64,000 bases of DNA from Lactiplantibacillus songbeiensis (GTDB lineage: Bacteria > Bacillota > Bacilli > Lactobacillales > Lactobacillaceae): positions 1-64,000 of the forward strand of contig NZ_BJDL01000009.1 of the NCBI RefSeq assembly GCF_005405125.1, read 5' to 3'. The position numbers and the translations under genes were made by a program. Under the pieces are notes generated by a model that was not told the DNA's origin, did not search any database, and was given only the letters and a program-made list of their open reading frames with translations. Positions 1 through 64,000 of the stretch are shown piece by piece (positions within the stretch are counted from its first letter, which is position 1; each line of letters opens with the position of its first letter).

Positions 1-28
1 AATGTTCAATCAACAAATTTAGCCGAGA

Positions 29-108
29 GGTTGGTTCCTAAAATGCTCAGCCGTGTCGTTGGCCTTAGTGCGAGTGGCCTTGGCGTTCCAGCGTTTTAGG
101 AACCAACC
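29..108. repeat. Long inverted repeat upstream of GNAT gene
   Basis: Arms at 29-47 and 90-108 are complementary over 19 bp with one T/G position (core GGTTGGTTCCTAAAA against TTTTAGGAACCAACC), enclosing a 42-nt loop that itself contains two copies of TGGCCTT. There is no T-run after the right arm, so it does not look like an ordinary terminator. The stretch 1-102 is also open in one frame, so it could be the tail of a gene lying mostly outside the window. Confidence 0.6.
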
Positions 109-169
109 GGCAGGCGAAAATTTCAACTAGCACCAAGCGTAGAGAATTAATTCAACAGGAGGTAAGCCT

Positions 170-598
170 ATGACTAAATTAGCAAGACTAGCACCAACAG
201 AACTCGATACGTATCTATCTAAACTGTTTAAGCAACAACTTGCAGATCATCAGATTGATTACCAGCGACAAATTAGTGAGGATGTCGCCATCGGGGCGTA
301 TGACGATGAGGGTCAGTTAGTCGGCGGTTTATTGATGAATCGGCGATACGACCATGTTTATATTAGTCGCTTGGCGGTTGACCCGACTTATCGCGGGCAT
401 CGGTTAGGGACGCAACTTGTGCAGGCTGCGGAAGCTTGGGCGCGTGAGCAACAAGTGTTAACCATTACGCTGTCGACGCGTGATTATCAAGCGGTCGATT
501 TCTACTTGAAATGTGGGTTTCAAATTTACGGGAAAGTGGCCGATTTACCATTCAAAGGGGTTACCACTGTTTATTTCGTGAAACGTTTAATTGATTGA
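170..598 (+). CDS. GNAT family N-acetyltransferase
   Basis: A 142-residue protein with the acetyl-CoA binding core of GNAT enzymes. The stretch around residues 67-82 (ISRLAVDPTYRGHRLGTQL) carries the R/Q-x-x-G-x-G/A motif A that holds the pyrophosphate of acetyl-CoA, and the C-terminal part has the usual AVDFYLKCGF segment. The length is typical of single-domain GNATs. The start is fixed by AGGAGGT at 157-163, six bases upstream of the ATG. The acceptor substrate cannot be read from sequence. It converges on the HxlR regulator with a shared terminator between them. Confidence 0.85.
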   Translation: MTKLARLAPTELDTYLSKLFKQQLADHQIDYQRQISEDVAIGAYDDEGQLVGGLLMNRRYDHVYISRLAVDPTYRGHRLGTQLVQAAEAWAREQQVLTITLSTRDYQAVDFYLKCGFQIYGKVADLPFKGVTTVYFVKRLID

Positions 599-604
599 TC
601 GTAC

Positions 605-645
605 CAAAACAACCCTAATGCCAATAACTGGAATTAGGATTGTTT
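605..645. terminator. Bidirectional intrinsic terminator
   Basis: AAAACAACCCTAAT and ATTAGGATTGTTTT form a stem with one mismatch around a 13-nt loop. There are T-rich runs on the + side and A-runs on the other, between two convergent genes. Confidence 0.75.
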
Positions 646-1002
646 TTAATTTTCGGTCATCGTCACAGCCTGAATATAGTGTTCACCCCATTGGTCCATT
701 AGTTTGATAATTGGTACTAGACTTTTGCCCAATGGGGTCAAGCGATAGCTGGTCTTAATTGGCACATAGCTGGCATCAACTTGTTTTTGAATAATCTGAT
801 CCGCTTCTAATTGAGCCAATTGCAATGACAACATGCGACGGGTACAGCCGGGTAACGTCTTCAAAAGTTGCGTATATCTTAATTCTTGTTGCATTAAACG
901 ACAGAGAATAATTGACTTCCATTTACCGGCTAAAAGTTGCAAGGTGGTGTCTAAAGGACAAACTTCGCCGTGACGAGTTTGCCGAGTTACTGCGTCCATC
1001 AT
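646..1002 (-). CDS. HxlR family transcriptional regulator
   Basis: A 118-residue winged-helix protein with the HxlR hallmarks: CPLDTTLQLLAGKWK near residues 15-29, then ILCRL and RYTQLLKTLPGCTRRML, where the recognition helix lies. The family responds to thiol or electrophile stress or to aromatic compounds. Cys15 is at the position that is redox-sensing in some relatives, but that role is an inference here. It is divergent from an MFS efflux pump, the usual arrangement when a repressor controls the neighbouring transporter. Start is one of two adjacent ATGs (1002 or 999) behind a GAAGG ribosome binding site. Confidence 0.88.
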   Translation of the reverse strand: MMDAVTRQTRHGEVCPLDTTLQLLAGKWKSIILCRLMQQELRYTQLLKTLPGCTRRMLSLQLAQLEADQIIQKQVDASYVPIKTSYRLTPLGKSLVPIIKLMDQWGEHYIQAVTMTEN

Positions 1003-1037
1003 TAAAACCTTCTTCGATTGAATTTAGCTCAAATTAT

Positions 1038-1050
1038 AACTGATACAGTT
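1038..1050. promoter_or_regulatory. Candidate HxlR operator
   Basis: AACTG-ATA-CAGTT is a perfect 5-bp palindrome with a 3-nt centre in the divergent HxlR/MFS intergenic region. The position suits a regulator site, but no copy elsewhere in the window confirms it. Confidence 0.35.
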
Positions 1051-1171
1051 TATTTTGACTGCTTAGAACGATTGGTTAGTAAGGGTAATTGCTAGTACCA
1101 AGTATCATTAAATTCCCGTATTGTGTTTGTGGCAGCTTCCATTAAGATTGGCATTAATGGGGGTGTTGATT

Positions 1172-2332
1172 ATGGGCTTAAAAGTCAAGTTATTAGTGAG
1201 TGGGTTATTTTTAATTGTTTTCGTGATTGGGGCGGATTCGTTTATTATTGCGCCATTGTTGCCGGCGATTGAACGTAGTTTTCAAATCACGGTCAGCCAA
1301 GCGGCGTTTTCAGTGTCAGTCTATGCATTTTGTTATGCTGTTGGGGCACCATTATTTGGACCATTTGGTGATCGCTATTCACGCAAACGATTGTTGTTGA
1401 TTGGTATTGGATTCTTTTTAATCGGCAGTTTGGGTTGTGCGCTGGCCGTTAATGTCATGAGCTTTTATGTTTTTCGTGCCTTAGCCGGGATTGGTGCTGC
1501 GCTGACTTTGCCGAATGTCTGGGCCCTAATTGGTCAAACGTTCCATGGGCAACAGCTAAACTTAATAATGGGCATAACGATGTCAGCCTTGTCATTGTCG
1601 ATTGCCATCGGGGTGCCATTAGGTTCGGGGTTGGCTCAATTGGCTAATTGGCATTTAGTATTTTGGACATCAGCTGTTTTAGCGATTGGCACCTTAATTT
1701 GTTTGTGGTTCGTCGTGCCGACTAGTCAACCGATAGTTAAACCGCAACGATTAACATATTTGCACTCATTTAAACTGGTTTTTAAAGCGCAACGGACTAG
1801 GTTGCTCTTAACAACGACTTTAGTTTGGATGTTAGGCTTTTATTTGGTATATACATTTTTAGGTAGTTACGCGATTCATCAGTTTCGGCTTAGTCCGTTT
1901 CAAGTTGGAGGTTTGTTCAGTCTTTATGGTTTCAGTAATTTTGTGGCGAGTTTTTTAAGCGGCTATGTATCAGTGAAGCTTGGATCTCTGCGGGCCGTTC
2001 AACTTAATGGCGGTCTTTCGGCACTGCTCATTATTGGCTTAGCGTTTAATCACCAAAGTATGGTTTGGCTGGCAATTTGTTTAGTCTTGTTAGCGTTTGT
2101 CCAGGGTTTTGGTGTAACGGCGTTAAATACGGTGGTGGTGAACCTAATCCCATCACAACGATCAACGGTAACGGCGTTCAATAGTTCATTTTTATATTTA
2201 GGATTAACTTTAAGCTCAGTATTAGGTGGATTGTTATATACAATTATTGAATTTAGCGGGATTTGCGTGGTTGCTAGTATCGCCTTATTGTTAGCGGTTG
2301 TGGTAACTCAATTAGTCGTTAAACAAGTTTAA
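1172..2332 (+). CDS. MFS drug-efflux-type transporter
   Basis: A 386-residue protein with about 12 predicted membrane segments. It has the MFS motif A between TM2 and TM3 (GPFGDRYSRKRLLL, about residues 69-82) and the RALAGIGAALTLPNVWALIG segment typical of DHA1 drug:H+ antiporters. It probably exports a small toxic compound or sugar-like molecule. The first possible ATG (1121) has no ribosome binding site. The ATG at 1172 follows GGGGGTG (1159-1165) and begins at the natural N-terminus before TM1. The divergent HxlR gene is the likely regulator. The monocistronic unit ends at a strong terminator. Confidence 0.85.
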   Translation: MGLKVKLLVSGLFLIVFVIGADSFIIAPLLPAIERSFQITVSQAAFSVSVYAFCYAVGAPLFGPFGDRYSRKRLLLIGIGFFLIGSLGCALAVNVMSFYVFRALAGIGAALTLPNVWALIGQTFHGQQLNLIMGITMSALSLSIAIGVPLGSGLAQLANWHLVFWTSAVLAIGTLICLWFVVPTSQPIVKPQRLTYLHSFKLVFKAQRTRLLLTTTLVWMLGFYLVYTFLGSYAIHQFRLSPFQVGGLFSLYGFSNFVASFLSGYVSVKLGSLRAVQLNGGLSALLIIGLAFNHQSMVWLAICLVLLAFVQGFGVTALNTVVVNLIPSQRSTVTAFNSSFLYLGLTLSSVLGGLLYTIIEFSGICVVASIALLLAVVVTQLVVKQV

Positions 2333-2354
2333 AATAGTCTTCTTTAAGGTCAAT

Positions 2355-2400
2355 AAAAGCGCCAACCTTATTTAATTTTCAGAATAAGGTTGGCGCTTTT
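2355..2400. terminator. Strong bidirectional intrinsic terminator
   Basis: A perfect 18-bp stem (AAAAGCGCCAACCTTATT paired with AATAAGGTTGGCGCTTTT) with a 10-nt loop sits between the MFS gene and the convergent flavodoxin gene. Confidence 0.9.
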
Positions 2401-2425
2401 TGAAGAGAATACATTTAAATTAATG

Positions 2426-2854
2426 CTATTGTTTAGCCAGCATCTCAGTAGCGAATTGCTTAACTTCATCAATTTGGGCTGGCTTTAAATTGCCACCACT
2501 GGAACCTAACAACTTCATCCCTTTACCACCCATTAATTGATGGAAGTGACCAATAACTTGAATCCCCTTTGACTCGGCAATTTTAGTCAACGCTTTGTCG
2601 GTTGGGGTCTCAGGACCACCAGAAGTTGTGAAAAGGGCGATTTTTTTAACTTTATTGCTATCCAAGGTTTCCATAAACTTAGAAGCAGCCTTGTCCGGAC
2701 GCATGAAGTAGGTCCCACCACCCATAAAGAGTAGGTCGACTGGTTCAAGGTCAGCTGGTACTTGCTCGGCTGGTACGCCAGCGACGGCGGAAATTTGTTC
2801 GGCAAATGCCTTAGTATTGCCATTACGAGTTTGATAACGAATTGCGACTGTCAT
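2426..2854 (-). CDS. Flavodoxin family protein
   Basis: A 142-residue flavodoxin-fold protein. The N-terminal YQTRNGNTKAFAEQI is the phosphate-binding loop for FMN, and the TSGGPETPT stretch near residues 77-85 matches a second FMN-contact loop. It lacks the long insertion of classical long-chain flavodoxins and resembles the flavodoxin-like domain of electron carriers or quinone reductases. Its electron partner is unknown. A GGAGG ribosome binding site lies seven bases before the ATG. A 78-residue overlapping frame inside it is a shadow. Confidence 0.85.
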   Translation of the reverse strand: MTVAIRYQTRNGNTKAFAEQISAVAGVPAEQVPADLEPVDLLFMGGGTYFMRPDKAASKFMETLDSNKVKKIALFTTSGGPETPTDKALTKIAESKGIQVIGHFHQLMGGKGMKLLGSSGGNLKPAQIDEVKQFATEMLAKQ

Positions 2855-2957
2855 AGTAAAGCCTCCAAATTGGTTAGATATAAATAAATCGTTTCATCAT
2901 TTCTAGTATAGACGGGTTTGAAAACGATTGCAAAAGCTGGCCATCCATAAGCTAAGG

Positions 2958-3407
2958 TTACTTAACTAAAGGTGTTTTGACGGTAACAAATTCACCAAAA
3001 CGATGATGCCAAATCTGGGCATGATGTTGTTTGATCTGCGCCGCGGATAACGTCGTACTAGCCATCGTCGTAATTCCATCCATTAAGAGATCAATCTGAA
3101 AGCCAAGATGAAAGGCCACACGAACGGTCGTGTCTACACAATATTCAACTTGAGCGCCGCAAATCTCGATATGGTTTAGATGATTCATTTTAAGGTAAGC
3201 AGCTAAACCAGTCTGATAGAAAGCATCTGGCTGGGTCTTGATGTAGTAAGTATCGTTGTCACCGTGATGTAGTTCAGTAAATAACTGCCAATTTGGACTA
3301 CCCACGGCCATGCCTGGTTCAGTATGTTGGATGAAAATAATTGGTCGTTGGGCGGCTCGATATTGGTCAATTCGTTTATTGATAGTAGCTACAACCTGAT
3401 CCCGATG
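2958..3407 (-). pseudogene. 5'-truncated isochorismatase-family hydrolase
   Basis: From 3407 down to 2958 the minus strand encodes the C-terminal three-quarters of a cysteine hydrolase. Recognisable are PIIFIQHTEPGMAVGSPNW, the region of the catalytic lysine (YYIKTQPDAF), and the nucleophile motif ICGAQVEYCV. Family members are about 170-190 residues and begin with a strand carrying the catalytic Asp (D-x-Q). That part is missing, and an in-frame TGA at 3408-3410 sits immediately upstream of the first residue of the remnant. The only ATG (3311) would give 117 residues without the Asp. The break point falls at the 3' end of the upstream GNAT gene, which suggests a deletion fused the two loci. 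Probably non-functional. Confidence 0.75.
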
Positions 3408-3411
3408 TCAT

Positions 3412-3888
3412 TTAATTTTGTGGAAACTTTTCTAGGCGATAGAGTTGCTCATCGTCTACTTGTTGGTTTTGATTTTTAAAGTGGTAGCCAAGGTGTTGAT
3501 AAAAATTGACGGCGGTGATTGATGCTGGAATTTCAACGCGTTGGGCTTTTTTGAAGTAGGCGTCTTGTTCCAAGGTTTCGATAATTTGTCGCCCAATCCC
3601 ACGACCTTGGTAAGTAGGTAACACAAAAATAGTGAATAAAGAATATTCGGTGGTGATGCCCCAATAAGATCCAATGGCTCCGGTACCAACTAGTTTGGCT
3701 TGGTCACAAGCCACATAGAAGTGGGTTTGTTGGGCTTTTTCGATAAAAAAAGCGGGTGACATGCGATCAATTTCTGTTTGTAAGTAATGGGCTGAATAAT
3801 CTCGGCGGTTTGACTGCTTAAGGGTCGTGGCAACTAATTGGGCCGCCTGTGCTGCATCAGTTGATTGAAAGCGTCTCATAGTAATCAT
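3412..3888 (-). CDS. GNAT family N-acetyltransferase
   Basis: A 158-residue acetyltransferase with the acetyl-CoA motif VLPTYQGRGIGRQIIETLE near residues 90-108 and the C-terminal AVNFYQHLGYHF segment. The full fold is present, so this gene survived the event that truncated its downstream neighbour. The ATG at 3888 has GAAGG seven bases upstream. A TTG six bases earlier is in frame but less well spaced. Substrate unknown. Confidence 0.82.
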   Translation of the reverse strand: MITMRRFQSTDAAQAAQLVATTLKQSNRRDYSAHYLQTEIDRMSPAFFIEKAQQTHFYVACDQAKLVGTGAIGSYWGITTEYSLFTIFVLPTYQGRGIGRQIIETLEQDAYFKKAQRVEIPASITAVNFYQHLGYHFKNQNQQVDDEQLYRLEKFPQN

Positions 3889-4347
3889 TAGCAAGCCTTC
3901 TTTTAGTTAGAATAGCATTTATTATACAACAAGTTTAGCGTGGAATTCTAATCGATTTTTAATTTTTCGGACGATTAACAAGATAATTTACAAACTATTT
4001 ATCAAGTCTTTACAAGAATACGACTGGGTCTCAACAATCGAGATGATGCTTGGTTTATTAACTGAACTTGCTGACCACCGTTTTTTCGTCAATCGGTTTC
4101 GATATAGTATAAAACTAATAATCGGGGTGCTAGTACTAATTAAGGAGATGAACCATAGCAACAGTTTGAGTGGGGGCTCATAAACGGCTATGTTACAGAA
4201 CCGTTACAAAATGTTTCTTTCAGAAAACGGAAAGGCAACAAATAAGTCTTTTCAGGTGTATTTGGACATTCTGTTTTTATTGCTTGGTAGACTGGTTGAT
4301 GAATCAAGGTAAACTTTAAGTATCAGATTAGTTGGGGGATGTCAGGT
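3889..4347. other. Long intergenic region, no convincing gene
   Basis: About 450 bases of AT-rich DNA between the GNAT gene and a small membrane-anchored protein. I see no ORF with a plausible ribosome binding site and product. An 11-codon frame at 4149-4184 begins directly against AAGGAG with no spacing and is not credible. Promoter-like TATAGTATAAAAC lies near 4104. Confidence 0.5.
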
Positions 4348-4737
4348 ATGGCAAAACGAGCTTTAAATTTCGTTATTCAGCATTTAGGAGTGTGTTTGTT
4401 ACTCACATTGGTCTTGGTCATTGCGGTTGATGCTAGTTGGGAGGTCTATCGTTATGGTGGCGAAGCTTATTATTTACGGATTAAGCGTTCAGCCGGAACC
4501 GTTGCGTTAACAAAACCGGTTGGCATGACGATTACCGGGTACCGTTATCAGGGGCAAGCCACTAATGCGCAAGGACAAGTGCGGGCAGTGGCATTTAAAA
4601 CGTTTCCAGATAACCCGGGACCACTTCGGCGTGGGGAGTTTGTAAAAGTCACGGTTAATCCACATTATGGGGTCACGGACTATCAAGTTGTTCGATCGAG
4701 TCAGGTGCCGGTTAAGGCAGCCAGTTATATGAACTAA
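4348..4737 (+). CDS. YxeA-like (DUF1093) membrane-anchored protein
   Basis: A 129-residue protein with one N-terminal membrane segment (about residues 9-28), followed by an extracellular domain. Its pattern YYLRI...GYRYQGQATNAQGQ...FVKVTVN...GVTDYQVVRSSQVP resembles the YxeA/DUF1093 family of small secreted Firmicute proteins with an OB-like fold. Function unknown. The ATG at 4339 abuts GGGGG with no spacing, so the in-frame ATG at 4348 is the better start. Single gene with its own terminator. Confidence 0.6.
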   Translation: MAKRALNFVIQHLGVCLLLTLVLVIAVDASWEVYRYGGEAYYLRIKRSAGTVALTKPVGMTITGYRYQGQATNAQGQVRAVAFKTFPDNPGPLRRGEFVKVTVNPHYGVTDYQVVRSSQVPVKAASYMN

Positions 4738-4744
4738 AATTAGA

Positions 4745-4782
4745 AAGACCGGTCAATCCATTTTGTTGGATCAACCGGTCTT
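4745..4782. terminator. Bidirectional terminator
   Basis: AAGACCGGT and ACCGGTCTT arms, with inner ATCCA/TGGAT pairing, lie between convergent genes. Confidence 0.7.
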
Positions 4783-4790
4783 AAATTAAT

Positions 4791-5093
4791 TTAGAACCAA
4801 ACTTGTGATAGGAACGTTGCTGTAGCAACCCCTTCATAAGCTTGGGCGGTTTTGGTCGTTGCTTGGAATAACTTAGTTACTGTAGCGGGTACCGCCAATT
4901 TGTGGGTAAGGGTGAATCGTGATAAATAGTGGTTAACCTGCGTCGCAACCAGCTGATAATTTTCATCTTTTTGTAGTTGCGTGGCATAACTCAGAATTTG
5001 TGCCTGTAATTCTGGATATTGTTGTACTTCAGAATCCCCATAGACGGCACTAAGTTGTGTTAATAATGTTTCAGCTTTTGGATCTTTTAACAT
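4791..5093 (-). CDS. Enterocin A-type bacteriocin immunity protein (orphan)
   Basis: About 100 residues, soluble and helical. The spacing of LLTQLSAVYGDSEV, LQAQILSYATQLQKDENY, VATQVNHYLSRFTLTHKLAVPATV fits the four-helix EntA_Immun family that protects producers of pediocin-like (class IIa) bacteriocins. The long frame can be extended to 5174, but the start at 5093 has a GGGGGAG ribosome binding site five bases upstream and gives the family length. No double-glycine bacteriocin precursor, histidine kinase or ABC exporter is nearby, so it would be a stand-alone immunity gene acting against competitors' bacteriocins. The assignment is by pattern only. Confidence 0.55.
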   Translation of the reverse strand: MLKDPKAETLLTQLSAVYGDSEVQQYPELQAQILSYATQLQKDENYQLVATQVNHYLSRFTLTHKLAVPATVTKLFQATTKTAQAYEGVATATFLSQVWF

Positions 5094-5174
5094 GATAACT
5101 CCCCCCTCATAGATGTCCTCATTATAGGCGTCTCGATTAAAGGCTACAAGTTGATTAATTAAATTTAACAACAA

Positions 5175-6074
5175 TTATTTTGGGCTGTTTTCATTAGTCA
5201 CTAATGAAATATCAGTAGTTAGTTGCTTTAAAAAGGCGTTGGCCGCAGCCGATAAAGGGCGGCCTTTCAGCCAAACTAAGCTGGCGGTCGATACCAGACC
5301 AGGAGCCAATGGGACAAAGGTTAAAGCGGTGTGATCGGTATTAATGATACCATCCAGACACAAAGCGGCGCCAACGCCAGCTGAAACTAACATCGAAGCA
5401 TTATAAAGCAAATTGTAGGTGGACACGACTTTAAAATTAGCGGTACTGTGTCCGAGCCAATCCTCAAATAGCGTATTCACACCCTTTTGTTGGGGCACAA
5501 TTAAGTCCAACTTAGTTAGGGTCGCAGCGTCAATTGTCGAGCGGCCGGCTATCGGTGAACTACGGGGAACTAAGACCCCCCAGCGACTCACACCAGGTAG
5601 GCGGATGAAGTCGTAACGGTCGGACATTAAAGGTGACATCACAATACCAAAGTCAAAAACACCGGTTTGAAGCCGTTCGGTGACGGTATCGCCATTGGTG
5701 CTATATAAGTTGACTTGGACGCCAGGATGATCGTGTTTTAACGTGTTGATCGTACGGGCCACGGTCCGCATCATTTGAGCTTCGCCACTGCCAATCACAA
5801 CGGTGCCACTAATGGTTTTGGCGCGGTGAATGTTGGATAGTGTTTTATCAACTAAATCGGTGATCTGTTCCGCTTGATGGGCTAAGTATTGCCCGTCTGG
5901 TGTTAAGACAATCTCACGACTGCCGCGTTCGAATAAGCTAACGCCTAATTCATCTTCTAAATCTTGTAACTGCCGTGAAACGGTTGGTTGGGAGACATGT
6001 AACTGGCGAGCGGCTCGGCTAATATTCTTTGCTTGAACCACCGCTAAAAAATAAGATAAGACTCGCAGCTCCAT
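5175..6074 (-). CDS. LysR family transcriptional regulator
   Basis: A 299-residue LTTR. The N-terminal winged helix-turn-helix is clear (MELRVLSYFLAVVQAKNISR... VSQPTVSRQLQDLEDELG), followed by a periplasmic-binding-like effector domain with the NLYSTNGDTVTERL strand typical of the CysB/CynR-like subgroup. Start at 6074 is set by GGAGG upstream of ATG; the longer frame to 6134 adds an implausible tail. It is divergent from an SDR oxidoreductase that it probably controls. It resembles the LysR at 34723-35613 in length and effector-domain wording, suggesting paralogy. Confidence 0.88.
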   Translation of the reverse strand: MELRVLSYFLAVVQAKNISRAARQLHVSQPTVSRQLQDLEDELGVSLFERGSREIVLTPDGQYLAHQAEQITDLVDKTLSNIHRAKTISGTVVIGSGEAQMMRTVARTINTLKHDHPGVQVNLYSTNGDTVTERLQTGVFDFGIVMSPLMSDRYDFIRLPGVSRWGVLVPRSSPIAGRSTIDAATLTKLDLIVPQQKGVNTLFEDWLGHSTANFKVVSTYNLLYNASMLVSAGVGAALCLDGIINTDHTALTFVPLAPGLVSTASLVWLKGRPLSAAANAFLKQLTTDISLVTNENSPK

Positions 6075-6195
6075 AATGTAACCTCCAGTATAACTAAGTT
6101 GTATATGTATCCATTTTACATAAGCATTAGACATGTTACAAGTCAGTTATTATACTTGGTTTTGTCATTAAGTCTAAATTAAAGAGGTTATTAAA

Positions 6196-6939
6196 ATGAT
6201 TAAAGATAAAGTTGTTGTTATTACCGGCGCTTCCAGTGGGATTGGGGCGGCAACTGCCATTCAATTAGCGAGTCAAGGTGCAAAAGTTGTGTTAGCGGCT
6301 CGTCGTGCTGATAAGCTAAAACGATTAGTTGAACGGATTGAACGACTTGGCGGCCAAGCAGCTTATCAAGTAACTGATGTGGTCTCACCAACTGACAATC
6401 AGCGGTTGATTGAATTTGCTAAGGCAACGTATGGTCGGGTTGATGTGCTATTTTTAAATGCTGGTCTGATGCCGAATTCACCTTTGTCCGCTTTAAAAAC
6501 GGATGAATGGAATCGCATGGTCGATGTGAACTTAAAAGGTGTCTTAAATGGGATTTCATCTATTTTACCGACCTTTAAAGCCCAAAAGGTTGGCCAAATC
6601 ATTACGACGTCTTCGGTGGCGGGTTTAAAAGCTTATCCTGGTGGTGCCGTTTATGGCGCAACCAAATGGGCGGTCCGCGACTTGATGGAAGTCCTACGCA
6701 TGGAATCGGCACAGGAGACTAGTAATATCCGAACAACAACGATTTATCCGGCGGCGATTAAGTCGGAACTATTAGAAACGATTACTGATCAAGATGTCGC
6801 TAAAGGAACTGCTGATTTGTATGATCACTACCAGATTGCGCCTGAACGGGTGGCAAACTTGGTGGCTTTTGTGATTGATCAGCCAGCCGATACCACGGTT
6901 AGTGAATTGACAGTTGGACCGACGAATCAGCCTTGGTAA
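6196..6939 (+). CDS. Short-chain dehydrogenase/reductase
   Basis: A 247-residue classical SDR. It has the cofactor loop TGASSGIG (residues 10-17), the NAG motif (LNAGLMP), and an active site of Ser (TTSSVAG) with Tyr-x-x-x-Lys (YGATKWAV). Arg residues after strand 2 (AARRADK) indicate NADP(H) preference. The substrate is not predictable; close relatives reduce small ketones or aldehydes. The divergent LysR gene is the likely regulator. Probably the first gene of a two-gene unit with the acetyltransferase 57 bases downstream. Confidence 0.88.
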   Translation: MIKDKVVVITGASSGIGAATAIQLASQGAKVVLAARRADKLKRLVERIERLGGQAAYQVTDVVSPTDNQRLIEFAKATYGRVDVLFLNAGLMPNSPLSALKTDEWNRMVDVNLKGVLNGISSILPTFKAQKVGQIITTSSVAGLKAYPGGAVYGATKWAVRDLMEVLRMESAQETSNIRTTTIYPAAIKSELLETITDQDVAKGTADLYDHYQIAPERVANLVAFVIDQPADTTVSELTVGPTNQPW

Positions 6940-6996
6940 ACTGAGTGTCAGACAAGCACGCCTTTAAGCTATAATGGTTTAAAAAGGGGTGGTCAA

Positions 6997-7671
6997 TTGA
7001 CAATACCAGCAGCAAACGCAATCTATCCGAATCCAGCAATTAAAGAAGTTGTCTTCATCAAGAATGTGATTAGGCGGCCGAGTATTGAGGTTGGCGATTA
7101 TACTTATTATGATGATCCGATTAATCCGACTGACTTTGAATCACATGTCACGCACCATTATGAATTTTTAGGCGACAAGTTGATTATCGGTAAATTTTGC
7201 TCAATTGCGAGTGGCATTGAGTTCATTATGAATGGCGCTAATCATGTGATGCATGGTGTTTCAACGTATCCATTCAATATTTTGGGTGGTGATTGGCAGG
7301 CCTTTACGCCCGAATTAGCCGATTTACCGTTTAAAGGCAATACGGTCGTGGGCAACGATGTCTGGTTTGGCCAACAGGTGACCGTTTTGCCGGGAATCAC
7401 GATTGGTGATGGGGCCATCATCGGTGCGAACAGCACGGTGACAAAAGATGTCGCACCTTATACAATTGTTGGCGGTAATCCCGCGCAAGTGATTCGACCA
7501 CGCTTTGCTCCAGAAGTTATTCGGGCACTTGAGAAATTAGCGTGGTGGCAACGTGACCTTGATTGGATTACGACGCATATTCCAAGGTTGACACAAACGA
7601 CACCGACCGTCTCGATGATTGAACAATTGATGGCTGATACAAGCGTTACGGATTCGAAATCTGAAAAGTAA
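6997..7671 (+). CDS. Vat/CatB-type xenobiotic acetyltransferase
   Basis: A 224-residue left-handed beta-helix acetyltransferase. Hexapeptide repeats run through VVGNDVWFGQQVTVLPGITIGDGAIIGANSTVTKDV and continue to VGGNPAQVI. The insert NGANHVMHGVSTYPFNI contains the catalytic-type His of the streptogramin A/chloramphenicol (CatB) acetyltransferase group. Many such genes in lactobacilli are chromosomal with unknown physiological acceptors, so resistance should not be assumed. Start is TTG at 6997 behind AAGGGGTGG. It follows the SDR gene and ends at a strong hairpin. Confidence 0.8.
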   Translation: MTIPAANAIYPNPAIKEVVFIKNVIRRPSIEVGDYTYYDDPINPTDFESHVTHHYEFLGDKLIIGKFCSIASGIEFIMNGANHVMHGVSTYPFNILGGDWQAFTPELADLPFKGNTVVGNDVWFGQQVTVLPGITIGDGAIIGANSTVTKDVAPYTIVGGNPAQVIRPRFAPEVIRALEKLAWWQRDLDWITTHIPRLTQTTPTVSMIEQLMADTSVTDSKSEK

Positions 7672-7682
7672 TTGTTACCTAC

Positions 7683-7722
7683 AAAGTTCCGACCGATAAG
7701 TAAACCTCGGTCGGGACTTTTA
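7683..7722 (+). terminator. Intrinsic terminator
   Basis: AAAGTTCCGACCGA and TCGGTCGGGACTTT form a 14-bp stem with one G-T pair and a 10-nt loop. Confidence 0.85.
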
Positions 7723-8103
7723 TGCTTCATCGTGCTTCTTCCAGAGACTGTTTACTGATGTGTTTGTCAACAATTCCAATGCAGAAAAGCTGTAAACTAC
7801 CAAGCATTAAAATAATGGAAATGTTGGCTATGAATTTTTTGGACGGCTTGATAAAACGATAGAATAGATTCCGGTTCGCTGTATCAAGGAACAATTGATG
7901 AGAGCTCTTTCATAGGTCACGGCTTCTTTCACTTAGCACTATCTACAAGACCTTAACGACATCTGGAAGTTGCTCAGAAAAGCTGACCAGTAATTTGTTT
8001 GATTAATAGTATAAAAGATTTTTAAAATCAAGGGTTTCAGTTAATCGTCAAGTGTCCTATTATAGTCAATGTAGTTGAACTAATTAACTTTGGAGATGGA
8101 AAA
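7723..8103. other. Intergenic region, no gene seen
   Basis: About 380 bases without a credible ORF. A TTGATAAAACGATAGAATAG stretch near 7849 and TATAAAAG near 8010 could be promoter parts for the secreted-protein gene. GGAGATGG just before 8104 is its ribosome binding site. Confidence 0.4.
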
Positions 8104-8616
8104 ATGAAACGACGACAGTTATTATGGATGACGTTGTTGGGTGTTTTAGGATTAGTGCTTGGTACTAGCATGACGATGACAGCGAGTGCTAAGTATGCCG
8201 GTCATAGTGCAACACCAACCGAATTACGGGGAACGTGGTATCAATACCAGGGTCACCATAAGTGGGAAAAGATTGTGATTACTAAGCATGCGTTTAAGCG
8301 GAATGGAAAGACTTTGTATACGCCCTACAAGAAATCGTGGCATAAACTAGATGTAAAGCGTAGTAAAAAGGGTCAAGGGGCTGGCTATGGTTTAAAGGGC
8401 TATGGCGGCACCAACTATGTCTTTAACGGTAAATTTAAGTATGATTACCAACATCTAGGTTCTTTTTGGCTGTCATCTAAAAAAGTAAATGGCCATCGTG
8501 TCATGAAATCGTACTACAACATGGGTTACTTTAGTGTTTATACGCATCAAAAATTAAAGCACAATTACAGTTATGAATATAAAGGCAGTCAGTATATGAA
8601 TCAGATTGGCCGTTAA
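8104..8616 (+). CDS. Small secreted basic protein, lactobacillus-specific
   Basis: A 170-residue precursor with a classic Sec signal peptide: basic MKRRQ, hydrophobic core to residue 26, and cleavage predicted after ASA near residue 29. The mature protein is very rich in Lys, Tyr, Gly and His (for example KKGQGAGYGLKGYGG) and has no cysteine. I do not recognise a named domain. Similar Tyr/Lys-rich extracellular proteins are common in this genus with unknown role. The gene lies 65 bases before a CPBP-family membrane protease and may be cotranscribed with it. Confidence 0.65.
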   Translation: MKRRQLLWMTLLGVLGLVLGTSMTMTASAKYAGHSATPTELRGTWYQYQGHHKWEKIVITKHAFKRNGKTLYTPYKKSWHKLDVKRSKKGQGAGYGLKGYGGTNYVFNGKFKYDYQHLGSFWLSSKKVNGHRVMKSYYNMGYFSVYTHQKLKHNYSYEYKGSQYMNQIGR

Positions 8617-8681
8617 TTTTTGTGATTAAAGCTAGTAATTGACTGCTTTAGGGGAACCGATAAAATCGTGGGGCGATAGTC

Positions 8682-9431
8682 ATGGCATCCAGAACCAGAA
8701 ATCTTTACGGTGTTGTCATTAATTTTGTTTTAGTACCGATAGTTTTAATCCTTTTTCCGTATCTGGTTAAATCTTTTATTCCAGAAAGCTTCGGTCAGTT
8801 GGCCGATGATGTTGCCATTGTGGTAATTGCAGGCTTACTCAATCATTATTTGTGGCATGTTAAGATTCAATTATTTAATCGCCAGCGACTGGGGATGCAG
8901 CTGTTGCAGTGTTTACCTGCAATCCTATTTCTATTGTTTTCCCGGCTACCCGTTTGGCTAAGTGTATCGTGGCAGCGGCTGAATATTCGAATCCTATTGA
9001 CGGTTATTTTTGTTGCACTGGCCGAAGAGTTGGTTTTTCGAGGCTTGTTATTACCATTAAGCTTGTCAGTAACGCATCAGCATGACTTTTTGGCGGTGGT
9101 GATTAGTAGTATCGGTTTTGGCTTTGCACATATTGTGAATATCGCGCATATGCCAATCACCGTGGTCCTTTTACAAATCATCTTAGTCGTGGCGACTGGT
9201 ATCTTGTGGGGGACGGTCTATCTAGCAACGCATAATTTGTCGTTAACGATTTTGCTACACATCTTGGACGACCTACCGTTATTCCTGACGAAATCAGCCG
9301 GGGGACTTTCAAACGTGAGTGCCAATCAACTGGCATTAGCGGCCGTGATTTACTTGGGTATCACGCTGCTTTTCTGTGGCGTTGCCTTGTTACAACTTCA
9401 TTGGGCACATTTAGCCGAAGCTCGGTATTAA
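8682..9431 (+). CDS. CPBP family intramembrane metalloprotease
   Basis: A 249-residue membrane protein with the three conserved CPBP (CAAX protease and bacteriocin-processing) motifs: EELVFR at 115-120, FGFAH with His150, and HILDD with His193 and Asp196. These supply the glutamate and histidines of the metal site inside the membrane. In lactobacilli such proteins often accompany bacteriocin loci and give self-immunity, but many are solitary. The small secreted protein upstream is the only local candidate partner. Ends at a long terminator. Confidence 0.85.
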   Translation: MASRTRNLYGVVINFVLVPIVLILFPYLVKSFIPESFGQLADDVAIVVIAGLLNHYLWHVKIQLFNRQRLGMQLLQCLPAILFLLFSRLPVWLSVSWQRLNIRILLTVIFVALAEELVFRGLLLPLSLSVTHQHDFLAVVISSIGFGFAHIVNIAHMPITVVLLQIILVVATGILWGTVYLATHNLSLTILLHILDDLPLFLTKSAGGLSNVSANQLALAAVIYLGITLLFCGVALLQLHWAHLAEARY

Positions 9432-9437
9432 TAGTAT

Positions 9438-9485
9438 ACAAAAGCTTGGGAGATACCAAATCTTTGGTGTCTCCCAAGCTTTTGT
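9438..9485. terminator. Very long terminator hairpin
   Basis: A 23-bp stem (starting ACAAAAGCTTGGGAGA, one A-C mismatch) with a 2-nt apparent loop. It is almost perfectly symmetrical, so it could terminate in both directions. Confidence 0.8.
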
Positions 9486-9609
9486 AAGCTCAGCTAGACC
9501 AGAACTTATTAAAGAAATTTTAAGTTGCCGCTTATTTTGTCTATCATCATCGCCAACCACCCTTAAAATCGCTTACAATAGAATTAAGTTGAAAAAGGGG
9601 GTCGCTCAG

Positions 9610-11946
9610 ATGACCGAACGTACCACATCACTGGAACAAGGGTTAACAGCGGCCGAGGTGCAGGCCCGGATTGACGCGGGCCAACAAAACGAACCGTTAC
9701 CACCATTAACGCGGTCGACCAAACAAATCTTTCGGGATAATCTATTAACGCTATTTAATTTAATTAATGTCATTTTAGGTGGCTTGGTGTTCTTCACCGG
9801 TAGCTATAAGAATTTATTGTTTTTAGGTGTCATCGTAATGAATACTGCGATTGGCATTTTCCAAGAGCTACGTTCCAAACGGCAAGTCGATAAATTAGCC
9901 ATTCTGTCGGCGGCTAAGAGTCAGTTATTACGCGATGGCCAAGTTACGGCGCACGACCAAGCTGATATTGTTCAAGATGATGTGATTCAAGTGACGCGGG
10001 GCGACCAGTTACCCGTTGATGGCTTAGTTCGCGAAACGACTGGATTAGAGGTCGATGAATCTCAAATTACCGGGGAAGCTGATCCGGTCATTAAAGGGAT
10101 TGGCGATGCGATTGTTTCTGGGAGTGTGATCCTCGGTGGTCATGGCCTGATTCAAGCTACAGCGGTTGGCCATGGGAGTTTCATTAAGAAGTTGGCCCGT
10201 TCGGCGAAGTCGAATCGCCGGACAACGAGTCAATTGTTAACGATTATCAATCGGATTATCAAAATTCTGACGGTGACAATCATCCCCTTAGGCGCGGCGT
10301 TATTTATTTCGACACTGTTACGTGGTGAAAGTCAGACTCGGGCCATTTTGGGCACAGTGGCGGCGATGGTCGGCATGATTCCAGAAGGTCTGGTCTTACT
10401 AACCTCCGTTGCGTTAGCTGCCGGGGCGTTCACGTTGGGCCGACATCAGGTCTTAGTTCGGGAGTTACCCGCGATTGAAGCTTTAGCGCGGGTCGATGTC
10501 TTGTGCTTAGATAAGACCGGGACGATTACGAGTGGTCAATTAAAGTTTGATCACGTGGAACCGTGGGCAGATGCTGCCGCTGACCAAGTCACAGTGACGT
10601 TAGCACAAGTCGTGACCGCCATTAATGATGATAATGAGACGGCGCAAGCCTTGCGAACCGCGTTAGGACCAACTAAAGTAACTGCAACAAAAGTCTTACC
10701 ATTTTCGTCAGCCCGTAAATGGAGCGGCGCTAGTTTTGACGGCCAATCTATTGTTATTGGGGCGCCCGAGTTTATTTATCAAACGGTACCAACGGATTTA
10801 AAGCAACGAATTCAACAATTAGCACAACAAGGGTTTCGGGTCTTAGTGATGGCTCAGGTTAGAGAACTAACCACGCCAAAACCAACGGATCCAACGGCAC
10901 TAGGCTTAATTTTGATTACTGATGAATTGCGACCACATGCGAAAAATACGTTTGGCTACTTTGCCAATCAAGATGTGGCTTTAAAGGTCATCTCAGGCGA
11001 TAATCCAGTGACAGTAGCTAGTATTGCGGATCGAGCGGGAATTGCTGGTGCGCAACAACTGATCGATATGAGTACAGTCGGTCCAACCCCGGATTATGAC
11101 CAATTAGTGGCGGATTATACGGTCTTTGGCCGGGTAACGCCACAGCAAAAGGCCGGCCTGATTAAAGCCTATCAAACGGCGGGACACACCGTTGCGATGA
11201 CGGGCGATGGGGTCAACGACTTATTAGCGATGCGGCAGTCGGATTGCAGTATTGCGATGGCGACTGGTAGTGAAGCGACGAAGAGTTTAGCTGATTTTGT
11301 GTTGTTAGAATCGAATTTTGATGCGATGATTCAAGTCTTGAATGAAGGTCGGCGCGTGATTAATAATATTGAACGGGTGGCGGCCTTGTATTTGATTAAG
11401 ACCATGTACTCGGTCGCTTTGACGTTGATCTTTGTGTTTATGAGTCACAGTTACCCGTTTGAACCGATTCAGTTGATGCCGATTTCATCATTAATGGTGG
11501 GCATCCCAACGTTTTTCTTGGCGCTACAGCCGGACTATACCCGAATTACTGGGCGTTTCATGAAACAAGTAATGGAGATCGCGGTTCCGGCAGCAATTTG
11601 TGTGGTCGGTTATATTATCGTGATCGACTTACTAGGGACTGAATTTAACTTGGACTTCGCCACGACGTCCACCTTGAATGTGCTAATGACTGGGATTATC
11701 AGCCTGAACGCCTTGTTGATTGCGGCGCGGCCGTTGAGTCGCTTTAAGATCGGGTTAGTAGCGGTGATGGCGAGTTTATTTGTCATTTGCTTCTTGTTTG
11801 CGGGGCAGATCTTCTCATTGGTTAACTTGCTAGATTGGCAGTTGGCGATGATTTATTTACCGTTAATGCTGAGTGCTTATCCGGTCTTTATCGGGTTGCA
11901 GAACGGCTTAGGTAAACGGGTCCTGAGTAAGATTCGTTGGCGATAG
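9610..11946 (+). CDS. CtpE-like cation-translocating P-type ATPase
   Basis: A 778-residue P-type ATPase with all key motifs: ITGEADPV in the actuator domain, the TM4 motif IPEGL inside GMIPEGLVLLTSVALA, the phosphorylation site DKTGT with Asp301, and the hinge MTGDGVND. There is no N-terminal heavy-metal domain and the C-terminal membrane part is short. The GMIPEGLVLLTS wording matches the CtpE-like group, for which Ca2+ uptake has been proposed, rather than Cu or Zn pumps. The transported ion remains an inference. The TTG at 9589 is in frame, but ATG 9610 has GGGGG upstream at proper spacing. Confidence 0.85.
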   Translation: MTERTTSLEQGLTAAEVQARIDAGQQNEPLPPLTRSTKQIFRDNLLTLFNLINVILGGLVFFTGSYKNLLFLGVIVMNTAIGIFQELRSKRQVDKLAILSAAKSQLLRDGQVTAHDQADIVQDDVIQVTRGDQLPVDGLVRETTGLEVDESQITGEADPVIKGIGDAIVSGSVILGGHGLIQATAVGHGSFIKKLARSAKSNRRTTSQLLTIINRIIKILTVTIIPLGAALFISTLLRGESQTRAILGTVAAMVGMIPEGLVLLTSVALAAGAFTLGRHQVLVRELPAIEALARVDVLCLDKTGTITSGQLKFDHVEPWADAAADQVTVTLAQVVTAINDDNETAQALRTALGPTKVTATKVLPFSSARKWSGASFDGQSIVIGAPEFIYQTVPTDLKQRIQQLAQQGFRVLVMAQVRELTTPKPTDPTALGLILITDELRPHAKNTFGYFANQDVALKVISGDNPVTVASIADRAGIAGAQQLIDMSTVGPTPDYDQLVADYTVFGRVTPQQKAGLIKAYQTAGHTVAMTGDGVNDLLAMRQSDCSIAMATGSEATKSLADFVLLESNFDAMIQVLNEGRRVINNIERVAALYLIKTMYSVALTLIFVFMSHSYPFEPIQLMPISSLMVGIPTFFLALQPDYTRITGRFMKQVMEIAVPAAICVVGYIIVIDLLGTEFNLDFATTSTLNVLMTGIISLNALLIAARPLSRFKIGLVAVMASLFVICFLFAGQIFSLVNLLDWQLAMIYLPLMLSAYPVFIGLQNGLGKRVLSKIRWR

Positions 11947-12023
11947 AATTAGTGGAGTGAGATATTTGTTTTATAATTTGCTATACCGTATGTTAAAAAT
12001 TTATATTTACCAATAATAGTATT

Positions 12024-12054
12024 CGGGTTCGAATTTATTCAGAACCCGTTTTTT
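12024..12054 (+). terminator. Intrinsic terminator of the ATPase gene
   Basis: CGGGTTC and GAACCCG pair around an 11-nt loop, followed by six T residues. Confidence 0.85.
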
Positions 12055-12080
12055 GTATTTAATTATGTTTTTGCTATACT
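12053..12080 (+). promoter_or_regulatory. Promoter of the RES-domain gene
   Basis: TTGTAT, a 16-nt spacer and TATACT lie about 75 bases before the TTG start. It begins inside the T-run of the preceding terminator, so the gene has an autonomous transcription unit. Confidence 0.5.
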
Positions 12081-12156
12081 AAAGCAATGCTGTATTAGCA
12101 TAGTAAATCAATTATTTCAAAATGGCTTTTAATTAAAGAATGCAAGGAGGTATACA

Positions 12157-13569
12157 TTGACAACGGATAAATTTCAAAATCCCAAAAATCCTGTTACATA
12201 TTTATCCAGTTTGGAGCATAAAGTGACATACCAGGGTATTGGAGCCGCACGTACTGCTACTCAACTACAACAATCTTCAAATTTTATGAACTCTGATAAA
12301 GCAAAAAGAATGTTAGCGAATTCAGATGGGCTGTCGAAGGCAGTAAAGTGGCAGAATGATTTATCAGGATTAATGCATACATCGATGGAAGATTATATTA
12401 ATATTGAAAGTGCTTTAACAGCAAACAATAAATTTCCGACTATTCCGATGAATACTTTTAATAAAGATATGCGATACTTGGAAAAATTTTCACCCCAAAA
12501 TATAGGCCTTACACAATTTGATTCACCTTTTTCGAGTTTGGCAAAGAGTTACCAAACTCCAAGAATACCAAGCTTAGCAGATCTGACAAAAAAGGTTTCG
12601 AAGATTTCACCTAATTATGGTGGCCTTAGTGATGCTATGAATCACCTGAACTATAAGAGTGCTATTTTTACGAGAAATCCGTTAGCCTATACTACGAGTG
12701 AGAGTATAAGTCGAAGAATGGCCAAAAATGTTCTAGGTGTACAGTATAATAGACAGACTCGCGATAAATGGGGGAAAATAATTGATTCTAATTATGTGAA
12801 TCACCCTAGTTTTAATGCGAGTTTGAATGCAGTAGTTGAGAAAAATACAAATAAAGAAATAAATGACTATACACCTAATGAGCAGCTTTCTGTAGCGGCA
12901 ACTGAAGACCTTTTAAAAAATAAAATAGCTGGTGCTCCTAGTCTAAAATTATCTTCCGAAGAATTATATAAGCTACAATCGTTTTTATCGAGGACACCAG
13001 CTTTAGCTTTGAATAATGAGACGGCTAGAAAACTCTATAATTATTATTCAAGTGTTAAAGTTGAAAAACAATATATTAAAGATCGATTGTTTCATGGACG
13101 CTCTAGAAGTTTGTTTAAAAGGAAAACTCCATTTGTTCAGGATGAGTTGGAATCCACAGCCCCATGGGGATTACCATCACAGGGAAGATTTAATATAGCT
13201 AATCAAAATTTATATTATGCATCAGATGATATGGATTCATTAGCTTCCGAGTTAAAGTTGCAAGATGGTGAAGTCTTTGACGCAATAGAGTTTGAAACAA
13301 ATGAAAAGTTAGGAGTCTTAGATTTAACAAATGGAGATCAGAATATATTGAGCTTTTGTTTGCAAAAAGTATCGTCGGGGAGTAATGCTCGTGTTGAGTA
13401 TCAGATTCCTGGGTTTATTACACAGTGTTTGCAATGTAACAAAGATATTCAGGTTATAAAAATCAAAAGTGCCGTATCAGATACTGCAACAAATTATATC
13501 TTTTTGAATCCATCTTTTAGGGATTATATGAATCAGGATAATGTTAATTTTCATTTGTCTAGAAAGTAA
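12157..13569 (+). CDS. Large protein with C-terminal RES domain
   Basis: A 470-residue protein, much more AT-rich than its neighbours, started by TTG behind a strong AAGGAGG. About residues 310-460 read as a RES domain: APWGLPSQGRFN (Arg344-Phe-Asn) followed by NLYYASDDMDSLASE (Glu365). This matches the pattern of NAD-degrading RES/ParT toxins, in which an Arg and a Glu are catalytic. The N-terminal 300 residues carry no motif I recognise and are rich in Asn, Lys and Ser. RES toxins are usually about 150-230 residues and paired with an Xre antitoxin upstream; here the protein is twice that size and alone. It could be an abortive-infection effector with its sensor fused in cis, or an inactive relative. 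It lies between housekeeping genes like an inserted cargo gene. Confidence 0.65.
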   Translation: MTTDKFQNPKNPVTYLSSLEHKVTYQGIGAARTATQLQQSSNFMNSDKAKRMLANSDGLSKAVKWQNDLSGLMHTSMEDYINIESALTANNKFPTIPMNTFNKDMRYLEKFSPQNIGLTQFDSPFSSLAKSYQTPRIPSLADLTKKVSKISPNYGGLSDAMNHLNYKSAIFTRNPLAYTTSESISRRMAKNVLGVQYNRQTRDKWGKIIDSNYVNHPSFNASLNAVVEKNTNKEINDYTPNEQLSVAATEDLLKNKIAGAPSLKLSSEELYKLQSFLSRTPALALNNETARKLYNYYSSVKVEKQYIKDRLFHGRSRSLFKRKTPFVQDELESTAPWGLPSQGRFNIANQNLYYASDDMDSLASELKLQDGEVFDAIEFETNEKLGVLDLTNGDQNILSFCLQKVSSGSNARVEYQIPGFITQCLQCNKDIQVIKIKSAVSDTATNYIFLNPSFRDYMNQDNVNFHLSRK

Positions 13570-13621
13570 ATTCAATGTTTGACAATATTGATTTAACTTT
13601 TCTAACGGAGGCGCACAACGC

Positions 13622-14170
13622 GTGAGACTGCAACAGCTGACTGAAACTGCGATTGGGGCGGCTTTAGCGATTATTTTAAGTTATTTGATTATTTTTCGGG
13701 CACCTCAGGGCGGCTCGATTTCATTAGTGATGGTACCAATTTTATGGATTGCGCTTAAAAATGGAGTGTGGGCGGGACTGCTCTGTGGCTTGATTACCGG
13801 ATCGGTCACATTCATGTTTGGTGGCTTTTTTGTAGCACCGCTGCAAGTCCTGTTTGACTATGTTTTGGCTTTTGGGTCAATCGGACTGGCCGGACTATTT
13901 TCTAAACCGTTGTTAACGGCGGTTAATCAACATCATCAACGCCGACTCGTTGGAACGGTGATTCTAGCTGGCAGTTTGGCTGGTATCAGCCGCCTGTTAT
14001 TTCATACATTAGCCGGGATTGTGTTTTATACCTCATACGTGCCTAAGGGTCAGCCAGTGTGGTTATATTCGCTCACTTATAATAGCTTGTATGTGATTCC
14101 CGATACGATTCTGGCGATTGTCGTGGTGTTACTATTGGTTGCCCGGGTACCACGGTTGTTGTTGCGTTAG
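13622..14170 (+). CDS. thiT: Thiamine ECF transporter S-component, ThiT-like
   Basis: A 182-residue protein with about six membrane segments. The pattern LTETAIGAALAIILS, GGSISLVMVPI, LQVLFDYVLAFGSIGLAGLF and LYSLTYNSLYVIPD fits ThiT, the substrate-binding subunit of the energy-coupling-factor thiamine transporter, which borrows the shared EcfAA'T module encoded elsewhere. Start is GTG at 13622 after GGAGG. ThiT genes are often under a TPP riboswitch, but only 52 bases separate it from the RES gene and no riboswitch core is visible there. Either regulation was lost when the RES gene arrived or transcription comes from upstream. Confidence 0.75.
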   Translation: MRLQQLTETAIGAALAIILSYLIIFRAPQGGSISLVMVPILWIALKNGVWAGLLCGLITGSVTFMFGGFFVAPLQVLFDYVLAFGSIGLAGLFSKPLLTAVNQHHQRRLVGTVILAGSLAGISRLLFHTLAGIVFYTSYVPKGQPVWLYSLTYNSLYVIPDTILAIVVVLLLVARVPRLLLR

Positions 14171-14176
14171 TCTTGA

Positions 14177-14206
14177 TTGACAAGGTAATCGTTATCATGC
14201 TAAACT
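14177..14206 (+). promoter_or_regulatory. Promoter of the rsgA leader
   Basis: TTGACA (14177-14182), 18-nt spacer, TAAACT (14201-14206). Transcription would begin near 14213 and give a leader of about 215 nt before the GTPase gene. Confidence 0.7.
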
Positions 14207-14236
14207 AACAACAATTAATTTGAGGAGGGTTGTCGT

Positions 14237-14254
14237 ATGTCGGTTAGTCGTTAA
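14237..14254 (+). CDS. Leader peptide uORF (MSVSR)
   Basis: A five-codon ORF followed by TAA, preceded at 7 nt by the strongest possible ribosome binding site (GAGGAGGG, 14222-14229). A ribosome binding site of this quality on a five-codon frame, directly before a terminator-containing leader, suggests a translated regulatory leader rather than chance. It is followed by hairpins and the GTPase gene. Proposed role: ribosome stalling or slow initiation here alters folding of the downstream leader. Confidence 0.6.
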   Translation: MSVSR

Positions 14255-14276
14255 GCTTTTGAGCAACGATGTAAAA

Positions 14277-14292
14277 GTGGGAATAAGCCCAC
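14277..14292 (+). promoter_or_regulatory. Leader hairpin after uORF
   Basis: GTGGG-AATAAG-CCCAC begins 23 nt after the uORF stop and is followed by CTTATTTT. It could be a pause or weak termination hairpin. Confidence 0.45.
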
Positions 14293-14303
14293 CTTATTTT
14301 CGT

Positions 14304-14418
14304 GTACCCTAAAGACTTAATGATTTAACGCGACAAACTGACACCCGTAAACGGTCTTTTTTGAGGTGCAGTGAGTAGCTAACTTACGGCGCTTTTTTTG
14401 TCGCCTGATTTAGGGTAC
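14304..14418 (+). promoter_or_regulatory. Long-range pairing arms of the rsgA leader
   Basis: GTACCCTAAA (14304-14313) is perfectly complementary to TTTAGGGTAC (14409-14418), and GCGACAAA (14330-14337) to TTTGTCGC (14397-14404). The pairs are nested, so the whole segment can fold as one structure. That structure takes up the terminator T-run and the AGGG that could serve as ribosome binding site for ATG 14427. This is the alternative conformation expected of an attenuator. Confidence 0.55.
14368..14399 (+). terminator. Leader terminator (attenuator) before rsgA
   Basis: GC-GTGAGT and ACTTAC-GC pair around a 5-nt loop, with unpaired A and G near the base. Seven T residues follow at 14393-14399. 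It lies entirely upstream of the GTPase gene, so it would stop transcription prematurely. A weaker hairpin with six T residues precedes it near 14341-14362. Confidence 0.6.
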
Positions 14419-14426
14419 CGGTATGA

Positions 14427-15512
14427 ATGAAAGGATTATTAAAATTGACAATTGATTTAAAGAATTATGGGGTAACACCTCATTTTGAAACGGCTGCTAA
14501 AGCTCAGCCAGAATTAGTTTTAGCCCGGGTGACAGAACAACACCGAGAACAATACCGGGTAGTGACAACTCAAGGTGAACGCACAGTGCAAGTTGCAGGT
14601 AAGTTCAGCCATACCGTTGAAGATGTGACGAGCTTTCCAGCGGTTGGGGATTGGGTGTTAATCACGCCAACCAGTACGGCTGATGAACAAAGTGTTATCC
14701 AAGTCGTGTTACCACGTCAAAGTGTACTGGCACGGGCCGCTGCCAGTAATGGGCAGACTGGTCAACTAATTGCCGCTAACTTAGATACGATCTTTATTTG
14801 TATGTCGTTAAACGCGGACTTCAATGTTCGGCGAATTGAACGTTATCTAACGATGGCTTGGGACAGTGGCGCCATGCCAGTAATTGTGCTGACCAAGGCA
14901 GATTTATGTGACGACCTGTCTGATAAGTTAGCAGCTTTGGCTGAAGTTAGCATGGGTGTCGACGTAATCACTTGTTCTTCAGCGACTGAAGCGGGTTTTG
15001 ATGAACTACGAACTTATATCGGCAGGGGCAAAACAATTGCGTTTGTCGGTTCATCGGGGGTCGGCAAGTCCACCCTGATCAATCATTTGCTAGGTAAGAC
15101 CCTGCTAGCGACGAAGACGATTCGGGCTGATGATGATAAGGGTCGCCATGCCACCACGGCGCGGCAATTATTAGTTTTGCCAACTGGTGGTGTGGTGATC
15201 GACACACCGGGTATGCGGGAACTGCAGCTATATACGGGTGATTTATCGAAGACATTTGAAGACATTACCGCCTTAGCGCAGCAATGTAAGTTTCGGAATT
15301 GTTCTCATCAAAGTGAACCCGGTTGTGCCGTACAAGCGGCGATTGCGGCGGGCACGTTGGATGTGAAACGGTTCAAGAGTTATCAGAAATTACAAGCTGA
15401 AATGGCGTATAGTGGAATGAACGCGCGCCAGCGGGAAAATGAAAAGATTAACCGCTTGTTTGGCAGTAAGGCCGCGATGAAAGTGGCAACGCGAGCGTTT
15501 AAAAATAAATAA
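14427..15512 (+). CDS. rsgA: Ribosome small-subunit-dependent GTPase RsgA
   Basis: About 361 residues with the circularly permuted GTPase order: G4 (LTKAD) first, then the P-loop GSSGVGKST near residue 208 and G3 DTPGM. It ends in the zinc motif CKFRNCSHQSEPGC (C-x4-C-x-H-x5-C). An OB-like domain occupies the first 100 residues. RsgA proteins check late 30S subunit maturation. The elaborate leader suggests this copy is induced by translational stress; it may be a second paralogue, since a housekeeping copy usually sits beside stkP/rpe. The start is uncertain: ATG 14427, or TTG 14445 with AAAGGA ten bases upstream. Confidence 0.9.
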   Translation: MKGLLKLTIDLKNYGVTPHFETAAKAQPELVLARVTEQHREQYRVVTTQGERTVQVAGKFSHTVEDVTSFPAVGDWVLITPTSTADEQSVIQVVLPRQSVLARAAASNGQTGQLIAANLDTIFICMSLNADFNVRRIERYLTMAWDSGAMPVIVLTKADLCDDLSDKLAALAEVSMGVDVITCSSATEAGFDELRTYIGRGKTIAFVGSSGVGKSTLINHLLGKTLLATKTIRADDDKGRHATTARQLLVLPTGGVVIDTPGMRELQLYTGDLSKTFEDITALAQQCKFRNCSHQSEPGCAVQAAIAAGTLDVKRFKSYQKLQAEMAYSGMNARQRENEKINRLFGSKAAMKVATRAFKNK

Positions 15513-15529
15513 GCAGATGACTAAAAGAT

Positions 15530-15570
15530 GCGCCAACCAATCGTAAATGCGACTGGTTGGCGCGTTTTTT
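15530..15570. terminator. Intrinsic terminator
   Basis: GCGCCAACCA and TGGTTGGCGC form a perfect 10-bp stem followed by GTTTTTT, between convergent genes. Confidence 0.9.
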
Positions 15571-15573
15571 GCG

Positions 15574-16308
15574 TTAAGCTAACTGACTGGCAATCGTTTG
15601 GCTACAACGGGTTAACGCGTTGGCCAATTGCTTTAACTGATGTCGGGGTAACTGGGCGATTGACCCGGCAATGCCTAATGATGCAATCACTTGTTCATCT
15701 TGGCGAATCGGAACGGCCAGACAGCGAATACCGAAGCTACTTTCTTCGTCATCTAATGAATAGCCTTGGGTACGAATGACCTGAAAGTTTTGGGCCAGCG
15801 CAATGCGGTCGTGTAAAGTATATTTTGTCGGCTGACTCGTCAGTTGGGTCAATAAATAATCACGCTTGGCACTCGGCAGGTAAGCCGCAATACATTTACC
15901 GAGGGCGCTTTCGTTGATGGGTGCCGCCAAGCCAATCTTATGGTATTCGGCCAATGAGTGATGGTCGTCGATGACTTGGGTAATGACCACATCGGGACCG
16001 TTTAAAATGCCAATATAAGCCGTGACGTGATATTTTTGCGTGATCTGTTGAGTAATTGGTACGGCGATCCAATTGAGCTTTGGCCGGTTAAATTGGGTTA
16101 GTAGCTGATTCTTAGTGGCTAACATATAACGTTTATCGGTTTTTTTGACGTAGTTTAGTTCAACTAAGCTAGCTAACAGCCGAAACGCAGTCGTCTTGTT
16201 CAGATCCAAGTCGGTCGCAATCGTCTGGAGTGAGGCTGAGTCATGGCGGGTCAAATATTCCAGAATTTGCAGGCCTTTTGCTAAGGTACTCGATAAGTAT
16301 TGTGACAT
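15574..16308 (-). CDS. IclR family transcriptional regulator
   Basis: A 244-residue regulator with the IclR winged helix (LAKGLQILEYLTRH... LNKTTAFRLLASLVELNYV) and the C-terminal effector domain, including PINESALGKCIAAYLP and the SSFGIRCLAVPI segment near the ligand pocket. These regulators sense small carboxylates, sugars or hydroxy acids. It is divergent from an SDR gene, with two inverted repeats between them, so it most likely controls that reductase and itself. GGAGG precedes ATG 16308. Confidence 0.9.
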   Translation of the reverse strand: MSQYLSSTLAKGLQILEYLTRHDSASLQTIATDLDLNKTTAFRLLASLVELNYVKKTDKRYMLATKNQLLTQFNRPKLNWIAVPITQQITQKYHVTAYIGILNGPDVVITQVIDDHHSLAEYHKIGLAAPINESALGKCIAAYLPSAKRDYLLTQLTSQPTKYTLHDRIALAQNFQVIRTQGYSLDDEESSFGIRCLAVPIRQDEQVIASLGIAGSIAQLPRHQLKQLANALTRCSQTIASQLA

Positions 16309-16333
16309 TAAAAATCCTCCGGGCTTTATTATA

Positions 16334-16348
16334 TTTCAAATAGTGAAA
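16334..16348. promoter_or_regulatory. Candidate IclR operator
   Basis: TTTCA-AATAG-TGAAA is a perfect 5-5-5 palindrome, of the size seen for IclR-family sites, in the divergent IclR/SDR region just upstream of the regulator start. Confidence 0.45.
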
Positions 16349-16385
16349 CTTTTCGAGCTGTTTTGCCACTGATCACTAATCGGCA

Positions 16386-16402
16386 GTATGGTAGCCCCAT
16401 AC
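16386..16402. promoter_or_regulatory. Second inverted repeat before SDR gene
   Basis: GTATGG-TAGCC-CCATAC, perfect 6-bp arms, 40 bases before the SDR start. Possible second operator; unlike the 16334 palindrome in sequence. Confidence 0.3.
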
Positions 16403-16442
16403 CGAATCAGGTAGTCAAACAAACTTAAGGGGTGTCATACTA

Positions 16443-17198
16443 ATGAAAACAGTAGTTATTACCGGTGGCGTGTCAGGAATGGGGCTTAGCGCCACTAAAT
16501 TATTCCTAAAAAACGGTTGGCAAGTTGCGATGGCTGACTATAATGCCGACCTAGGAAAAAAGGTTAAGACTGAATTGACGAAAGACTATCCAGCAGAACG
16601 ACTCTTATTTGTTCCAACCAACGTTGCGGATGCAACTTCCGTTAATCAGTTGCAGGCAGCTGTGGTCGACAAGTTTGGACAGGTCGATAGCGTGATTAAT
16701 AATGCAGGCATTTTTACAGGCGGTCAGCTGCATGAAGTGGCTGAAACTGATTGGGACCGGATTATGGCAATTGATGTCAAGTCAATCTTTTTGATGGCTA
16801 AAGCTTTTGTGCCGGGGATGATTGCGCAAAAGTCCGGGACGATTGTCAATACAGCGTCCATTTCCGGGTTAATGGGCGATTATCAGATGGCAGCTTATAG
16901 CGCTGCTAAAGGTGCGGTGATTAATCTGGTCAAATCAATGGCGCTAGATTATGCGCAGTACCATATTCGGGTGAATAATGTGGCGCCCGGGCCAACGAAT
17001 ACGCCAATGTTTCAAGCTAATCCGCAGGCTGTGATTGATCAATTTATTGCGGCGAGTCCGTTGAAAAAGTTGGTTGAACCGGACGATATTGCGCGGACGA
17101 TGTATTTTCTAGCAACCCCAGCGTCTGATCCAATTACGGGTCAGACGATTCCGGTCACAGCTGGTTTTGGACTGTATAGTGGCCAACCGGTGCAATAA
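16443..17198 (+). CDS. SDR family oxidoreductase (FabG/diacetyl reductase-like)
   Basis: A 251-residue classical SDR with TGGVSGMG (cofactor loop), an Asp after strand 2 (MADYNADLG) indicating NAD(H) preference, NNAG, Ser in TASISG and the YSAAKGAV catalytic Tyr/Lys. The VAPGPTNTPM substrate loop is typical of FabG-like and acetoin/diacetyl or sugar dehydrogenases. Controlled, by position, by the divergent IclR regulator. Actual substrate unknown. Confidence 0.85.
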   Translation: MKTVVITGGVSGMGLSATKLFLKNGWQVAMADYNADLGKKVKTELTKDYPAERLLFVPTNVADATSVNQLQAAVVDKFGQVDSVINNAGIFTGGQLHEVAETDWDRIMAIDVKSIFLMAKAFVPGMIAQKSGTIVNTASISGLMGDYQMAAYSAAKGAVINLVKSMALDYAQYHIRVNNVAPGPTNTPMFQANPQAVIDQFIAASPLKKLVEPDDIARTMYFLATPASDPITGQTIPVTAGFGLYSGQPVQ

Positions 17199-17247
17199 GA
17201 TAGTTAAAAAATGTGCGTTTGTTTTTTAGCTTAATCTTGATAATTAG

Positions 17248-17301
17248 GAAGTTGTTGTTCAAGCCGCGACTGAGAAGTTAATGGCCATGGTCGAAGCTTA
17301 A
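17248..17301 (+). pseudogene. Possible 3' remnant of a lost gene
   Basis: A 17-codon open stretch after an in-frame TAG reads EVVVQAATEKLMAMVEA and then stops, like the C-terminal helix of a small protein, 50 bases after the SDR gene. It has no start. It could be chance; I cannot identify the parent family. Confidence 0.2.
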
Positions 17302-17314
17302 AAATAGAGGGTTG

Positions 17315-17361
17315 AAAAAAGTTGTTTGGTTAGCCTTGACGGTAATCAAGCAACTTTTTTT
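17315..17361 (+). terminator. Intrinsic terminator
   Basis: AAAAAAGTTGTTTGGTTA pairs with TAATCAAGCAACTTTTTT (18 bp with G-T pairs) before a T-run. Confidence 0.8.
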
Positions 17362-17398
17362 GTGGCTACTGGGTTGTCAGCCGATGAAAAAGATGTTA

Positions 17399-17421
17399 GT
17401 GTACTAACTGTAGTGGTACAC
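17399..17421 (+). promoter_or_regulatory. Candidate YtrA-type operator
   Basis: GTGTAC-N11-GTACAC with perfect 6-bp arms, 30 bases before the GntR gene and overlapping its probable -10 region (TTGTCA at 17374). This is the arrangement of autoregulated ytrA-type ABC operons. Confidence 0.55.
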
Positions 17422-17451
17422 GTGATACACAACCTGAAATGAGGTGACAAA

Positions 17452-17841
17452 ATGGCTTTTGCAACGAATGGTGCGCCGTATTATGAACAATTAGTGATGC
17501 AGATTAAACAGCAGATCGTTCAGGGTAGTTTACAACCGGGGGATAAATTGCCATCAATTCGTGCGATGGCAGCGGAGATGCATTTGAATCCGAATACCGT
17601 GAGTAAAACGTATCAATTATTAGAAAGTCAACAGGCCGTTTATACGGTGAAAGGACGGGGAACGTTTGTGAATCAACCAACGACAACGCAGGTTAATCCC
17701 ATCGCGATTGATGATATGCAAACAAAATTACAAGATTTATTAACCGAAGCACAATTCTTGGGGGTTACGGAAAGTCAGGTCAAAGATTGGGTCAAAAAAG
17801 CTTATCAAACAGGGGGAAAATCAGATGAGTATTCAAGTTAA
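17452..17841 (+). CDS. GntR family (YtrA subfamily) repressor
   Basis: A 129-residue regulator. The N-terminal GntR helix-turn-helix is clear (QLVMQIKQQIVQGSLQPGDKLPSIRAMAAEMHLNPNTVSKTY). The short all-helical tail of about 50 residues marks the YtrA subfamily, which always accompanies ABC transporter genes and often responds to cell-wall-active compounds. It overlaps the ATPase gene by 17 bases, so translation is coupled. The palindrome at 17399-17421 is its probable binding site. Confidence 0.9.
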   Translation: MAFATNGAPYYEQLVMQIKQQIVQGSLQPGDKLPSIRAMAAEMHLNPNTVSKTYQLLESQQAVYTVKGRGTFVNQPTTTQVNPIAIDDMQTKLQDLLTEAQFLGVTESQVKDWVKKAYQTGGKSDEYSS

Positions 17842-18718
17842 GGGATTAAGCAAACAAATTAATCGTCAACTGATTATTGACAAGATCAGTTTCGATTGGC
17901 AGCCAGGCCGGATTATCGGTTTGGTGGGACGGAATGGCGCCGGGAAAACGACGCTATTTCGTACGATGGCGGATCACTATTTATCAACGACGGGGACGCT
18001 GGTTATCGATGGTCAAGATGTGAAACAGGCCCCACAACAACGGCAACAGCTTTTCTATATCGATACACAAAATAACTTTTTCAACAATCAAACGCTGGCT
18101 CAAATCGCTGCCGTCTATGCATTAGGTTATCCCGCGTTTGATCAGGACCGGTTTCAGCACTTATTAACGGCTGAAAGCTTAGCCGGGACGAGTCGGTATC
18201 GGCAATTGTCAAAAGGCCAACGGATGTTATTTCAAATTTTACTAGCCTTAGTCAGCGGGACTCCTTATGTGATTTTAGATGAACCATTTGACGGGCTTGA
18301 TATTTTAGTTCGGGAACGAATTGTGGCTCGGATTGTTAGTGAAGTGGCTGAACGTCAGACGAGCTTTTTAATTTCATCGCATAACTTAGAAGAATTAGAT
18401 GGGTTGTGTGACCAAGTCTTATTCTTAAAGGATCAACAGCTTGTTGCTAATTACGACCTGGAGGATTTACGTGAACAAGCTCGCAAATTCCAATTAGTCT
18501 TTCCATCCAAAACGGTACCCGCCGTGGTTAAGACGGATGGCCAGTTAGTTAAAGTCTATGGTCGCGTCTTAGAAGTGTACTTTGATCATTATACCGACGC
18601 CATCGATGCGGGTTTAAAAGCAGCGCACCCAGTAATGATGACAGCGTGTCCGTTGACAATTACTGATGTTTTTCGGGTGAAGTTAGGTGATCCACGGGCC
18701 GTGATGGTGGGTGATTAG
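17825..18718 (+). CDS. ABC transporter ATP-binding protein
   Basis: A 297-residue ABC ATPase with Walker A GRNGAGKT, signature LSKGQ, Walker B VILDEPFDGLD and a switch His in SSHNLEE. The C-terminal 90 residues form the extra domain seen in YtrB/BcrA-like ATPases. It pairs with the two membrane proteins encoded downstream to make an exporter or sensor complex. Strong overlap with the GntR gene and a short overlap or gap with the next gene define one operon. Confidence 0.9.
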   Translation: MSIQVKGLSKQINRQLIIDKISFDWQPGRIIGLVGRNGAGKTTLFRTMADHYLSTTGTLVIDGQDVKQAPQQRQQLFYIDTQNNFFNNQTLAQIAAVYALGYPAFDQDRFQHLLTAESLAGTSRYRQLSKGQRMLFQILLALVSGTPYVILDEPFDGLDILVRERIVARIVSEVAERQTSFLISSHNLEELDGLCDQVLFLKDQQLVANYDLEDLREQARKFQLVFPSKTVPAVVKTDGQLVKVYGRVLEVYFDHYTDAIDAGLKAAHPVMMTACPLTITDVFRVKLGDPRAVMVGD

Positions 18719-18719
18719 G

Positions 18720-19796
18720 ATGAGTAACCAAACTGTAAATCGATTATGGCGGTCGCAAAGCAAGTCGTGGTTCCGCTGGCTGATGATTACATTAATCCTC
18801 ATCGGCTGGGTCACGGCGATGCAGACGACGCAAAGTCAACATTCAGCGGTGACCATGACGCGTAGCGAACGACTGCGCCAAGCTAAAGATTATCGCCAAC
18901 ATCCTAAAGAATATCGGGTGCATGGTAAAGTGGTTAGTCTAACAGTTTATAATGATAATCAAAATCAGTTCTTCTTAAAAAATCAGTTCAAGGTCAAGGG
19001 TATGGATCGGACTATTGAGCGGAATCCTACAATTGGCTATTATAGCGTCCTCATATTAGCTGGGCTATTCTTGGCCTTTTGGGGTCGCCGGACGCACTAT
19101 ACTGAGTTTTTACTCAGCCTTGGCGCGACCCGGACACAATTGTTTTTAGTCCAATTACGGCAATTAGTTTGGTTGGTGGGAACCGTTGCGGTGGCCCAAT
19201 TAATCCATTGGGGGTGGATTATTGGCGTTATTCCAGAAAAGTATCAACGGTATCGCTCGCTTAGCGGCCTGTTCGGTAATAGTGTGTCGGTTGTGATGAT
19301 TGGCGCTGGTCTCTTAGTATTGGGCTGGCTGATTGGTCAAGTAACGCCACAATTTTGGCTAGCTGGTGTGTTGGGGTTACTTAATTGGCGGTTTTTTAAT
19401 GGGATGTTTACCAATTCTGGTTATCTCAGTTTCTTTCTGGGACCGGACGCACCGATTCCCGCTGGCTGGTTCTATGAACATTATTATCTGGCTAGCTTAA
19501 TGATTGGTATCGCGACGGTACTAGGGCTAATTTTGATTTGGTGGCAGTCGCAACAATGGACGGCTGATGAGATGGCCGGACCGACGCAGCGACTACTAGC
19601 AACGAGTCTATATTGTGCTAGTTTTGCCATTGGCGTGGGGTCAATTATTGGTGACGTCTTTATTCAATCACTAAATCTGTTCAATTCATCAGCACCGTGG
19701 TACGAATTGGTAGGTATTGTTTTAGCGCTAATGGTTAGTTTGGGTTGGCGTTACAATCAAATTCGCCGTTTGAAAGGGGTGTCCCAAGTTGCCTAA
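18720..19796 (+). CDS. ABC transporter permease subunit 1
   Basis: About 358 residues with TM1 near residues 19-36, a large extracytoplasmic loop (SQHSAVTMTRSERLRQ...), and a cluster of further segments after residue 105. No sequence motif is diagnostic; the assignment rests on topology and on sitting between the ATPase gene and a similar membrane gene of equal length. ATG 18720 follows GGTGGGTG; a GTG at 18711 is in frame. It overlaps the next gene by 8 bases. Probable partner in a YtrA-regulated heteromeric exporter. Confidence 0.75.
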   Translation: MSNQTVNRLWRSQSKSWFRWLMITLILIGWVTAMQTTQSQHSAVTMTRSERLRQAKDYRQHPKEYRVHGKVVSLTVYNDNQNQFFLKNQFKVKGMDRTIERNPTIGYYSVLILAGLFLAFWGRRTHYTEFLLSLGATRTQLFLVQLRQLVWLVGTVAVAQLIHWGWIIGVIPEKYQRYRSLSGLFGNSVSVVMIGAGLLVLGWLIGQVTPQFWLAGVLGLLNWRFFNGMFTNSGYLSFFLGPDAPIPAGWFYEHYYLASLMIGIATVLGLILIWWQSQQWTADEMAGPTQRLLATSLYCASFAIGVGSIIGDVFIQSLNLFNSSAPWYELVGIVLALMVSLGWRYNQIRRLKGVSQVA

Positions 19797-20874
19797 ATCA
19801 TTATCAAAATTAGTTTTCCGCCAACATTGGCCACTTTTGTTAGGGCTACTAGTGATTTTAGTCGGCGCCGGGGTGTTCCAAGGGTTAAGTGGGACCCAAA
19901 TGTGGCATAGTCAAAATTCGACTGAGTTTATGCAGATGTCGATTGATAATGAGCTACATTATCAACATGCGAGTCATCAGTATGTTGACAGTGATGGTCG
20001 GCGATATGCGTCAAAGAAAGCTTTTTATCGTGAGTGTCAGCAATCAATGTTGCAATTATATCGCCAGAATCCAACTAAAAAGACCAATTCAATTCGTGGC
20101 ATGTTCGGCACCGGTGTTAATGTGTATTATTTTGTGATTGCAATGATTGCGGGTATTACCATGATCTGGTTGACGCGTCGACGCTATTTAAATGAATTCT
20201 TACAAGGCGTCGGTTATCGGCGAACTCAGATCTATCAGCAACAGACGCTTTTCTATGGGGTTACCACAGCACTAGGTGTGATTGTCGGGAGCATTGCCAA
20301 TCTGGCCATTTTAGCTGCCAGTATTCCACAGCAGTACTTTGCGTATTTCAAGTGGTCTTTTTGGCTACGCGATTTAACCAACGATGTCTTGATGGCGGTG
20401 ATGTTACTGTTAGTAGCCGGGTTACTCAGCCTAACGATTAATAACGGGGTGATCGTCTTTGCCTTTCTGTTTGCAATGTATTTGGATTGGTGGTTACCGT
20501 TGGCGGTCTATCGACAATCAGGAACGCACTATGGGGCTAACTTCTTATCTCGAAACTGGGTCTTAGGAGATAGCTTAGTCGTGTTATTAGGTCTGGCTGC
20601 TTGGATTGTGGGGCGCTGGTTGAGTCATCGTTATTCCAATGAACAACGCCAACAAGTCATTTTAGTTGCTGCGCTACGACTGCCGGTAATCTTATTATTG
20701 AGCTTGCCGGTTGGTTTACTGGTCAGTCAAGTCATTAATGGGTTGCTATCCGCAGAACATGGCCTGATCAGCTTTGCCATTAGCTGGGTCCTGGGAGTTG
20801 TTGGACTGATTGCATGGATTTATAGGCCTAAATGGAGTCAACGCCTTTGGCAAATGGTTGCGATGTTACGCTAG
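19789..20874 (+). CDS. ABC transporter permease subunit 2
   Basis: A 361-residue membrane protein with the same layout as its upstream neighbour: TM1, an extracellular loop of about 80 residues (QNSTEFMQMSIDNELHYQH...), a cytoplasmic RRRYLNEFLQGVGYRRTQIYQQQ segment that may be the coupling helix, and further TM segments. The matching segment in the neighbour is RRTHYTEFLLSLGATRTQLFLVQ, so the two are paralogous permeases. Starts at TTG 19789 behind AAAGGGGTG. Last gene of the operon. Confidence 0.75.
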   Translation: MPKSLSKLVFRQHWPLLLGLLVILVGAGVFQGLSGTQMWHSQNSTEFMQMSIDNELHYQHASHQYVDSDGRRYASKKAFYRECQQSMLQLYRQNPTKKTNSIRGMFGTGVNVYYFVIAMIAGITMIWLTRRRYLNEFLQGVGYRRTQIYQQQTLFYGVTTALGVIVGSIANLAILAASIPQQYFAYFKWSFWLRDLTNDVLMAVMLLLVAGLLSLTINNGVIVFAFLFAMYLDWWLPLAVYRQSGTHYGANFLSRNWVLGDSLVVLLGLAAWIVGRWLSHRYSNEQRQQVILVAALRLPVILLLSLPVGLLVSQVINGLLSAEHGLISFAISWVLGVVGLIAWIYRPKWSQRLWQMVAMLR

Positions 20875-20908
20875 TGGCTAATTAGTGAACTAAAATTAAG
20901 GCAAAATT

Positions 20909-20960
20909 AAGAGCCCAAGGGAATGAAGTGCAATCACTTTAATCCCTTGGGCTCTTTTTC
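20909..20960 (+). terminator. Operon terminator
   Basis: AAGAGCCCAAGGGA and TCCCTTGGGCTCTT are perfectly complementary (14 bp) and are extended inward by AAGTG/CACTT. A TTTTT run follows. Confidence 0.9.
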
Positions 20961-21051
20961 TGCCTTAAATAGTTATAGATGAGGTATTTGACAAAACGAA
21001 CGTGATTATCTGAGTCTGGGTAGATCGGTTAAGAAACTGTAGCAGCTCGCT

Positions 21052-21306
21052 TTATTCGTAATGGTTTTTGCAGGCAACAACGATTAAACGCTTGTCCTTA
21101 ACTGCATAAACTAATCGATCTTTACTATTGATTCTTCTTGACCAGCCGTCTTGATACTTCAATCGTTCGGGCTTTCCTAGACCATTTCCTAATCCGTCTC
21201 GTTGGATTGACTTAATTAAGTTGTTGATTCTTTTTAAAGTCTTGCGATCTTTGTTTTGCCAATCGATGTATTCAGTCCAAGCTTCATCTAAAAATTCAAT
21301 TGGCAT
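21052..21306 (-). CDS. yoeB: Txe/YoeB family mRNA interferase toxin
   Basis: An 84-residue toxin with the complete YoeB active-site set at expected positions: Glu47 (GKPERL), Arg64 (RLVY), His82 and Tyr83 (NHYE), plus the WSRRIN block. YoeB toxins enter the ribosomal A site and cut mRNA. No residue is missing, so it should be active. It lies three bases after the antitoxin gene and is probably cotranscribed with it. Confidence 0.9.
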   Translation of the reverse strand: MPIEFLDEAWTEYIDWQNKDRKTLKRINNLIKSIQRDGLGNGLGKPERLKYQDGWSRRINSKDRLVYAVKDKRLIVVACKNHYE

Positions 21307-21309
21307 TGG

Positions 21310-21588
21310 TTATTCCTCACTGTTTTCTAAAAGGTGATGAGCATGAAGATCTTGGTTGCTATTCACTTTTTTAAAACGTCGGTTAAGTTCTGTCTGATTG
21401 GCTTTACCATAAAATGGATCTTTAACCTCAAATGGTAAGCCACCTTCAAGAATACTTTTTTTAATGAAGATATTAATCGCAGTCGAAAGGTTAAGGCCAA
21501 GGTTATCGAATATTTTTGCAGCTTGTTCCTTATCTGCAGGGCTAGTTTTGACAGAGATTGAGACTTTCTTTTTTTCAGTATTTAACAT
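21310..21588 (-). CDS. RelB/DinJ family antitoxin
   Basis: A 92-residue antitoxin whose N-terminus (KKVSISVKTSPADKEQAAKIFDNLGLNLSTAINIFIKKSI) is the ribbon-helix-helix DNA-binding and dimerisation domain of RelB/DinJ. The C-terminal part would wrap the toxin. YoeB toxins are classically paired with YefM (Phd-type) antitoxins, so this is a hybrid pairing, though DinJ-YoeB combinations are known in lactobacilli. ATG 21588 follows GAGGTG; the GTG at 21597 is inside that site. Confidence 0.88.
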   Translation of the reverse strand: MLNTEKKKVSISVKTSPADKEQAAKIFDNLGLNLSTAINIFIKKSILEGGLPFEVKDPFYGKANQTELNRRFKKVNSNQDLHAHHLLENSEE

Positions 21589-21623
21589 AATGTTCACCTC
21601 ATTAGAATAGTAACACGAAACAC

Positions 21624-21634
21624 ATACGCCGTAT
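21624..21634. promoter_or_regulatory. Candidate antitoxin autoregulatory site
   Basis: ATACG-C-CGTAT palindrome 36 bases upstream of the antitoxin start, in the place expected for the operator bound by the RHH antitoxin. Confidence 0.4.
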
Positions 21635-22058
21635 ATTAGTTAGGCCTATATTGTGCCTGAATAATCAAAAAGTGACAATCGGATTAATTTTTTATAGGAC
21701 GATTTATCAGATAGCACCTGTTTTGCAAGTCCCCCCTAAATTCTTGTGTAATTAAAGATATTATACTTTTAAAACAATATATTTATGGTAAGATATAGAT
21801 ATAGTATAAGTGTTTAATAATAGCGGATGGATATTCTTTATATGACGTTTATTACAGGGCCTGCTTGATTACTGCAAATAGTTGTCAGATAACTGTTTGC
21901 AGTTCTTTGAAAGTTGATTTTTATACGTTTATTTAGACTTTTTTGGTGGTTATGGATAATTTTTAAACCTTTAACAATGTGTTTGAGGGACGCATTAATT
22001 TCAGGCTAGTTAGATTTTTGGACGTTAAATAGTTAAAAAGATGCTAGGGGGATTTATT
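21635..22058. other. Long AT-rich leader of the adhesin gene
   Basis: About 420 bases with no gene. A weak promoter (TTTATG, 17 nt, TATAAG at 21782-21810) would give an untranslated leader of about 240 nt containing the hairpin at 21872-21902. Confidence 0.4.
21872..21902 (+). promoter_or_regulatory. 5'-leader hairpin of the MucBP adhesin gene
   Basis: CTGCAAATAGTT and AACTGTTTGCAG form a 12-bp stem (one T-G pair) with a 7-nt loop. No T-run follows, so it is more likely an mRNA stability or regulatory element than a terminator. Confidence 0.5.
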
Positions 22059-25000
22059 GTGAGTAATATGAAGCAACACTTTAAGATGTATAAAAAAGGT
22101 AAAAAGTGGCTAGTGGCGGGAATTGCAACTTCATTTCTAGTTTTTGGTAGTAGTGACTTAATTGGTCGAGCAGATACGGCAACGAGTACGCCAGCCAAAA
22201 CTAATGACGCCGCCGAACAGGTGACTGAGACACCAGCAGCTACGAAGACGGTCCCACTTAAAGGTGAGTCCGCTTCGCCCGCAACAGCGAGTGTCGATCA
22301 GTCGTCGTCAACAAGTGTGCCAACTACTGAGACACAATCGTCAGCTGGTAGTGACTCCTCCTCAGCCTCCTCAGCCACCAGTGAGACTAGTACACAGTCG
22401 GCGACCTCAGCGACCTCAACCGTGTCATCGGATAACGCGAGCGAAGCCAACAGTAATCAATCACAGTCATCCGCCCAACCGGAAGAAACTGAACAGTCAG
22501 TTTCGAGTGAGGCTGGTTCGGCCCAACCGGCTGCGGATAAATCAGCAGCAAGCAACGTCACGTCAGCGGCAGCCACTACACCGCAAGATATTAGCGCTAA
22601 TACCCCAGATGTTAATCAGATTAAGACAGTCACACCAATGCGGATGCGGGCCTTGGCCCAACCGTTAACTAAGGCTGCCGATGAAACGATTGATCAATGG
22701 ATGCCAAATAAGACCTTACAAACGGCAATTTTGAATGCGCTGAATAAAGGAAATTATGGCAAGACGTGGGCCAGTGTAGCTGATATTCAACAGTCGGATT
22801 TACTGTTATTAGATAAATTAGATATGAGTACCTATTTAACCTATATTGATGGAAAAAGTTCTTTTTCACTTGAAGGCTTACAGTATGCCTCGAATTTAAC
22901 TGATTTAAATTTGGCTAATGATTTAGATAGCAATAAGTATTTTCGTGGCGACATCACGGATATTTCACCGTTAGCGTCATTGAAAAACTTAACTCGTCTT
23001 CAATTAGTTCTCCAGCGGGTTTCTGATATAACGCCGTTAGCAAATTTAACGAAATTAGTCGACTTGAATCTTTCAAATAATGAAATTGCCGATTTCTCGT
23101 CACTAAATGCTGCCCAGTATACAAAATATTTTTATTATGCCGCGCAAAATGTTTTAGCGGATGTCGTGTACATCCCAACCACCGGCAAATATACGGTGAC
23201 TAGTCCAGTTAAACCACCTAAGGGCGTAACTTTCCACTTGGATACACCGGTTAACGGGAAAGCAATTTTTGTCGTTTCAGCGAATCAGCCGGATGCGTCA
23301 GTCAGACTTTATTACAATGGTGGAACTGATACGCTGACGGGTGATCAGCTGAGTTATCAAGTGACTAAAAATCAGGTGATGCCCGGACCAGCCAGCATCC
23401 CCAATTTTCAATATGCGATTATTCAAAATCCATATGCTTATTACATGATGTCGACTTTTCTTGATGCCAGTGGTAGCGACATTGCAGAGCTGTTTATTCC
23501 CTACATCGTCGCAAATTACGCCAAAGATGTCACGGTCAATTACGTCGATGAGCAAGGTAACACGTTGGCACCATCCGAGACCTTATCAGGACTGATTGGT
23601 GAGAACTATACGGCCACGGCTAAAACATTAACCGGTTATCAACTCGATGATCAACCTACAACCATCACGGGTGCCTTTTCGGATGTTGAACAAACTGTGA
23701 ACTTCGTTTATAAGATGGCTTATTCAACCGTGACTGTCCATTATCAAGATGCCAGTGGTCAGACTATCAAGCCAGATGTCACAGTAACTGGCCAGATTGG
23801 GACAGACTTCGCCATTGATTATCCAAGTATTCTCGGCTACACGTATGCGTCTACGCAAGGTAATGCGACTGGGACGTATGGTGACCAACCGACGGAAGTA
23901 ACGTTCGTTTATAACGCAGCTTATTCAACGGTGACCGTGCATTATCAAAATGCAGCCGGTGATACGATCAAAGCTTCAACGACCGTTACCGGTCAGATTG
24001 GGACGGACTATGCGATTGATTACCCGACAATTTTAGGGTATACGTATGATGCCACGCAGGGTAATGCGACCGGAACATATGGTGACACACCGATAACCAT
24101 TGTCTTCATTTATAAAGAAGCTTACTCAACGGTAACGGTACATTATGTTGATTTGCAGGGCCGGTCGATTCGGGCTGATCAAGTCTTAACGGGTCAGATT
24201 GGGACGAGCTTTGACATCAACTACCCAGAAATTCTTGGTTACACGTACCAGACAACCCACGGTGAAACGACTGGGACGTATGGTGACACGCCATCAACGG
24301 TGACCTTTATCTATCAAGCCGCTTACTCGTCGGTTCTAGTTCATTATCAAACGGCTGATGGGCAGTCCATTCAACCTGATGCGACGATTACCGGCCAGAT
24401 TGGAACGGATTATCAACTTACAGCGCCAGACATTCTTGGTTATCGGTATCAATCAACCCAAGGGAATGCCAGTGGCACGTATGGGAACACGCCAGCGGAA
24501 GTCACCTTTATTTACACCGTGGCTAAGTCAACGGTAACGGTGCATTATAAGGATGCGGCGGGTCAAACCTTGCAAGCTGATACCGTGTTAACGGGTCAAG
24601 TTGGGGCGTCATATCAAGTCACAGTGCCAACTTTATCCGGTTATCGGTATCAAAGTACACAAGGTAACGCGACTGGCACTTATGGTGAGACGCCAATTGA
24701 AGTCACCTTTATCTATGACCAAGCGCACTCAACCGTGACCGTTCATTATCAAGATGAAGCTGGCCAAACGTTACAAGCTGATACCGTGTTAACAGGTCAA
24801 GTTGGGTCAACCTATCAATTGACGGTGCCTGATATTGACGGTTATACGTATTTGGCAACGCGTGCTCAAACTAGCGGTGTCTACGGTGAAATGCCAATTG
24901 AAGTGACCTTTGTTTATCGAGCCAATGCGGTTACACCGCCAGTAGTTACCCCGGATCAAGCAACGACGATCACCGTCCATTATGTGACGGCAGCTGGCAC

Positions 25001-25508
25001 GCAATTGGCAGCCGATAAGCTATTTACCGGTAAGCCTGGTGATCCGTACGCCACGACGGCGGCGATAATTAGCGGTTATCAACTGATTGCACAGCCAACC
25101 AATGCCAGTGGGGTTTTAGGCACGGATGACTTCGAGGTTACCTATGTTTATGAACCGGCTACGGATACCGGAGTTGGTGATCAGATTAATCCGGATGACG
25201 GCGATGATGTCGATAACCAGCAACCAGAGCCAGGCAAACCTGGAACTAAGCCAACTGCTAAGCAGCCGGTTACGCCTGGGCAGCCAACAACGGAAGCTTT
25301 AGCTGCTAGGATTACGCCAACGGCTAAGGCTCAGGTGACAAAAGTCAAGTTGCAACCGGCGTCAACTGGTAAAACACCAGCTGCAACGCCACACGCCGTC
25401 GCAACTTTACCACAGACTGATGAAGCCAAGTCGTCACCGGCATGGGGCTTAGCAATTTTAGGTAGTTTGCTAGGTTTAGCTGGCTTGAAGCGGCGCCGTC
25501 ATAACTAA
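22059..25508 (+). CDS. LRR-MucBP adhesin with LPQTD anchor
   Basis: A 1149-residue surface protein. Order: KxYKxGKxW signal (FKMYKKGKKWLVAG, cleavage near residue 40), Ser/Thr-rich stretch to about 190, internalin-like leucine-rich repeats (about 255-345), eight MucBP-type repeats of about 68 residues from about 490 to 1030 (TVTVHY...QIGT...GYTY...GTYGDTP), Pro-rich linker, and a C-terminal sorting signal LPQTDE, hydrophobic helix and RRRH tail. It would be cross-linked to peptidoglycan by sortase and bind mucin glycans. GTG 22059 has AGGGGGA six bases upstream, making it a better start than ATG 22041. Confidence 0.9.
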   Translation: MSNMKQHFKMYKKGKKWLVAGIATSFLVFGSSDLIGRADTATSTPAKTNDAAEQVTETPAATKTVPLKGESASPATASVDQSSSTSVPTTETQSSAGSDSSSASSATSETSTQSATSATSTVSSDNASEANSNQSQSSAQPEETEQSVSSEAGSAQPAADKSAASNVTSAAATTPQDISANTPDVNQIKTVTPMRMRALAQPLTKAADETIDQWMPNKTLQTAILNALNKGNYGKTWASVADIQQSDLLLLDKLDMSTYLTYIDGKSSFSLEGLQYASNLTDLNLANDLDSNKYFRGDITDISPLASLKNLTRLQLVLQRVSDITPLANLTKLVDLNLSNNEIADFSSLNAAQYTKYFYYAAQNVLADVVYIPTTGKYTVTSPVKPPKGVTFHLDTPVNGKAIFVVSANQPDASVRLYYNGGTDTLTGDQLSYQVTKNQVMPGPASIPNFQYAIIQNPYAYYMMSTFLDASGSDIAELFIPYIVANYAKDVTVNYVDEQGNTLAPSETLSGLIGENYTATAKTLTGYQLDDQPTTITGAFSDVEQTVNFVYKMAYSTVTVHYQDASGQTIKPDVTVTGQIGTDFAIDYPSILGYTYASTQGNATGTYGDQPTEVTFVYNAAYSTVTVHYQNAAGDTIKASTTVTGQIGTDYAIDYPTILGYTYDATQGNATGTYGDTPITIVFIYKEAYSTVTVHYVDLQGRSIRADQVLTGQIGTSFDINYPEILGYTYQTTHGETTGTYGDTPSTVTFIYQAAYSSVLVHYQTADGQSIQPDATITGQIGTDYQLTAPDILGYRYQSTQGNASGTYGNTPAEVTFIYTVAKSTVTVHYKDAAGQTLQADTVLTGQVGASYQVTVPTLSGYRYQSTQGNATGTYGETPIEVTFIYDQAHSTVTVHYQDEAGQTLQADTVLTGQVGSTYQLTVPDIDGYTYLATRAQTSGVYGEMPIEVTFVYRANAVTPPVVTPDQATTITVHYVTAAGTQLAADKLFTGKPGDPYATTAAIISGYQLIAQPTNASGVLGTDDFEVTYVYEPATDTGVGDQINPDDGDDVDNQQPEPGKPGTKPTAKQPVTPGQPTTEALAARITPTAKAQVTKVKLQPASTGKTPAATPHAVATLPQTDEAKSSPAWGLAILGSLLGLAGLKRRRHN

Positions 25509-25510
25509 AT

Positions 25511-25568
25511 GATCGTAAAAGCGTGTTAGCTCTGGTCAAATTGACCAGCTAACGCGCTTTTTGCGATC
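25511..25568 (+). terminator. Terminator of the MucBP gene
   Basis: Extended stem GATCG-AAAAGCG-GTTAGCT-GGTC with its complement around a 5-nt loop; CGCTTTTT follows the inner arm. Confidence 0.8.
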
Positions 25569-25678
25569 AATCATCGGAAGGGTAATTAGCGAGGCTAAAA
25601 GATGCTACTTACCTAATATCGGTGTACTATATAGGATCAGATATATAAATGGAATTAAATAACAAAGGAGATTTTTAA

Positions 25679-26074
25679 ATGACCCCAATTAAAATGAGTG
25701 ATCGTCTGGTCACCTTATTACAACAAAAACAATTTACGACGCAAAACTTAATCTTATTCGCTGATGACGGCGGTGGTAAGTACTCGCTACATGGTGGCGC
25801 CTGCTCAATTGGCACCAAGTTTACGATTGCGGCAGTTGACCAGCCAGATCCAGAATATTCAGTACCGTTAGCCAATACAGCCAACTTGAAGTTATGGACA
25901 TCAACTTATGACTTAATTTTCTTCACAGATGGCCTGGTCATGGATTATCAACAAGGTCGGATTTCGCTTAAAGATAATGCTCACATGCTAGATAATGCCG
26001 TTCAACTAGCACATGGCGCTGAAATTTTAGCGGCGTTTGAACAAGGTGTGCCCGCTGATAACTTAACTTGCTAA
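25679..26074 (+). CDS. HesB/IscA-like Fe-S biosynthesis domain protein
   Basis: A 131-residue protein whose ILFADDGGGKYSLHGGACSIGTKFTIAAVD segment and later TSTYDLIFFTDGLVMDYQ match lactobacillus proteins assigned to the HesB/IscA-like iron-sulfur biosynthesis fold. Only one conserved Cys (HGGACSIG) and a C-terminal Cys are visible, not the full A-type C-x-C set, so a genuine Fe-S carrier role is uncertain. AAAGGAG precedes the ATG. Single-gene unit with a perfect terminator. Confidence 0.6.
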   Translation: MTPIKMSDRLVTLLQQKQFTTQNLILFADDGGGKYSLHGGACSIGTKFTIAAVDQPDPEYSVPLANTANLKLWTSTYDLIFFTDGLVMDYQQGRISLKDNAHMLDNAVQLAHGAEILAAFEQGVPADNLTC

Positions 26075-26078
26075 TTGT

Positions 26079-26116
26079 AAAAAAGACTGACAACCGCCTG
26101 TTTGTCAGTCTTTTTT
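26079..26116. terminator. Bidirectional terminator
   Basis: AAAAAAGACTGACAA and TTGTCAGTCTTTTTT, perfect 15-bp arms with an 8-nt loop, between convergent genes. Confidence 0.9.
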
Positions 26117-26657
26117 AGACACTAGCGGCCATCAATTGCCAAATTGCTTCGAAACGTTGCTGATAGTCAGGCAAGTTCCAAGTGGAGCTAAAGTTTGGCA
26201 ACATAAACGTTGCAAACGCTGATAGAATCGCTTCAGCCGTCTGGGTATCCGTTGTGGGATAACCCATGATCGTATTAATCGTCTGATAGGCCGGTTGTAG
26301 CACAGCTCGTAAAACCAAGGGATTATTGTCCACGTAACGGGTGTTCAAGTCAAACATCGGTGGATTCGTATTAAAAGTTTGTTTCTTAGCATTGACCAAA
26401 TCCCAGAGCCAAGTGTGTAGTTGCTCAGTCGGCGTAGCGGCGGGCTTAGGTTGAACCTGATGAAGAATCGTTTGGCTAAACCAAGTCATCGTCACAGCTT
26501 CCCAGAGCGCTTGTTTGTTTTTAAAATGTTTGTATAGCGCGGCATGCGTCATGCCGAGTTCTTGGGCAATTTGCGCTAGGGTGATGTCAGTGCTACCAGT
26601 TTGATCAATCAAATCGGCGGCGGTTTGAATAATTTTATCACGGGTCGATTGGGTCAT
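26115..26657 (-). CDS. TetR family transcriptional regulator
   Basis: A 180-residue regulator with the TetR helix-turn-helix (ITLAQIAQELGMTHAALYKHFKNKQALWEAV, about residues 24-54) and a variable helical ligand domain. No dedicated target gene lies beside it; divergent DUF2975/Xre genes start 200 bases away. A strong inverted repeat upstream suggests autoregulation. AAAGGATG precedes the ATG. Confidence 0.88.
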   Translation of the reverse strand: MTQSTRDKIIQTAADLIDQTGSTDITLAQIAQELGMTHAALYKHFKNKQALWEAVTMTWFSQTILHQVQPKPAATPTEQLHTWLWDLVNAKKQTFNTNPPMFDLNTRYVDNNPLVLRAVLQPAYQTINTIMGYPTTDTQTAEAILSAFATFMLPNFSSTWNLPDYQQRFEAIWQLMAASV

Positions 26658-26705
26658 GTTGCGGTCATCCTTTCGTTTAGTTCAGTTTAACATATTTTAA
26701 GCAAA

Positions 26706-26733
26706 AAGTTACTTTATATTATTTTTGTAACTT
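26706..26733. promoter_or_regulatory. Candidate TetR operator
   Basis: AAGTTAC-N14-GTAACTT, perfect 7-bp arms, 49 bases upstream of the TetR start. The arm-to-arm span of 28 bp suits a TetR dimer pair. Confidence 0.5.
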
Positions 26734-26862
26734 AAAGTAGCGCCGGCTTTTTTCGATTTGGGTAATCTGTCAACTGCTAAACTTTATCGAAAATTAATAA
26801 CTATTTATTGTTTATCAATAATAATTGTGTATAATTAAGTCAACAGGTGAGGGGTGCTAAAA

Positions 26863-27333
26863 ATGAGAAAACGAACGAGTTTATTGAAATTAGCCTTAAT
26901 TGTCATTAGTCTAGCAATCTTATTGGCAGCAATTTTTGTGGTTCCCGTGATGATCCAGATGGGAAACACTGATTTACAAGGTTGGGGCTATCCTTTAGGC
27001 GTCGGTTTATATGTTTTATTAGGCTTAGTCTTAGTGGCGATTGGGCAGTCATGGCACTTACTACGACTGATTGAACAACAGGCCGTTTTTTCGGCGGATT
27101 CCGTTGTGGCGCTAACTTGGATTAAAAGGTGTGCGTATGGGGTCACAGCAATTTTTGTGGTGACTTGGCCACTATTTTATGTGATTACTCAGGCTACGGA
27201 TGCGCCGGGAATTTTACTGATGGCCATTATCCTGACGGGGATTGCGTTAATCATTGGCATTTTTGCCAGCATCTTAGCCCAGTTATTAGCAAATGCCGTG
27301 CAGTTGAAACATGAAAACGAGTTGACGATATGA
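26863..27333 (+). CDS. DUF2975 membrane protein
   Basis: A 156-residue protein with four membrane segments (about residues 8-28, 43-64, 88-108 and 116-143), matching the DUF2975 family of small Firmicute membrane proteins that are nearly always encoded next to a tiny Xre regulator. Function unknown. ATG 26863 is preceded by GAGGGGTG; the earlier GTG at 26854 lies inside that site. It overlaps the next gene by four bases (ATGA), so the two are translationally coupled. Confidence 0.75.
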   Translation: MRKRTSLLKLALIVISLAILLAAIFVVPVMIQMGNTDLQGWGYPLGVGLYVLLGLVLVAIGQSWHLLRLIEQQAVFSADSVVALTWIKRCAYGVTAIFVVTWPLFYVITQATDAPGILLMAIILTGIALIIGIFASILAQLLANAVQLKHENELTI

Positions 27334-27533
27334 TTACGGTAAATTTAGATGTGATGTTGGCAAAACGGAAGATGAGTTTGACTGAGTTGTCGCAAGCGGT
27401 TGGGATTACGATGGCGAATTTATCGATTTTGAAGAATGATAAAGCTAAGGCCGTCCGATTTTCGACATTGGCAGCCATTTGTCGGGTGCTGGACTGTCAG
27501 CCGGGTGATATCTTGGTTTATTCGGCAACGTGA
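27330..27533 (+). CDS. Small Xre-family (YozG-like) regulator
   Basis: A 67-residue protein that is essentially one helix-turn-helix domain: MLAKRKMSLTELSQAVGITMANLSILKNDKAKAVRFSTLAAICRVLDCQPGDIL. It belongs to the compact Xre/Cro group paired with DUF2975 membrane proteins. The membrane partner probably modulates the regulator, but no target is visible. Confidence 0.85.
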   Translation: MITVNLDVMLAKRKMSLTELSQAVGITMANLSILKNDKAKAVRFSTLAAICRVLDCQPGDILVYSAT

Positions 27534-27628
27534 CGATGACCCGCAATGATAATATGTGACAATTAGTTAATTTACCAGCAATAATTAAGGCATATGCACA
27601 ATTCAAGTGATTTAACCCTAACTCGGCC

Positions 27629-27657
27629 TTGACATTTTAGGTCAATAGCCTTTTACT
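27629..27657 (+). promoter_or_regulatory. Promoter with embedded palindrome, GGDEF gene
   Basis: TTGACA (27629), 17-nt spacer, TTTACT (27652). The -35 lies in TTGAC-ATTTTAG-GTCAA, a perfect 5-bp palindrome that could be an operator. The leader to the start codon is about 140 nt, with no other gene in 27534-27801. Confidence 0.45.
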
Positions 27658-27801
27658 AATAAGAGTATTACTGGTTGTTTTTTGAACAAAATTCGGCTTT
27701 TTGTCGGCTAAAATAATTAATCAGTAACGGTAAATTTAACTTAAATTTCCAGGCGTTTGGTCTGAAAAACTAACAAACTAAGCAATAAAGAAGGTTGATC
27801 A

Positions 27802-28932
27802 ATGACTTGGTCTAATTGGCATGTTTCGCCATTTTTAACCAGTGTTTTCTTTACTTTAGGAGTATTAACGCTTTATTGGGTCTCGTTTAATTGGCTCACA
27901 TCGTGGCTGCGTTCGCGACATATCTCGTTTGATGAAGATCGACTGAATGCGTGGTATGGTGTCATCTACATGGTGGTCTTTGTGTTTTCAATTCAGATGA
28001 TTATTGTGGGTAAAAACTACTCATGGCAGTTTATGAATTTTGAACTGATTGCGATTGTTTTCTGTGCGTATTTCTTGAATATTCACGTCCCATATTACTT
28101 TTTCTTTCCGATCCTGTTGGTCTATATGCTATTTGACCACTCAATCGGTTATTGGCAATCATGGGGCCATGCCCTGACGTTAGCGGTTTTCTTTACCGTT
28201 TTAAATGTCATTCGGGTAAAATTTCAAGACCATCGCTGTGCGCCCATGATTTACATGCTTGTTGGAGTGCCGTTTGGTGGGGTGTTATGGTTATGGATGA
28301 AGCTCAAGTTTAACTTTTCATGGGCCATCTATGGTCAAGAATGGCTTTACTTGATTATTTTCGAGGGCCTGCTTTACATCTATGTCACGATGCTCTCACA
28401 AAATAGTCAGACGCGGTTGCAATTGGCACAATTTGCCAGTCACGATGCGTTGACCCAGACAGAGAACTTTGCGGCTTATACGGGGGCAGTGCAGTATTTA
28501 TTCAAGGACAGTACGCAGCATCAACGGCCGTTATCGATGATGATGTTTGATATTGATCACTTTAAACAGGTTAATGATACGTATGGTCATCTGGCGGGGG
28601 ATCGGGTCTTACAGCAAGTGGCGTTGACCGTGCAAACGGTGCTGGACGCTAACGATACCAAAGTTAAGCTGTATCGAACTGGGGGCGAGGAATTCAACAT
28701 CTTGTTTCCGGGCTATACGGTCGCCCAAACGCAGACGATTGTGACTCAGATTTTTAGTGCCATCAATCACCAGTCGATTCAATTCGGTGCCCGACAGATT
28801 GACATCTCAATCTCAGTCGGAGTGTCCGCAGTGGCGGGCGCAGATGGCTCGCCGCTCGACTTTTATAATCGAGTCGATCATAACTTGTATAACTCTAAGC
28901 GAAATGGCCGGATGCGGATTACCAGCATTTAA
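27802..28932 (+). CDS. Membrane diguanylate cyclase (GGDEF)
   Basis: A 376-residue protein with about six membrane segments in the first 200 residues, resembling a 5TM-5TMR/LYT-like sensor, then a GGDEF domain: SHDALTQTENFAAY, FDIDHFKQVNDTYGHLAGD and an intact active site GGEEF at 294-298. It should make c-di-GMP. The RxxD inhibitory site expected upstream of GGEEF is absent (DTKV there), so product feedback is unlikely. c-di-GMP signalling genes are few in lactobacilli; no EAL or PilZ partner is in the window. Confidence 0.88.
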   Translation: MTWSNWHVSPFLTSVFFTLGVLTLYWVSFNWLTSWLRSRHISFDEDRLNAWYGVIYMVVFVFSIQMIIVGKNYSWQFMNFELIAIVFCAYFLNIHVPYYFFFPILLVYMLFDHSIGYWQSWGHALTLAVFFTVLNVIRVKFQDHRCAPMIYMLVGVPFGGVLWLWMKLKFNFSWAIYGQEWLYLIIFEGLLYIYVTMLSQNSQTRLQLAQFASHDALTQTENFAAYTGAVQYLFKDSTQHQRPLSMMMFDIDHFKQVNDTYGHLAGDRVLQQVALTVQTVLDANDTKVKLYRTGGEEFNILFPGYTVAQTQTIVTQIFSAINHQSIQFGARQIDISISVGVSAVAGADGSPLDFYNRVDHNLYNSKRNGRMRITSI

Positions 28933-28965
28933 GGAGACGTCAGTTCGTTAAAATAGCCATCGTTT

Positions 28966-29009
28966 AAAAAAAGTAACCGCTGGATTAATTTCCGGTGGTT
29001 ACTTTTTTT
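28966..29009. terminator. Bidirectional terminator
   Basis: AAAAAAGTAACC and GGTTACTTTTTT, with inner partial pairing, lie between convergent genes. Confidence 0.8.
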
Positions 29010-29017
29010 GTGACAAC

Positions 29018-29452
29018 TTATTTAGAGTCATCGAAGCGTTTGGCTTGTTCGCTCCAAGCGGCTAAGTGCGTATAGACAGTTGTTAGGTCGGCCTCGCTAG
29101 TGTCACCGAGGACTTGGTCCCAGAGCGCTTGCTTGATCTGCCGAATCGTTGTACACGCTTGGTCTCCAGCTGGTGTCGTCTTGATCCAGGTGGTGCGGTG
29201 ATCGGTATCGTCAGGGGTCCTGGTGATATAACCAGCCTTTTCTAGACGCGTCATCTCACGACTAACTAGGCCTTTATTAATCGCCAGTTCAGTCGCGATT
29301 TGTTTAGCCGTGACTGGGGCATATTCACCGATGAAAAGGAGAAAATTCGCGTTACTAGCGTTGATTTCCGGGAGTGTTAGGTCATGCGTCATCGCAATTT
29401 GAAAGCGCCGATGCAAAGCGCCGATAAATTTGCCGAGTTTAGTAATGTCCAA
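29018..29452 (-). CDS. MarR family transcriptional regulator
   Basis: A 144-residue winged-helix regulator with the MarR core (PVTAKQIATELAINKGLVSREMTRLEKAGYITRTPDDTDHRT). The DxRxT-type wing tip is present. It is divergent from a DUF2798 membrane-protein gene whose promoter is covered by inverted repeats, so it probably represses both genes. Ligand unknown. Confidence 0.88.
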   Translation of the reverse strand: MDITKLGKFIGALHRRFQIAMTHDLTLPEINASNANFLLFIGEYAPVTAKQIATELAINKGLVSREMTRLEKAGYITRTPDDTDHRTTWIKTTPAGDQACTTIRQIKQALWDQVLGDTSEADLTTVYTHLAAWSEQAKRFDDSK

Positions 29453-29488
29453 AATAACGACCTCCTTTAGTTAAAGCTATCATAGCAT

Positions 29489-29530
29489 ATAGTTGACAAA
29501 TAAACTATATTCAACTAAACTATGATAGTT
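29489..29530 (+). promoter_or_regulatory. Promoter overlapped by two MarR-type operators
   Basis: TTGACA (29493-29498), 17 nt, TAAACT (29516-29521) drives the DUF2798 gene. ATAGTT-N8-AACTAT (29489-29508) covers the -35 and AACTA-TGA-TAGTT (29518-29530) covers the -10. Two sites sharing the AACTA/TAGT half-site strongly suggest MarR repression. Confidence 0.65.
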
Positions 29531-29556
29531 GCTTTATCAACTATATGGAGGCTAAG

Positions 29557-30015
29557 ATGACTTTTAAAAAACGAGTGCTTTTTACACTACTAATGTGTAC
29601 CGGTATGGCTAGTAGTATGAGCTGGCTAGGAATGGCGACTAAGATGGGGATTAATCAAGGGATGTGGCGTATATTTGGCTTGGCGTTACTACCAACGATT
29701 GGCTTTGCATTTGTGTTTAATTTTGTGGTGGTCGGGACGTTGACCCAATTATTAATCAAATGGCGGACTCGCAATATGGTCGATCAAACGGCGATACTTT
29801 TGAAGGCTAATGCCATGCGTGGTTGGACGATGTTATTGGTGATGTGTTTGACCATGAGCACGCGTGCCTTAATGATGAATGGCACGTTGTTTCATATGAC
29901 CATAACGCAATTTATTCTAGGCTTCTTCGGTACCCTGACAACGGCTTATTTCGTTCGAAATATTTTTATCATGCCGTTGGTTCGGAAAATTTTAGCACAG
30001 GTGATGCCAAATTAA
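29557..30015 (+). CDS. DUF2798 family membrane protein
   Basis: A 152-residue protein with four membrane segments arranged as two similar halves (FTLLMCTGMASSMSWLGMATKMG and MLLVMCLTMSTRALMMNGTLFHM), the DUF2798 duplication. Function unknown. Such proteins are frequently MarR-controlled and have been considered candidate transporters or stress proteins. ATG 29557 has GGAGG five bases upstream; the ATG at 29545 lies inside that sequence. Confidence 0.75.
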   Translation: MTFKKRVLFTLLMCTGMASSMSWLGMATKMGINQGMWRIFGLALLPTIGFAFVFNFVVVGTLTQLLIKWRTRNMVDQTAILLKANAMRGWTMLLVMCLTMSTRALMMNGTLFHMTITQFILGFFGTLTTAYFVRNIFIMPLVRKILAQVMPN

Positions 30016-30244
30016 GTCGTCTGGCCGGATGCTTGGACAATCATAAAAAAACTAAAAGTTGAAAGTTAATACTATACAAAAATAGACATGAATCACTTCA
30101 TATCTGTATACTTAAAGTGCCTAAACTCAGACGTACAGAGGCGTGTCATATCCGTGTCTACTATACAATATAATACTACCCCCGGATTGTTGATGACTAA
30201 TCCGGGAAATAGTTGCTATTATTTTATTGTACTGAGATCAATAA
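30016..30244. other. Intergenic DNA with perfect hairpin
   Basis: No gene. CCCGGATT-GTTGATGACT-AATCCGGG (about 30182-30207) is a perfect 8-bp stem without a T-run. Confidence 0.5.
30058..30071 (+). repeat. Direct repeat copy 1
   Basis: GTTGAAAGTTAATA occurs here and again at 30813-30826, flanking the orphan antitoxin and toxin remnant. Confidence 0.5.
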
Positions 30245-30364
30245 TTTCTAATTGTGCGAGGTGAGTATCTAACCACCCATGGCTTTACGAAGAAAACGCC
30301 CATTCGCGAAATAGAACATGCAAAGGAACTCAGAAAGGAATGGCATGATAACAATGAAAGTTGA
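30245..30364 (+). pseudogene. C-terminal remnant of RelE/HigB-type toxin
   Basis: The frame from 30245 to the stop at 30362-30364 encodes LTTHGFTKKTPIREIEHAK and onwards to WHDNNES. HGF-KKT-xTP-xxEI-xxA is the signature end of phage-derived Gp49-like RelE/HigB toxins. There is no start codon, and a TAA precedes it at 30242-30244; the first two-thirds of the toxin are gone. Its 3' end overlaps the antitoxin start by 20 bases, the native arrangement of higBA loci. Confidence 0.7.
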
Positions 30365-30620
30365 TAGTCTGATTACAGAAGAACTAAAAAATTCTGAGTT
30401 TGCTGCAGCCTACCGTGATGAGGGAGAGTTGCTTGATACGGCTATTGCCCTTTATCACGCTCGTGAATTAGCAGGCTTAACTCAGGCCGAGCTGGCGGAA
30501 CGAGCCTCGACAACGCAATCTACTATTGCCAGAATTGAACGTGGTGACAATGTGTCGTTCAGCAAGTACGCACAAATTGCACATGCATTAGGCAAGCGTG
30601 TAAAAGTTAGCTTTGAATGA
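30345..30620 (+). CDS. Orphan HigA-like Xre antitoxin
   Basis: A 91-residue protein with the antitoxin layout: an N-terminal part (MKVDSLITEELKNSEFAAAYRDEGE) and a C-terminal Xre helix-turn-helix (ARELAGLTQAELAERASTTQSTIARIERGDNVSFSKYAQIAHALGKRV). ATG 30345 follows AAAGGA; the ATG at 30318 has none. The cognate toxin is decayed, so this is a solitary antitoxin that may have been kept as anti-addiction or as a regulator. Confidence 0.8.
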   Translation: MITMKVDSLITEELKNSEFAAAYRDEGELLDTAIALYHARELAGLTQAELAERASTTQSTIARIERGDNVSFSKYAQIAHALGKRVKVSFE

Positions 30621-30812
30621 AAATCTTTATTTTTGAACCATCTCACAGCTGACCCTGCATTCGTATTGCTGCCATACTATAGTCACGTGGAACCTATGAA
30701 CGACGAATGATTTTAGAAACAGGAGAAAAAATGAAAAAGTTGGGTTGGGTGTATCACTTGAGAAAGGTGATTTCAAACTAGAAATTCCAAAAATTGTGCA
30801 CTTTATCTAAAG

Positions 30813-30826
30813 GTTGAAAGTTAATA
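30813..30826 (+). repeat. Direct repeat copy 2
   Basis: Second copy of GTTGAAAGTTAATA, 755 bases from the first. Confidence 0.5.
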
Positions 30827-30950
30827 ATGTACAGTAAAAGTACTTATGTCACAGCCCCAATGCACAATAAATCAGAAAATACTAATATTTAATGCCACAG
30901 GTCTTTTGTATCAAGGCGTGTGATCCGCTTTGTGCTTTTAATCTTTAGAT

Positions 30951-31001
30951 AAAAAAACTCATGCTGACTGTAACTAAGTGATAGTCAGCATGAGCTTTTT
31001 T
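30951..31001. terminator. Terminator, mainly for helicase gene
   Basis: CTCATGCTGACT and AGTCAGCATGAG, a 12-bp perfect stem flanked by A7 and T6, working in both directions. Confidence 0.9.
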
Positions 31002-31022
31002 ATATAGTGTTTTAAATTTAGT

Positions 31023-32840
31023 CTATTGGTCTGAATCAGTTATTAACGTTAACGTTTTGGTGCCGCGCGAAGTGGCCACATAGCGACGATGATTGCCAGC
31101 TGCAGTATCCAAGTAATAAGGATTCATCCAATCGACAATGACGGCATGATCAAATTCTAGGCCTTTAGCAACCGGCAATGCCATCAGATTAAGTCCCGGT
31201 TGCACCGTTTGATGGCTGGCAGCTGTCAAATGATGGACAATTGGAAACTGGTTTGCTAGCGTATCAGCACTAGCTTGATTAGGCGCGATAATGCCTACAC
31301 TTTGGCCGTTTTGGACGGGTAACTGATCAAGCACCGATTTTAAATCCGCGGTTGTGACTGTTTGTGGCGTCAAACCATTGGCTTGCACAGCTTTGATTCG
31401 CGATTGCCAATCACCAGCGAATTGCGCAAAATAGGTCGTAATGGCTCCAGTCGCTCGATAACTAGTGGTTAATTGGAGCGGCTGAATCGTCTGATTGGTG
31501 AAATAGGCGGCAATATCTGGTGCTTGGCCGGTTAAACGTTGCCGATGATCACCAACAATTGTCAGTTGCGCTTTAGTGAATAACGCTTGTAGCATCAGCC
31601 AAGTATCAGCATCATAATCTTGGGCTTCATCGACAAACAGCGCGGCGGTAGTGGTTTGTTGATAATTGGTGATTTTAATTAAGAGATAGAGTTGGTCATA
31701 GGTGGTTAGGGTCGCCAAGTGCCATTGCGCAGCTAACGCGTCCCAGTCTAACCAGTGACTGACATCTGCAGGCAATTGCTGCATTGCCGTTAGCCATCGC
31801 CAAGCATGTTGCATGCGCGTTAAAAATGAGGTTTGGCTGTCAGTTTGGGCATAAGCTTGTGGTGATAAACCTGCCGGGGTCGGAAGGAAGGGCTGTTGCA
31901 ACAAACGATCCAAGGTGGCCAGATGGTTATCAGCTAGGTTAGTCACTGTTAATCCCAAGCGAGCACCGACTGCTTGGATTAAGTTGGCGTAAGTACTAGT
32001 CAATGGTTCAGCTTCACCCAAGGCTGGTAACACGCCGCGAATATAGCGACTAAAAGCGGTATTCGGTGTCAAAATCAAGATGTCGGCGCTGGTCCAAGTG
32101 TCGCGGTGACGGTAAAGTTGGTAAGCTACGCGTTGTAGTAATACCGAGGTCTTACCACTACCAGCAACGCCGTCAACTAGCACAACTTGATGGGTGCTTT
32201 CACGAATAATGGCGTTTTGTTCCTGTTGAATGGTGGCAGTGATCTCTTGTAAGCCACCGCTACGGTTTTCAGCTAAGACGGCTAACAATAGCGGGTCACC
32301 AATCGCTGATTGCGTATCGACGACTTGTAACAACTGATCATGATCAATTACGAATTGCTGCCGCGCTAGCACAGTGACGGGGATGTCACGACCGTTTGCC
32401 TGATAACTGGTTGCGCCAGTGCGATTGGCGTAATAGGCATCGGCGACCGGGGCGCGCCAATCATAGACTAAGTCATTAGCCTGAGCATCGGTGTAACCGA
32501 CTTTGCCTAAATAGTAAGCTTCTGGATCATCATCACCATAATCTAATTGTAGCTTAGCAAAATAAGCTTGTGGCAATAACAGTTTGGCATGGGCCAGTCG
32601 AGTCGCGGCCGTTTGTGCGCGGGCATTTAAAGTATCGATTTGGCGGTTATTGGCTTCGATACTGGCAAAGGTATCCAGCGTCTCAGTGTATGTGCCTAAA
32701 TCCAAATGACCGTCCGTTCCCAGTTGGCGTTTGACTTGTTTCGCTTCCGTGGATAAGTCGGTCAATTGGGTCGTAAGCGTCGCAATATCGTGTTGAAATT
32801 GTTGGTACAGCTTGTGCAAATGTTGGGTTTCAGTTAACAT
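31023..32840 (-). CDS. helD: HelD-like UvrD/Rep superfamily 1 helicase
   Basis: A 605-residue protein with an N-terminal coiled coil (about residues 1-75), the conserved YDWRAPVADAYYA block of HelD proteins, Walker A GVAGSGKTSV, VDEAQDYD (motif II) and the C-terminal KGLEFDHAVIVDW and YVATSRGTKTL motifs. HelD removes stalled RNA polymerase from DNA. Bacillus HelD is about 770 residues; this is a shorter form, common in lactobacilli alongside a longer paralogue. GGAGGTGGTGG precedes ATG. Confidence 0.88.
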   Translation of the reverse strand: MLTETQHLHKLYQQFQHDIATLTTQLTDLSTEAKQVKRQLGTDGHLDLGTYTETLDTFASIEANNRQIDTLNARAQTAATRLAHAKLLLPQAYFAKLQLDYGDDDPEAYYLGKVGYTDAQANDLVYDWRAPVADAYYANRTGATSYQANGRDIPVTVLARQQFVIDHDQLLQVVDTQSAIGDPLLLAVLAENRSGGLQEITATIQQEQNAIIRESTHQVVLVDGVAGSGKTSVLLQRVAYQLYRHRDTWTSADILILTPNTAFSRYIRGVLPALGEAEPLTSTYANLIQAVGARLGLTVTNLADNHLATLDRLLQQPFLPTPAGLSPQAYAQTDSQTSFLTRMQHAWRWLTAMQQLPADVSHWLDWDALAAQWHLATLTTYDQLYLLIKITNYQQTTTAALFVDEAQDYDADTWLMLQALFTKAQLTIVGDHRQRLTGQAPDIAAYFTNQTIQPLQLTTSYRATGAITTYFAQFAGDWQSRIKAVQANGLTPQTVTTADLKSVLDQLPVQNGQSVGIIAPNQASADTLANQFPIVHHLTAASHQTVQPGLNLMALPVAKGLEFDHAVIVDWMNPYYLDTAAGNHRRYVATSRGTKTLTLITDSDQ

Positions 32841-32914
32841 GTTGCCACCACCTCCGAGCTACTAGTTTACACGCTTCATGATAAATTAATAGTCTATTTT
32901 TGGCAGCGCTAGCA

Positions 32915-33000
32915 TGGTACAATAGAGATGAGGAAAAGGACCATTGTTAGCTTTAAACTGAATTTAAAAGCCATCGTCGTTTTTGGACGATGGCTCTTTT
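32915..33000 (+). ncRNA. Candidate small RNA (promoter plus terminator)
   Basis: An extended -10 (TGGTACAAT, 32915-32923) is followed about 45 bases later by a terminator (AAAAGCCATCGTC/GACGATGGCTCTTTTT, 32966-33000) with no credible ORF between. It could be a transcript of about 70 nt. Alternatively the hairpin is just the terminator of the LtrA gene on the other strand and the -10 is chance. Confidence 0.3.
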
Positions 33001-33007
33001 TAATATG

Positions 33008-34159
33008 CTAAACATTTTTGGTCCAATTTAAGATGCCGATACCAAGTAAGATTAAATCCATCAACAATAAGCCAACAAACACGGGGGCGAATTGTAAAAT
33101 CAAAATGGCGATGATGCCCAGAACCAGCCATCGCGTTGGCCAGGTGGCTAATGGTTGAACGTTGAAGCGGGGTAATCGTGTGAGCGCTAGTAATGCGAGT
33201 AAGGACGCCGCTGTGACTAAGCTAAGACCACGGTAGTAGACCAATTGACCGGTGCCTAACGTCTGACCGATAAAGAACGATTGCAGGGTTAGACATGCAA
33301 TTAAGAACCGATGAATCCCGCGGAAAAACGAAATTGGCCAATAGCGATCAGCTTCAATCTTACGTTCATCCATCAAGGTGTAGTAAATCATCCAAGTCCC
33401 GATAATACATAATAGTGCCAGGCCGAAGTGGGTGTAATCGGCGAGATGGGTATGTTCCGCCGTCATATGTTCAATAATGCCCGCTAACGATTCGCCTAAG
33501 ACAATCATCGTGAACAACCCGTAACGTTCTAAGATAGCTGAGTTAAGTTCGAACGGAATCTGCCGTTGCTTAAATTCACGGTCAAAATTGCGATGTTCAC
33601 TCATTACGGTACTGACGAAGATCAGTAGACTAATGATAATTAAGGCCTGTTGCAATGGGAGACTGGGTAACCAGATACTACCGATTAAAAGCGCTTCACC
33701 AACCACATAAGCAATCAAAAACGGCCGGGTCGTGGTGGCATGTAAGGGGTCGTTACGCATGGTTTGCCAGTATAAATACATGTAAATTAACTGATTGAAC
33801 GAATAGGCCCAGATAAAGCCGGTATAGTGTCCGGCAAAGGCTTCCCCAGTAAAGGTCGCTGTAATGGCAATAGCCACGACTTGCAAGAGTGCGAAAAATA
33901 AATTACGTAGGTTGTTTTGACCATGCAAATCAAAGTATAGGACCATATTCGTCCAAGTATTGAAGAAGAATAGGAATAAGACCCAGAATGTTATAAAGCC
34001 GAATAAATTAAAGTGTTCGGTTAAGTTTTCCACGAATGTATGAATAATAACAACATAAATTAAATCTGAAAAGAGTTCTAACCAAGAGATTTTACGGTTA
34101 TCAATCGTTTCAGTAATCGTGCGGGGCGTTCCCCACCAAGATTTTGGTGCTGGATTCAC
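33008..34159 (-). CDS. Low-temperature-requirement protein A (LtrA) family
   Basis: A 383-residue protein with about ten membrane segments and the family opening WWGTPRTITETIDNRKISWLELFSDLIYVVIIH. It keeps the central acidic pair ILERYGLFTMIVLGESL. LtrA was named from Listeria mutants that fail to grow in the cold; its molecular role is unknown. Start is GTG 34159 behind AAAGGAGGAAAAC; the longer frame to 34210 would overlap the upstream gene without a ribosome binding site. Likely cotranscribed with the hypothetical gene upstream. Confidence 0.85.
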   Translation of the reverse strand: MNPAPKSWWGTPRTITETIDNRKISWLELFSDLIYVVIIHTFVENLTEHFNLFGFITFWVLFLFFFNTWTNMVLYFDLHGQNNLRNLFFALLQVVAIAITATFTGEAFAGHYTGFIWAYSFNQLIYMYLYWQTMRNDPLHATTTRPFLIAYVVGEALLIGSIWLPSLPLQQALIIISLLIFVSTVMSEHRNFDREFKQRQIPFELNSAILERYGLFTMIVLGESLAGIIEHMTAEHTHLADYTHFGLALLCIIGTWMIYYTLMDERKIEADRYWPISFFRGIHRFLIACLTLQSFFIGQTLGTGQLVYYRGLSLVTAASLLALLALTRLPRFNVQPLATWPTRWLVLGIIAILILQFAPVFVGLLLMDLILLGIGILNWTKNV

Positions 34160-34184
34160 GAAGTTTTCCTCCTTTATAGTCAAG

Positions 34185-34703
34185 TTAGTAAATATCGTAT
34201 GAAAGATCATAGAAGCTTGGTTCGTCTACCGGATTAATTTTACTGCCAATTTGAATACTGTCAGCTAGTAATTGATTGAAGTCAGCGGTCATAATCTCGT
34301 GATGTTTTTTGAGAAAAGTCACCAAGTCAATCCATGATTGTTGATTATCTTCACTAATTGTGCCATCAAGGTTATCAGCGAGATAGGCTATCAAGTTAAA
34401 AAATGCTTTTTGAGTGATTGGTAATTCAAAATCGAATTCTGAAAAGACTGCAATAACCCCGGAGGTATGGGTTTCATGAAGATAGATTCCGGAAGCATTC
34501 CAACGTATCTTAACCGTATCCCATTTTGGATTAAAGTCTGAATAGAGTAACGAAAATCCAAAATCAGTAAGGTTATTTAGTTCGTCATCTGGGCCAAGAC
34601 GATTTGCAAAAAAGTTATCAGTCTTGATGCCCCATATTTTCTGACTTAGGGAATGATAATCTGCATTCAAAATGTTTTTTTTGACTTTTACAAAAGCTTT
34701 CAT
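34185..34703 (-). CDS. Hypothetical soluble protein
   Basis: A 172-residue acidic protein with no signal or membrane segment. I do not recognise a family; aromatic and Asp/Asn-rich composition and the FGFSLLYSDFNPKWDTVKIRW stretch are its main features. AT content is higher than its neighbours. TAGGAGG precedes the ATG. It sits between a LysR gene and the LtrA gene on the same strand. Confidence 0.6.
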   Translation of the reverse strand: MKAFVKVKKNILNADYHSLSQKIWGIKTDNFFANRLGPDDELNNLTDFGFSLLYSDFNPKWDTVKIRWNASGIYLHETHTSGVIAVFSEFDFELPITQKAFFNLIAYLADNLDGTISEDNQQSWIDLVTFLKKHHEIMTADFNQLLADSIQIGSKINPVDEPSFYDLSYDIY

Positions 34704-34722
34704 AGATGCCTCCTAACAATAA

Positions 34723-35613
34723 CTAAATTGGCATTTGCCGGATTTCGGCAGTGACATAATCAATAAACGCTTGAGTTAACGGCGCCGGCTGTTGGTTCTT
34801 GCGCCAAATTAAAGTATGCCGGGTCTGACTAAGTGGACTAAATGGGACGAAGGCTAATGGGCCATCTGGATAAAAGTCTAGGACACCATCAATCCCGATG
34901 TCATAAAAACCATGTTTGGTCAGTAATGGGACCACGTTGTTTTCCAAGTTGCGATCGCCACGAAAGTTCAGGCTGGTCGCGTCAATCCGTAACCAGGCGG
35001 CAATTTGATTCTTAACAATGCTACGGCGTGAGCCTAATAAAGGCAGTCCTTGCAAGTCAGCGCCAGTGATTTGGTCATGAGTCGCGAGTGGGGCGTCTTT
35101 GGCCATGATGAGTCCCCAAGTTTCGGTAATTGGAATTGCATGCGCCCAGTATTTAGCGGATTCGACTGGTTCTAACAAGACCCCGACATCTAGCTTACCT
35201 TGATCTAATTGCGTCCGAATGGAATTGCCATCCGCGCTGTAAAGGCTGAAGGTGACGTGGGGGTGTTGCTGTTGAAACGCAGTTAACCAGTCAGCCACGA
35301 CGGTTGAAACTTTGCTTTCAACACAACCAATGCGTAAGTTGCCTGCTAAACCGGTTGCTTGTCGCTGCAGATCTTGTTTCGTTTGATCCAGATAACTCAA
35401 AATTGTTTGCGCCCGCCGTTCGAATAAGACGCCGGCATCAGTGAGGGTAATCGACCGTTTACCACGAATAAATAACTGGGCACCGACTTCCGCTTCTAAA
35501 TCCTTCAGTTGCCGCGATAAAGTTGGTTGCGTGGTATGTAGAGCATCAGCGGCTTTAGTGATGTTACCGACTTGGGTTAAGACGATAAAATAGTGTAATA
35601 ATCGCGTTTCCAT
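34723..35613 (-). CDS. LysR family transcriptional regulator
   Basis: A 296-residue LTTR with N-terminal helix-turn-helix (METRLLHYFIVLTQVGNITKAADALHTTQPTLSRQLKDLEAEVG) and an effector domain with FSLYSADGNSIRTQLDQGKLDVGVLLEP. Start at 35613 is fixed by GAAAGGAAG. It is divergent from the DUF2255-aldo/keto reductase-amidohydrolase cluster and presumably activates it. Confidence 0.88.
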   Translation of the reverse strand: METRLLHYFIVLTQVGNITKAADALHTTQPTLSRQLKDLEAEVGAQLFIRGKRSITLTDAGVLFERRAQTILSYLDQTKQDLQRQATGLAGNLRIGCVESKVSTVVADWLTAFQQQHPHVTFSLYSADGNSIRTQLDQGKLDVGVLLEPVESAKYWAHAIPITETWGLIMAKDAPLATHDQITGADLQGLPLLGSRRSIVKNQIAAWLRIDATSLNFRGDRNLENNVVPLLTKHGFYDIGIDGVLDFYPDGPLAFVPFSPLSQTRHTLIWRKNQQPAPLTQAFIDYVTAEIRQMPI

Positions 35614-35735
35614 AAAGGCTTCCTTTCTATCATACATAAAATACATGGTAAATCATTAAAACTAAGCATTTTACATTATTATTAGGCCCCCGTATGATGA
35701 TGTCAATGAGTTGAACTTGAAAGGAAGCTTTTTAG

Positions 35736-36113
35736 ATGGCGCAATGGACAATGAAACAACTAAATGAATTTGCAACAGCGGATGACATGCATGTGTCTCC
35801 GTTTTATGAAGATGGTAAAACGTATGGCACCCCGACGTGGATCTGGTCGGTCGTAGTGGATCATCACTTGTACGTTCGGGCTTGGAACGGGCAGCAGTCG
35901 CGGTGGTATCAATCGGCTAAGCAACAACGGGCTGGCCGGATTCAATTGGCTAACCAAACGTTCGAAGTGACTTATACGCCAGTAACCACAGATGATCAGT
36001 TGACCGCGGCAATTAGTCAGGCGTATGAAACGAAATATGCTGGAAGTCCATACTTGCCACCGATGTTAGCGGCGGGGCCAATTAGTGCGACCGTTCGTTT
36101 AGACTTAAAATAG
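35736..36113 (+). CDS. DUF2255 family protein
   Basis: A 125-residue protein matching DUF2255: TPTWIWSVVVDHHLYVRAWNGQQSRWYQSAKQQRAGRI. These proteins resemble small nitroreductase-like/flavin-binding barrel folds and occur beside LysR-controlled oxidoreductases; catalytic role unknown. First gene of a cluster of five (35736-39260) on one strand with spacings of 12-20 bases, so a polycistronic unit. AAAGGAAG precedes the ATG. Confidence 0.75.
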   Translation: MAQWTMKQLNEFATADDMHVSPFYEDGKTYGTPTWIWSVVVDHHLYVRAWNGQQSRWYQSAKQQRAGRIQLANQTFEVTYTPVTTDDQLTAAISQAYETKYAGSPYLPPMLAAGPISATVRLDLK

Positions 36114-36126
36114 AGGCGAGAAACTA

Positions 36127-37055
36127 ATGACAACACAACCAAAAATTGCTTTAGGAACCTGGGCTTGGGGCGATACGCCGAATGGTCAAGTCTTTGGCAA
36201 TCAGTTAAGTACTGCTGATTTGAAACCAGTTGTTGATGCCGCGATGGCTGCTGGCTTAACACTTTGGGACTCCGCCTTGGGGCATCGGAAGAAAAAGTCG
36301 GTGAGCTCTTACAAGCTTATCCGCGTGACAGCTATCAATTATCAACGAAGTTCACCCCACAAATGGCCGCGGGTGACAGTGACCATGAAGTTGCGGATAT
36401 GTTAGCTGGGAGTTCGAAACGGTTAAAGACTGATTACATTGACCTGTACTGGATTCACAATCCGGCCGATGTTGAAAAGTGGACGCCGCAATTAATTCCA
36501 TTAGTGCAAAGTGGTAAGATTAAACAAATCGGCCTTTCAAACCATAATTTAGCCCAAATCAAACGGGTTAACGAGATTTTAGGAACGGCTGGTATTCAAG
36601 TCTCAGCGGTTCAAAATCATTTTAGCTTACTGTATCGGTCTTCAGAAGCAGCGGGGATTATTAAGTATTGCCAAGACCACAACATGACGTTCTTCGCTTA
36701 TATGGTCTTGGAACAAGGTATCTTAACTGGGCGCTATAGCGTTGACCAACCGCTACCGGCTGGCAGTGCGCGGGCCGCGGCTTATAATCAAGTCTTACCA
36801 CAGATTGGCGCCTTAGTGGACGCCTTGACTGAGATTGGCGCCGCGCAACAAGCATCCGCTACCGAAGTCGCGACGGCTTATGCTTTAGCTAAGGGCACCA
36901 CGCCGATTATCGGGGTGACGAAAGCCAAGTATATTCCAAGTGAGGCTAAAGCGATGGCCTTAACCTTAAGTCCAGCTGAGATTGACCGCTTAGAAGCGTT
37001 AGCGCAAGCGGCCAATGTCGATACCAAGGGCTCGTGGGAAGCGCCGATGATTTAA
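36127..37055 (+). pseudogene. Frameshifted aldo/keto reductase lacking catalytic Tyr
   Basis: The first frame (from 36127) reads TKPxxALGTWAWGD-type N-terminus to GLTLWDSA, then shifts; the second frame carries LGASEEKVGELL onwards to the end. In intact enzymes DSA/DTA is followed by x-x-Y-G-x-G-x-SE. Here DSA runs straight into LGASE across the break near 36276-36285, so a short deletion not divisible by three (about 10 or 13 bases) removed the catalytic Tyr and shifted the frame. Lys (STKF) and His (WIHNP) of the tetrad remain. A TTG at 36264 could restart translation but the product would lack Asp and Tyr. Confidence 0.8.
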
Positions 37056-37074
37056 AAAAGTGAGGTTATATCAC

Positions 37075-37980
37075 ATGACAACAGACGTTTTTGCACATAT
37101 TTTACCGCCAAAATTTTTAAAACAGATGCAGGCACTTAATCCTGACATCTTAGATCAATTTCCCTATATGAAAAATGACTTATTAACGGATCTTCAGCAG
37201 CACCGGCAAAGCTTACTAAGTGGTCATCAACAAATCTTATCAGTGGTTAATCTGAATCCCGAAGACTTTGTTGATCCTGTTCAAGCAGCAGACTTGTGTC
37301 GAGCGGCTAATGATGAATTAGCCGCAACGGTGCGTGCGAACCGTGATGTGTTCCCAGCTGGTGTGGCGATGATTCCCATGAATAATATTCCCGCGGCGCT
37401 GCAATTAATTGATGACCAAGTGGCACATTCCGATGCGTTAGTCGGTATTCAATTGTTTACGCAAGCCTTGGGTCAACCGATTGCGGCTAAAGCTTATGAA
37501 CCAATCTTTGCTAAGATGGCCGCAATTGGCGCTCCAATTTGGTTGCATCCCGTCTTTGACACGCATAAGACAGATAATAATCTAACATTTAGTTGGGAAT
37601 ATGAACTAACACTGGCGATGGATGGTATCGTTAATGCCGGTTACTTTGAACAGTGGCCCGACTTAAAAATCATCGTGCATCATGCTGGTGCAATGGTACC
37701 TTACTTTAGTGAACGGATTAAGTATATTCAAGGTGAAGCGAAATTAGCTGATTTCAAACGGTTTTACGTCGATACCGCAATCCTGGGGAATCCGAAAGCA
37801 TTGGAGTTGGCAGTGGACTTCTTTGGCAGTGACCACGTCTTATTCGGCACTGATTCACCGTTTGGCATTCCACCAGTGGGGCCAACTGCGGTGATTGAAG
37901 CTGCGGTGGCAGCAATGGCGATTACGCCAGCGCAAAAACAACAGATTTTAACGACGAATTGGCAACAGTTAAATCGTTAA
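37075..37980 (+). CDS. Amidohydrolase family metal-dependent hydrolase
   Basis: A 301-residue TIM-barrel hydrolase of the amidohydrolase_2 type: DVFAHILPPKF at the N-terminus, IWLHPVFD, IVHHAGAMVPYF and the terminal Asp in FGTDSPFG. Relatives decarboxylate or hydrolyse aromatic or lactone acids (ACMSD-like). The normal first metal motif HxH is changed to F-A-H, so the metal site may be modified. ATG 37075 follows GTGAGG; the ORF can be extended to 37060. Third gene of the LysR-linked cluster. Confidence 0.8.
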   Translation: MTTDVFAHILPPKFLKQMQALNPDILDQFPYMKNDLLTDLQQHRQSLLSGHQQILSVVNLNPEDFVDPVQAADLCRAANDELAATVRANRDVFPAGVAMIPMNNIPAALQLIDDQVAHSDALVGIQLFTQALGQPIAAKAYEPIFAKMAAIGAPIWLHPVFDTHKTDNNLTFSWEYELTLAMDGIVNAGYFEQWPDLKIIVHHAGAMVPYFSERIKYIQGEAKLADFKRFYVDTAILGNPKALELAVDFFGSDHVLFGTDSPFGIPPVGPTAVIEAAVAAMAITPAQKQQILTTNWQQLNR

Positions 37981-38000
37981 TTGAGGGGTGAAAGTTGAAA

Positions 38001-38591
38001 ATGATGACGGAACATGAAAAATTATTAGCTGGTCAAGATTATGATTATCGTGATCCTGAATTACAAGGCATGATTCAACGTGGTAAAAGCTTGCTACAAA
38101 CCATTAATACCAGTACTGATTCAAAGGTACGCACAACCGCCATGCAAAGCTTTTTCGGCCAAGTTGGCGACCGGTTGACGATTAACGGGACTTTTAGTGC
38201 CGTGTATGGTCAGCATATTCAGGTCGGCGATGATGTCTTCATTAATGGCAACTGTACGTTTCAAGATTCCAATCGCATTACGCTAGGTAATCGGGTTATT
38301 ATTGCGCCCGATACTAAGTTGTATTGCGGCGCGCATGCTTTAGATGCCACCAAGCGGTTTGGAACGCGAGCAGACGGCAGTCACTATCTGATTACTTATA
38401 CGAAGCCAATCACGATCGGTGATGATGTGTGGATCGGTGGTAATGTCACCATTATTGGTGGGGTCACGATTGGCAATAACGTGGTGGTCGGTGCTGGTGC
38501 GGTCGTCACCAAAGATGTGCCAGCTAATACGGTTGTTGGTGGCGTGCCGGCGAAAGTGATTAAACCGTTGCCACCATTATCAGTCGATTAA
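38001..38591 (+). CDS. Maltose/galactoside O-acetyltransferase-type enzyme
   Basis: About 196 residues. The N-terminal cap EKLLAGQDYDYRDPELQ is typical of Maa/NodL sugar O-acetyltransferases, followed by left-handed beta-helix hexapeptides and the catalytic-site segment CGAHALDATKR. VGGVPAKVIKPL closes the domain. It would transfer acetyl groups from acetyl-CoA to a sugar hydroxyl. TTG 37995 is an alternative start. Fourth gene of the cluster. Confidence 0.85.
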   Translation: MMTEHEKLLAGQDYDYRDPELQGMIQRGKSLLQTINTSTDSKVRTTAMQSFFGQVGDRLTINGTFSAVYGQHIQVGDDVFINGNCTFQDSNRITLGNRVIIAPDTKLYCGAHALDATKRFGTRADGSHYLITYTKPITIGDDVWIGGNVTIIGGVTIGNNVVVGAGAVVTKDVPANTVVGGVPAKVIKPLPPLSVD

Positions 38592-38603
38592 AGTGAGGCT
38601 AGG

Positions 38604-39260
38604 ATGATGAGACAAGCACCATTGTTTAGATTGTTCCGGTTAAAAATCAAGCCGACAAAACGAGCGGCTTTTCTGGCAGCGGGGCAGCATAATTTACAAC
38701 AATCGATTGCAACTGAAGCTGGTACTTTAGCGATGTATACTGGTCACACAGACAACGCTGGCACGGATAATGTGGTGCTAGAGGTCTATCGTGATGCGGC
38801 TAGTTACAACGTGCATGCTAATTCACCGCAGTTCAAAGCGTTCAAACAACTTGCGGCCCAAACTGTGGTGAGTCAGACGCTGACGACCTTGCGACCACAA
38901 GTATTAATGGAACAAGGGCCAGCATTAAAAGCGACTGAACAGCCGCGTGAATGTATCCGCTTGGCAGAATATACTGTAGCTACAGCTCAGCTTACCTCGT
39001 TTAGAGCGGCAGTCTTGGCAACTAACAGTCAAATTATGGCGATGAAGCAAGGCTTAGTTGCGAATTATTGGGGTCAAGTTAGTGATGACCTACAACGGTG
39101 GTTGCAGGTGACGATTTTTAAAGATTCAGCCACAGAACAACAAGTTGCGCAGGATCAACAATTTCAAAAACAGTTTGTCAGCGATTATGGTCAGCCAAAA
39201 TTAACGGTCATCCACCCAGATGGTCTGGTCAATCAAGGTTTATTGGCATTTAAAGCATAA
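38604..39260 (+). CDS. Antibiotic biosynthesis monooxygenase (ABM)-domain protein
   Basis: A 218-residue protein with two ABM-like ferredoxin-fold halves. The first (residues 5-100; FRLFRLKIKPTKRAAFLAAGQHNLQQSIATEAGTLAMY... LEVYRDAASYNVHANSPQFKAF) is clear; the second (from about residue 115) is divergent. ABM proteins act on quinones or haem-like ligands or serve as carriers. Last gene of the LysR-linked cluster. Confidence 0.75.
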   Translation: MMRQAPLFRLFRLKIKPTKRAAFLAAGQHNLQQSIATEAGTLAMYTGHTDNAGTDNVVLEVYRDAASYNVHANSPQFKAFKQLAAQTVVSQTLTTLRPQVLMEQGPALKATEQPRECIRLAEYTVATAQLTSFRAAVLATNSQIMAMKQGLVANYWGQVSDDLQRWLQVTIFKDSATEQQVAQDQQFQKQFVSDYGQPKLTVIHPDGLVNQGLLAFKA

Positions 39261-39310
39261 AAAATACTGACATTATTGGACTTGAGTCGTCCGATGATGT
39301 CGGTATTTTT
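39259..39310 (+). terminator. Cluster terminator
   Basis: AAAAATACTGACAT and ATGTCGGTATTTTT with an inner GGAC/GTCC stem. Confidence 0.85.
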
Positions 39311-39471
39311 GTGTTTGAAGTTATACTCAATAAGTATTGGTAGTTTGTTGTTACCAACTAATTGAAACTTGAAAGTATATTGGTCATTGTTAGTAACAAG
39401 AACTAGTAATATCAAGCTTTAATGATGCGGAGCTGCTACTTAATTGTTATTAAATAGCGTTAATATTGGGG

Positions 39472-40344
39472 CTATTTAGTGGGCCATTTGTCAATCAACG
39501 CTGTAATCAATGGCTTGACACGGGCCCGCTGAGTTTTGAGGTAAACGGCATAAATCGGCATCTGCGCGTTAGCATCACTGATTGGAACGGCCACGCGACT
39601 GTCATCAGTCATGACCCGGGTGTTGAAATCAGTCTCAAAGGTGGATAGATTGGTACTGAAGTACGGAAAGTCGGCATACTTGGTGATCTCGGCTAAGGCG
39701 TCGAATGCTTTTTGGTAGAAAAACTTAGCATCGGGAATCGCTTGTTGAATAATCTCGCGCCATGGCCCAATCTTACTCAAAACGATAAAGCTTAAGCCAG
39801 CCAGTTCTTTAAAGGTAATCTGGGATTGATTGGCTTGATACATAAATTTGTTCAAATTAACGGCGAGTTGTTCAGTCCCAATCAACTGACTTTCAATCGT
39901 TGCAGTTTCCAAGGGGGCGGCCGCTAATAGTAACGTTTCAGCGTTGTTCCTTAATTTTGTTGTCACGTCGGCTGATGCCACTAAGTCGTCATTGATGGTC
40001 AAGCTGAACTTGTCACTGACCAGTGGCAATAGATATAACGGTCCCGGAATCGTCGTGCCAACTGTAATCGTCCGTTGTGTCTGATCAAAATTCTGAATGC
40101 TGGTGACAAATTGATCTTGGTCCGCTAAGAGTTGCTGGGCTTGTTGTGCCGCGAGTTGACCAGTTGCGGTTAGACTGAGCCGATTGGGTTGGCGATCGAA
40201 TAAAGTGACGCCTAAGTCAGTCTCCAGCTTTTGCATGCCACGGGTAATCGTTGGCTGGGTCACGTTTAATTTGGCGGCGGTCGCGGCTAATGTGCCAGCC
40301 TTGGCAAACGTCACGAGTTCTTCCAATAAGTAGGTCTCGAGCAT
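39472..40344 (-). CDS. LysR family transcriptional regulator
   Basis: A 290-residue LTTR with helix-turn-helix LAATAAKLNVTQPTITRGMQKLETDLG and a divergent effector domain with few hallmarks. AGGAAGTG precedes the ATG. It is divergent from a tandem pair of aldo/keto reductases, and a textbook LysR box lies between them, so it almost certainly controls those genes. Not close to the two other LysR proteins in the window. Confidence 0.88.
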   Translation of the reverse strand: MLETYLLEELVTFAKAGTLAATAAKLNVTQPTITRGMQKLETDLGVTLFDRQPNRLSLTATGQLAAQQAQQLLADQDQFVTSIQNFDQTQRTITVGTTIPGPLYLLPLVSDKFSLTINDDLVASADVTTKLRNNAETLLLAAAPLETATIESQLIGTEQLAVNLNKFMYQANQSQITFKELAGLSFIVLSKIGPWREIIQQAIPDAKFFYQKAFDALAEITKYADFPYFSTNLSTFETDFNTRVMTDDSRVAVPISDANAQMPIYAVYLKTQRARVKPLITALIDKWPTK

Positions 40345-40355
40345 GAGTTCACTTC

Positions 40356-40380
40356 CTAGTATGCGTTACTTGTATACTAG
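40356..40380. promoter_or_regulatory. LysR box (T-N11-A) with 7-bp arms
   Basis: CTAGTAT-N11-ATACTAG is a perfect 7-bp palindrome with exactly the T-N11-A spacing of LTTR recognition sites, 12 bases upstream of the LysR start codon. Confidence 0.75.
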
Positions 40381-40459
40381 CATGCTTAACTAGTAATTTT
40401 CAAATCCTCGGTCTGGGTCTAAACTAATCCTATTCAGAAAAAGGTGAGGACTTATAACG

Positions 40460-41329
40460 ATGACAAAAGTACCGACAGTAACTTTAAATAACGGTGTTGA
40501 GATGCCGCAACTTGGTTTTGGGGTCTTTCAAGTGCCAGACTTAGCCGAATGTGAAGCGGCTGTAAGTGAAGCCCTAGCAGCCGGTTATCGGTTAATCGAT
40601 ACGGCGACTGCGTATCAAAATGAAGCCGCAGTCGGGCGAGCCATTCAAAAGAGCGGGATTGACCGTAAAGACTTATTTATTACGTCAAAACTCTGGGTCT
40701 CGGAATTCACGTATGAACGAGCGAAGCAAGGTATCGATGATTCACTACAACGGTTAGGCTTAGATTATATGGACCTTTACTTGTTACACCAACCTTATGG
40801 TGACACGATGGGGGCTTGGCGTGCTTTGGAAGAAGCGTATCATGCGGGCAAGATTCGCGCGATTGGCATCTCGAACTTCTATGCGGATCAATTGAAAAAC
40901 TTAGAATTAACGATGACGGTCCAACCGGCTTTGAATCAAATCGAAGTCAATCCGTGGTACCAACAGTCTAAAGAAGTCCAATTCAATCAGCATGAACAGG
41001 TTCGTGTGGAAGCCTGGGCGCCATTTGCAGAAGGCAAACAAGGTCTCTTTACGAATCCGACTATCGCTAAAGTTGCCCAGGCTCATGGCAAGTCCAATGG
41101 GCAAGTTATTCTGCGGTGGTTGTTACAACGTGGGATTACCGTTATTCCAAAGTCCGTTCATCGCAGTCGCATGATTGAAAATATGAACGTGTTTGACTTT
41201 GAGTTAAACGATGCTGAAATGCAGACAATGGCAAGCTTAGATCAAGGGGTAAGTCAATTCTTTGATCACCGTGATCCGGTCACGATTGAACAAATCTTTG
41301 GTTCTAGTTTAAAAAAATTACATGAATAA
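40460..41329 (+). CDS. Aldo/keto reductase (2,5-diketo-gluconate reductase-like)
   Basis: A 289-residue AKR with the complete tetrad: Asp and Tyr in IDTATAYQNE, Lys in ITSKLW, His in LLHQPYG. The NADPH-binding IPKSVHRSR motif is present. Related to the AKR5 group that reduces methylglyoxal, diketogluconate and other small carbonyls. Followed after 12 bases by a paralogue; controlled by the divergent LysR. Confidence 0.9.
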   Translation: MTKVPTVTLNNGVEMPQLGFGVFQVPDLAECEAAVSEALAAGYRLIDTATAYQNEAAVGRAIQKSGIDRKDLFITSKLWVSEFTYERAKQGIDDSLQRLGLDYMDLYLLHQPYGDTMGAWRALEEAYHAGKIRAIGISNFYADQLKNLELTMTVQPALNQIEVNPWYQQSKEVQFNQHEQVRVEAWAPFAEGKQGLFTNPTIAKVAQAHGKSNGQVILRWLLQRGITVIPKSVHRSRMIENMNVFDFELNDAEMQTMASLDQGVSQFFDHRDPVTIEQIFGSSLKKLHE

Positions 41330-41341
41330 GCGAGGGGTTTA

Positions 41342-42208
41342 ATGATGACAACACCAACAATTAAATTAAATGATGGCAATGAAATTCCAGCAATTGGTTT
41401 CGGTACGTTTCAAATTCCGAATGACGGATCGACGTATGCGGCAGTTAAAGAAGCGTTAGCGGTTGGGTATCGACATATTGATACCGCCGTAGCTTACTTT
41501 AACGAAGCGGAAGTCGGCCAGGCTGTCCGAGATAGTGGGATTCCGCGTGACCAAATCTGGGTAACTAGTAAATTATGGTTACAAGACTTTGGCTTTGAGG
41601 CTGCCACAAAAGCGATTGACGTTTCCTTGCAGAAGCTAGGCCTGGATTACATGGATCTCTACTTGATTCACCAACCTTATGGCGATGTGCCTGGGGCTTG
41701 GCAGGCGATGGAAGCCGCTCAAAAAGCGGGTAAGATTCGGTCAATCGGGGTCTCCAATATGACGCCTAAGATTTGGCAACAATTCATGCCAAAATTTGAC
41801 ACGTTGCCTGCTGTCAACCAAGTGGAATTTAATCCTTACTTCCAACAACGGGCGTTACGAGATTTGATTACTCCAGCTGGCGTTAAAGTAGAAGCCTGGG
41901 CGCCTTTGGGTCAAGGCAATCAAGCCTTATTGACTGATCCAGTCGTGACTAAGTTGGCTGCCAAGTATGGTAAAGATGTGGGTCAAGTGATCTTACGCTT
42001 TGAAAATCAAAGTGGAATTATCATCTTTCCCAAGTCGGTTCATGCCAGTCGAATTAAGAGTAATTTGAATATTTTTGACTTTGAATTGACCGCTGACGAA
42101 ATGGCTGAGATGCGGGCGTTAGACCAAAATAAGGGCCAACATGATCCTGACGCTGCCGGTGTTAAAGAGATGTTACTAAATGCTTTTGATGTCCATGCTA
42201 ATGATTGA
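41342..42208 (+). CDS. Aldo/keto reductase, tandem paralogue
   Basis: A 288-residue AKR, clearly homologous to its upstream neighbour, with tetrad residues in IDTAVAYFNE, VTSKLW and LIHQPYG and the phosphate-binding FPKSVHASR. Sequence differences in the C-terminal loop suggest different carbonyl substrates. Second gene of the two-gene operon, with its own GCGAGG ribosome binding site. Confidence 0.9.
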   Translation: MMTTPTIKLNDGNEIPAIGFGTFQIPNDGSTYAAVKEALAVGYRHIDTAVAYFNEAEVGQAVRDSGIPRDQIWVTSKLWLQDFGFEAATKAIDVSLQKLGLDYMDLYLIHQPYGDVPGAWQAMEAAQKAGKIRSIGVSNMTPKIWQQFMPKFDTLPAVNQVEFNPYFQQRALRDLITPAGVKVEAWAPLGQGNQALLTDPVVTKLAAKYGKDVGQVILRFENQSGIIIFPKSVHASRIKSNLNIFDFELTADEMAEMRALDQNKGQHDPDAAGVKEMLLNAFDVHAND

Positions 42209-42216
42209 AATATAAC

Positions 42217-42257
42217 AAAAATCCGATACGACCTTTTCTAAGGAATATCGGATTTTT
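42217..42257. terminator. Intrinsic terminator
   Basis: AAAAATCCGATA and TATCGGATTTTT, perfect 12-bp arms. Confidence 0.9.
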
Positions 42258-42295
42258 ATTAAAATTATTGTATTTGTGATCAACCAAAATAGTGA

Positions 42296-42532
42296 TTATT
42301 TAGCTTTTTTTAAACTGTTTTCTAATGAATTGTCTGTTAGTTTATCTAAAGTATTCTTAGTCTGTTGTAGCTCAGTCGAATTGTGTCCATTATTTAAAAG
42401 TGTTTCTGCTATATGATTTGCAAAATCAATCCAATACATAGGACTTTTTGCTAGGACTGGATCAGTCACAATAAATTTAGCCTTTTTAATTAATAATTGT
42501 TCAAAATCAGAAATTAGTTCTTTGTCACTCAT
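42296..42532 (-). CDS. Small hypothetical helical protein
   Basis: A 78-residue protein with no signal or membrane segment, predicted mostly helical and ending in a Leu/Asn/Lys-rich tail. I cannot place it in a family. GGGGG lies eight bases before the ATG, which supports real expression. Rather AT-rich compared with the reductase genes beside it. Confidence 0.55.
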   Translation of the reverse strand: MSDKELISDFEQLLIKKAKFIVTDPVLAKSPMYWIDFANHIAETLLNNGHNSTELQQTKNTLDKLTDNSLENSLKKAK

Positions 42533-42606
42533 TATTTAACCCCCAAAAAATTAATTTTATCTTATCGATAATATTTTTTTGAATACCTTGTTATCAAATT
42601 GAACGT

Positions 42607-42664
42607 GTGACCAGTTGGATTCTACTTTTGAGTTATTTCATCATGTAATGATTTAACTGGTCAC
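42607..42664. repeat. Inverted repeat after lipoprotein gene
   Basis: GTGACCAGTT (42607-42616) and AACTGGTCAC (42655-42664) are perfect 10-bp arms with a 38-nt loop containing ATCAT/ATGAT. It begins at the last base of the lipoprotein stop codon and has no T-run, so it may be a 3' stabilising element. Confidence 0.5.
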
Positions 42665-43245
42665 TAATACCGCGGTCGGCGTGGTGATGGTTGATAACCA
42701 GCGGCCTGTGCCGCAGCTTCATCAGCAAATGGCACGGCATTGCGGGGACGATAGCCGCGATAGTTTTGGGCTGGCGTGTAATAGAGCATGGTACGTGAAT
42801 CGCCCCAAACCCGTGAATCACCAACTGTGGATACTTTATTGTCAGGGACCCCTGTAGTTGTTGGGTGGGTCTGCGTGGTCCTACTGCTGGTTGCTGAAGA
42901 TGTGGCAGTTACACTGGAACTGGACGCTGCCGAACTTGAACTTGCTTGGGTGATACTACTTGTAGAACTAGATTCTGAGTCACTAGTATCAGTACCTGAT
43001 GATGATTCGGACTCACTGTCAGCCCTTTCATCGGCACTGCTTGAATCCTTATCTTCATTCTCGTCTTCGTCGGTACTACTCGAATCTTTATCTTCCTCAT
43101 CATCTTTATCGGTTGCATGTGAAACGGCTTCAGTTGCTGAGTCATCACTTGAGTCAGTTGTGGTGTCACTCGTCTGACAACCAATCAAAAGAACACTTAG
43201 CATCACCAACATTAGTCCTAAAGACAACTGTTTAACGCTTTTCAA
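42664..43245 (-). CDS. Ser/Asp-rich lipoprotein with Ada-like C-terminal motif
   Basis: About 194 residues. Signal peptide LKSVKQLSLGLMLVMLSVLLIGC ends in a lipobox (LIGC), so it would be lipid-anchored. Residues 27-125 are a low-complexity Ser/Asp/Glu spacer. The C-terminal 50 residues (GDSRTMLYY... NAVPFADEAAAQAAGYQPS) resemble the short Ada-type motif found at the end of thermonucleases, but without its zinc cysteines. Start is TTG 43245, seven bases behind GGAGG; the longer frame to 43290 is unlikely. Confidence 0.65.
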   Translation of the reverse strand: MKSVKQLSLGLMLVMLSVLLIGCQTSDTTTDSSDDSATEAVSHATDKDDEEDKDSSSTDEDENEDKDSSSADERADSESESSSGTDTSDSESSSTSSITQASSSSAASSSSVTATSSATSSRTTQTHPTTTGVPDNKVSTVGDSRVWGDSRTMLYYTPAQNYRGYRPRNAVPFADEAAAQAAGYQPSPRRPRY

Positions 43246-43539
43246 AATAAATTCCTCCATAAATATAAAATATTCGTGAGTTTTGCTCACTACATCTGTA
43301 TAGATACGTATTTATGCGAGGTTTCCGTTTTTTATTTTTTAAAAAGTTAATCAAGCAAATCATGCCACGTTTATCAATAGGTTAAGCACGGCTGAAACAA
43401 GAGGGTATTTTAAGCGCAAGCAGAGCGATAAAAATCCTTGTAAAACTAACTCAGTAAGGGCGAACCTCTAGGGTTACTTATTGGTGTAGGACTGATAGAA
43501 TAGATAAGGTAAGAATAAGTGAAATGAGGTGAAATAAGC
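43246..43539. other. Intergenic region, no gene seen
   Basis: About 290 bases between divergent genes. ATGAGGTG just before 43540 is the ribosome binding site of the next gene. Nothing else I can support. Confidence 0.4.
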
Positions 43540-44001
43540 ATGCTACTATTAAATTTATTATTAGTCTATTTGGTTTTGCGTAACGTGGTGATAGAATCGC
43601 AATTAGAATTGCGCTCGAAGTATCGTTGGGGGCAAATCGTCGTTGCGGCGCTATTACTGATCTGGAGTGCTTATGGTGGCTTGACGGACTTCGCCGACTT
43701 ATTATTCTGGTCCTTATTTATGATGATTAATATTATGATGGGAACAGGTGGCTTGGCTGCCAAGAACTTGGTATTACCAGGGGCCTGGTTCCGGCGAACC
43801 ATTGCCTTTGACAAGATTACCGGCATTCAAATTGCGGCAATCCCCGCATTGAATCAGAAGAAACGGGTCATCGTTAAATTTGTATTGGACTCGCGCCGTG
43901 AAATTAATATGATTTTCACTGGAACCGTCACGACGGTGAAAGAAGCGTTACAAAAGCGGATCGGTCAAAAAGTAGCAATCGAAGTTTCAAAATTTCAATA
44001 A
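43540..44001 (+). CDS. Hypothetical membrane protein with PH-like tail
   Basis: A 153-residue protein with three membrane segments in the first 80 residues and a cytoplasmic tail (FRRTIAFDKITGIQIAAIPALNQKKRVIVKFVLDSRREINMIF) whose strand pattern resembles bacterial PH-like domains of small membrane proteins. No named family recognised. GAGGTG precedes the ATG. Confidence 0.6.
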   Translation: MLLLNLLLVYLVLRNVVIESQLELRSKYRWGQIVVAALLLIWSAYGGLTDFADLLFWSLFMMINIMMGTGGLAAKNLVLPGAWFRRTIAFDKITGIQIAAIPALNQKKRVIVKFVLDSRREINMIFTGTVTTVKEALQKRIGQKVAIEVSKFQ

Positions 44002-44003
44002 AG

Positions 44004-44138
44004 CTAACGAGTTAACGCTAACGACAAATCAGTCACTAGCGTTTTTTTTAATAACCATTCAGTGTTGTCAATAACGTTGTCGGTCAAACGCTTTAAATCT
44101 TTTTGAGCATCGTGGATAGTTATAGTAGTTGTTGTCAT
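44004..44138 (-). pseudogene. Possible Phd/YefM-like antitoxin fragment
   Basis: A 44-residue minus-strand ORF with AAAGG nine bases before its ATG. The opening TITIHDAQKDLKRLTDNV looks like the N-terminus of a Phd/YefM antitoxin. After residue 30 it runs through the terminator hairpin of the convergent gene and ends, so the toxin-binding half would be missing. No toxin lies next to it. Could also be chance. Confidence 0.3.
44014..44050 (+). terminator. Intrinsic terminator
   Basis: AACGCTA...TAGCGTT with inner GAC/GTC pairing, followed by eight T residues. Confidence 0.8.
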
Positions 44139-44405
44139 AGTGTTAGGCCTTTCTATTTGATAACTTGACTTTAGCATATCTACTAAAGACCTGGTTGATC
44201 ATTTGGTTTCAGATTGTCATTCGATATGTGATGAGTGTGCTGATTTAATACAAAAATTGGCCGTTATTTGTCAGGTGTTTTTCCGTATACGATGAGAACA
44301 CGCTTGTTTCAATAGGTATTACCAATAATTAATGCTGGAAATCCATTATTATCGTGTGGCTTTTGCTATAATTAATCTAATTGAGTTTAGATGGCGGAGG
44401 AACAC

Positions 44406-45575
44406 ATGGAAAAACCAGATTTTCAGTTAAAAATTCCAGCTGAGGTTGGGGAGCAACTTAAGCTGCAAGACGAAACGACGGCCAAACTAGTGGTCAAGCG
44501 GGGACGACTAGTGGTTCAGATCGAAGAGTCACGGCGTAACTTGTTGCAACGGTGGGCAATTTTGTGGCCACTGTTGTTGGCTTTAGTAGCTAGCATGAGT
44601 TATAGCGGCTATTGTATTTGGCAAAAGACCCGGTATGTGAAACTATCCGGTGATAATTCTTTAGCGACGGGCATCATTGTTTTAGGTACCGTGATGGGCA
44701 CCATCCTATTTGCAGGGTTCCTGATTGGCGACCGCAAGAATCCGCATAATCATTTTGTGAAGAATATTTATTGGCGAAACTTTCCAGTCATTGTGTTGTC
44801 ATTTGCGTTGATTCTGGCATTGTTTTTAATTGGAAGTATGTGGCTGTTAGGGATGCTGTTTCGTGGTGCGAGCTTTGACTACTTGACGGCTAGTATTGTC
44901 GTTTTTGTGTTTAGTTTGTTCAGTAACTTGGCGATGGTCTATTTTGCCCAAGCGATGGATGTGAACGTCTTATCGACCGTACTGACCGTGGTGATTATTA
45001 GTGGCGTGGTGATTTCAATGGCCGTTAATAATGAGCGGTATTGGTGGCAACATAATCTCAGTTTCTTAGGGACTAGTCATGCGTCTAGCGGCTGGCAATT
45101 TAATGCCACATTAATTTTTTCAGCATTACTCATGATTGCCTTGGTCGATTATCTATTCGTTAGTTTACAAGCAGCGTACCCACAATCACGGCGATTGTTT
45201 GTTTTACGGGGACTACTGACGATGACGGCGGTTGACCTAGGTCTGGTGGGTGTTTTTCCAAATAACGTCTCGTCACACTGGTTGCATGACCAGTTTGCCA
45301 TGTTCCTGGTTTATCTGATTATTGGGTTAATCGTAGGGATTCGCTGGTTACTGCCGCAAGTTACGAAAGACTTTCTCTACCTATCATATGGTATCGGCGT
45401 TGCCTTAGTTGTGGCGGAAATTCTCTATCAAGGCATTGGCTACTTTTCGTTAACGGCGTTTGAAATGGTGGCGTTTGCGCTGGCATTCGGCTGGTTATTG
45501 CTCTTGCTAGATCGAATTGAAACAATCGTCGATACGGGGATTGAAAGTGAAATTATCAGAAATTTGGAACAATAG
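44406..45575 (+). CDS. AbrB-like domain fused to DUF998-type membrane protein
   Basis: A 389-residue protein. The first 45 residues (PDFQLKIPAEVGEQLKLQDETTAKLVVKRGRLVVQIEE) have the swapped-hairpin pattern of AbrB/SpoVT DNA-binding domains. About eight membrane segments follow, with HNLSFLGTSHASSGWQFN and SSHWLHDQFAMFLVY, as in the DUF998 family. The combination suggests a membrane-tethered regulator or simply a domain recruited for protein contacts. ATG 44406 follows GGAGG; ATG 44391 precedes that site. 44139-44390 holds nothing else I can support beyond a TATAAT at 44369. Confidence 0.65.
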   Translation: MEKPDFQLKIPAEVGEQLKLQDETTAKLVVKRGRLVVQIEESRRNLLQRWAILWPLLLALVASMSYSGYCIWQKTRYVKLSGDNSLATGIIVLGTVMGTILFAGFLIGDRKNPHNHFVKNIYWRNFPVIVLSFALILALFLIGSMWLLGMLFRGASFDYLTASIVVFVFSLFSNLAMVYFAQAMDVNVLSTVLTVVIISGVVISMAVNNERYWWQHNLSFLGTSHASSGWQFNATLIFSALLMIALVDYLFVSLQAAYPQSRRLFVLRGLLTMTAVDLGLVGVFPNNVSSHWLHDQFAMFLVYLIIGLIVGIRWLLPQVTKDFLYLSYGIGVALVVAEILYQGIGYFSLTAFEMVAFALAFGWLLLLLDRIETIVDTGIESEIIRNLEQ

Positions 45576-45600
45576 CATCGAAATATAAGTGAATAGAAGC

Positions 45601-45642
45601 GGTCGTTATGCTAAGGAATCGGTTAGCGTAGCGGCCTTTTTT
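45601..45642 (+). terminator. Intrinsic terminator
   Basis: GGTCGTTATGCTAA and TTAGCGTAGCGGCC, a 14-bp stem with three G-T pairs, followed by T6. Confidence 0.85.
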
Positions 45643-46127
45643 GATGGACTCAGATAGCTCGAATAAGTTTGAAATAAATTGTGGAAAGTTGCCATAAAAT
45701 AACAATAGTTAAAAATAATTAGATGGTCTTAAACTGTCCAAGTTAGTCAAGCGGGTTAAACGGTTAGCTTGCCAAGCGCCTCGATTTATTCAATTTTGAG
45801 CCATAAGTAAACATTATATGATTTTCCACAATTAGCTAAGTGAAATTGCTGAAAAGTAGTTAATCATTAAAAAAATTATAATTAAAATTAATACTTGAAT
45901 AAATAGGTGGTTGACTTACTAATAAAATTAAACTCACTGTTTACTGGTATGTATTTTGACTAAACTAGCTTAAAACGCTGATATATCAACACTTTAGGCC
46001 GACTTTTGTATTGAATCTTATATGTTGAGGGGCTATACTATCAATGAATGGGAGCTATTAATGTAATTAGTCATAAATGGCATCATCGAACGGGAAACTA
46101 GTTACGGCGTATCTAAAAGGGGTCGGT
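45643..46127. other. Long AT-rich region before BspA-like gene 1
   Basis: About 485 bases without a gene. Several TTGAC/TATA-like elements (for example GGTTGACTTACTAATAAAAT near 45907) are possible promoters; none stands out. An in-frame ATG at 46077 lacks a ribosome binding site. Confidence 0.4.
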
Positions 46128-49100
46128 ATGATGAATATAAATAAACAATGTTTTTTAACTAATCAAAGTGAACACTACAAGATGTATAAAAAAGGTCGCT
46201 TCTGGTTATTTGCTGGAGTATTAGTGCTGACAGCATGGCAGGGTAATGTCACGCCAGCACAAGCGGATACTACGGAGACAGCTGAAAGCGCTGACAGTTC
46301 GGCTACGACTGCTAAAGCAGTCATCGCTGACAAAACGGTCACTTTATCAACCAAAGCTACGACTGATAGTAGCGTTAAACCGGCTGGGACAACTGGCTCT
46401 GATGACGCTAGTACCAGTGATGTTGATCGTTCAAGTGAGTCAGCCACGACGCAGCCTGATAAGGCAACGTCAGATAGTGATGTCACCACGCCTAAGGACC
46501 AAACGACCTCAACTGATAGTCATGTGAATACAACAACGACTCAGAAAAGTAAGCAGGCAACTGCTGTAACTGATGCCAGTCAAACTAGTGAAATATCTAA
46601 GTCTGATACCAGTACGGACAAATCGACAGATTCAACGGTAAAGACTAGTCCCGACGTGACACCAATTAACGATAAAAGTGATGATACTCAGAGCTCAAAA
46701 CCAGCCACCACTGATTCGGATAAAGCAGCTGTTTCTGAGTCAGACCAAATTGTGACACCTAAGACTGACGAGCCCAATACGCCGGTAACGACTGGCGACC
46801 AAACGACGAATACGCCAACAGCGCAAACGGTAGTGGTTAATAATCTAGTGACTACGACCCAAGTTAATGACCTAACTACTGATTTGCCAACTAATGGTTT
46901 ATCGAATGCTTTGCTTGGCACCAGTAAAAGGGTGATGCCGCTTGGGGTCACGGCTAATGACCAGCAAGTCTTGAACAAACGGGCCTTATTAATGCGTGCC
47001 GCCGCAGTTCCGGCTGATATTGCCAATGGGACATCGGGCACGTGTACGTGGAAAATCGACAATGCAGGCACCTTGCATATTAGTGCCGGCGAGCTAGCGC
47101 CAACTAAAAATACTTGGGAACAATATAGTAGCGCTATCAAATTGATTACGTTTGATGGTCCCGTTAAAGCGCCAGTGAATGCGAATGGCCTCTTTAATTA
47201 TTTACCAAATTTAACGACGATTACGAATCCAGAGCAGTTGGATGTCAGCCAGACGACCTCAATGAGTAACATGTTCATGAAGGATCCTAACCTAATTAGT
47301 CTAGATCTGCATACCTGGAAGACTAGTGCCTTGACTTCAATTGGGAGTATGTTTTGGTATGATACCAACCTAGTGAGCGTCAATATGGATAATTGGGATA
47401 TGAGTCATGTTACCGGCTTTGGAAGCGCATTCTACTATTGCTCAGCGCTAACGACTGTTAATGATGCCGGTTGGGATACGAGCAATGTCACTAATATGGA
47501 CTCAATGTTTTATCGTGACGGTAACCTCACGACTTTGGATGTTAGTGGTTGGAAGACTGGTAATGTTACGAAGATGGAGCAGATGTTCGATGGCGTAAGC
47601 AGCCTAAAGACGATTGATGTTAGTGGTTGGGACACGAGTAAAGTCACGTCGTTTTATCTCCTATTTGGTGGCGACTGGGCGGTGACTGATTTAGCGGTTG
47701 GCAACTGGAATACGAGTAAGGTCACGACTATGAATGGTACTTTTGCTGGTTGCAAGTCATTAACAAAATTAGACATCGGTAATTGGGATACGAGCAATGT
47801 CACCGATATGGAAAGCATGCTCACTGGCTGTAGCGGCCTGACTAGCTTAGACCTGAATACTTGGGATACGAGTAAAGTCACGTCCTTCATGTTTATGTTC
47901 AACGATGATACTAATCTAGCTGACTTGAAAATCAACAATTGGGATACGCATAGTGTGACGAATATGAGCACGATGTTTGATAGTGATGATAGCCTAATTA
48001 ACCTTGATCTAAGCGGTTGGAATGTGAGCCATGTAATCAAAGCAGATAATATGTTCGATGAAGTGCATAACTTAGTTAATCTAAATGTTACAGGCTGGGA
48101 GTTAGCTAGTGTGACGGATACAGGTAACATGTTTTTAGATTGCTGGAATTTGAAAACTTTAGAGTCTTCTAAGTGGAATCTAGCCAGTTTAAACGATGCT
48201 GGGGCCATGTTTATGAATGATTATGTCTTAAATGGTCTAGACTCAAGCCAGTGGCAGTTGGGTAATTTAACGAATGCCAACTCAATGTTTACCAACTGTA
48301 AACAGCTATCAACACTGGATGTGGCTAATTGGCAGACTGGCAAGTTGCAAGATACTAATAGTATGTTTATGAGTAACAAGAGTGCAACGAATCTAGATGT
48401 CAGCAAATGGGATACCAGTAGCTTACAAGACGCGACACAAATGTTTATTTACGATAATGGCCTCAAGACCGTTGCCGTTGACGATTGGAATACGAGCAAT
48501 TTGGTTTCTGCACAAAACCTATTCTATAGTATGGATAATCTCGAAACGGCGAATGTTTCCAAGTGGGATACGAGTAAGCTACAAAATGCCCGGTTTATGT
48601 TTTATTGGGATACTAAATTAAAAGGTGTCGATGTCAGCAAGTGGGACACCGCTAACTTAACCGATATTGCGGGAATGTTTGCCAATAATTACAGCATGAC
48701 TGACTTAGATTTAAGTAACTGGGATACTAGTAGTCTCACCGGGATGAAATGGCTGTTCTATGGCGATATCAACTTGAAGACGCTAAATCTAGCGAACTTT
48801 AATATGCGCTCCGCAGATAACTTAGCTTTAATCTTTGACACTGATACGGCACTACAAAAGCTAACCCTTGGTAAAGATGCCGTGTTACAAAATGATGCGC
48901 TTAACGTCTCCTTACCAGATGTGCCAACTAATGCGACGTATCTGGGCCGTTGGATTAATACGGAAGGGCAGACGTTCACCTCGCCAGAATTGATGGCATT
49001 GTACCCAGCTAATGGAACGAGTGTTGCGGATACTTATACGTGGTTAACGAACAAGTCCAGCTTAGCCATTAAAGATACGACCTTGATTCAAACCCCAACG

Positions 49101-50735
49101 AATAGCTGGCGTGCGAAGGATAACTTGATTAGTGCGACCGATAATGCCGGCCAAGCTTTGAACGTTGGTGATTTGAAGGTCACCGGGACCGTCGATACTA
49201 CGACACCCGGGACTTATCAAGTGACCTACCAAAATGGAGACTTTTACAGTGGGGTTGCGACGATTACGGTGTTAGCAACTAAAGTTTCGGTCAACGCCAA
49301 CGATATGACGGTCATTCAAGGTCAATCATGGCAAGCGAGTGATGACTTCAAAGCTGCCACCGATGCCACGGGTCAAGCCGTTGATTTCAGTCGAGTCACG
49401 GTTACGGGTGATCAAGCTGTTGATACAAGTAAAGTCGGCGCCACGTATGCCGTCACGTACCGTTATCAAGATGTTAACGGCAATCCGGCCAGTCAGACGG
49501 TGACGATTACGGTGATTGCGAGTCAGGTCGGCATTGACGCTAAAGATGCGATGATAACCCAAGGTCAAGCTTGGCAACCAGCTGATAGTTTCGTTAGTGC
49601 GACGGATGCGACTGGGCAACCGGTTGATTTCAAACAAGTCACGGTGCTAGGCGCGGATCAGGTTAACACGCAGGTTCCTGGGCAAGTTCAAGTAACGTAT
49701 CAATATACGGACGCCTATCAAAATCTTGCAACTAAGACTATGACGTTGACCGTGCTTAAAACACAAGCGGCAGTTGACGCTAAAGATATGACGATTATTC
49801 AAAACGCAGCTTGGCAACCACGCGACAGCTTTGTGAGTGCTACTGGTGCCGATGGTCAATCAGTTGATTTTAGTCAAGTTAAGGTGAGTGGTGCGGATAA
49901 AGTTGATTTAAACAAACCTGGTCAGTATCAAGTGACGTACCAGTATACGGATAGCTATGGTAACGAGGCAACGAAGACTGTCACTCTAACCGTGATGAAA
50001 ACTCAGGCGACCGTTAATGCTCAAGATATGACCGTGACGCAAAACGGGACTTGGCAACCGAGCGATAGCTTCATCAGTGCGACGGATGCGACTGGTAAGT
50101 CTGTTGACTTCAGTCAGGTTCAAGTCAGTGGTGCTGATAAAGTTGATCTAAGTAAACCTGGTCAAGCTCAAGTGACATATCGTTATACAGATGCGTATCA
50201 CAATGTGGTTACTAAGCCGGTCACTTTAACTGTTAAAGCGGTGGCTACAACGCCAACCGAACCAGCTACGACTCCTGATAATGGTAGTCAGACGGTAACC
50301 GTGCCTGATACACCGACAACGAATGCTGCGGCGGATCATATTGCGGTTGCCCCAACGACACCTAATCAGCCAGTTATACCGGCTCAAACTGCTGTTAAGC
50401 CAACGCACTCAACAGCAACTAAGGGCAGTACGACCACGACCTGGCATGGGGCCAAGATTACAACTAAGTCAACTGTGACCACGTCAAAACCAGTAGTTAA
50501 TGGTACCAAGCCAGTTGCCAATCAACCAGTCCAGCTGACAACCACGACAACGGTTCAAGCGGCCAAGATTAGCTTGTCGTCAACTAAATCAAAGCCAGCA
50601 GCAAAGTCTGTTGTCACCACGTCATTACCACAAACTGGTGATCGAACAGAAGCTAGTGCCACTGGATTAGGATTATTGCTATTAGGCCTGAGTTCGTTAA
50701 CAGCGTTCTTTGGTCGGAAACGGCGTGAACGTTAA
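46128..50735 (+). CDS. BspA-type LPQTG surface protein 1
   Basis: A 1535-residue cell-wall protein. KxYKxGKxW signal (HYKMYKKGRFWLFAG, cleavage near AQA-DT); Ser/Thr/Asp-rich region to about residue 290; about 20 DUF285/BspA repeats of about 24 residues (MF...L..LDVS.WDTS.VT.M) at DNA 47240-48860; then five Ig-like repeats of about 80 residues (IIQ..AWQP.DSFVSATDA.G); a Thr/Pro/Val linker; and LPQTGD, hydrophobic helix and KRRER tail. Likely an adhesin. ATG 46128 follows AAAAGGGG. It is paralogous to the giant gene downstream. Confidence 0.9.
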   Translation: MMNINKQCFLTNQSEHYKMYKKGRFWLFAGVLVLTAWQGNVTPAQADTTETAESADSSATTAKAVIADKTVTLSTKATTDSSVKPAGTTGSDDASTSDVDRSSESATTQPDKATSDSDVTTPKDQTTSTDSHVNTTTTQKSKQATAVTDASQTSEISKSDTSTDKSTDSTVKTSPDVTPINDKSDDTQSSKPATTDSDKAAVSESDQIVTPKTDEPNTPVTTGDQTTNTPTAQTVVVNNLVTTTQVNDLTTDLPTNGLSNALLGTSKRVMPLGVTANDQQVLNKRALLMRAAAVPADIANGTSGTCTWKIDNAGTLHISAGELAPTKNTWEQYSSAIKLITFDGPVKAPVNANGLFNYLPNLTTITNPEQLDVSQTTSMSNMFMKDPNLISLDLHTWKTSALTSIGSMFWYDTNLVSVNMDNWDMSHVTGFGSAFYYCSALTTVNDAGWDTSNVTNMDSMFYRDGNLTTLDVSGWKTGNVTKMEQMFDGVSSLKTIDVSGWDTSKVTSFYLLFGGDWAVTDLAVGNWNTSKVTTMNGTFAGCKSLTKLDIGNWDTSNVTDMESMLTGCSGLTSLDLNTWDTSKVTSFMFMFNDDTNLADLKINNWDTHSVTNMSTMFDSDDSLINLDLSGWNVSHVIKADNMFDEVHNLVNLNVTGWELASVTDTGNMFLDCWNLKTLESSKWNLASLNDAGAMFMNDYVLNGLDSSQWQLGNLTNANSMFTNCKQLSTLDVANWQTGKLQDTNSMFMSNKSATNLDVSKWDTSSLQDATQMFIYDNGLKTVAVDDWNTSNLVSAQNLFYSMDNLETANVSKWDTSKLQNARFMFYWDTKLKGVDVSKWDTANLTDIAGMFANNYSMTDLDLSNWDTSSLTGMKWLFYGDINLKTLNLANFNMRSADNLALIFDTDTALQKLTLGKDAVLQNDALNVSLPDVPTNATYLGRWINTEGQTFTSPELMALYPANGTSVADTYTWLTNKSSLAIKDTTLIQTPTNSWRAKDNLISATDNAGQALNVGDLKVTGTVDTTTPGTYQVTYQNGDFYSGVATITVLATKVSVNANDMTVIQGQSWQASDDFKAATDATGQAVDFSRVTVTGDQAVDTSKVGATYAVTYRYQDVNGNPASQTVTITVIASQVGIDAKDAMITQGQAWQPADSFVSATDATGQPVDFKQVTVLGADQVNTQVPGQVQVTYQYTDAYQNLATKTMTLTVLKTQAAVDAKDMTIIQNAAWQPRDSFVSATGADGQSVDFSQVKVSGADKVDLNKPGQYQVTYQYTDSYGNEATKTVTLTVMKTQATVNAQDMTVTQNGTWQPSDSFISATDATGKSVDFSQVQVSGADKVDLSKPGQAQVTYRYTDAYHNVVTKPVTLTVKAVATTPTEPATTPDNGSQTVTVPDTPTTNAAADHIAVAPTTPNQPVIPAQTAVKPTHSTATKGSTTTTWHGAKITTKSTVTTSKPVVNGTKPVANQPVQLTTTTTVQAAKISLSSTKSKPAAKSVVTTSLPQTGDRTEASATGLGLLLLGLSSLTAFFGRKRRER

Positions 50736-50748
50736 TAGGTGAGTTTTT

Positions 50749-50787
50749 AAATGAGTGTCAACTCTTAGACGGGTTGACACTCATTTT
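50749..50787 (+). terminator. Intrinsic terminator
   Basis: AAATGAGTGTCAAC and GTTGACACTCATTT, perfect 14-bp arms, then T residues. Confidence 0.9.
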
Positions 50788-51220
50788 TTAGACGGCAAAG
50801 ATGACAGAAAATGATTAATAGCTTAATTGAGCGTGTTAACTATAAAAATCAGGGATTGATTAGAACTGAGTTGTATAACAAATTATAATGTCAATAAATA
50901 TTAACGCACACTAATCCAATTAGTTCTTAAATGGTTTTGACCATGAATTAATAAAAATAATATAGTTGCTTTTTATAATGGGTCACAATAAATTGTTGTA
51001 AGACTTAATTTTGCTAACCAATTAATTACGGTTATGTATCTGAACGCATAGTATATAAACCGCTAAACGACGGGATTTGCGGCAATTTACAAATTGAATT
51101 AATCAAATTAACAGACTATACTAACCTCATAAACTAAAAATTAATATTTTAATAATTAAAAATGATCGAATAGCCCGATTATTCAGTGTTACGGACTACC
51201 CGTTTAAAGGGGATTTTAAC
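50788..51220. other. Long AT-rich leader of the giant surface-protein gene
   Basis: About 430 bases with no gene. CCGCTAAA/TTTGCGG (about 51060-51082) is a short imperfect hairpin. The GGGGA before 51221 is the ribosome binding site. Confidence 0.4.
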
Positions 51221-54200
51221 ATGCGTCACACACAACGACTCACGTCAACAACATCACCAAAAGTTCATTACAAAATGTATAAAAAGGGGCGCTTCTGGTT
51301 ATTTGCTGGCATTGCCGTTTTAACTTGGCAATTGAGTAGCCCGTCTGCACAAGCCGATACTGATGAGAGCAGTAACTCGGAAGCCGATACGAGTAGCACA
51401 ACTTCCGCTTCACAGTTGAGTCAATCATCGGTCGTTTTGAGTTCGAGCAGTTCAAGTAGTAGTAGTCAACAGAGCTCAACTAGTAGCTCGTCTTCAAGTT
51501 CGAACAGCTCAAGTAGCCAAGACTCCTCAACGAGTGATGGGACTAATGATGGGAATGCGACGGCTACGACGAAAGCGACCCAAACGAGTAGTCGCTCACA
51601 AACTACTGAAAATAATGATTCTGACGGTCAAACTGCGCAAAAAGTAGGCAGTTCAACGACGAGTTCATCAAGCACCTTATCCAGTACTTCGTCTAGTAGT
51701 AGTGCTTCAAGTGAGTCGAGCAATAGCATATCTGAGACAAGTAGCTCGGATACTTCGAATACGCTGACTAATGCTGGCCAACAATCAACTGATAATTCTA
51801 AGACACCAACTGATCAAAGTGCGGGTACAACCGATATCAACCAGTTAACCAACGTTCAATCAATAACCGATGATTTGACTGCAGATTCAAGTAATCAGTT
51901 ATTGGGCGCCAATCTAATGATGTCACGCCTGGCGATGCCGGTTGCAGCTAATTTAACTTTAGGTGGGACGTTAACCGATCGAGCCAGTTTGTTGCGGAGT
52001 GCCGCAGCTACCGCAGCCACAACCGTTGCCAGTGGCGCTTTTAAAGCTGGCGCAACTTGGGTTTTAGACAGTGATGGCGTCTTGACGATTACTGGTAATG
52101 GTGGCGGCTTAGATGACACAGTCTTTAATGCTGGAACTGGTAACTCGGCTAGTCCTTGGGCGGCATATGCCACCCAAATTAAGTCGGTAGTTTTTGATGG
52201 CCCGGTTAAAGCTGCGGCTAATTCAAGTGACTTATTTACTAACATGACCAATTTAACGACTGTTGAAAACGCCAATAACTTTGATACTAGTACGGCAACG
52301 AGTCTATTCCAAATGTTTCGTGGTGATACGGCCTTAACAAGTATTAATGTCAGCAATTGGGACACGAGCAAGGTGACCAATATGGCGGATATGTTTAATG
52401 ATACGGCTGCGTTAACAACTTTGGATGTGTCTGGTTGGCAGACCGGCAATGTGACTAATATCGCTAATATGTTTTGGGGCGATGCAGCCTTAACGACCTT
52501 GGATGTTTCTAAATGGGATACCAGCAAAGTGACTGATATGGCCTATGCCTTTTACAACAATAAGGCCTTAGCGACCTTGGATGTCTCCAATTGGCAGACT
52601 GGCCAAATGACGGATATGGCTTATGCGTTTACTAACGATAGTAGTTTAACCACTTTAGATGTCTCTGGCTGGGATACTGCTAATGTGACCAATATGAATC
52701 GCTTGTTTAATGGTGATAGTGGCTTAACGACGATTGATGTCTCGAACTGGAATACCGGTAAAGTCGGGACAGCACCTATTGATACTTCGATAGCATTAAG
52801 TTTGCCCGGAATGGCTTACATGTTCGCTGGTGATAAGGCCTTGACGTCTTTAGGGACACTTGGCACGACCAACTGGGATACAAGTCATGTACAGGATATG
52901 CAGTGGATGTTTGAAGGCGATGGTAATCTAGGGACAGTTGAGGTGTCCAATTGGAATACCGGTAATGTCACTAATATGGCTTATATGTTTGGTATGGCGG
53001 GGATATCTAATAAAGTCTTAACCTCACTAGATGTCTCAAAGTGGAACACGAGTAAAGTGACTCAGATGCAGTCGATGTTTAATAGCGATTCAGCGCTAGC
53101 AACGCTAGACGTATCCGGTTGGGATACAAGTAAAGTCACCAACATGAACTCGATGTTTAGTAATGACAGTGCGCTAACTGCATTGGATGTCTCTGGCTGG
53201 AATACGGGTTCGGTTAAAGATCTGTCAGCGACCTTTTCTGGTGTATCTAAGGTCAAGGTTCTAGATGTTTCTAATTGGAACACGGCTAACGTGACGACAC
53301 TAGGTAACACTTTTTATAACGACTCAGGCATTTCAAAATTAGATGTTTCTAAATGGAATACAAGTCAGGTAACTAGTATGTCCGAAACATTTGGGGGTGT
53401 TACCGGGGTCGCAACATTTGATGTTAAAAATTGGGATACAAGTAATGTCACGACGATGCATTATATGTTTTATCGGACTAGCAAAAATGTTAATGGTGTT
53501 GCCACTGGATTAGAGACCCTCGATCTATCATCGTGGAATACGAAAAAAGTTACGGATATGACGTACATGTTTACTTATGATGCGGCGTTAACGAATGCTA
53601 ATCTGACCGGCTTAGTTGATGGTTCTGCAGTGACATTAAATCATATGTTTGATAGTGCCGCTGTTGTTAATGTGACTGGCTTAGATACCTGGGATACAAG
53701 TAAAGCCACGTCAATGGCTTACATGTTTGCTTCAGCAACAACTGGTACGACCCTAGACCTATCTAAATGGCAAACTGCGGCAGTTACTGATATGACTGGT
53801 ATGTTTGCCAATAATCAAAACAAGACGCTTGAAAATTTAGATCTCTCTAACTTTACAATGAGCGATTCAACAAAAATTAGTAATATGTTAGCCAGTTTAG
53901 CTAGCTTGAAAACGATTAGTTTAGGTAAAAATACCTTGTTAAGCAACTCAACGGGTAATGCTGGCTTACGTGAACTAGTTCCAACCGAAGCTTATACGGA
54001 TCGTTGGGTCAACAATGAAAAAGCGCTAAATACCACGGATAGTTTAACGACTTTATATAGTAGTCCCGCTACCGCCGTTGCGGATACGTATACGATTCAG
54101 ACGAACCAGACGAAGTTGGTCCCAGCAGATGCGATTACGATTACAGTCAATCCTGCTTTGACCGGGACGGCCGCGACTTGGCAAGCTAGTCAAGGGTTAA

Positions 54201-57200
54201 CCACTGCAATTGATTATTATGGTGATCCGCTCGATCCAGCAACGCTAGCGACCGTCACGAAAGATGGAAATGCGTACACTGGGACGACGATTGATTTGAC
54301 GACTAATGCCGCTGCTGGTGTTTATCAAATCTTGTATAGTTATACGGACCCGTCATTGACTCGGGGAGCAACAACAATGGTTGGGACGACCGTTACCGTG
54401 TTAGCTAATCAAGCTAGCTTTAAAGTCAACCCAACGGCGACCGTCATTGCCGGTGATCCTGCTTGGACACCAGCCAATGACTTTGTCAGTGCTACGGATG
54501 TTGATGGCACGTCTTTAAAATATACTGATTTAACTAACTTAACTGTGACCTATACGAACGCTGACAATCAAGCTGTGACCGAAGCAGCTGTTTTAAGCAA
54601 TCCAGGCGCTTATACAGTGACTTACGCCTTTGACGATTCGCAAGGCAATCCACAAACGGCGACGACGGCGTTAACCGTGGCGGCTAATCAAGCTGGCTTA
54701 ACCGCAACGGATACGGCGCTATATACAACCGATACTTGGCGGCCAGATGCTGGATTAGTGGCCACTGAACCCGATGGTACCAAGGTTAATACGACTAATG
54801 GGGTCACGTATACGATCACTGATCAAACCACTGGGACGGCCGTAACGAGTCTTGATACGACTAAACCAGGGACTTATACCGTGGATTATCAGTTTACAGA
54901 TACTCAAGGGAAGACTTGGTCTAAAGCCGTAACGGTAACGGTCAAGGATGGCACAGCCGCGGTCGATACTGGTGACGACCAGACCCTCTATACTGGGAAT
55001 CAGTATGTACCAAGTCCAGTGAGCGCAGTTAACGCTGACGGGTCTGAGGTCAAGACTGGATTAACGACTACGATTAAGGATGCCGCGACCGGTCAGCCGG
55101 TCTCAGCGATTGAGACGACTAAGGCCGGGACTTATATTGTGACGACTAGTTTTGTTGATCAAAATGGTCAAACGCAAAGTGGCGCCTCAAAAGTGACCAT
55201 CGTGGATAATAGCGGTGCGGCGACACCAGGGATTGATCAAAAACTATACACTGGCGATGCGTATGTCCCAAGTTCAGCTTCAGCGAAATATGCGGATGGC
55301 TTGGCAGTGGCAGCTAAAGATATCACCACCACGATTACCGATACGACAACTAATACGCCTGTGGCTGCAATTGATACGAATAAAGCTGGTAACTATACGA
55401 TTACCACTAGCTTTACGGATAAGAGTGGCGCAGTACAAAGTGGGACATCTACGGTCACCATCGTGGACAGTCGCGGTGCCATTCAACCAGGCACCGACCA
55501 GACGCTTTACACCGGCAATGACTATACGCCAAGCGAGGTTGTTGCGAAATATGCTGATGGGTCATCCGTAGCGCCAGGTGATTTAACCACGACGATTAAG
55601 AATGCGGCTAATGAACCAGTGTCGTCGATTGATACAGCCCAAGCTGGAACGTACACTGTAACGACTAGTTTTACGGATCAAAGCGGCAAGGTACAAAGTG
55701 GGACGTCAACCGTTACCATTGTAGATAATAGCGATGTTGTTAAATCAGGGCCTGATCAAACGCTTTATACCGGTAATGATTACACTCAAAATAAAGTTTC
55801 AGCAACATATGCCAATGGAGACACCGTTGCACCGGCTGACTTAACAACCACGATTATCGATGCCACTACAGGTAATGAAGTAGCAGCTATTGATACCGGC
55901 AAAGCTGGTGTTTACAAAGTTATCACTAGCTTCACTGATCAAAATGGGAAAACTCAAAGTGGCACGTCTAAGGTAACCATTGTAGATAATAGTGGTGCCG
56001 TTCAACCAGGTGCTAACCAGACGCTTTACACTGGTAATACCTACACACCAAGTGCAGTTGTTGCGAAATATGCCGATGGGTCTACCGTAGCATCAGATAA
56101 GGTAACTACGACGATCAAAAATGCGGCGAATGAAACCGTGTCGTCGATTGATACGACCCAAGCTGGAACATATACTGTGACGACTAGTTTTACGGATCAA
56201 AGCGGCAAGGTACAAAGTGGAACATCGACTGTCACCATTGTTAACAATACTAGTGCGGTTCAAACCGGTGCTAATCAGACCCTTTATACTGGTGATGACT
56301 ATACCCCAAGTGCCATTTTAGCAAAATATGCCGATGGAACTACGGTTGCAACTAATCAGTTAACCACCACGATTGTCGATGCGACAACTGGTGATTCAGT
56401 GGCTGCGATTGACACGAAGAAAGCTGGCAACTATATCGTTACAACCAGTTTCACTGACCAAAATGGCAAAACGCAAAGTGGATCGTCAACCGTCACCATC
56501 GTAGATAATAGTGGTGCTGTTAAACCAGGGACTAATCAAACGCTTTATACGGGCAACACTTATACCCCAAGTACAGTTGTCGTAACGTATGCCGATGGGT
56601 CTACCGTAGCGTCAGATAAGTTGACCACGACGATTAAGAATGCCGCTAATGAACCAGTATCAGCGATTGATATGACCCGAGCTGGGACGTACACTGTAAC
56701 GACTAGTTTTACGGATCAAAACGGCAAGGTACAAAGTGGGACGTCAACCGTCACCATCGTAGATAATAGTGACGCCGTTCAACCAGGGACTGATCAAACG
56801 CTTTACACGGGCAACACTTATACCCCGAGTGCAGTGACCGCGACCTATGCGGATGGTAGTTCAGTTGCGGCTGACAAGTTAACAACCACGATTACCGATA
56901 ATGCTACGAAGCAGATGGTCTCAACCATCGATACAACTAAGCCTGGGTCTTATACCGTTATGACCCAATTTACTGATCAAAATGGGCAAATTCAAAGTGG
57001 CACTTCACAAGTGACCATCGTGACTAACACAAGTGCGGTCGATGCTGGGACTGGTCAAACCTTGTATCAAGGGGATACCTATACGGCTAATACCGTCTCT
57101 GCAACGTATGCCGATGGTCACAAGGTTCCAGCTAATGAGTTAACCACGACCATAACGAAAGATGGACAATCAGTCGCAGCAGTTACGCCTGATCAAGCTG

Positions 57201-59335
57201 GGACGTATACGATCACCACAAGTTTTACCGACAGAAATGGCAAGGTTCAAACGGGCCAGTCAACAGTCACCATCAAACCAACCGCCGGAGCAATTACGGC
57301 AGGTGCGGACCAAACGCTATATGTTGGTGATACGTACCAAGCAAGTGCGGTAACCGCAATCAATGCGGATGGCACACCAGCGGATGCTAGTGTGGTGACA
57401 ACGACTTATACTCGTGATGGTCAACCGGTGACTGGTGTTGATTCTAGTGTCAGTGGTCAGTATGTGATCACTTCGACCTTTAATGATGGTCATGGCCAAA
57501 ACTTGACGACAAGTTCGACGGTTACAGTCAAAGCGTTGACTGGGACGATACAAGCTAACGATGCGACCTTGTACGTGGGCGATACAACTTGGGAACCAAG
57601 TCATAGCTTAGTCAGTGCCACTGATTCGGCAGATATGGATGTCACCGCTCAAGTCGTCACAACGATTAAGACGGCGGCTGGGACAATTGTGTCAGCGCTT
57701 GATACATCGACGCCAGGCACGTATCAAGTGACGTACAGTTTTAAAGATGTGAACGGGCAAACGAAGTCGAAAACGATTGCAGTAACTATCGTTGCAGCCA
57801 GTGATGCGATCCGCTTGGCTGATAAGACTAGTTTCGTTGTCGGCGATACTTGGACGCCAATAACTAACTTAACGGCGGCAACCGATATTGATGGCAGCGA
57901 TGCTACCGCTAAAGTGACTTATCAGGTCACCCAAAACGGGCAAGTGGTTAGTGATGTCGACATGCAACAAGCTGGGACTTACGAGGTCACTTATCAATTT
58001 ACGAACCAACAAGGTCAGGTGACTAGACAGACGCAGACCGTGACCGTTAATGCTAGTCAGGCAGCCATTACCTTAACTGGTCAAACGGCCATTCCAGCTG
58101 GTTCAACTTGGACGCCTGCTGAAAATTTGGCTAAAGTGACGAATACAGATGGTAGCTCGGTTGATGCCAGTCAAGTGACAGTCAACATTACTAAGGACGG
58201 TCAACCCGTGACGAGTGTTGATACAAGTAAAGTTGGTACTTACGTTGTGACGTATAGCTTTACCAATCAGCAAGGTCAGTTAACAACGCAAAGTCAAACA
58301 GTGACAGTGGCCGCTAATCAAGCAGTAATTAGCTTAACGCCAAGGACGACGATTGTTGCCGGCTCAACTTGGACACCAACTGCCAATCTGGCAAGGGTGA
58401 CCGACGTTGATGGGACACCAGTTGCAGCTGATCAGGTCGCTATTAAGGTGACTAAAGCTGGTCAACCCGTCAGTGGTGTTGATACGAAACAAGCTGGGAC
58501 TTATGTTGTCACGTATCAGTTCACGAATCAATTAGGGGTTGTGACGACGGCTAGTCAAACAATTACCGTTGTGGCTAATCAAGCTGTATTGACCGTAATG
58601 CCAACTGTGGCTGTCACAGCTGGCACGACTTGGCAACCAGTTAGTGCGATCTTAAGTGCAGTGAATACGGATGGCAGTACGATTAACCCTAATAGCTTGA
58701 TGGTCACGGTCACTAAGAATGGTCAGCCAGTCGCTACCACGGCAACGATGACTGCCGGGACTTATGTGGTGACGTATAGCTTTGTTGATGCTACTGGTCA
58801 AACGCAACGGGCCCAAACAACCGTGACCGTTACGGCGACTGCGCCAACTGGTCAGACTGATGTGCCAACAACAACGAAACCAGTGACAAAACCAGCGACT
58901 AATGGCACTGCCACTGCAGTGATTAAGCCGACCAAGCCAACTAGTACTAAGCCTAAAGTGAGTGTGGTGCCGGTCGTTAAAGCGGATACCAATGCTACTT
59001 GGGTTGGTAATACGTTGCGATTAGCACCACAGCCACGGCCAACTGATCAGCCAGCTAAACTAGTTAAGCCAATTGATACAGGCACCACAGTTAGTGATAC
59101 TAAGGCAACCACTGAAACTACTCAAAACGCGGCTATTACAGTTGTCCCTGTTAAATCAGCGATTAAGACAGTTAAGTCGTCGACTACCGCACAGGATTCG
59201 GCCAAAGCTGGTGCTAAGACGTTACCGCAAACTGATGAAACCTCGGCGACAACGCCGACACTAGCCGGGAGTTTGTTGCTAGCTTTCAGTAGTTTGTTAG
59301 GGGTTCTAGGCCTTGCAGAACGGAAAAGACGTTAA
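51221..59335 (+). CDS. Giant BspA/Ig-like surface protein 2
   Basis: A 2704-residue cell-wall protein and the largest gene here. KxYKxGKxW signal (HYKMYKKGRFWLFAG), Ser-rich low-complexity spacer (about residues 50-200), about 20 DUF285/BspA repeats (DNA 52260-53930), then about 18 Ig-like repeats. Ten of these, at DNA 54960-57540, are close copies with period 255-262 bases and core QTLYTGN.Y.PS.V.AKYADG. It ends LPQTDE, hydrophobic helix and ERKRR. It would project far from the wall as a stalk with a leucine-rich tip. AAAGGGGA precedes the ATG. Confidence 0.9.
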   Translation: MRHTQRLTSTTSPKVHYKMYKKGRFWLFAGIAVLTWQLSSPSAQADTDESSNSEADTSSTTSASQLSQSSVVLSSSSSSSSSQQSSTSSSSSSSNSSSSQDSSTSDGTNDGNATATTKATQTSSRSQTTENNDSDGQTAQKVGSSTTSSSSTLSSTSSSSSASSESSNSISETSSSDTSNTLTNAGQQSTDNSKTPTDQSAGTTDINQLTNVQSITDDLTADSSNQLLGANLMMSRLAMPVAANLTLGGTLTDRASLLRSAAATAATTVASGAFKAGATWVLDSDGVLTITGNGGGLDDTVFNAGTGNSASPWAAYATQIKSVVFDGPVKAAANSSDLFTNMTNLTTVENANNFDTSTATSLFQMFRGDTALTSINVSNWDTSKVTNMADMFNDTAALTTLDVSGWQTGNVTNIANMFWGDAALTTLDVSKWDTSKVTDMAYAFYNNKALATLDVSNWQTGQMTDMAYAFTNDSSLTTLDVSGWDTANVTNMNRLFNGDSGLTTIDVSNWNTGKVGTAPIDTSIALSLPGMAYMFAGDKALTSLGTLGTTNWDTSHVQDMQWMFEGDGNLGTVEVSNWNTGNVTNMAYMFGMAGISNKVLTSLDVSKWNTSKVTQMQSMFNSDSALATLDVSGWDTSKVTNMNSMFSNDSALTALDVSGWNTGSVKDLSATFSGVSKVKVLDVSNWNTANVTTLGNTFYNDSGISKLDVSKWNTSQVTSMSETFGGVTGVATFDVKNWDTSNVTTMHYMFYRTSKNVNGVATGLETLDLSSWNTKKVTDMTYMFTYDAALTNANLTGLVDGSAVTLNHMFDSAAVVNVTGLDTWDTSKATSMAYMFASATTGTTLDLSKWQTAAVTDMTGMFANNQNKTLENLDLSNFTMSDSTKISNMLASLASLKTISLGKNTLLSNSTGNAGLRELVPTEAYTDRWVNNEKALNTTDSLTTLYSSPATAVADTYTIQTNQTKLVPADAITITVNPALTGTAATWQASQGLTTAIDYYGDPLDPATLATVTKDGNAYTGTTIDLTTNAAAGVYQILYSYTDPSLTRGATTMVGTTVTVLANQASFKVNPTATVIAGDPAWTPANDFVSATDVDGTSLKYTDLTNLTVTYTNADNQAVTEAAVLSNPGAYTVTYAFDDSQGNPQTATTALTVAANQAGLTATDTALYTTDTWRPDAGLVATEPDGTKVNTTNGVTYTITDQTTGTAVTSLDTTKPGTYTVDYQFTDTQGKTWSKAVTVTVKDGTAAVDTGDDQTLYTGNQYVPSPVSAVNADGSEVKTGLTTTIKDAATGQPVSAIETTKAGTYIVTTSFVDQNGQTQSGASKVTIVDNSGAATPGIDQKLYTGDAYVPSSASAKYADGLAVAAKDITTTITDTTTNTPVAAIDTNKAGNYTITTSFTDKSGAVQSGTSTVTIVDSRGAIQPGTDQTLYTGNDYTPSEVVAKYADGSSVAPGDLTTTIKNAANEPVSSIDTAQAGTYTVTTSFTDQSGKVQSGTSTVTIVDNSDVVKSGPDQTLYTGNDYTQNKVSATYANGDTVAPADLTTTIIDATTGNEVAAIDTGKAGVYKVITSFTDQNGKTQSGTSKVTIVDNSGAVQPGANQTLYTGNTYTPSAVVAKYADGSTVASDKVTTTIKNAANETVSSIDTTQAGTYTVTTSFTDQSGKVQSGTSTVTIVNNTSAVQTGANQTLYTGDDYTPSAILAKYADGTTVATNQLTTTIVDATTGDSVAAIDTKKAGNYIVTTSFTDQNGKTQSGSSTVTIVDNSGAVKPGTNQTLYTGNTYTPSTVVVTYADGSTVASDKLTTTIKNAANEPVSAIDMTRAGTYTVTTSFTDQNGKVQSGTSTVTIVDNSDAVQPGTDQTLYTGNTYTPSAVTATYADGSSVAADKLTTTITDNATKQMVSTIDTTKPGSYTVMTQFTDQNGQIQSGTSQVTIVTNTSAVDAGTGQTLYQGDTYTANTVSATYADGHKVPANELTTTITKDGQSVAAVTPDQAGTYTITTSFTDRNGKVQTGQSTVTIKPTAGAITAGADQTLYVGDTYQASAVTAINADGTPADASVVTTTYTRDGQPVTGVDSSVSGQYVITSTFNDGHGQNLTTSSTVTVKALTGTIQANDATLYVGDTTWEPSHSLVSATDSADMDVTAQVVTTIKTAAGTIVSALDTSTPGTYQVTYSFKDVNGQTKSKTIAVTIVAASDAIRLADKTSFVVGDTWTPITNLTAATDIDGSDATAKVTYQVTQNGQVVSDVDMQQAGTYEVTYQFTNQQGQVTRQTQTVTVNASQAAITLTGQTAIPAGSTWTPAENLAKVTNTDGSSVDASQVTVNITKDGQPVTSVDTSKVGTYVVTYSFTNQQGQLTTQSQTVTVAANQAVISLTPRTTIVAGSTWTPTANLARVTDVDGTPVAADQVAIKVTKAGQPVSGVDTKQAGTYVVTYQFTNQLGVVTTASQTITVVANQAVLTVMPTVAVTAGTTWQPVSAILSAVNTDGSTINPNSLMVTVTKNGQPVATTATMTAGTYVVTYSFVDATGQTQRAQTTVTVTATAPTGQTDVPTTTKPVTKPATNGTATAVIKPTKPTSTKPKVSVVPVVKADTNATWVGNTLRLAPQPRPTDQPAKLVKPIDTGTTVSDTKATTETTQNAAITVVPVKSAIKTVKSSTTAQDSAKAGAKTLPQTDETSATTPTLAGSLLLAFSSLLGVLGLAERKRR
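54960..57540 (+). repeat. Ten tandem ~258-bp coding repeats
   Basis: Copies of the QTLYTG motif begin near 54979, 55239, 55499, 55757, 56018, 56276, 56536, 56794, 57056 and 57311. Copies 3-8 are the most alike at DNA level. Confidence 0.85.
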
Positions 59336-59355
59336 TAAAGTTTCATGAGACTAAA

Positions 59356-59396
59356 AAAAGATCTCACCAATTGGATTTGGTGGGATTTTTTTAGTG
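59356..59396 (+). terminator. Intrinsic terminator
   Basis: AAAAAAGATCTCACCAA and TTGGTGGGATTTTTTT pair with one bulge and one G-T. Confidence 0.8.
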
Positions 59397-59417
59397 CCAA
59401 AAAGAATAACTATCAGA

Positions 59418-59770
59418 CTAATAGATATTTAGCAATTGTTGATGTATGCGGATAACGCGTGCAAAAGCTTCGATGTCTAGAAGCGTGCCAGTACTTTCGA
59501 TATGGCGACCAATAATACTAAATGTATGGCATTGTAGCGGATTAACGAAACCGTTGATTTTGGGATTGTTATTAATTGGAATGAACATTGTTTTTAAGTG
59601 ATTATGTGTCGCATGTGTGATTGGTGACACTGTTACTTGTCCAGTAATTCAGAAAATCCAGCTGTACTGAGAACGACGGCGGGGTGGCGGTCACACTGTG
59701 AGGGCTAGGAATCTACCCAAACAATCTCTCATTGAACTGGTTTAAGGGCATGGACGGCTTTAGAATTCAT
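59418..59770 (-). pseudogene. Decayed PemK/MazF family toxin gene
   Basis: From ATG 59770 the minus strand reads ...ALKPVQ, stop TGA (59729-59731), EIVWVDS, stop TAG (59705-59707), PSQCDRHPAVVLSTAGFSE. After a one-base loss near 59650 it continues in the next frame ITGQVTVSPITHATHN...INGFVNPLQCHT...IGRHIE to the end. Together these are the conserved blocks of a full MazF/PemK mRNA interferase (VWVD, RPAVVLS, CPIT, and the V-L-Q-x-R region). Two nonsense codons and a frameshift make it a pseudogene. No MazE-type antitoxin is visible upstream. Confidence 0.75.
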
Positions 59771-59977
59771 TGTCTAATAACACAGTATTTTAAGTAATGA
59801 GTTAAGCAAAAAAGTTTACTTATTCAAGCACAAATAACCGCTTTCCGGGGCTAATAATTAACGATTGCAATCAGTTTAAAAATGACGCTACTGCCATTAT
59901 AATTGCAGTATATAAATAGGATTAGCCATGCTAACTGGGTGACCAGCTTGGTAGAAAAAATGGGGGCGTTTGGAACA
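59771..59977. promoter_or_regulatory. Promoter region of Mur-ligase/CapA fusion gene
   Basis: TTTAAA (59875-59880), 17 nt, TATAAT (59898-59903), giving a leader of about 70 nt to the ATG at 59978. Confidence 0.45.
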
Positions 59978-62900
59978 ATGACCAATCAGAATAAATACTT
60001 AAGTATGCACGAGATTGCGGATGTTTTAGATGGAAAATGGGTTGTAGCACCAGCCGATGATCAGGAGCTGATTGAACACTACGCGGTTTATTCAGGCGAA
60101 TTAGTGCACGAGGACCATGCTAATTTGTGGTTTGCGATGGACTTGCCAACTTGGCAACGGGGCACCGGTAATCACGGTATTTACGCCCGAACCTTTGCAG
60201 ACTCGCATCCTAAGATAAAGCAACTACAGCGGTTTCTAAAAATGGCGATTGTGCAACATCCCGTCGATGCGCAGGTCCCACAACTACAAGTTGAAGATCC
60301 GTATGCCGCGATGGTCACTTTATTTAAGTTAATTAATGCCGATAATCCCAGTCATAATATTGGGATTACAGGCACAGTTGGTAAAAGTACCATGAAAGAA
60401 TTAGTGGCGTCATTGTTAGCGCTTAATACGACTGTCAATAAGACACCGCTAAATCATAATTCACGGACATCATCACGGATTTCAGTCTTGAATAATCATC
60501 ATGCGGATTATAACGTGTTAGAAATTGCCTTAGCCTCACTGTGGTATGGCAAAAAGAAAGTAGGCATCGTTGAAGATATCAAGCTGGACTTAGCGATTTT
60601 AACGCAAGTTGGGGTTGGACAAAGAGGTATTGATGAACATCAAATGGCTGATTTTAAGACGCGAATTGCTTATGGACTGAAACCAGGCAAACCATTTTTA
60701 GTTAATGGTGATATTGCAAATATTGATGATGTTTTAAAAGGTGCGGATCGATATACACAAAATGTGGTGACGTATGGATTCAGTTCAACCTGTGATTTTG
60801 TTGGTCAAGTGACAACGGCAGGGGTTTTGATTGTACGCCATCAGGGTCATTTAGTCGCATCGATGTCCGTTAATGGCTTTGATCGAGGCTTAATTAGTAA
60901 TGTCATTGGTGCTTTAGCGACCTATCAACTATTAGTCGGCGATTTAGATGCCAAGTCGTTAGCGGCTTTTGACAGTATCTGTCGGGTTAAGGCCGCCAAG
61001 AATACTAAAACAATGACGATTAACCAGCATCAGGTGACGATTGTGGATGATACGCATAATGCTGAATTACTGTCGATGCAAAACTTTATTAACTATGCAC
61101 AAGCATACCGCGCACCAGCAACAACTAAAAAAATTTTTATTGTCGGGCGAATTATCAATTTAGAAAAGCAGGCACAGCGAGTCTATCAACAGTTAGTGAC
61201 GACTTTTAATCACAGTCAGTTTGAGACTGTTTACACATTTGGCCCTGAAATTGATCAGATTGCCGCTGACTTTGAATCGCAGTTATACGGTGGGCATTTT
61301 ACGTCAGTTGACGCTTTAATTAAGACATTAACCCAACAGGTAACCAGTGATACGCTTATCTTCATTAAAGGATCGAGTCGGAATTCTAATATTAATCGTA
61401 TTAGTCGCCAATTACTCACTAAGGCGGACTACTTTGTAACACGGGCAGATGAGCTTGCTATTTCGGATATTTGTCCGCGGTCAACGGCCTACACGTGCAA
61501 TGGTGTTGGTCGCCTATTAGTAATTTTGGAATGCTTAGAACGGCTAACTTACAGTAAGATCAGAGTAACTGATCTTGTCAAAATCACTCAAGATTTGGCC
61601 AGCGATCGTAGTGTTAATAAAGTTGGACTGAAGGTTGGCGATACACATACGCTGTTGGAGCTACTGAGTGTTGCCATTGTTGCCCCTGCGCCTGATGTCA
61701 TCATTAATCTAGCCGAGTCGATTTTTGGCGGTAATCAAGCGGCAGTTCAAGGGTTGCGAAAAAAGGCTGCTCAATTAGGCTTATCAAAGCAGGCGTTAGT
61801 AAATATTACTGGTCGCCCAACCCGTTCAGCACAGCGGACTTATTTAAGTGATTTGGAAAAGATTGGTGCGGCCTATATCAAGTTGCCGAATGAATTCTTT
61901 AGTTTGCTAAGTTTACAGCGAGCAAATTTAACCAATCAACGGTTAGGCTATCAGAAACGTTCGCAGTTATTAAAGACTGGGAAAGCGTATGGGTCAGTGT
62001 TCTTCGGTCCTAAAGAAACCAATGGCTTAATTTTCTTTAACGATCAATATGGCAAGCGTTTCAGTGCTTTTATTAATGCGCCACATGTCAGCTACATTGA
62101 TACTAAGATGGAACAGCTAGTTGATGGTGGTTTGGCAGCAACGGCGGTAATCGCTCCTAAAACAACGGTTAACTTGAAGCAACCGATTATTAATCTACTC
62201 AGTGATACGTATTTTGGTGAGATGTATACCCGGGCACGTAAACGAAATAAAATCGATGATGCGTTACAAAAGTATGGTTACGGGTACTCTTTTGAAAAGT
62301 TAGGCCGGTTCTTTGATGATTCAGCCTATAATATCTGCAACTTTGAAGCGGTCTTTGCGGAAAATCCACATACCTTGACGGGAATCAAACCGTTCATCTT
62401 GGATGCCAAAACTGAACCGACCTTGAAAGAACTAACGACCCGTCATTTTAATTTAGCTATGTTAGGTAATAATCATGCCAAAGATGCGGGAGCGACAGCT
62501 TTAACGGAAACCATTCAAGCGTTCCATCAGGCTGGCATTGAGACAATTGGGGCTGGACGTGATCAGACGGATAGTCGACACTTTGTTGAATTTAACTATC
62601 AAGGTCAAAAAATCGCGCTATTCAATGGTTATTGGTATCGTAATTCCGCTTACAATTTATTTGATTTTTATGCGAAGTCGGCTAGTGCCGGGGTTAATTG
62701 TTTAGATACCTTGGTATGGGAAGATGTTCAAGCTTATCGGCAGCAAAATCCAACCGCTAAAATTATTGTGAGCGCCCATTGGGGAAATGATTTTCATGAA
62801 GCAATTATGCCGGTCCAACAGGCTACCGCTGAAAAATTGGTGACGGCTGGGGCTGACTTAATCATTGGTCAGGGTCCGCATATCTTGCAGCCAATCAAAT

Positions 62901-63181
62901 ATGTTGGTCATGCACCAGTTATTTATAGTATCGGTAATGGGGTTTTCAATAATAATGGTGAGTTCGTCAAACGTGGTTGTCCAGCATATGGGGCGACAGT
63001 GCGTTTAGATTTAAATCAACATCGCTTATATTTATGTCCGTTTTATGCTAATAATCGTGAGACATTCTGGCAGCCGGATTTCGTGAATGATACTGATTTT
63101 ACTGAAGCAGCGGGAATCTTTGGAGCGGATTACGCGACAACTAAGCTGGATGGGTTGAATGCTGTGGTTATACCGTTTTAG
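59978..63181 (+). CDS. Mur-ligase-like / DD-peptidase-like / CapA-like fusion
   Basis: A 1067-residue three-part protein, no signal peptide. Part 1 (about 1-480) is Mur-ligase-like with an ATP loop GITGTVGKST at about 129-138 and NHNSRTSSRI. Part 2 (about 485-730) follows the S11 DD-carboxypeptidase pattern (VGDTHTLLELL...NLAESIFGG...LRKKAAQLGLS), but the SxxK and SxN motifs are absent, so it should be inactive. Part 3 (about 731-1067) is CapA-like (PGA_cap): SDTYFGEM, NFEAVF, GNNHAKDAG, SAHWGNDFHE, GQGPHILQPIKY, YSIGNGVF. CapB-type ligases and CapA act together in poly-gamma-glutamate synthesis; here they are one polypeptide. ATG 59978 aligns with the paralogue's start; TTG 59903 adds 25 unsupported residues. 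Confidence 0.75.
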   Translation: MTNQNKYLSMHEIADVLDGKWVVAPADDQELIEHYAVYSGELVHEDHANLWFAMDLPTWQRGTGNHGIYARTFADSHPKIKQLQRFLKMAIVQHPVDAQVPQLQVEDPYAAMVTLFKLINADNPSHNIGITGTVGKSTMKELVASLLALNTTVNKTPLNHNSRTSSRISVLNNHHADYNVLEIALASLWYGKKKVGIVEDIKLDLAILTQVGVGQRGIDEHQMADFKTRIAYGLKPGKPFLVNGDIANIDDVLKGADRYTQNVVTYGFSSTCDFVGQVTTAGVLIVRHQGHLVASMSVNGFDRGLISNVIGALATYQLLVGDLDAKSLAAFDSICRVKAAKNTKTMTINQHQVTIVDDTHNAELLSMQNFINYAQAYRAPATTKKIFIVGRIINLEKQAQRVYQQLVTTFNHSQFETVYTFGPEIDQIAADFESQLYGGHFTSVDALIKTLTQQVTSDTLIFIKGSSRNSNINRISRQLLTKADYFVTRADELAISDICPRSTAYTCNGVGRLLVILECLERLTYSKIRVTDLVKITQDLASDRSVNKVGLKVGDTHTLLELLSVAIVAPAPDVIINLAESIFGGNQAAVQGLRKKAAQLGLSKQALVNITGRPTRSAQRTYLSDLEKIGAAYIKLPNEFFSLLSLQRANLTNQRLGYQKRSQLLKTGKAYGSVFFGPKETNGLIFFNDQYGKRFSAFINAPHVSYIDTKMEQLVDGGLAATAVIAPKTTVNLKQPIINLLSDTYFGEMYTRARKRNKIDDALQKYGYGYSFEKLGRFFDDSAYNICNFEAVFAENPHTLTGIKPFILDAKTEPTLKELTTRHFNLAMLGNNHAKDAGATALTETIQAFHQAGIETIGAGRDQTDSRHFVEFNYQGQKIALFNGYWYRNSAYNLFDFYAKSASAGVNCLDTLVWEDVQAYRQQNPTAKIIVSAHWGNDFHEAIMPVQQATAEKLVTAGADLIIGQGPHILQPIKYVGHAPVIYSIGNGVFNNNGEFVKRGCPAYGATVRLDLNQHRLYLCPFYANNRETFWQPDFVNDTDFTEAAGIFGADYATTKLDGLNAVVIPF

Positions 63182-63240
63182 GCGTAGTCCACATAGTATT
63201 GATGACGCAGGTGCATGTCAATGGTGAGCTTGTCTTATGA

Positions 63241-63270
63241 TTGTCAGATAGAGGCTAGCTTAAATATAAT
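63241..63270 (+). promoter_or_regulatory. Promoter of second fusion gene
   Basis: TTGTCA (63241-63246), 18 nt, TATAAT (63265-63270), 20 bases before the ribosome binding site. The second copy can be expressed independently. Confidence 0.55.
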
Positions 63271-63290
63271 CAATAAAGTGGGGGATTAAC

Positions 63291-64000
63291 TTGGTAACAT
63301 TCAATGGTGACTATTTTAGTATGCAAGAGATTGCAGAGATTATCGGTGGTGAGTGGGTTATCCCGCCAGTAGACGCAAGTTTGCCGATTAAACACTATGC
63401 CGTTTATCAAGGTGAACTTTCAACAAGTGATCAAGCCAACCTGTTTTTTGCAATGGATGGTCCAACTTGGGTCAAAGGGACTGGCAATGCGGGTATGTAT
63501 GCTGTCAATCCACCTGATTCTCATAAATTCGTTCATAAGTTTGCCAATCAGTTGCGGATGATTGTCGTGCAACGGCTGATTAAAGACGTTAATGTCCCGC
63601 AATTGAAAGTCACTAACTCCTATGAAGCGATGAAGCAGATTTTTGCTTTGATTAATGCGGCGCAACCAAGTCATAATATCGGGATTACAGGCACAGTTGG
63701 CAAAAGTACGATGAAGACCTTGTTGACGGGCCTGCTAAAACTAGTCGCGCCAACGCATAGTACCCCGACAAATCATAATTCACGAACTTCAGCACGGATT
63801 ACGGTGATGAATAGTGTTGGGACAACCTATAACGTGCTTGAAATTGCTTTAGGCGCTTTCTGGTATGGTAAAAAGCCGAACAAAGTCGGTATTATGCAAG
63901 ATTTAACCTTGGACTTAGGTATTATCACACAGGTTGGGATTGGTCAGCGTGGTTATGACGAGCATGCGATGGCGGAATTCAAAACACGACTTGCTTATGG
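63291..64000 (+). CDS. Second Mur-ligase-like paralogue (partial, runs off window)
   Basis: From TTG 63291 (GGGGGATT upstream) the frame is open to the window end, 236 codons. It matches the first fusion almost segment by segment: FSMQEIAEIIGGEWV, IKHYAVYQGEL, NLFFAMDGPTW, PSHNIGITGTVGKST, NHNSRTSARI, NVLEIALGAFWYGKK, VGIGQRGYDEH. The ATP loop is intact. The rest of the gene, including any DD-peptidase-like or CapA-like parts, lies beyond the window. A tandem duplication is evident. Confidence 0.85.
   Translation, partial: MVTFNGDYFSMQEIAEIIGGEWVIPPVDASLPIKHYAVYQGELSTSDQANLFFAMDGPTWVKGTGNAGMYAVNPPDSHKFVHKFANQLRMIVVQRLIKDVNVPQLKVTNSYEAMKQIFALINAAQPSHNIGITGTVGKSTMKTLLTGLLKLVAPTHSTPTNHNSRTSARITVMNSVGTTYNVLEIALGAFWYGKKPNKVGIMQDLTLDLGIITQVGIGQRGYDEHAMAEFKTRLAY

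Follow-up and report, generated by a model that had tools for sequence, protein, structure and literature searches.

Upstream of an additional paralogue of RsgA, a GTPase with a role in 30S maturation, Lactiplantibacillus songbeiensis carries a leader that we regard as a candidate ribosome-occupancy attenuator, a reading to which we assign a probability of about 0.8 on the strength of comparative sequence analysis and RNA folding. The gene, here termed rsgA2, lies in a stretch of 64,000 nucleotides (positions 1 to 64,000 of contig NZ_BJDL01000009.1), referred to below as the window. An initial annotation of this DNA had proposed a ribosome-mediated attenuator. Its general plan, the short upstream open reading frame (uORF), the terminator and the complementary arms all stood when 28 aligned leaders were compared and the arms were permuted among species, but the role as antiterminator that it gave to those arms did not. 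With such a co-changing leader conserved across several genera, the unexplained RsgA paralogue of lactobacilli becomes a candidate stress or resistance factor that can be put to the test.

The target of the leader belongs to the RsgA family, as had been stated, but is an additional copy within it. RsgA2 matches PF03193 with an E value of 8.5e-53 and 179 bits (cut-off 30) and TIGR00157 with 162 bits (cut-off 100), and it scores under the cut-offs of the RsgA models NF008931 and NF008932. The same genome encodes, on another contig, a second RsgA of 302 amino acids that is 31% identical, and because of this shorter protein the leader-bearing gene is considered the extra paralogue; its product is 98% identical to the RsgA of L. 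dongliensis. The gene probably starts at the TTG at 14445-14447 and not at the ATG at 14427 of the mechanical ORF list, since in 25 of 28 leaders the first start codon met 10-26 nt 3' of the Shine-Dalgarno sequence (SD) is TTG. Hydroxytyrosol is reported to modulate lp_1687 or rsgA2 in L. plantarum (PMC7278804), and we would guess that the responsive rsgA2 of that species is the leader-bearing copy. The gene for ThiT (TIGR02357) lies 5' of position 14177, ahead of the leader; its start codon is a GTG about 50 bases past the preceding ORF (window 13570-13621), and a 470-codon ORF without an NCBIfam match (12157-13569, + strand) lies 5' of it. No Rfam family, whether T-box, riboswitch or ribosomal leader, reached its gathering score anywhere in the 64,000-base window, the vicinity of thiT included, where a TPP riboswitch was among the families looked for.

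Each component named in the initial annotation, namely a promoter, a uORF behind a strong SD, a pause hairpin, a terminator ending in seven T and arms capable of long-range pairing, was located in the sequence (Table 1). The promoter draws its support from a TTGAC motif that 26 of 28 leaders carry within 80 nt 5' of the uORF; taken together, the sites of the promoter scan were at chance level (10 found versus 7.6 expected). As judged by sequence, an intrinsic terminator precedes the gene in nearly all leaders, with a longest T run of at least five in 27 of 28 and a hairpin ahead of the run. For bases 14213-14460, the predicted fold is better than that of dinucleotide shuffles (z -2.88), three of 200 of which equal the native sequence.

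Table 1. Features of the rsgA2 leader and gene, in window coordinates.
Feature	Position	Strand	Basis
Promoter-like site TTGACA-18-TAAACT, TG before the -10	14177-14206	+	sequence scan
SD of the uORF, GAGGAGGG	14222-14229	+	sequence; several positions also pair in helix 1:2
Arm 1 of the putative anti-antiterminator helix 1:2, partner 14308-14343	14230-14262	+	duplex energy, covarying positions
uORF MSVSR (ATG TCG GTT AGT CGT TAA), core of arm 1	14237-14254	+	28/28 leaders
Pause-type hairpin GTGGG..CCCAC between arms 1 and 2	14277-14292	+	sequence; aligned leaders also have a hairpin here
Arm 2a, GTACCCTAAA, partner 14409-14418 in the read-through RNA	14304-14313	+	duplex
Arm 2, partner the uORF (OFF) or the terminator 5' half (ON)	14308-14343	+	duplex tests, nascent folds
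Arm 2b, GCGACAAA, partner 14397-14404	14330-14337	+	duplex
T1, weak first terminator-like hairpin, six T	14343-14362	+	sequence; three-pair stem in ribosome-on fold
T2, intrinsic terminator, 12 pairs and a mismatch (14364-14394), seven T at 14393-14399	14364-14399	+	sequence, folds
Arm 4, complement of arms 2a and 2b; starts in the last three T of T2 and lies mostly 3' of the T run	14397-14418	+	duplex, permutation test
SD of rsgA2, GAAAGGA (arm 5 region)	14429-14435	+	(nearly) invariant alignment columns
rsgA2, extra RsgA paralogue, TTG start, 355 amino acids	14445-15512	+	PF03193, TIGR00157

The comparison was made on 19 leaders from the genus and nine non-redundant ones from 18 further loci; left out of these 28 were L050, with the same leader as L049, and L041, L058 and L084, with the same contigs as G008, G016 and G011, and two more leaders (L065 and L059) were used only in an out-of-sample pairing test on 19 further leaders. 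An ATG-initiated ORF of four or five codons behind an SD-like motif, from a motif list compiled after the leaders had been inspected, is present in all 28 aligned leaders as against 1.3% of shuffled ones. Its stop codon follows five codons in 25 leaders and four in the other three. The second codon specifies serine (TCG or TCA) in 26 leaders, alanine in one and leucine in one, the third residue is valine or alanine in 26, and residues 4 and 5 are variable. Such a uORF might in principle belong to an attenuator of the trp or his type, in which the ribosome stalls for want of a charged tRNA, for instance that for serine, and the near-constant second codon speaks for such a device. Yet two leaders have alanine or leucine at this codon, residues 4 and 5 vary widely, no amino-acid gene lies downstream, and pairing of the uORF with arm 2 can account for much of the conservation of its codons. 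The uORF also holds no repeated codon, on which ground trp-type attenuation was rejected for the 28 leaders, and we judge a response to amino-acid starvation highly unlikely.

Evidence that the arms belong together comes from the way they change between species. RNAalifold returned no structure for a MAFFT alignment of the leaders, since arm 2 is not aligned by sequence, and its place was taken by tests in which the duplex energy of two arms from their own leader was compared with that of arms permuted among species (20,000 permutations, kinship ignored). For the helix between arms 1 and 2 (1:2), the energy in the 28 leaders was -29.9 kcal/mol with own partners and -21.9 with permuted ones, and no permutation was as good, either in the full set or in 16 less related leaders. 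The 19 out-of-sample leaders behaved likewise (-31.8 own versus -24.9 permuted; 0/20,000), with three methyltransferase leaders among them in which 1:2 was no better than with swapped partners; the helix is weak in the Megasphaera leader (-14.0). At 29 of the 35 uORF-side positions that pair in 14 or more of the 28 leaders, pair types have altered on both sides, a count to be taken as less firm than the permutation result because the pairs were fitted per sequence. Arms 2 and 4 (2:4) likewise fit one another best within their own species (-21.8 versus -17.2; 0/20,000 in the 28 leaders and in the 16). The nested complementary arms described at the outset are supported, 2:4 outperforming all 20,000 permutations as 1:2 does. 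Pairing of arm 4 with the rsgA2 SD side (4:5) was matched by none of 20,000 permutations in the 28 leaders and by 22 in the 16, and that between arm 2 and the T2 5' half (2:3) by 37 and 974, respectively. Two control pairings, to which the model assigns no role, did not reach significance: 1:4 (6,188/20,000 in the 28 leaders, 10,358 in the 16) and 1:T2 (10,935/20,000).

How these arms might act on the terminator was approached by folding each leader with arm 1 either free or masked, as by a ribosome. The first proposal, that the nested arms prevent the terminator from forming, was abandoned: arm 4 lies 3' of the T run and is transcribed after T2, the two arms of 2:4 enclose T2 in their loop, and T2 and 2:4 coexist in the fold of the window's leader, so that 2:4 is ruled out as an antiterminator. 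With arm 4 made only after T2, antitermination more likely falls to 2:3. At equilibrium, T2 forms with a mean probability of 0.90 when arm 1 is free and 0.76 when it is masked (0.98 and 0.92 in the window), and it stays above 0.5 despite the mask in 21 of 28 leaders. Because T2 is thus mostly stable at equilibrium, mask or not, antitermination would need to be kinetic. In nascent RNA that ends before the 3' arm of T2, pairing of the T2 5' arm with arm 2 exceeds 0.3 in 26 of 28 masked leaders and in two of 28 unmasked ones, and rises from 0.00 to 0.72 in the window upon masking of arm 1. A leader's own T2 arm reaches 0.61 in this pairing and swapped T2 arms 0.45 (one-sided p 8e-4); as swapped arms still score so high, part of the predicted pairing is unspecific. 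We therefore regard kinetic antitermination through 2:3 as plausible in these models, and as less firm than the uORF, 1:2, 2:4 and the terminator.

A second level of control is suggested by the read-through RNA. The rsgA2 SD had been thought to be covered by the arms; it lies outside them, and 2:4 would instead compete with the adjoining 4:5 hairpin. Masking of arm 1 in full-length folds lifts 2:4 from 0.2 to 8.6 pairs on average, and predicted accessibility of the rsgA2 SD rises from a mean of 0.41 to 0.48 (0.45 to 0.67 in the window). This translational step is the weaker part of the model, since eight of 28 leaders have less than one pair of 2:4 in the masked full-length fold and the SD is predicted to open little. 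The predicted stability of T2 in both states in most leaders could also be read to mean that no switch exists at all, the hairpins being a terminator and a processing structure and the uORF incidental. A uORF present in 28 of 28 leaders with arms that change in concert, together with the retention of the leader with rsgA2 across genera, makes this reading scarcely credible.

The comparative data support the uORF, helix 1:2, the 2:4 arms and the terminator as parts of a ribosome-occupancy attenuator, and its working may be pictured as follows. RNA polymerase would start near 14213 and a ribosome would load on the uORF. Once the ribosome has finished and departed, the SD and uORF (arm 1) would pair with arm 2; the uORF would thereby be closed, T2 could form, and transcription would end at about 14399. 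A ribosome detained on the uORF, particularly at the start codon, would instead mask arm 1, so that arm 2 could capture the 5' half of T2 during its synthesis and polymerase would read on; pairing of arm 2 with arm 4 in the read-through RNA would then counteract the 4:5 hairpin next to the rsgA2 SD. If ribosome retention on the uORF does bring about read-through, RsgA2 would be produced upon stalling of ribosomes early in translation, for which ribosome-targeting antibiotics are the most plausible cause. We infer from this arrangement that stalling is the signal, which drugs may induce, and that RsgA2 is of benefit under such conditions. In length, the uORF (18 nt) roughly equals the footprint that a ribosome at its start codon would be expected to cover downstream. 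Tetracycline footprints are reported at +16 to +18 from start codons, and chloramphenicol is reported to stall best after Ala, Ser or Thr codons (PMC12121999). From these footprint and stalling data, a start-codon ribosome would be expected to mask the whole uORF, and phenicols appear as candidate inducers. More generally, the attenuator model predicts as inducers those drugs that hold ribosomes at or just past the start codon.

A different signal could be imagined for the same parts, with 30S loading on the uORF serving as a gauge of initiation capacity that keeps rsgA2 on, and antibiotics acting merely as an artificial trigger. The very short uORF behind its strong SD would suit such a sensor, as would the known part of RsgA in 30S maturation (domain PF03193). 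The sign, however, would be wrong for a repair loop, in that a shortage of 30S subunits should free arm 1 and turn the gene off, and similar leaders precede genes other than rsgA; we find this version highly improbable. The coupling of the gene to ribosome impairment that had originally been suggested may accordingly be narrowed: it would hold for impairments that leave a ribosome on the uORF, but a shortage of initiating 30S subunits should lead to the OFF state.

Leaders built in this way have chiefly been linked to ABC-F proteins, rRNA methylases, efflux pumps and HflXr. The resemblance first claimed, to antibiotic-inducible leaders of ribosome-protection genes, is borne out part for part by analogy with the vmlR leader of Bacillus subtilis, which has a short SD-driven uORF inside an anti-antiterminator, a pause hairpin and an intrinsic terminator, as well as an SD-sequestering hairpin that is opposed by long-range pairing in the read-through RNA (PMC9226507). 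The vmlR target, in contrast, is an ABC-F resistance factor and the uORF there has three codons, MIN (PMC9226507), whereas the uORF of the rsgA2 leaders is mostly M-S-V/A-x-x, and 1:2 spans it entirely and reaches its SD. Induction has been demonstrated for vmlR (PMC9226507) and is predicted for the rsgA2 leader. The cplR leader of Clostridioides difficile similarly has a very short uORF in a 5' hairpin and a terminator, and combines transcriptional with translational attenuation; it differs in its uORF (MRI), in a terminator that itself sequesters the SD, and in its ABC-F target (PMC10201436). In Listeria monocytogenes, hflXr (lmo0762) offers the parallel of an attenuator on one of two ribosome-associated GTPase paralogues, the other copy, lmo1296, being described as having no part in antibiotic resistance. 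There, however, the uORF has 14 amino acids with an RLR motif, and the product, an HflX variant that splits ribosomes, has been shown to act in resistance (PMC6310831). The toiL-topAI system of Escherichia coli also senses several antibiotic classes through a uORF, at whose start codon tetracycline holds ribosomes, but it works by translational control and Rho-dependent termination on a toxin-antitoxin target (PMC12121999).

A second RsgA that responds to a ribosome-targeting antibiotic is on record for Streptomyces coelicolor, where an RsgA pair is listed among the paralogues of which one is WblC- and tetracycline-dependent, SCO6149 being named first. Control of RsgA there is exerted by a transcription factor, unlike here, and the attenuation uORF belongs to wblC (PMC7157823). 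On account of that pair, the direction of the proposed rsgA2 response is credible. By analogy, then, the rsgA2 leader would match attenuators of the vmlR, cplR and hflXr type in plan, and its target would be new; among the top matches from the open-licence PubMed Central literature, no description of a leader of rsgA was found.

The distribution of the leader follows that of one form of the protein. Long RsgA is encoded in 19 of 21 genomes of the genus (the exceptions are G006 and G007), and all 19 have a uORF of four to five codons with an SD before the gene. A wider set comprised 80 loci, of which the upstream DNA of 18 was first read by eye; on these 80, a model of the 5' part of the leader (R1) gave 15 matches 5' of the gene with E 0.0013 or better, including Oscillibacter, Megasphaera and a Clostridium metagenome-assembled genome (MAG). 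In the family, R1 matched 38 of 350 genomes at E 0.01, the window's among them. Four matches (G073, G081, G113 and G128) were dropped after reading of the DNA; of the remaining 34, 31 are followed by rsgA2 and two by an RNHCP gene, and one is situated close to a contig end. When 397 family genomes were searched at the protein level, long RsgA turned up in 92, with 39 at 57% identity or more and 53 at 53% or less. Leader and uORF are present in 35 of 35 close Lactobacillaceae orthologues among the 39 whose upstream DNA was read, outside which fall G092 (at a contig end), G915, G931 and G252; the uORF of G927 reads MSVVQ. In the group at 53% or less, R1 had no match in the 350 genomes sampled except the RNHCP leaders of G100 and G130. 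Conservation in other lactobacilli, one of the checks proposed along with the original reading, thus turned out in its favour, with the uORF present in all 28 leaders and in the 35 orthologues.

In a tree built from 100 RsgA proteins, seven changes account for the leader label, as against a mean of 26.1 when it is shuffled, with none of 500 shuffles as low; the rows labelled as having no leader include L064, L068 and L090, with just 309, 113 and 3 bases of upstream DNA. Judged by this tree, the leader goes with one part of the RsgA family, with losses or transfers, and near relatives of RsgA2 that have no such leader exist (for example L044). Beyond the family, a search of the phylum gave seven matches in 398 genomes at E 0.001: the window's genome, two strong ones (G689 and G724), two before other genes (G739 and G758), and two chance matches inside longer coding frames (G461 and G528). 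Class searches around G689, G739 and G724 matched 1 of 20, 3 of 82 and 3 of 63 genomes, the centre genome included each time, and added G780 and G870 (before rsgA2) and G718 (before a methyltransferase gene); a further match, G862, was a chance hit. In a search of 398 genomes of Bacilli the window's own genome was the sole match. Counts from searches of more than 40 genomes are lower bounds, since stricter filters applied to them. A weak model match, G015 C3, was read and dropped. A plasmid origin of the leader was also considered and set aside, blastn of the Oscillibacter and window leaders against a plasmid collection having found no match at E 0.1.

The leader thus recurs before rsgA2 in other Bacillota and before genes for RNHCP-domain proteins and, less surely, for a methyltransferase, and marks the latter two out as further candidates. 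In G100 and G130 a leader with uORF MSAIA and strong 1:2 pairing precedes a stand-alone RNHCP-domain gene (PF12647, the match resting on a scan of the G130 protein); the loci are L172 (G100:C1:449489, uORF start GTG) and L174 (G130:C11:20869). A leader with uORF MSVIL stands before a class I methyltransferase gene in G739, G689 and G718 (L153, L157 and L162), and the G739 protein passes no specific NCBIfam cut-off. These leaders have the uORF and visible 1:2 pairing and would count as weaker members, because in energy their own 1:2 helices do not outdo those with swapped partners. A leader with uORF MSSIR (28.5 bits; 1:2 at -34.7 own versus -21.5 swapped) precedes a GNAT gene in G758, and some 0.6 kb past that gene, with a small ORF in between, lies a gene for an RsgA-RNHCP fusion protein of 427 amino acids (L201:452-1735, - strand; PF03193 65.9 bits, C-terminal PF12647 131.4 bits). 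As RsgA and RNHCP meet both by leader and by fusion, a joint function may be taken as a lead, not as proof. The idea that RNHCP regularly accompanies RsgA2 in the relatives of the window found no support, PF12647 occurring in one of 100 (G053, a weak match) and being absent from the window's genome. It is enticing to speculate that the leader family marks a small ribosome-stress regulon in Bacillota, made up of the RsgA paralogue, RNHCP-domain proteins and the methyltransferase, in which RsgA2 would act as a new protection or rescue factor on drug-stalled small subunits, a 30S-side analogue of HflXr with RNHCP as its partner; we hold this broader proposal to be tentative, and on balance doubtful.

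Two loci of the wider set merit separate mention. The RsgA of a Clostridium thermobutyricum MAG (L046) groups with that of Oscillibacter and not with the copy of strain DSM 4928 (L080), a placement for which horizontal transfer, an additional copy and a misbinned contig are candidate explanations. In L059 (2897-3025, + strand), the leader is a compact variant with uORF MSEIG in which no terminator is seen and the complement of the uORF abuts the rsgA SD, an arrangement that resembles a purely translational attenuator.
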